Shown piece after piece: positions 1 to 24,678 of a stretch of DNA of 24,678 nt. The position numbers and the translations under genes were made by a program. Numbering within the stretch: the first letter of the stretch is position 1; every line of letters begins with the position of its first letter. The notes under the pieces are model-generated. The model made no database searches, was not told the DNA's origin, and saw only the letters and a program-made list of their open reading frames with translations. The stretch comes from Cochliopodium minus (lineage: Eukaryota; Discosea; Himatismenida; Cochliopodiidae). The stretch lies in NCBI GenBank assembly GCA_024220525.1, contig JAMYWO010000248.1:15045-39722 (forward strand), in the 5' to 3' direction.

Positions 1-97
1 TGATCCAAAGTAGCCTGTTTCAATTTGTATTATTTTTATAACGTGTATTATCACTAACAAAACATTATTAATCTTTAATGGTATTGAAATAAAAAAT

Positions 98-146
<49 letters not shown>

Positions 147-740
147 AAATAAAAAATAAAAAATAAAAATATGATAGATAAAATAATGAATATTTTAATT
201 AATAAAAATTGATAAATAATAATAAATAATAAAATAATTCAAAAATAGTCCAAAAAAATAGTTCAAGTAATAAATTTAATGTAATAATAAAAGGATTTTT
301 AATTACCACATTGTTTCCACTCCTTTTCCACTTTTTTAAATTATTTAATCTTTTTTTTTAAAATTTAAAGATGCATATACCTTGCAAAACATGTGTAATC
401 TGGCTCTGATTTATAAAATAGAAATACAAACAAAATTGCAATCAGCTGATATTTGTGTTAATTTAGGTGAATTGAAAAAAAATTTATATTTTTATTTTTC
501 CTTACCGCAATCAATATGAAAAAGAAGATGATTATGATTATATACTTTGATGAACTCGATTTATCTTGTCTATTATTTAATAATGGCGCTGACTTTTATT
601 TTTCGATATATTGAGAAAATTAAAAGGAAATTTATTTTTTTTATCAGGCAAATGAGTAAATTAGGTTATTGAATAACTGGATCTTAGAAAGAAAATTTTC
701 TTACATCTATTTCATCTTCCAGGTTCATTTTTTTTTTCAT
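1..740 (-). CDS. Predicted type II membrane-anchored protein, 5' part only (runs off left edge)
   Basis: This is a spliced model on the minus strand. The ATG is at 740-738, directly preceded by an in-frame TAA (743-741). Exons are 740-705, 592-506, 405-381, 330-307 and 14-1, joined by GT-AG introns that keep one frame throughout. The product begins MKKKMNLEDEID, then a short Ser/Asn-rich stretch, then a very hydrophobic segment (about residues 29-41, KYIIIIIFFFILIA), then a hydrophilic part ending at the window edge with ...CGYFGS. A single hydrophobic segment about 30 residues from the start suggests a signal anchor with the C-terminus in the lumen or outside. I do not recognise the family, because too little of the downstream domain is present. 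Three internal exons are only 24-36 nt long, as in the neighbouring gene. The model rests on splice signals and frame only, so single junctions may be wrong. Confidence 0.5.
88..170. repeat. (AAAAAT)n / (AAAAT)n simple repeat
   Basis: The stretch is a run of AAAAAT and AAAAT units. In the model above it lies inside the last intron before the left edge (between 306 and 15). No coding signal is seen in it. Confidence 0.9.
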
Positions 741-1160
741 TTAAAATATTTTGCTTTGAATTTTCTGAATGGATAAACATTTGAATTGAAATCTCTTTTT
801 GCAAACTTCATCAAAAAAAAAAATATAAAATTTAAAAGTTTGATACCAAGAGATTATCAACATGAAATCATTAATTTAGAAAAAATTTTCAGATTCTTTT
901 TAACTTTTGTTTAAAATGTTAATAAGTGAAAAAATTTGGAATAAATTGAGTTTTACAAAGAAAATTTTAGTTCTTAGGTTTACATCACAGGAGACAAATT
1001 TGGTATTGTAATTTTTTGTTAGTAATTTTTTGAATACAAATTTTTTATGTATTTGAAATTTTTTTCATTTTTTTAAATATTTTTTTCATTTTTTTAAAAA
1101 TTTATTTTTTTTTAAAGTAGTCAATGTGATATTTTATTTATTAGAATCGAGACATGAGGA
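741..1160. other. AT-rich spacer between two tandem minus-strand genes
   Basis: About 420 bases of A/T-rich sequence lie between the stop of the signal-peptide gene (1161) and the start of the membrane-anchored gene (740). It presumably holds the terminator of the first and the promoter of the second. I find no RNA gene and no convincing exon. A short open stretch around 780-815 on the minus strand could not be joined to either gene. Confidence 0.5.
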
Positions 1161-2663
1161 TTATGAAACCCAAGTAAAATAAACAGAAGAGTTGGAAGAA
1201 ATATAAGGAGTGCAGTTACAGTGATCATTAAATTTTTTAGCAACCCAATTTGGAGCGATTGGTTTTCCTTCAACTAATCAGAAAAAGAATTTTTAAAAAA
1301 AATAATTATTAAATTAAAAAAAAATGTGAAAATAATAATAATTAAAAAAAATATCAAGCAAAAAATAAAAAAAAAGGTTACCTTCTATCTTGATGTCTGT
1401 CCAAACAATTTTGTTGTCTCTTGGGTATTGTCCACAAACAAAAGGTCTATGTTCAACAACAAAAAAAACTTTAATGAAAAGAAAAATGATTAATTTAAAA
1501 ATAAAAATTTATTTTTTAAAAGAAATTTTTTTAGTACCTTGGGAAGCGGTTTTATTATCATTAATTGCAGCATTTGTTCTATCAATTAATAATTTTATTT
1601 TTAAGGTTTATTTTATTTTTGTGTTTACGTGATTGACCATCCATCATTCAAACTAGTGATGTACATATTGTATGAATTATTGCTTGGAACATAGGTGATA
1701 GATGCTAAACAGAAAATTTTTTTAATTTTAACTTGTAAAATAAAATCTTTAAAAAAAAAAAATATCACCAAAGATTTCTAAATAAAAAACATTAAAAATA
1801 TTAGAAACATTAAATTTTGGAAAAAATAATTTTTTTTTTTTTACTATCTCCTGGTTGAACAGTATGAGCTGGAGATTGATAATCGTATCCGTTGGCCCAA
1901 TAAAAATATCTTAAATTATTTAAGTTGTTTAAAATTTTCAAAATTTTAAATTGAAGGGAGAAGTCATTACTCATTAAAAATGTTCCATTGATTTCCTTCC
2001 TAATTTAATCTTTTATTTAATACAAATAATAATTTTAATTTTTTTTTTTACCCATTTGAGAATTGGTTGTATCAATTGCTTTTTGATCAAAATAAAATAT
2101 TCGATTATTATTTTTCTCTGAAATAAAATTAATGTTTTTACCAATGCAGGATCAGGTTCGACCTAAATCAAAGATTATTTGCTTTTCTATTCAAAATTTT
2201 ATTCAAAGATATTCTTACCCCAAACCTATTTATTTCATTTATTTAATTATAAAATCAGAATTTTCTTTGTAATTTTACCAAAAGGCTGATCAAACAAAAA
2301 TTAATGTGTTTAATTTGAAATAATAAGGAAACATTCACCTGGATCTATTCATAAAACAAAGTAAGACATTAAAATATTTATTGATGATATTTCTTACATG
2401 CTCCATTTTCCTTTTATAATTAAAAGAATGATGATCCAATTCAAAAAAGTTTTGTATTTACCTTTGGTCTATCAGGTACAGTTGTATTTGCTGAAACATA
2501 TGTAATTAATTTCCCAGGATTTGATTGAGTGTATGCCAACCATCTTTAGGGATTCATTAATATTAAGAATTTATCGAAAAAAATCAATGATATACGTTGA
2601 TGCAGGATCTTGGCAATAGAATCCAATTAAAAAAATTGAAAGCAAAATCAAAACAATTTTCAT
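1161..2663 (-). CDS. Secreted eqolisin-like (glutamic peptidase G1-type fold) protein, about 15 exons, microexon-rich
   Basis: Spliced minus-strand gene of about 216 residues. Exons: 2663-2596, 2543-2462, 2410-2398 (13 nt), 2344-2339 (6 nt, optional because it keeps phase), 2285-2279 (7), 2225-2219 (7), 2162-2142 (21), 2078-2052 (27), 1999-1971 (29), 1909-1845, 1777-1769 (9), 1704-1629, 1578-1538, 1468-1382, 1273-1161 (TAA). All introns are GT-AG and the frame closes exactly. The N-terminus MKIVLILLSIFLIGFYC is a clear signal peptide. Ordered segments are TWLAYT, FWFGVEPDPAL, LIQPILKW, IFNEYFYW, PGDKIFASITYVPSNNSYNM, VFFVVEHRP and KIVWTDI. As I recall the family, this order resembles fungal eqolisins (LQTG, YEWYP, AGD, WIVED, VTFT). 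Gln in LIQPIL and Glu in FVVEH would match the catalytic Gln/Glu pair. Cys in FVCGQYP and CNC near the end suggest disulfides. Secretion is well supported; peptidase activity is inference. Confidence 0.72.
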
Positions 2664-3033
2664 TTTTATTTTATAATTCTTTTTAGAAAAATTCCTCCAA
2701 CTTTCAAAGAAAAAAGTTCATTTTGGAATCCATTTGATTAGCAAACAAAATATTTTTTTTCAAAATCTTTTTCAATTAGTTTCTAATTTAATCTTTTAAT
2801 TTGGAAAGAAAGTAATCACCATAAAAGATTGATCTGTAGGTTGTATAAAACTTAAATTTTTTTTAGAAAATATTTTCAAAATTATAATTTTCTTGGTATA
2901 TAAAAATATTATTGGAAAAAAAATATATAAAAAAAAATTGTGTTTCAATAAATCACACATTGCAAAATTATAAAAATATAATTTCAGGAGGATAATTTTT
3001 ATAGAAGAGAATAAGATTTAAACATTCGATCAG
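2664..3033. promoter_or_regulatory. Divergent intergenic region (secreted protein gene / PP2C gene)
   Basis: The 370 bases between two divergent start codons must hold both promoters. They are AT-rich with TATA-like stretches (for example around 2898 and 2925), which in this base composition carry little weight. No RNA gene or further exon is apparent. Confidence 0.45.
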
Positions 3034-6000
3034 ATGAGGAAAAATTCAAAATCAAATAATTTCGATCCTCCATATAACAAGAAAAAGACAACAACGAAAA
3101 AGAAGAATAAATTAACATTCACACCTTTGATAGCAGAGGATAAAGTGGATGATAAAAAGAAAGATAATAAGAGGAAAAGATCTTCTCCAACAAAAAGAAA
3201 AAATCCACCAAGAAATGGAAGATCAAAAAAAGAGATATCATCAGATGAAGAGGATGATTATATCTCAATAGAAGAGGATGTGGAACTTGAGTCGAAAAAT
3301 AAAAAAATTTCAACGAATAAAAGTACTGAAAATAAAATAACTGACAAAAATAATAGTAAAGAGAAAGATAAAAAGAATTTGAAGGAGGGGAATGGAGCAT
3401 TGAGCAATAATAAAAATAAAGATGTAAATAATAAAATGAATGGAGTGAATAAAACAACGAATATCAATAATGACAACACAGATAGCAATAATATCAAGAA
3501 TCATAAACAAAATGTACAAAATGTACAAAGTATAAATTATTTATCTTGCATAGAATGTAAAGAGAAAATATCATTGGAGAAAATAGGGATAATGAAGGAA
3601 ATCTCGAATGAAATTGCAAAACATATCACATTCAAATGTGATCAATGCAGAAACAAAACAGCAACAATACAAGTAAAGGATGTTGTTCAAGAAACAGCAA
3701 CCGCACCTAGAAAGCCTTCAGAAAAAATTTTGCCTGAAAAAAAGATTGAAAATCCAAACGAAAAAACTGTTCCTGAAAAGAAACGAGGGAGATCAAAAGA
3801 TAAAAAACAAACAGATGGTAATTTTTTTTTCTTTTCTTTAAAACTTTAATAGTTTCTACAAATTATGATTTATGAAGTACATTTAAACTTTACTTTAATT
3901 TTTCAAATTAAGTTAATAATGTTATTCTTTAAAAGAAAAAGATGAAGTTCTAAAAAAGGAATTAGCAAAGAAAAAGACTCCTACCAAGAAAACACCTGAA
4001 CCTAAAAAAATTGTTGAAAAAAAACCGATCAAAGAAAAGGAAAAGGAGAAAGAAAAAGAAAACAAAGAGAAGGAAAAAGAGAAAGAGAAAGAAAAAAATG
4101 AAAATGAAAAAGAAAAAGAAAAAAAGGAAAATGAAAAGGTGAAGAAACCTGCCAAAGAAATAGCCAAAGCTGAGAAAAAAACGCTGAAAGAAAAAGAAGC
4201 TGTGAAGAAAAAAACACCAGAGAAAAAAACTCCCGCCAAAAAAACACAAGAGAAAAAACCAACAGAAGAAAAAGTCGAGGAGAAGAAACAACCAGCCACA
4301 GAAAAGAAAAAAGAAAAAGAAAAGTCTCCTCAGCTTAAAAAGTCTCCTGAAATACCCACCAAGAAATTGCCCGGTCAGTTCATAGACGATGTAATTGATA
4401 TTGTAGGTGACGAAGATAAAGAAGATATTGAAGAGAAGCAACCAAAAGATTTGCTGTCTTCTTTCACAATCAACAATGGAGATACTTCTAAGACACATTT
4501 CATTTCGGAGTCCAAATTTAAGAAGATCAACAAAGAAAATGTCTCCAAAATGAAGAAGACAAACTCTTTGTTTGATTTCACTTGTGATTCTAAGACTACC
4601 ATGGGTGACAGACAAGAGAATCAAGACTTTACTATTTACTCTCAAAATTCCCAAGATCCTTTCGTTTGTTTTGGTGTACTTGATGGTCACGGAATTGGTA
4701 AAAAAGCATTTAAATAAAATATTTCATTATTTTAGAACATGAATTAGTTATTATTTTAAAATGTGAATTTTTATTTTTTATTTTTTTTATTTTTCTTTAT
4801 TTATAAATATTTTTATTTTTCTATATTTTTATTATTATTTTAAAATGTTCATGTTTTTCTTTCATTTTATTTTTATTTTTAAAGGTGGTTTACAAGCAGC
4901 TAGCAATTGTACAGATATCATTCTATCCAAAGTTTGCGAGGCATTTTTAAATTCTAAAATAGATGATGAAGATATCATTATGGTAAAAAAAAACAAAATA
5001 ACCAAAAAATAAAATTTAAAATTAAAACTTATTTTAAATTATTAATAACTTAATTTCTTTCATTTACAATAAATTTTTTAAAGGAAAACATAAAAAAAGC
5101 GTTTGCAGAGACTCAAATAGATCTCTTGAAGGTCCTTTCCAAAATGCCAGAAGAATGCGGAACAACCGCACTGCTAATGGTGATGTCGGGCGACCTGCTC
5201 ATCACCTGCAACGTCGGAGATTGCCGAGCGCTTATCTTCCGAAAGAGCGAGGAAAAGGGTTCCAAGTCATTAGATTGTTTCGAACTTTCTAACGATCATT
5301 CTCTTGATAGAGAAGATGAAGTGGAGCGTATTACTTCTACTACTGAGGGACAGGTTGTGGAGGGTTCTTCGGGCGATTGGAGGCTCATTCCTTCTTCTGC
5401 TGCTTACGAGTTGAGCATCGTGAAGGCCAAGAAGCTTGCTTTGGGCATGTCTAGGTCTTTTGGGCATGTCATCCTTTCTAAATTTGGTGCCATTTGTGAA
5501 CCTGAATTTACTGTTCATCAAATTAAAGATGGTGATATGTTGGTAAAAAAAAAATGTCTTTATTCATTATTTTTTAATTTTTTTTATAATTTTTTTTTTA
5601 ATTTTTCTTTATAAATTTTTTTTTTTAATTTTTTTTTTTAATTTTTTTAATTTTATATTTTTTTTTTTTCATTGAATGCTCACGAAACCATTTTCTAATT
5701 TTTATATATAATTTTTAATTTTTATTTGATCTTTTAATTTTCTTAAATTTATTATTTATTTTTTTTTCATTTAAGGTTGCTGCTACGGACGGAGTTTGGG
5801 GTATTTTGGAAAATGACGAAGTGGGACACATTGTGGATGTTTACAGAAGCAACCCTTCTTCCATCGCAAGCAGAATCGTAAGCACTGTGAAGCAAAGATG
5901 TTTAAAAGATGACACCACATGCGATAACACCACCTGTTTGGTCACTCATTTCACCGAAAAAAACAAAATCACTCCCAAAAAATCAACTCCGAACAACAAA

Positions 6001-6255
6001 ACAACACCAAATAATAACAACAACGTCAAAATAAACGATGAAAAAAAAATCATCAACGAAAAAAATAATTCCGCAATTAAGCCTAAAGTCCCTGAAAAGA
6101 CTTTCAATGAAAAAAAAGAATCTTCTACTAGACGATCCACTCGTTCTTCTAAAGATACCAAGGCCAACTTTTTTGTCATCGAGGATGATGACGAAGATGA
6201 GGAGAGTTTTAAGGGTGTGGATGACGAAGAGGATGATGATTATTCTGATGATTAA
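3034..6255 (+). CDS. PP2C-family (PPM) Ser/Thr protein phosphatase with long basic N-terminal region
   Basis: Five exons: 3034-3817, 3936-4697, 4885-4982, 5084-5542, 5776-6255 (TAA); phases match and the product is 860 aa. The metal-dependent PP2C domain spans about 475-760. Motif 1 is GDRQENQD (D486-D492), followed by DGHG (511-514), GTTALLMV, NVGDCRALIF, LGMSRSFG, ATDGVWG (D706 G707) and DTTCDNTT (D751 N752). The acidic residues that bind the two Mg/Mn ions are therefore present. Residues 1-470 are low complexity: Lys/Asn/Glu-rich, then KTPAKKT-like repeats resembling linker-histone tails. They contain a Cys4 cluster, C172-x2-C175-x26-C202-x2-C205, that may bind zinc. The tail (about 830-860) is strongly acidic. 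The basic and acidic ends suggest a nuclear or chromatin-associated enzyme (inference). Exon 4 is clearly richer in G+C than the rest. The gene converges on the small Hsp gene, 205 bases between stops. Confidence 0.9.
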
Positions 6256-6460
6256 AAAAAAAAAATTTCATTTTTTTTTTTTAACACATTTTTCCAGTTA
6301 AATATAAAAAGTTTTTTTTAATTAATTTTTATTAATCTTTTATTCAAAATTAAAATATTTTTTTTTAATTTATTTTTCTTTTTTATTTAATTGAATCTTC
6401 TTTCTATTCAATATTTATTATATATCCCTACTTTCACTAACCAACTTAAAATGTGATTTT

Positions 6461-7597
6461 CTATTTCACAGAATCTTCTTTCTTTTCCCTTTTTTCTACT
6501 GTTATTTCCAAAACTCCTTCTGAGAATTTTGCTTTGATAGTAGATGGGTCTGCATTTTCAGGTAAACGAAAAGCTCTCGTCTTTTTTTCTTTTATCAAAA
6601 GAAAATTTTATTATTATTTTTTTATTTTTGTTTTATTTATTTTATATATTAATAGATTGACTAATTTACCATATTTTCTTTCGAATCTTTGAAAAACAGA
6701 ATCTTTGAAACCTCCGTGCTCCCATTGTAATCTTTCCTTGAACCATTTGAGTCTTTCTCTAAAACCCCTATGAACATCTTCCTCGCCTCTGAATCCTTCG
6801 AAAGATCCACCATACTCTCTAATACCACGACCTTCATAACCTTGTCCGCAATCCTTATCTCCTCTAAAATAAGACCATTCATCTCTAGGTCCCCCTTTTC
6901 CTTCATCTCCTCTTCTGGATCCTCCAAACCATCCTTCCTTCCCTCTTAGTTCTCTTTCTCCGCCAATTTCATTTCTTTGCCCTTCTCCGTGTTCTCCCCT
7001 TCTATATCCTCTGAACCCTTCATTCCCTCTTTGTTCTCCTTCATTCCCTCTTTGTCCACTTCTGTATCCCCCATAAGCATGTCTTTCATCTCCTTTCTCT
7101 TCCCCTCTTTGAGACTTGTGATCCCTTCTATGTTGATCCCTCCCTTCCTCATCTATCTTCCCTCCATCTTCTCTTCTATTTTCTTTCTCGCTTCCTCCAT
7201 TTATTTCGTTTGATCCTTCAATTCTCACAAATCCATTTTCATACTGTGTAAAAGCAAAAAATACAAATTTAAATTTCCTCTTTCAAAAATTACCAAATCA
7301 AAATTTAATTTTTTTTTTTACCTTAATTTGAAGATCCTCTTTTTCCAATCCTTTAACTTCTATCTTGATTTGAAAACTTTTCTCCTTTTCCTCAATGTTT
7401 ACCCCACCTCTCCAATTTTCCCACATCTTTCTAGGATTGAATTGGTGGAAGTGATGCTGATGTGGATTGAAATGTTGATAGTGATATGGTTGATGATGGT
7501 GATTCCCACGAAACAATTCACTTATATCTGGTTTTAATGGAGACCATGGACCACAAATTTTTCCGTTGAAATTTTTTCCCAATTTGCTAAATTTCAT
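6461..7597 (-). CDS. Small heat-shock protein (Hsp20/alpha-crystallin) with large RGE-rich insert inside the domain
   Basis: Three exons: 7597-7322, 7243-6670, 6588-6461 (TAG); phases 0 and 1 match; product 325 aa. Residues 1-63 have a His-rich stretch (about 33-51). The alpha-crystallin domain starts at about 64: GVNIEEKEKSFQIKIEVKG, then KEDLQIK, then across intron 1 YENGFVRIEG. It resumes at about 275 with FQRFERKYEKKTRAFRLPEN, DPSTIKAKF and the hallmark GVLEI (308-312), ending shortly after with a Lys/Glu-rich tail that lacks an obvious I-x-I/V motif. Between the halves lies an insert of about 165 residues rich in Arg, Gly and Glu (units such as QRGNEG, YRRGEH, GSRRGDEG), probably disordered. 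It sits in the loop that carries beta6 in ordinary small Hsps. The insert is continuous coding sequence with no better splice. Normal function would be ATP-independent holding of unfolded proteins. Confidence 0.9.
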
Positions 7598-8161
7598 TTT
7601 TTACTTTGTTTTTTGTTTTTTTTTTTACTTTTTTTTTTATTATTTCATTTTTTTTTTTTTTTTGAAATGTTTTTTTTTCTTAACTAGTTGATTCATCTTT
7701 CCAACCAAAATTTGTTAATTTTTTCTATTTTCTATTTTTATTTCAAAAGCGGGAACATTCAAAAAGATCCCTCTTCTTAAAAACTCTCCTCAAAAAAATA
7801 AAATAGCCTCATTAAGCCAAATACAATTAAACCAAACATTTTTGAAAGAATATTAAAAAAAATTTGAAATTTAAAATTAAAAAAATAAAAACTCTCATTT
7901 TCTTTAAAGATTTTCTTTCAGGATGAAAGTATCAAGTGATCATTCAATCTTAAAAAGGAATGGATTTTAAGGAATTTAAAATTCTCATAGTAACTTTATT
8001 GATGATTTAAGATTTAAAATCTAATATCTAATTCAATAATATTATTAATTTTGACAAATGGCGATGTGTGGTATTTATAATTATTCGTATGTCGAAAAAA
8101 AAAAATAAAAAAAATAGATAGGCGTTTTGATTTTTGTTTGATAAACAAAAAGAATTATCAT
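7598..8161. promoter_or_regulatory. Divergent intergenic region (small Hsp gene / CH coiled-coil gene)
   Basis: The 564 bases separate the divergent starts at 7597 (minus) and 8162 (plus). They are AT-rich and contain no ORF or RNA gene that I can support. The only motif I single out is a heat-shock-element-like site at 7751-7762, listed separately. Confidence 0.5.
7751..7762. promoter_or_regulatory. Possible heat-shock element (inverted GAA/TTC pair)
   Basis: GGGAACATTC holds one GAA-nn-TTC pair, the core of the HSF binding site, about 155 bases upstream of the small Hsp start. Only two of the usual three units are perfect; the next in-phase triplet is AAA instead of GAA. Such a short site can arise by chance, so the placement upstream of a heat-shock gene is the main argument. 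Confidence 0.3.
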
Positions 8162-11100
8162 ATGCAAAATAATCTCAAGATTAAAAAGAATAGTTCTTCT
8201 GGGCAATTGAATTTGTTATCTTGGATAGTATGAACTTGATATAATATTTTATTTAAATTCAAATTTTTTATTTTGTCTCCAACACTTCTATTACAGCAAA
8301 ATATAACCATCGAATATGGATTGAAAGTTGACAATTTTACTACATGTTGGAAAGATGGAAGAGCAATTTGTGCGGTGGTACATTATTTCTTTCCAGATGA
8401 AATCGATTTGAACAATGGTAAACCCATTGATCAATATCTACCTTCAAAATTTTAATATGATCTGAATATCCGTTAATTATAAAATTTATTATTTTTTTTT
8501 CTTTATTCAAACAAAATATCACCACAAGCGATATAAATAAGAAATCAAACCTTCCACATATTCTTTATACTTTTTAAAAATCATTTTGAGTTCACATATT
8601 TCTCCATTATTATTATAGTGATGGTAGATACGAAAGAACAAAAATTAGAAAATTTGAAGATGGGATTTGATTTGGCAGAAAAACATGGAGTAACCAATTT
8701 GATCGATCCAGAAGATATAGAATATGCAGATAAAAATACAATCATGACATATCTGGCAACAGTGTATCACGCATTCAAATCACTCAACAAAGGAATTCCA
8801 AAAGAAAAAAACAAAAAGAAATTTCTTTTCGAAAGAGTAAAACAAAGAAACGATACATCAAGCCCTAACATCGACAAAAAACAAGTCATAGAAGAAACTA
8901 CTTCAAGTCCAAAGACAATAAGCAAATCTCCCGTTTCTCCTACAAATTTATCTAGCCCTACAACAAAAGTATCAAGTCCAAAGAAAACACCAAACCCAAG
9001 TCCAAAAAACAAAATCTCAAATGCCAAAACTTCTAATCCAAACAAAACTCCCAACAAAACTCCCAACAAAAATTCTTCTAATAATTTAGAGGAAGAAAAA
9101 GTTGAAAAAGAAAAAGTAGAAAAACAATCAGAGAAAGAAAATGAAAGAAAAGACAAGGAAACAATTGAGAATTTACAAAGGGAAATCGAGAGGCTTATGG
9201 TTAATCTCGAAAAAGAAAAGCAAGAGAAACAAAAGCTGGAACAAGAGAGGAAGGAGAATGAAGAAGTATTGGAGAAAACTTCAACTGTTTTTTCTTCAAA
9301 ATCAAATGAAGATACCACAAATGATGTAAGTTTTTATTTTTTTTTGAAATTTCTTAATTTAATTTCAATAAAGAATGAAATCCCAAATGACATTAAAGTA
9401 AGGGTAAAAAAGTTTAAAAAATTAAAAAAAAAAGTTTTAAATTTAATTAATTTAATGAAAGAGAGTAAGAATAAACAGTGATCTTCCTTTTGAAGTCACA
9501 AACCTAAAGAAGAAACATAACTCGGTGAAAGAAAGCAGAGAGAAAGTGTTAATACCCAAACAACTTGTGTTAAACAACATACACGTCAAAACCACCAACA
9601 CGGAAGGTGCTCCAAAGACTCTGGAAAAAGGAAATGGGAACAATGAAAAGACTTTAAATCCCAACAATGTTGTTCACATGAGACCAAGATCAGTAGATTT
9701 GAAACCTAAAGTTTTTGAAAATAAAGATTTGATTGATTTGGTCAAAGTTTTGAAGGATTATGAAAATGAAGTTTCCAAACCTGCAAGAGAAAAAGTACAT
9801 GCTTTGTGTGACTTAATTGAGGGAAAGAATGTTGAATCTCTTCCTGATTCTCTTGACCAGATAGAAGCTTTGTTCGTTCCTGTCACTAGAAAAAACAAAA
9901 TTGCAAGTTTAGAGAAGGAGTTGGACGGGAAGGATAACAAATTAAATGAGTTGGATGAAGAGTTGAATGAGAAAAACAAAGAAAACAAACATTTATTTGA
10001 ACAGATAAAAGATAAAAAATCTGAACTTGAGGAGAATAAAAAAGAAAAAGAGAAATTGAATGAAAAACTGGATAATTTGTCGGATGAACTCAAAAAGTTA
10101 AAGCTTGAGGAAGAAGAATGGAAGAAAAGGGATGAAAAGAACTTAAAGGAAATAGAATCTCTCAAAGATCTCAACGAGACGTCAAAGGATCAACACCAAA
10201 AAGAAGATGAAGGAAAAGTAAGCAAAGAGGATCTCCAAAAGGCACTTGATGAAATAGAAAAGCTCAAAAATGATCTTGAAGAATCACAAAAACTAAACAA
10301 TAAAAACGCAAACCTTTTGAAGGCATTAAAACTCAATCTCGCAAAGATCTCCAAGAAAGAACACGAAGCAACACAGAAAGCTTTTGTGCTCGGAAAAGAG
10401 AAAGAAGAGGACCTTAAAAAAATAGAAGATCTCACCAAAAACGAAGAGGATTACAAAAAGAAAATGGTAGATCTCGAAGATAAAAACAGAGAACTCGATG
10501 AATCTAAAATCTCTTTAGAGAAAGAAGTGGGAGATCTCAAACGAAAGTTGGAAAAGTTGGAAAATCTTCTTAAAGAAAACAATGAGTTGAAAGAGAAGCA
10601 AGGTGACGAAGATGAGAAATTGAAGAACAAAGTTGGAGAGAAGGAGGAGGAGATCAGGAGTCTCGTTGAAGAGATCGAGAAGCTGAAAGACGAAAACTTG
10701 GAGAAGGAGGAGGAGATCAAGAAGGCGAAAGATGATGTCTCCAAGATCCTTTCCAACCTCGAGGACATGATCAGCAGAACCAAAAAAAAGCTTGAAACCA
10801 ACATTAGCACTCTCGAAGAAAGCCTACGAAACTACGAGCAGGAAAGAGAGCAGCTTTTGAGGGAAAATGGAAAGTTGAAGGAAGAAAATGATCAACTCAA
10901 AGAAAAGTTGAAAGATGATTTGAAGAACAAGGATCTTGATTTGCAGAAAGCAGAGTCTGAAAAAGAACAACTTAAAAATGATTTCGATAGTTTGAAAGAA
11001 GAGGATGAGAAGCTGGCGAAAGTTCTTCAGGATACTTTGGCTGATTTGGAGAAGATTGAAAAGAAATTTGAAGAAACCAAAAATGAAAAGAAAGAGAAGG

Positions 11101-13700
11101 ACGATGAAATTGATGTTTTGAATGAGACTTTAGGAGAGAAGATCGAAGAAGTGAACAGTCTTAAAAGAGATAATGAAAGAAAGAAAAAGATGATCGATGA
11201 ACTCAAAAATGATAACAACAATAATGAACAAAACGAGAAGGCTTTGAAAGAGAAGGACAATGAAATTGATGTTTTGAATGAAACTTTGGGAGAGAAGATC
11301 GAAGAAGTGAATAGTCTTAAAAGAGATAACGAAAGAAAGAAAAAGATGATCGATGAACTCAAAGAAAATGAAGATCAAATGCAAAAAAATTTAAAAGAAA
11401 AAGATGATCAAATTGATGTTTTGAACAAAACTCTTGATGAGAAGATTGAAGAATTAAATAACCTCAAAAGAGATAAAGAAAGGAAGGAAGAGATGATCGA
11501 TGAACTCAAAAAAGATAATAACAATAATGAACAAAACGAGAAGGCGTTGAAAGAAAAGGAAAATGAAATTGATGTATTGAACAAAACTTTGGGTGAGAAT
11601 ATCGAAGAAGTAAACAGTCTTAAAAAAGAAAATGAAAGAAAAGAAAAGATAATCGATGAACTCAAAGAAAATATCAAAGAAAATGAACAAGAAAAGCAAA
11701 AAGAATTGAAAGAAAAAGAAGATCAAATTGATGTTTTGAACAAAAATCTTGATGAGAAGATTGAAGAATTAAATAACCTCAAAAGAGACAATGAAAGAAA
11801 GGAAGAGATGATCGATGAACTCAAAAATGATAATAACAATAATGAACAAAACGAGAAGGCTTTGAAAGAAAAGGACGATGAAATAGACGTTTTGAACAAA
11901 ACTTTGGGTGAGAATATCGAAGAAGTAAACAGTCTTAAAAAAGAAAATGAAAGAAAAGAAAAGATTATTGATGAACTCAAAGAAAATATCAAAGAAAATG
12001 AACAAGAAAAGCAAAAAGAACTAAAAGAAAAAGACGATCAAATTGATGTTTTGAACAAAACTCTTGATGAGAAGATTAAAGAATTAAATAACCTCAAAGA
12101 TAACGAAAGAAAGGAAAAGATGATAGATGAACTCGAAGAAAATAAAATTGATCCAAACAATCTCACTGAAAAAGAAAAGGAAATAGATCAGCTCAAAAGA
12201 GAAATAGAAGATTTAAAAGAAAAAGAAAAGACCAGGTCTGCATCTTGGGAAAACCCAGAAGATTTGCTCAGCTTCAAACAAACGAACGCAGAGAATCTCC
12301 AACAAAACTTTAATGACAAGTTGAGACAAGACAGAAACGTTCAAGAACTCCCGCCACAAGAAAAAGGAGAGAAAACTGAGGAGAAGAAAGATGAGGAGAA
12401 GATGAAGGAATTGAAGATGATGTTGAAGCAATCTCAAAAAGAACTTGAAGAAGAAAGGGAAAAGAATCAGATCCTTCAGGCTGGAGAGGAGAGGATCTTC
12501 GAAAAGTTGAACGAGGAAGTCAAACTCCACAAAAAAACGAAGAAAACGTTGGTGATCGTCAACAAAAAGTACATCAAGCTGCAGAAACAATACAACGAGA
12601 TCACCATCAACATCAACTCTTCTTGGGAACAAAAGTACTCCGAAATGGTAAAGTTGTTGCAGAGAAAAGCTGATCTGCTTGAAAAAGACAAGGAAGAGTT
12701 GGAGAACTGGTTGGATCACTCCAAGAAGAATTACCTTGTTGAGATGGAGCTCAAAAACAAAATTTCCAAGGAAAACTATGATTTGAACACTTCTAACCAA
12801 GATCTTCAGAATGAGGTCGAAAAGTTGAGGGATCAGATGAATCTTAGCAGGGAGAATTCTTTCAACAACTCGAGTTCTTTGATTGATTTGAAAGATGAGG
12901 AGATTGAACGTCTCAATCAGGTAAATCTTGATCTCCGAAACAAGTTGGAGGATGTATCTCATCATAATCAAGTGGATGGCTCTAAATTGAAGATCCTCAG
13001 AGAGGAGAACACCTTTTATCTAAATCAGATCAATCAGCTCCACCAAATCATAAAAGACAACGCACACGAAATAAGATCTCTCAAGAAAAACTCTCCTCTA
13101 AACAAAGATGATACCACTTACGAGATTAAAAAGACCAACACCACAAAGATGACCATCATTGATTTTCCGAGATCAAGTAGCAACAGTGTTAATGATAGTG
13201 ATGATTCAATCGATTACAAGAAGCAAATCGAAGATCTAAGATTCAAATTGAGTTTGAAAGAATCTGACTTTCATTCCATTGTCTCCACAAACAATTCTCT
13301 CAAACAAAAAATTGAAAAGTTAGAAAATATTAACAATTCACTTAACAACTCACAGAACAACTCTCTTCTCCAATTCGATTCTCCTTTACCTCATTTTAAA
13401 CAAACCCAAAATGGTTCATCTTTCTATCAAATGCAAAACAATTCACCTTTACAACAAAATAATCGTTCTTTCAGAAACAGTGAACCAGTATCTTCAAATT
13501 CCAAATTTTCTTACGAGAACAAAGGAAGCAAAATTGATGCTGAAAAATACAACATGTTGATTGACTTTATGAAAATTTTGCAACTCAAATTGGAGAGAGC
13601 CCAAAGAAGTGACAACAACAATGGAAATAATAATGGTAGTCACCAAAGAATTCCATTACCCAACACCAATTTTGAACCATTTGAATCTTCAGATGATTAA
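8162..13700 (+). CDS. CH-domain protein with very long coiled coil (about 1700 aa)
   Basis: Exons 8162-8227, 8297-8417, 8619-9325, 9374-9397 and about 9510-13700 (TAA). The first exon gives MQNNLKIK...LNLLSWI. A single calponin-homology domain follows (about residues 14-115): VDNFTTCWKDGRAICAVVHY, FPDEIDLNN, LENLKMGFDLAEKHGV, LIDPEDI, IMTYLATVYHAF. CH domains bind actin or microtubule partners. After a Ser/Pro/Thr/Asn-rich linker comes over 1000 residues of Glu/Lys/Leu heptad-like coiled coil, including seven about 52-residue repeats, then an Asn/Ser-rich tail ending EPFESSDD. It is probably an elongated cytoskeletal or scaffold dimer. The junction into the last exon is uncertain: an acceptor after CTAAAG at 9509 keeps phase 0, whereas the better-looking CAG at 9476-9478 does not. 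Two adjacent genes instead of one is a possible alternative. A second CH protein starts at 19785. Confidence 0.8.
11094..12140 (+). repeat. Seven tandem ~156-bp coding repeats in a 315-bp higher-order pattern
   Basis: The codons for (E/Q)IDVLN recur at 11106, 11262, 11409, 11565, 11724, 11880 and 12039, spaced 147-159 bases apart. Two sub-types alternate: EIDVLN(E/K)TLGE...EEVNSLK and QIDVLN(K)..LDEKI(E/K)ELNNLK. Every second copy is spaced 315 bases for the later units (11409/11724/12039 and 11565/11880). Neighbouring higher-order units are nearly identical at DNA level, which points to recent unequal crossing-over. All spacings are multiples of three, so the frame is kept. Confidence 0.85.
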
Positions 13701-13815
13701 AAATACAAAAAAAAAAACAAAAACAGAAATAAAAATTTAAAAGTTTATTTGTAAATTCAAAAGAAAAAAGTATTAAAAATTAAAAAATTTATCAAAAAAA
13801 AAAATTTTTTTTTTA

Positions 13816-14081
13816 TTATTTGTTCATATTTCCTTTGATTAAAGAAACTCTGTCAGGAAAAATAATGTTTCTTGTATCGGCAAAAACACTAAATTTTAAA
13901 AAAATAAAAATAAACAAAATAAAAATAAAAATAAAAACAAAACAATTTACTTGTTAGATGGTTTTGGATCATCACTAAAGTAAGGATGTTGAAGAGCTTC
14001 TTTTGCAGTTATTCTTTTGTTAGGATCATATATGAGAAATTTTTCAAGAAGGTCAAAAGCGTTGTTAGTCAACACAGGATA
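13816..14081 (-). CDS. Protein kinase C-terminal lobe fragment (CMGC/CDK-like), truncated
   Basis: Two exons on the minus strand: 14081-13951 and 13888-13816 (TAA). They encode the end of a protein kinase catalytic domain: [20 protein letters not shown] (subdomain XI, with the invariant Arg in KRITA), then [13 protein letters not shown], and a tail ending GNMNK. The wording best fits CMGC kinases of the CDK10/CDK11/CDK7 kind. No ATP-binding lobe, HRD or DFG motif is present upstream: the next 320 bases are simple repeat containing an N, and the exons beyond encode something unlike a kinase and end in another phase. Either most of the gene was lost in assembly at the repeat, or this is a gene remnant. 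It converges on the CH gene, 115 bases between stops. Confidence 0.65.
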
Positions 14082-14084
14082 CTT

Positions 14085-14410
14085 TTTTATAAAAAATAAA
14101 AAAATAAGAAAAAAATCAAAAAAAATAAAAATAAAAATAAAAAATAAAAAATAAGAAATCAAAAAATAAAAAATAAAAATAAAAATAAAAAATAAAAGTA
14201 AAAATAATAAAATAATAAAAAATAAAAAATAAAAAATAATTTAAAAAATAATAATAATTTAAAAAATAAAAATAAAAATAAAAATAAAAATAAAAATAAA
14301 AATAAAAATAAAAATAAAAATAAAAATAAAAATANAAATAAATAAAATAAATAAAATAAATAAAATAAATAAAATAAATAAAATAAATAAAATAAATAAA
14401 ATAAAAATAA
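14085..14410. repeat. A/T simple-repeat tract with an undetermined base (N at 14335)
   Basis: The tract holds (AAAAAT)n, (AAAAT)n and, at about 14336-14405, (AAATA/AAAT)n. The single N at 14335 is the only ambiguous base in the window and marks an assembly join or unresolved repeat. No gene is seen inside. It separates a kinase fragment from exons of a different reading phase, so sequence may be missing here. Confidence 0.9.
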
Positions 14411-14478
14411 AACAAACAGAAATGAACATTAAAATAAATATTAAATATTTATTTTTTAAAAAAAAGAAATATGTATAC

Positions 14479-14877
14479 CAAGAATGGAATCTTCCTCATC
14501 TTTAGAAATTTGGCTTTCAACAATTGCTATCAAAAAATCAATTCCCCTTATAAACTTTCTCTTTTCTTCTGCCTTTCAATTCAATCAAAAAAAAAGTAAA
14601 TGATAAAAAAATATATCAATAATCAAAAAAAATAAATGAAATAAAAAATAAAAATGGGGAATATTAAATAAATAAATAATTGAAAAAAATGTAAAATGAG
14701 AAAAAGAAATATTAATATTAAATAATAGAAAAAAAAGGAGGGAATAAAAGGAGGGGGGGGAAGGGGGAATACCAATTGACCAACTCTGGCAAGTTGAAAA
14801 AGGGAATGTAAAAAAGGGGAGGGATCATCAGGAAGTTCTATGCATGGTATTAACACTTCGTTACTTATCAATGGCAT
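14479..14877 (-). CDS. Hypothetical protein, first two exons (3' part unresolved)
   Basis: Minus-strand exons 14877-14773 and 14572-14479, joined by a GT-AG intron in phase 0. The first encodes a 35-residue segment starting MPLISNEVLIPCIELPDDPS and ending LARVGQL; the second begins AEEKRKFIRGIDFLIAIVE and ends at a GT donor in phase 1. Codon use and base composition are those of a real coding region, well above the surrounding A/T repeats. I do not recognise the family; residues 20-60 look helical. The following exon is not visible: the kinase-like exon at 14081 starts in phase 0 and would hit a stop if joined directly. An in-frame exon upstream of the ATG is possible because an acceptor AG (TAG) lies just before it. 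The start is divergent from the phosphatase gene at 15006. Confidence 0.5.
14737..14768 (+). other. G-rich run inside an A/T-rich intron
   Basis: Blocks GGAGGG, GGAGGGGGGGG and GGGGG occur within 32 bases of an otherwise almost G/C-free intron of the minus-strand hypothetical gene. On the transcribed RNA this is a C-rich pyrimidine tract directly after the 5' splice site. The plus strand has the spacing of a possible G-quadruplex. Confidence 0.6.
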
Positions 14878-15005
14878 AAAATCGTTTCCTATTTAAATAA
14901 TAAGAAAAAATAAAAATGAAATAAAAAATTTAAAAAAAAAATAAATTCAAAAGTGGATGAAAAAAAAAAAATTATAAAATAAAAAATTAAAAATAAAAAA
15001 AAAAA

Positions 15006-16690
15006 ATGAATACTTCCGAACACAAAGTAGAAGAGATAAATGAAGAAAATATCAATGAATTTTTAAATAAGATTGATATTTTCTTGTTTGATTGTGATGG
15101 TGTTTTATACAAAGGAAATAAAACGATAGAAGGTAAAAAAAAAAAAAATCAACAAAATACTCTTTAATTATTTATGAATACTCCCTCCTTTATCAAGGTT
15201 CCATTGAGGCAATTCATTTTCTTAGGAGTTTAGGAAAGAAAACTTTATTTGTTACCAATAATAGTTCAAAGACGAGAGATCAGTAAGAGATATAAAATAT
15301 TTGATATTAATACAAAAATAGATAGCTCAAATCAATCTGAAAACGATATACCAAGAATATTTAACGGAATATTGAAAATTTTTTCTGATAGAAATTAATC
15401 TTTATATCTCAACAAGATACTTGACTATGATTTTTATCACCCTTATCATTTTCTCTAACAAATTTTATTATACATACACCCTTTTAGATTTAATTAATAT
15501 TTAATTCTCAACAAAATACTAAAAAAAAAAAAAAAGATATATTATTGCATTCAAAAAATTGGGATTTGAAGTTAAAAAGAACGAGATCTATTCCAGTTCT
15601 TATTTGGCAGCAGCACACTTGAAATCGATCAACTTCAACAAGAAAGCTTATTTGTTAGGGGAAGATGCATTGGCAGAAGAAATGAAAGAACAAGGAATAG
15701 AGTATGTAATCCACCAAAACCCAAAAGAAGAAATATTGACAACTTCCATCAAAGAAATTGACAAAGATATTGGTGGTAAAATTTTTTTATTTTATTTATT
15801 TTATTTTTATTTTTTATTTCCAATTTTTATTTATTTTTTATTATTTTTATTATTTATTTTTATTATTTTTTTATTTTTTTATTTTTATTTTTTTTTATTT
15901 TTTTTTATTTTTTTTTTATTTTTTTTTATTTAAAACAGCTGTGGTTGTTGCGTTTTATATCCCTTCTTACTTCAGGCTTTCTTATGCTTATTTGGTTCTC
16001 CAAAAAGTGAAAGATTGCCTTCTTATCGCAACCAACGACGATGCCACATATCCCACCAACGTGGAAGGATTAGGCGAGGTTTTACATTTCAAAAAAATTC
16101 TTTTATTTTATTTCTAAAATATTTTTTACTTTTTACTTTTTCTATTTCTTTTTATTTTTTTTATTTTTTATTTTTAAATTAAATTCAAACTATTTTGTTT
16201 CATATGTTTTTTTTTTGTTTTATTTAATTTTTAAAATTAAATTCCAACCCAAAATACATTTCATTAAAAATGTTTTATTCTTTTACAAAATTTTTGATTT
16301 AAACTCATTTTTATTAAAAACTTATTTTTTTGTTTTGAAAAATTTTTTTTATAAAAGGTTTTTCTTCCAGGAGCAGGAACATGTGTTGCGGGTGTAGAAA
16401 AATGTTCGGGAAGAAAAGCAGAAGTGATGGGAAAGCCCAACAAAGCACTCATCGAACTCATCATCCACGAGCACGACATCAAGGACGTCTCCCGGGTTTG
16501 CATGGTAGGAGACAGATTAGACACTGACATTGCAATCACCAAGCATTATCCTTTGATGAACTCTTTGTTGGTTTTGACGGGAGTTTCTAGCAGAGAACAT
16601 CTTCTTAGTAGTGACATTTTGCCTACTTTTCTTTCTGAGAGTTTCCCTCATTTACATCTTTATCACAAACTTTTTTCTGAGAAAAAATGA
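15006..16690 (+). CDS. HAD-superfamily phosphatase, phosphoglycolate / 4-nitrophenyl phosphatase family
   Basis: Five exons: 15006-15132, 15198-15282, 15537-15775, 15939-16078, 16358-16690 (TGA); phases 1, 2, 1, 0 all match; 307 aa, the usual length of the eukaryotic PGP/chronophin family. HAD motif I is FDCDGVLYKG (nucleophile D29, acid D31), motif II TNNSS, the conserved Lys in MGKPNK, and motif IV VGDRLDTDIA with the Mg-binding aspartates. The C2-type cap carries family stretches EIYSSSYLAA, YLLGEDALAEE, GAVVVAFYIPSYFRLSYAYL, LIATNDDATYP and LPGAGTCVAGVEKCSGRKAE. The enzyme should be a cytosolic Mg-dependent phosphatase of small phosphate esters, such as 2-phosphoglycolate, glycerol-3-phosphate or pyridoxal phosphate; sequence alone does not decide which. 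The intron after exon 3 is almost pure T/A. The gene converges on the NTPase-nuclease gene, 244 bases between stops. Confidence 0.92.
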
Positions 16691-16934
16691 GAGAATTTCT
16701 TGTTTTCTTTATTTGTTTATTTTACATTTTGAATTGAGGGAAAGAAAAAAGTAAAATTCAAATTTTTTTTATTTAAAATTTATTTCATTTTATCAAACTT
16801 TACTCTTTTGATAAAATTTTTATATCAGAAGAATCCCCATCGTTCGCTTCCATTCTCCTAATTTTTCGCATCGTTTTCCTATTAGATTAAATACAATCAA
16901 ATGAATTTTAAAGCAAATCTTCAATTGAGGATAT

Positions 16935-19293
16935 CTATTTCAAGATTATATCAATTGGAGAGTTTTCAGGAATGATGAAAAGATCATTATCATTCTCTAT
17001 TGTAGTATTTTCGTATTGAATGGTGAATTCTTTGGTTGTTGATTTTTCAAAATACTGCTTGAAATTCTCTCTGATTCTTTCTTTGAAGGTTTCCAATAGA
17101 ATAGGAACATCATTGATCTTCTTTGATGCAAATCTTTTCCCCTCTCCATCAAACAATTGCAAGGTGAAAGATTTGATTAAGGATTGATTCTCCTGTAGAT
17201 CAATGGTGATTGGTTTATCATACTCTCCATTTCTTAGATTGAAATAGGTATTCTCGTCACATTTATCTGTTACATTTTTTCTGGGGTTTGCAATCATCTT
17301 ATCATTGCTCAAAAGATTCAAATCGACTTGCTTTCTCCTGAAATAGATGATGGTTGCTTTTTTGAAGCCAGGATGGAAATAGACGAAAGTCATTCCTTTG
17401 TATCTATCCAAGGTATTTTCTTCAGGATAATTGATGGTGAAGTTGATCAACTGAAAATTTTTCAGTTTTAAGAATGAATTGTCTCCATTCAAGCAGAACC
17501 TATTATAATCTTCATTCATCAAGCTCCCATCAATCAGAAATTCGAAGCCAAATTGAAAAGATGAATTGACATAAAAATCAATGAATCCTGCTTTTTTGGT
17601 TATGATCACTTTCTTATTTTTTTTCAACATTCCTCCCTTTTTGATGATTGTTTCCACAGATGAATCAGTAACTTTAGTGACTAAAAATTTGAGTTCATTA
17701 ACTAACAAGGTATCTCCCTTTTTGACAAGATTGATCAGATCTTTATTCGTGACAGCCACTTTAGTGTTATTTCCTGGAACCTTTTGATCTATCAAAAAAG
17801 AAAACAACTTCCCTTTCTCGAGCTTTTTCTCTTTTTTGAGATTACATGTTTTAATATCGATTGATTCAAAAACTTTCTTCATTTGCTTTCCAACTTCAGG
17901 GAACACACTTTTTCCAAGAAGATTAATGGCAATCTGAGAGAAGAGATTTTGGTAGAAAATCTCTTTTGGTCTTTTTTCTTTTTCTACTTGATACAATTTT
18001 GGATCTAATCTTTCTTGGAGTCGATCATAGGGAAGTAATCTCAAAAAATCATTGTGATTTCGTCGATATCTTTGTAGATTTTTTTTGATTCCGACAGTGG
18101 AGCCAACATTCTCATATAAAAGAGCTTCACATTTCCATATGCCCAAGTTATTTGATTCTCTTGTCTTTCTACAATTTTGCACACACCTATTTTCCTTAGG
18201 AAATTAGATGTCTCCTCACTTACTGAAATAAGGGAATCTTTAGATTCCTTGTCCAAGATTTGAGTTGGCGAATTTATCAATCTTTTGATTGCTTGGATAG
18301 CTTCTAAGCGATTGGTGTTGAAATCAGTATCATTATAATCTTTCATCAAATCATAGAAGATTTTGTAAGTTGTGATTTTGTTGAAATAATGATTGCTCAA
18401 AACATAATCGGTGATTTCCTTCTTATCAATCCCAAGCCAATCAGTTTTATATTGGGAAAATTGTATCATGACTTGATAAACAGTTTGGCTCAATAGGCCA
18501 GGATGTCCTTTTAAAAAAATTTATTTTTATTTGTGAATAAAGGATAAATTAACATATTACCATGTGTGAACTTGAAAAAAGATAAAGGCAAGTTAGTTAG
18601 ATCTGGTCCATTTCTTTTCTGGAGATTTTTCATTGCCAAATTGTATTCTACCTTGCTAAATAAAAGATATTCAATCCCGAGTATTTGCTCATCTGGCAAT
18701 GTGATGCTTGAAGATATCTTTCCCAATGTTTTTTCTCCATGAGTTGCAAGGATCAATACATGGATTTTTCTATCTTTTTTATTTTGGAGTTGTTTCAGAT
18801 CAAGTTCCAATTGCTTGAGACCATCTAATATACTCTCTCTTTTTACTTCTTCATTGTTTTCCACCTTTTCCACCTTTTCATCCTTCTTTTCAGTGAAAAT
18901 ATTTTGAGCATCATCAATTATATAAAGCAAATGTTTTTCTCCTTTGTATTTCTTCAATGCTTCGGCAAAATCATCGAATCCAGTTGTTTGCTTGAATATT
19001 TCCAAAGATCTTTGTGGGGTGGTCATGTTATTGAAAGAAATTATCTTATAATTTTGTGTATATTCTTTTGAATTTTTCATTAAATGAATTAATGATGATT
19101 TTCCGGTTCCTGATGGGGATCTTATGTAAATTATATTCTTATCATCTAATTTTTGCATCAAATCCAATATTTTTTCATTTCTCTCGCAATAAAAATAGGC
19201 ACTCCAAGTTAATCCTTCAGTAGAATGTTCATATTCTATTTTCTTTGGATCATTCTCATCTTTATATTCTATTTCCTTTCTCTTCTTATTCAT
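16935..19293 (-). CDS. P-loop NTPase fused to PD-(D/E)XK-like nuclease, Crinkler/RHS-type architecture, with apparent frame break
   Basis: Minus strand, ATG at 19293, TAG at 16935; about 760 aa. Intron 1 is 18560-18508 (phase 1). Residues 58-67 carry Walker A (RSPSGTGKSS), 122-130 Walker B (LLYIIDDAQ). Then come LATHGEKTL, ITLPDEQILGIEYLLFS and, across the intron, FTHGHPGLL, which follow the layout of NTPase-nuclease proteins abundant in some fungi and protists. A helical region follows (LRLLPYDRLQERL...), then GFIDFYVN with FGFEFLIDG (17590-17526), resembling the Asp...Glu core of the fused restriction-like nuclease; the canonical Lys after Glu is not obvious. The last about 95 residues (ITIDLQENQ to PIDIILK) look beta-rich, possibly ubiquitin-like. 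The reading frame changes between about 18110 and 18041. A 26-nt GT-AG intron (18097-18072 region) would restore it; an assembly indel or gene decay are alternatives. A role in self/non-self conflict is inference. Confidence 0.7.
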
Positions 19294-19784
19294 ATTAAAA
19301 GAATTTATTTTTAACTTAAGACTTTTTTTTTTGTTTTATTTAAATACTTGAATGAGTAACCTATTATATTTTGATGATAATAACATTATTTCTAAAATGT
19401 CACTAAACAATGAGATTAGGCATTAACTGTTCCAGAAATGAGTGATAGAATATTTTGGGAACCACTCTGTCTATTCAAAGAAACAAATTACTTGTAATTA
19501 TATTGTCAACATTTATATAAATGCATTACAATAGGGATTTAATTCCTTTTTCTACAATGATTTATGAAAGAATGAATGCGATCTGAGATACATTGTATTA
19601 ATAAATGATGAAAATTCTTTTGGTGTTAAAAATATTCTCATTTTTCATAAAAATTGAATCTCAAATGCATTCAAAGTTTATGTCAATTTTAAAAAAGCAA
19701 ATTTTTTTTTTTAAATCAAAAGAATAAATTAAAAAAATTGATAGAAAGCTATTGGACTTTATAAAATTGCCATATTAAATCCAT
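19294..19784. promoter_or_regulatory. Divergent intergenic region (NTPase-nuclease gene / CH-CBM gene)
   Basis: The 491 bases between two divergent starts are AT-rich but less monotonous than other spacers. I find no ORF, no RNA gene and no repeat array, only presumed promoters for both genes. Confidence 0.45.
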
Positions 19785-22700
19785 ATGGAAATATCAAACG
19801 AAGATTTAAAATCATGGGTTCAAAAGATAACAAATTGTAAAAAATAAAATAAAATAAAATATATATTTTCTTTTAAAAGGGATATATCTCCTTTTAAATA
19901 AAATATGAGATAATTAAATGAGGAAATATAGTTGATATATCTTCAAATATTTAAACATATTAATGAATATTCAAAATTATAAGTATATAAAGTAGAAGTG
20001 GAAAATTTTACATATGATTGGAAAGATGGGAAAGCATTCTGCTGTTTGATACATTATTATTTCCCAGAGGAAATTAATATGAAAGAGGTGAGAACAGATT
20101 CGCTAATAGATTTCCTCGAAAATCTGAATATGGCCTTTGATATCGCAGAAAAACATCGAGTGAAGAAAACATTAGTTACAGAAGAGATGATGAATCCAGA
20201 AGAAGAGTTGATAATAAAGTATCTGAGGGAGATGCATCAAAAATTCAAGGATTTACAAGGAGGGAAGGCTATTAACGGGATCAGTGAGGAGGATGAGAAG
20301 GAGAGGTTGGAGAAAGAGAAAGTGGAAATGGAGAAGGTGAAGAGGGAGCAGATTAAAGAAAGATTATTGAAGGAGAGAAGAGAGAAAAGGAGGCTAGAGA
20401 GATTGGAACAAGAAAAATTGGAGAAGGGAGAAACACAAGAAAATAAAGAGATTGTGAGTAATAATAGTGGAGGAGAGGAAGAAAAGGAAAGGTTGGAGAA
20501 GGAAAGAGTAGAGAAGGAGAGGTTGGAGAAGCATGAACAAGATCAAATTAGGAGGGAGCTGATTAAAGAGAGGCTTTTGCAGGAGAAAAGGGAGCAAAGA
20601 AGATTGGAAAGGGAGAGGCAAAGGTTGGAGCAAGAGCAGCTCGAAAGAGAAATTTTAGAAAAAAAAGAAAAAGAAAGATTGGAGAAGGAGAGAGTAGAGA
20701 AGGAGAGGTTGGATCATGAGATACAAGAAAAGGAAAGAATAGAACAGCAAGACCAAATTAGGAGGGAGCAGATTAAAGAGCGGCTTTTGCAGGAGAAAAG
20801 GGAGCAAAGAAGATTGGAAAGGGAGAGGCAGAGGTTGGAGCAAGAGCAGCTTGAAAAATTAGAGTTGATTGAAAAAGAAAGAATAGAGAAAGAAAAATTG
20901 GAAAACGAAAAACTTGAAAACGAAAAAAAATTGGAGAAGGAGAGACTAGAGTTAATTGAAAAAGTTAGATTAGAACAAGAAAAAATAGAGAATGAAAGAA
21001 CAGAGAAAGAGAGACTTGAAAAAGAAAAAATAGAGATTGAAAGATTAGAAATGGAAAGATTAGAAAGAGAAAGGATTGAAAAAGAAAAATACGAAAAAAT
21101 AGAAATGGAAAGATTAGAACAAGAAAAAATAGAACAAGTTAGATTAGATGAGGAGGAAAGAGAGAGAGTAGAAAAGGAGAGACTGGAACATGAGAAGAAT
21201 GAACAAGAGAGGATCAAGAGGGAGCAGATCAAAGAGAGGCTTTTGCAGGAGAAAAGGGAGCAAAGAAGATTGGAAAGGGAGAGGCAGAGGTTGGAGCAAG
21301 AGCAGCTTGAAAATCTAGAATTGATTGAAAAAGAAAGAACAGAGAAAGAAAGGGTGGAGCAAGAAAGAATTTTACAAGAGAAAAAGGAGAAGAGGAGATT
21401 GCAAAGAGAGAAAGAAAGACTTGAACAAGAAAAAATAGAGAATGAAAGAATAGAGAAAGAAAAAATAGAGAATGAAAGATTAGAAAAAGAAAGATTAGAA
21501 AAAGAAAGGGTGGAGAATGAACGATTGGAGAAAGAGAGGCTTTTGAAAGAAGAACAAGAAAAAATAGAAAATGAAAGAATAGAGAAAGAGAGATTTGAAA
21601 AAGAAAAAATAGAGAATGAAAGATTAGAAAACGAAAGATTAGAAAAAGAAAGGGTGGAGAAAGATAAATTAGAAAAAGAAAGGCTTGAAAAACAAGAAAG
21701 AATAAAATTAGAAGAAGAAAGAGAAGAAAAAGAGAGAAAAGAGAAGGAAAGAATAGAGAAAGAAAGGTTGGAGCAAGAAAGAATATTAGAGGAGAAAAGG
21801 GAGAAGAGGAGATTGCAAAGAGAGAAAGAAAGACTTGAAAATGAAAGAATAGAGAAAGAGAGGATTGAAAATGAGAAAATAGAGAAAGAGATACTTGAGA
21901 AAGAAGAACAAGAAAGAGAAGAAAAAGAGAGAAAAGAGAATGAAAGAATAGAGAAGGAAAGGTTGGAGAAAGAAAGAATTTTACAAGAGAAAATAGAGAT
22001 GAGGAGATTGGAAAGAGAGAAAGAAAGAATTGAAAGTGAAAGAATAGAAAAAGAAGAAAAAGAAAGGAAGGAAAGAGAGAAAGAGAGACTTGAAAAAGAA
22101 GAAAAAGAAAGGAAGGAAAAGGAAAGAGAAGAGAAGCAAAGAATAGAAAAAGAAAGGCTTGAGAAAGAGAGGATTGAAAATGAGAAAATAGAGAAAGAGA
22201 GACTTGAGAAAGAAGAACAAGAAAAGAAGGAAAAAGAAAGAATCGAGAAAGAACAAGAAAGAATAGAAAAAGAAAGAACGGAGAGGGAAAAGCAGGAAAA
22301 GAATGACCAACGAAATTTAGAAAGAAATGGAGTTAATGGAAGCAAACACAAGAATGGAGAACTGAATAATTTTGAGAGTAAAGAGGAAGATAGAGAAGAA
22401 TTGATTGAACAAAACATTATTGTATATAGTAAAAACACAAAAAATCTGGAAATAAATGAAGAAACAAATTTTGAAGAAGAAGAAAACTCCAATTTATTTT
22501 CAAACACAAACAAAATATTGAAAAATAAATTGGAGAATTCACAAAGAGCACTGGAATCTCTCAAAGAAAATCTCAAAAAAACATCTCAAGAAACAGAAAA
22601 TTTACTTTATCGCCTCAATAATCGAAGTAACAAAAATTCTCCCAGAAGCAGTTCCTCTCCAAAGAAAAAGGATAGAGAAAACGGAATCATAAATAATTCT

Positions 22701-22955
22701 CCTCTCATCAAAACTTCTATTGTTTGCAACCTTTATTCTCCAAATGAGATTTACATTTCTGGCTCATTTAATGATTGGAAATCTGATCTCCTTTCTGAAA
22801 AAAACGATAAGGATCTTCTCATTTTCGATATTTCATTACAATCAGGCAAAAAATATTATTTCAAATTTATAGTTGATGGTAAGGTGAGATTAGATCACAC
22901 TTATCCTGTAGATTTGGACGAAAATTTGAAATTAAGTAATGTAATAACTTTGTGA
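19785..22955 (+). CDS. CH domain - long ER/K helix - C-terminal AMPK-beta-type glycogen-binding (CBM48) fusion protein
   Basis: Exons 19785-19836 and 19993-22955 (TGA), phase 1; 1004 aa. The first exon encodes MEISNEDLKSWVQKITN and joins LEVENFTYDWKDGKAF, completing a single calponin-homology domain (about 1-105: FCCLIHYYFPEEINM, LENLNMAFDIAEKHRV, IKYLREMHQKFKDL). Residues about 120-770 are almost only E, K, R with Leu/Ile at short intervals (ERLEKERLEKER, KERLLQEKREQRRLERERQR), typical of a long charged single helix or coiled coil. A mixed linker and Ser/Pro/Lys patch follow. Residues 926-1004 match the glycogen-binding module of AMPK beta: VCNLYSPNEIYISGSFNDW, LQSGKKYYFKFIVDG, then a proline/aspartate turn and SNVITL at the end. 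The CH half suggests cytoskeletal binding and the CBM48 half starch/glycogen binding; a rod linking the two is inference. No kinase-subunit-binding C-terminal AMPK-beta domain is present. Confidence 0.85.
20551..21314 (+). repeat. Three near-identical ~95-bp coding blocks
   Basis: Blocks at about 20551-20648, 20761-20857 and 21217-21314 encode the same segment, IKERLLQEKREQRRLERERQ followed by RLEQEQLE, with only scattered base changes. They are dispersed rather than strictly tandem, with divergent ER/K-rich sequence between them, so they look like products of segmental duplication within the helix-coding exon. Confidence 0.8.
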
Positions 22956-23059
22956 TACCTTTTTTTTTTTTTGAGAGTGAAAAAAAGAAATTTTGTAAAT
23001 TTATTTAAAAAAAAAAAATAAAAATATTTGAACAAAAAAAGAAATTTTATTTTTATATT

Positions 23060-24536
23060 TTATTTCCTATATTTTCCTTTTATGACCATAACACCCGAGG
23101 GACAATCATTTTGGTTTTGGAAAATAGATCCAAGGAAAGAATATTTGTTGGAGGTATCTAAATAACAAGAATGAGAACCATCAGAAGAAACAGTCAGACT
23201 GCTTTGTCTGGAAAGTTGATCTCCTGTAAATTCAAACTTGTTCCAATAGTTGTTCATTGCAAAAATGATCATGTTCGATTGATCAACACAACTTAATTCA
23301 GAAAGATTATTATCAAACTTATTTCTTGACAAATGCTTTTTGTTAAAATAAGAAAAAAAATATGAAATAAAATATTTTAAAATAAAAATTAAATTGATAG
23401 AAGAAAATATATATTTAAAACAAGTTAATAAAAAGTTTAATTTTACTTGAAAAGTGTGTACTGAGAAAATATCAATGCTAAAATAAGAAAATACAATGAG
23501 GAAATCTCCGTTGATGTAACAAGCCCAAGCAGTGTTGAGGTCCAAAACGGGACTTGATAAAACTATTTCAAAAGAACTTACTTCTATCTTTGTAAGTGTT
23601 GAATTCAAATTTTTTTGTGGAACTTTAAAATAAAAATAAAAAATAAAAATAAAAAAATAAAATAAAAAAAAAAAATAAAATTAAAAAATTAATTTTTACT
23701 TATTGGATTGGTTAAATAAAGATATTGGTTTTGTTGATCTATGTTAACAAAGTAAGGCTCCTCTCCAAGATCAGAATCCAGATCAACAGTATCTATTTCT
23801 TCATCCAGTAAATTATACTTCACAAGTTGGTATCTCCCCGTCAAGTAAAGAACATTTCCAACATTTAAAATACTTTTTTATTTTTTTTATTTAAACATTT
23901 TTTTATCATTTATTTAATAAGTTAATAATCAATTTTTTGAATTTTAATTTTGAATTTTAATTTGAAATTATATTAAGTTATTATTTTTTATTGCCTTTTA
24001 TTTTTTAATGATTTTTTTTATTTTATTTATTATTTATTATTTTTTTTATTTTATTTTAGAAATATTTTTTAATCAAATTTTTATTTTTTTTTATAATTCT
24101 TTTTAATTATTTTTTATTTTATTTTAGAAATATTTTTTATTTTAAGAACCATTTTAAATAATTTTTTTATTAATTTTTTTTTATTAATTTTTTTATTTAA
24201 ATAAGAATTACTAATAATTATTTTTTTATAATTTTCTGTTATTATATAAATTTTATTTTATAAAACTATTTTCTAAAAAACATTTTTTTTTTTTACCTTC
24301 CCATCCAACCTTTAGGAATAGTAGGAGTCACATCAATCTGTTGAACCAAAGATAAAGGAGAAGTGCTCACCACCAAAACGAAAGACTCATAAGTGATGTA
24401 AAACAAATGGGTTCCATTATTCACACAAGCAAACAGGGTGTAGTTTAAAAACACACTTTCGCTAATTTTCATCGTTTTTTTTTCTATTTTTGTTAAGTTT
24501 CCTGATACACTCGCATAAACGTTTTCATCATCTCCA
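23060..24536 (-). CDS. Beta-rich repetitive protein (beta-propeller-like), 3' part; 5' end beyond window
   Basis: Minus-strand exons 24536-24297, 23872-23700, 23622-23447 and 23335-23060 (stop); junction phases 2, 1, 0 fit, giving about 287 residues. The first visible exon starts in phase 2 after an intron that reaches the window edge, so the N-terminus is missing. Repeated patterns of about 40-60 residues can be seen: NLTKIEKKTMKIS...TLFACVNNGTHLFYI and STLTKIEVSSFEIV...TAWACYINGDFLIVF, plus VLYLTGRYQLVKYNLLDEEI and YFVNIDQQNQYLYLTNP. Alternating short hydrophobic strands with turns of this kind are typical of beta-propellers. Several N-x-S/T sites and Cys residues suggest an extracellular or lumenal protein. 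I do not recognise the family. The intron at 24296-23873 is 424 nt of almost pure T/A. Confidence 0.7.
23630..23695. repeat. (AAAAT)n simple repeat in intron
   Basis: A/T-only run of AAAAT-type units inside the 23699-23623 intron of the minus-strand gene. Confidence 0.85.
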
Positions 24537-24540
24537 CTAA

Positions 24541-24678
24541 TAAAAATAAAAAATAAAAAATAAAAAATTTGAAATAAAAAATAAAAAATAAAAATAAAGT
24601 AAAAAATTTGAAATAAAAAATTTGAAATAAAAAATAAAAAATTTGAAATAAAAAATAAAAAATAAAAAATAAAAAATA
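24541..24678. repeat. (AAAAAT)n with AAATTTG interruptions; window ends inside it
   Basis: A run of AAAAAT units with four AAAATTTGAAAT interruptions fills the last 138 bases. It lies in an intron of the minus-strand gene and continues to the window edge. Confidence 0.9.

Follow-up and report, generated by a model that had tools for sequence, protein, structure and literature searches.

A predicted Cochliopodium minus protein with a calponin-homology domain, a long charged rod and a C-terminal CBM48 module

A gene on the plus strand of contig C248 (19785-22955 of the window, which is the whole 24,678-nucleotide stretch analysed here, G000:C248:15045-39722, from a genome of 44.65 Mb in 598 contigs) raises the question of what a protein might do that carries a calponin-homology (CH) domain at one end, a module of the glycogen-binding CBM48 type at the other, and a very long charged segment between them. 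A preliminary description of this DNA had proposed a rod tying glycogen to the cytoskeleton. We examined the gene model, the nature of both ends, the periodicity of the rod and the relatives of the gene in the same genome.

Gene structure and the two end domains

The genome is AT-rich with short introns, and the product of the gene (hereafter the main gene) is predicted from the letters of the DNA to comprise 1007 residues encoded by two exons (19785-19836 and 19984-22955). The preliminary reading of one continuous frame fails at the ATG at 19785, from which the unspliced frame runs into a TAA after 20 codons; removal of the predicted intron (19837-19983) regains the first CH helix and leaves the frame open to 1007 residues. 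What stands of that reading is exon 2, a single 985-codon open stretch that carries the rod and the CBM48 module as well as most of the CH domain (24-108 of its 109 profile positions). Three introns read by eye in two related genes (NBR, a neighbouring relative in the window, and a gene on contig C176) likewise start with GTAA and end with AG. The features of the locus are as follows.

19785..19836, plus strand: exon 1, ATG and first CH helix, 17 codons and one base (spliced frame open to 1007 residues; CH match at residues 4-106)
19837..19983, plus strand: predicted intron, GT..AG, 147 bases
19984..20249, plus strand: remainder of the CH domain, to residue 106 (PF00307, 71.8 bits spliced, 51.9 bits for exon 2 alone)
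20475..22328, plus strand: E/K/R rod free of glycine and proline, 618 residues (182-799), probable single alpha-helix (composition, pair and periodicity counts)
22503..22616, plus strand: possible short heptad coiled coil, around residues 858-895 (window 856-890, p 0.027; possibly chance)
22740..22949, plus strand: CBM48/AMPK1_CBM module (PF16561, 45.7 bits; AMPK-beta2 and -beta1 structures)
8297..13700, plus strand: NBR, with a CH domain split over two or more exons and a heptad coiled coil downstream of it (profile matches, periodicity, CH tree)

Elsewhere in the window, frames of a divergent neighbour gene lie at 16935-19293 on the minus strand, the first of which (18514-19293) matches an nSTAND1 P-loop NTPase (31.2 bits, cut-off 27.1), with no Pfam match above cut-off in the second. 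Exons at 4139-6255 on the plus strand resemble, by eye, a PP2C-type phosphatase with a charged N-terminus.

Both end domains named in the preliminary description were recovered by Pfam, in the order given there. The first 140 spliced residues match the CH profile (E 6.3e-20), well above its curated cut-off of 26 bits even for exon 2 alone, and the last 87 residues match the AMPK-beta-type CBM48 profile (E 7.5e-12; curated cut-off 26.8), which scores 39.9 bits on the whole of exon 2. Among solved structures, the CBM48 module finds AMPK-beta2 (E 2.2e-5) and AMPK-beta1 (E 2.5e-5). The protein is no AMPK-beta subunit, as the CBM is its last domain and AMPKBI (PF04739) is not among its matches up to E 0.1.

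Over the 697 rod codons examined, the coding frame contains no stop, whereas the remaining forward frames contain 52 and 53, and letter shuffles give a mean of 51. On the opposite strand, the three frames contain 22, 2 and 13 stops, and a Ser/Phe/Leu-rich open frame of 620 residues lies over the rod (20714-22576, minus strand), which we take as the shadow of a low-complexity purine-repeat rod. Since one antisense frame has only two stops, openness of the rod frame is by itself no proof of coding; the plus frame, however, is the one that encodes the recognised domains on either side. An assembly or gene-model artefact joining two genes is conceivable, given that purine repeats are prone to mis-assembly and that the frame of another gene, on contig C417, is broken in a similar repeat. 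It is nevertheless highly improbable, because one uninterrupted reading frame links most of CH to the rod and the CBM48 module, and because contig C176 carries another gene of this order.

The CH domain is of one particular kind. It scores 57.8 bits against CH2 of alpha-actinin 1 versus 10.8 bits against CH1, and its closest solved relatives are alpha-actinin CH2 domains. A tandem CH1-CH2 actin-binding domain was ruled out: the main gene contains one CH match, which is CH2-like, and the other two matches on C248 belong to NBR. The CAMSAP_CH profile also matches above cut-off (37 bits, cut-off 27), a match that alone proves nothing. Actin binding by single CH domains is called controversial in the excerpt of PMC7240100 used here, according to which the binding of an isolated utrophin CH2 to F-actin is about 1000-fold weaker than that of CH1 or of both together, deletion of the CH2 domain takes SMTNL1 off F-actin, and the single CH domain of EB1 is able to bind tubulin. 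Being single and CH2-like, the CH domain of the main gene belongs to the kind that binds actin weakly on its own, which weakens the reading as a glycogen tether.

Composition and periodicity of the rod

The charged stretch between CH and CBM48 measures about 670 residues, chiefly E, K, R, L, I and Q, in agreement with the ER/K-rich stretch of about 650 residues described before. An alpha-helix rises 0.15 nm per residue, so that the longest segment free of glycine and proline (residues 182-799) would reach about 90 nm if helical throughout (618 residues, ~93 nm). Single alpha-helices (SAHs) are rich in E, K and R, have no hydrophobic seam and place opposite charges three or four residues apart (PMC5347031, excerpt). 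Composition, absence of a seam and the i,i+4 pairs of the rod agree with this description (residues 118-790; 240 attractive versus 56 repulsive pairs, z 10.9), whereas repulsion prevails among its i,i+3 pairs (z -3.4). In the same residues, i,i+1 pairs are attractive (z 11.6) and i,i+5 pairs repulsive (z -14.9). A five-residue unit accounts for this whole set, and the i,i+4 pattern therefore does not show selection for salt bridges.

Hydrophobic residues follow the same spacing. Within residues 166-783, hydrophobic pairs are in excess at +5 (66 versus 22.7 expected) and +10 (53 versus 22.5) and fall below expectation at +3, +4 and +7. Spectral power at 3.5 residues amounts to 0.1 in the rod compared with 17.2 in the NBR coil, which served as internal positive control in the same analysis, and a heptad coiled coil was thereby ruled out for the rod. 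A helix with hydrophobic residues at every fifth position has no seam, which favours a single alpha-helix over a coiled coil; the earlier idea of a single helix is upheld in this respect, and by the attractive i,i+4 pairs, and the rod is probably of this type as judged from its periodicity. A sliding heptad scan returned one of 53 windows below p 0.05 (residues 856-890, p 0.027), located just before the CBM48 module, and this one may be due to chance. The same scan of the C176 frame returned four of 41 windows below 0.05, all within residues 521-705 and before its CBM48.

The coding strand of the rod consists of purine-rich repeats, with 21 overlapping tandem-repeat rows. Pairwise comparison of three near-identical 32-codon units gives 2-3 synonymous and 1-2 nonsynonymous differences, but nine wider pairs of near-identical pieces carry 46 nonsynonymous versus 19 synonymous differences. 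This selection test does not show constraint on the rod letters. The rod might hence have arisen as a side effect of expanding purine repeats, with neutral or species-specific drift behind the CH-CBM48 pairing, an explanation to which the repeat rows, the excess of nonsynonymous differences and the nearly open antisense frame all lend weight. We consider it unlikely, as the coding frame is free of stops where its forward neighbours have more than 50 each, and as C176 keeps the same order at domain identities of 45% (CH) and 40% (CBM).

Relatives in the genome and residues for glucan contact

A genome search with PF16561 yielded seven matches among nine candidates, namely the main gene and loci on C176, C417, C76, C4, C240 and C88. 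The C176 gene shows the order of the main gene: CH exons (38.7 bits), a charged rod (i,i+4 z 7.9) and a CBM48 as last domain (28.9 bits in an 819-residue frame, cut-off 26.8); a TAA flagged inside the match is the frame's own stop. The CBM48 modules of these two genes are reciprocal best matches among the seven (75.5 bits; next best 42.7 and 57.0). The other loci have different layouts. On C417 (11000-20000; 1760-4694, minus strand), a membrane-like segment, recognised by eye, precedes an E/K/R rod and a C-terminal CBM48, in a frame broken several times in repeats through assembly error or gene decay. C76 (150000-159000; 2348-2965, minus strand) encodes an AMPK-beta with AMPKBI, C240 (10500-19500; 1288-2195, minus strand) holds a piece of a CBM48 followed by one of a calcineurin-like phosphoesterase, and C4 (312600-327500) contains a 3436-residue frame with kelch repeats, CBM48 and SPRY. 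A search for viral relatives of the CBM48 gave 33 pattern matches, none of which was confirmed, and no match in phages.

CH domains are far more numerous (90 PF00307 matches among 103 candidates, 84 above cut-off), and one match lies within a 17,951-residue open frame (C143, 53574-53816, minus strand). Searching with the CH piece of the main gene gave seven matches among 21 candidates, including C64, NBR and C176. We built a CH tree of 16 rows from the main gene, NBR, C176, C64, one alpha-actinin row and 11 other CH pieces, the last taken from 15 picked among 30 CH loci after four had been discarded by eye as too distant. The four CH-rod genes form one clade (96/95), within which the main gene branches first, with inner forks (93/85 and 88/77) under the starred level. 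No PF16561 match was found in NBR, nor in C64, where the sequence covered reaches about 800 bases past the frame. With this clade and the reciprocal-best CBM48 modules, the CH-CBM48 fusion looks old and kept. One old fusion followed by two losses would be the simplest account, with two gains as a possible alternative.

Residues for glucan contact were read against AMPK-beta1 and -beta2 under three MAFFT settings. At the positions of W100, K126, W133, L146, T148 and N150, the main gene has W, K, V, N, K and S, thus keeping two of six, identically in all three settings, with an alignment that is unsure around L146 and T148. C176 likewise keeps two (W, K, L, E, Q, T). Four of six are kept in C240, three in C88, two in C417 (both tryptophans), one in C4 and none in C76. 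Mutation of W100, K126, W133, L146 or T148 markedly reduces glycogen binding of AMPK-beta1 (PMC2642990, excerpt), and N150 is named as critical in the excerpt of PMC4032982. By contact residues, then, the module falls outside the glucan-binding AMPK-beta CBMs while belonging to their family by profile. Because W133, L146, T148 and N150 are absent, strong glucan binding is unlikely, and weak binding is possible, as far as residues can indicate.

The missing contacts bear on a quite possible rival explanation, in which the CBM48 end no longer binds glucan and serves as a protein-interaction fold; the protein would then be a CH-rod scaffold that terminates in an immunoglobulin-like fold and has nothing to do with glycogen. 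The same four residues are missing from both CH-fused modules, and the organism's own AMPK-beta, without a single contact residue, demonstrates that contact-free AMPK1_CBM domains exist here. A plant parallel is AKIN-beta1, which keeps W100 and K126 alone of four residues compared and for which a different function was suggested (PMC4032982, excerpt). Against this explanation, both CH-fused modules have retained W100 and K126 despite a domain identity of 40%, although the keeping of W100 may be structural, given that its motif persists in six of the seven CBM48 domains of the genome. The organism also has glucan genes. Glycogen phosphorylase was matched in eight pieces on C29, a GT5-type synthase on C8 by two matches (34.2 and 24.8 bits; frames at 35.3 bits, over the cut-off, and 21.0 bits, under it), CBM20 by seven matches, and Alpha-amylase_C by one (positions 1-39 of 95, 31.7 bits); the profile search of the genome gave no match to GT3 synthase (PF05693). 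Alpha-glucan metabolism is thus likely to occur in this organism, judging by its gene content.

A candidate long-reach scaffold and comparison with known systems

The reading that we prefer, at a probability of roughly 0.4, is that of a putative cytoplasmic long-reach scaffold with a CH dock, an SAH spacer and a CBM48 tip. The CH domain would dock at one site, either cytoskeletal or on an adaptor protein, and a mostly monomeric, salt-bridge-stabilised single helix of about 90 nm would act as spacer. At the far end, the CBM48 module might bind alpha-glucan weakly or by way of many copies, or its partner might instead be a protein of glucan metabolism. The tether of the preliminary description, from glycogen to the cytoskeleton, is a possible and attractive special form, yet both ends are of the weaker kind and the residues give it no support, with two of six contacts and a single CH2-like CH domain. 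More doubtful is an extension of the scaffold to a family of glucan-positioning rods, in which a CBM48-tipped single helix would carry interchangeable anchors (a CH domain to reach the cytoskeleton in the main gene and C176, a membrane-like segment to reach membranes in C417) and a low-affinity glucan end, present in many copies and able to let go. A true tether would directly link storage glucan to a cytoskeletal site, a connection for which we know of no described protein, and would offer a handle on glycogen placement in a single-celled eukaryote. Even in a protein that binds no glucan, the rod would be a very long candidate SAH and a test of how far such helices reach, and two genes of the same order in one genome provide material for asking whether rod length matters.

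A literature search, which did not extend to annotated eukaryote proteins, found no described protein combining CH and CBM48, and each known system resembles the main gene in part. PTST/FLO6 is alike in being a targeting or scaffold protein with a helical region followed by a C-terminal CBM48, and differs in its chloroplast location, a GBSS-binding coiled coil and the presence of both glucan tryptophans, mutation of which abolishes starch binding in the double mutant; no CH domain is named in the excerpt of the source (PMC4339375). The main gene has lost one of the two tryptophans (W133 is V), and its rod lacks heptads; a short stretch that lies between rod and CBM48 may form a heptad coil or may be a chance result. 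The tether logic recalls STBD1 (genethonin-1), which combines a membrane anchor with a glucan-binding module at its opposite end (PMC5358331, excerpt). STBD1 carries a membrane segment and CBM20 in place of CH and CBM48, and the layout of C417 comes closer to it than that of the main gene. To our knowledge, STBD1 has no giant rod. With AMPK-beta the main gene shares the PF16561 CBM but not AMPKBI, and the genome has its separate AMPK-beta on C76. Among solved CH relatives alpha-actinin is best, in the company of lone CH2-type domains (smoothelin, MICAL, EHBP1); the main gene differs from these in that no CH1 partner was found and a CBM48 stands at its end. The rod itself resembles SAH spacers such as that of myosin-6 in its E/K/R richness, its opposite charges four residues apart and its lack of a seam, and it is several-fold longer than the 98-residue SAH designs and joins other end domains (PMC5347031, excerpt).
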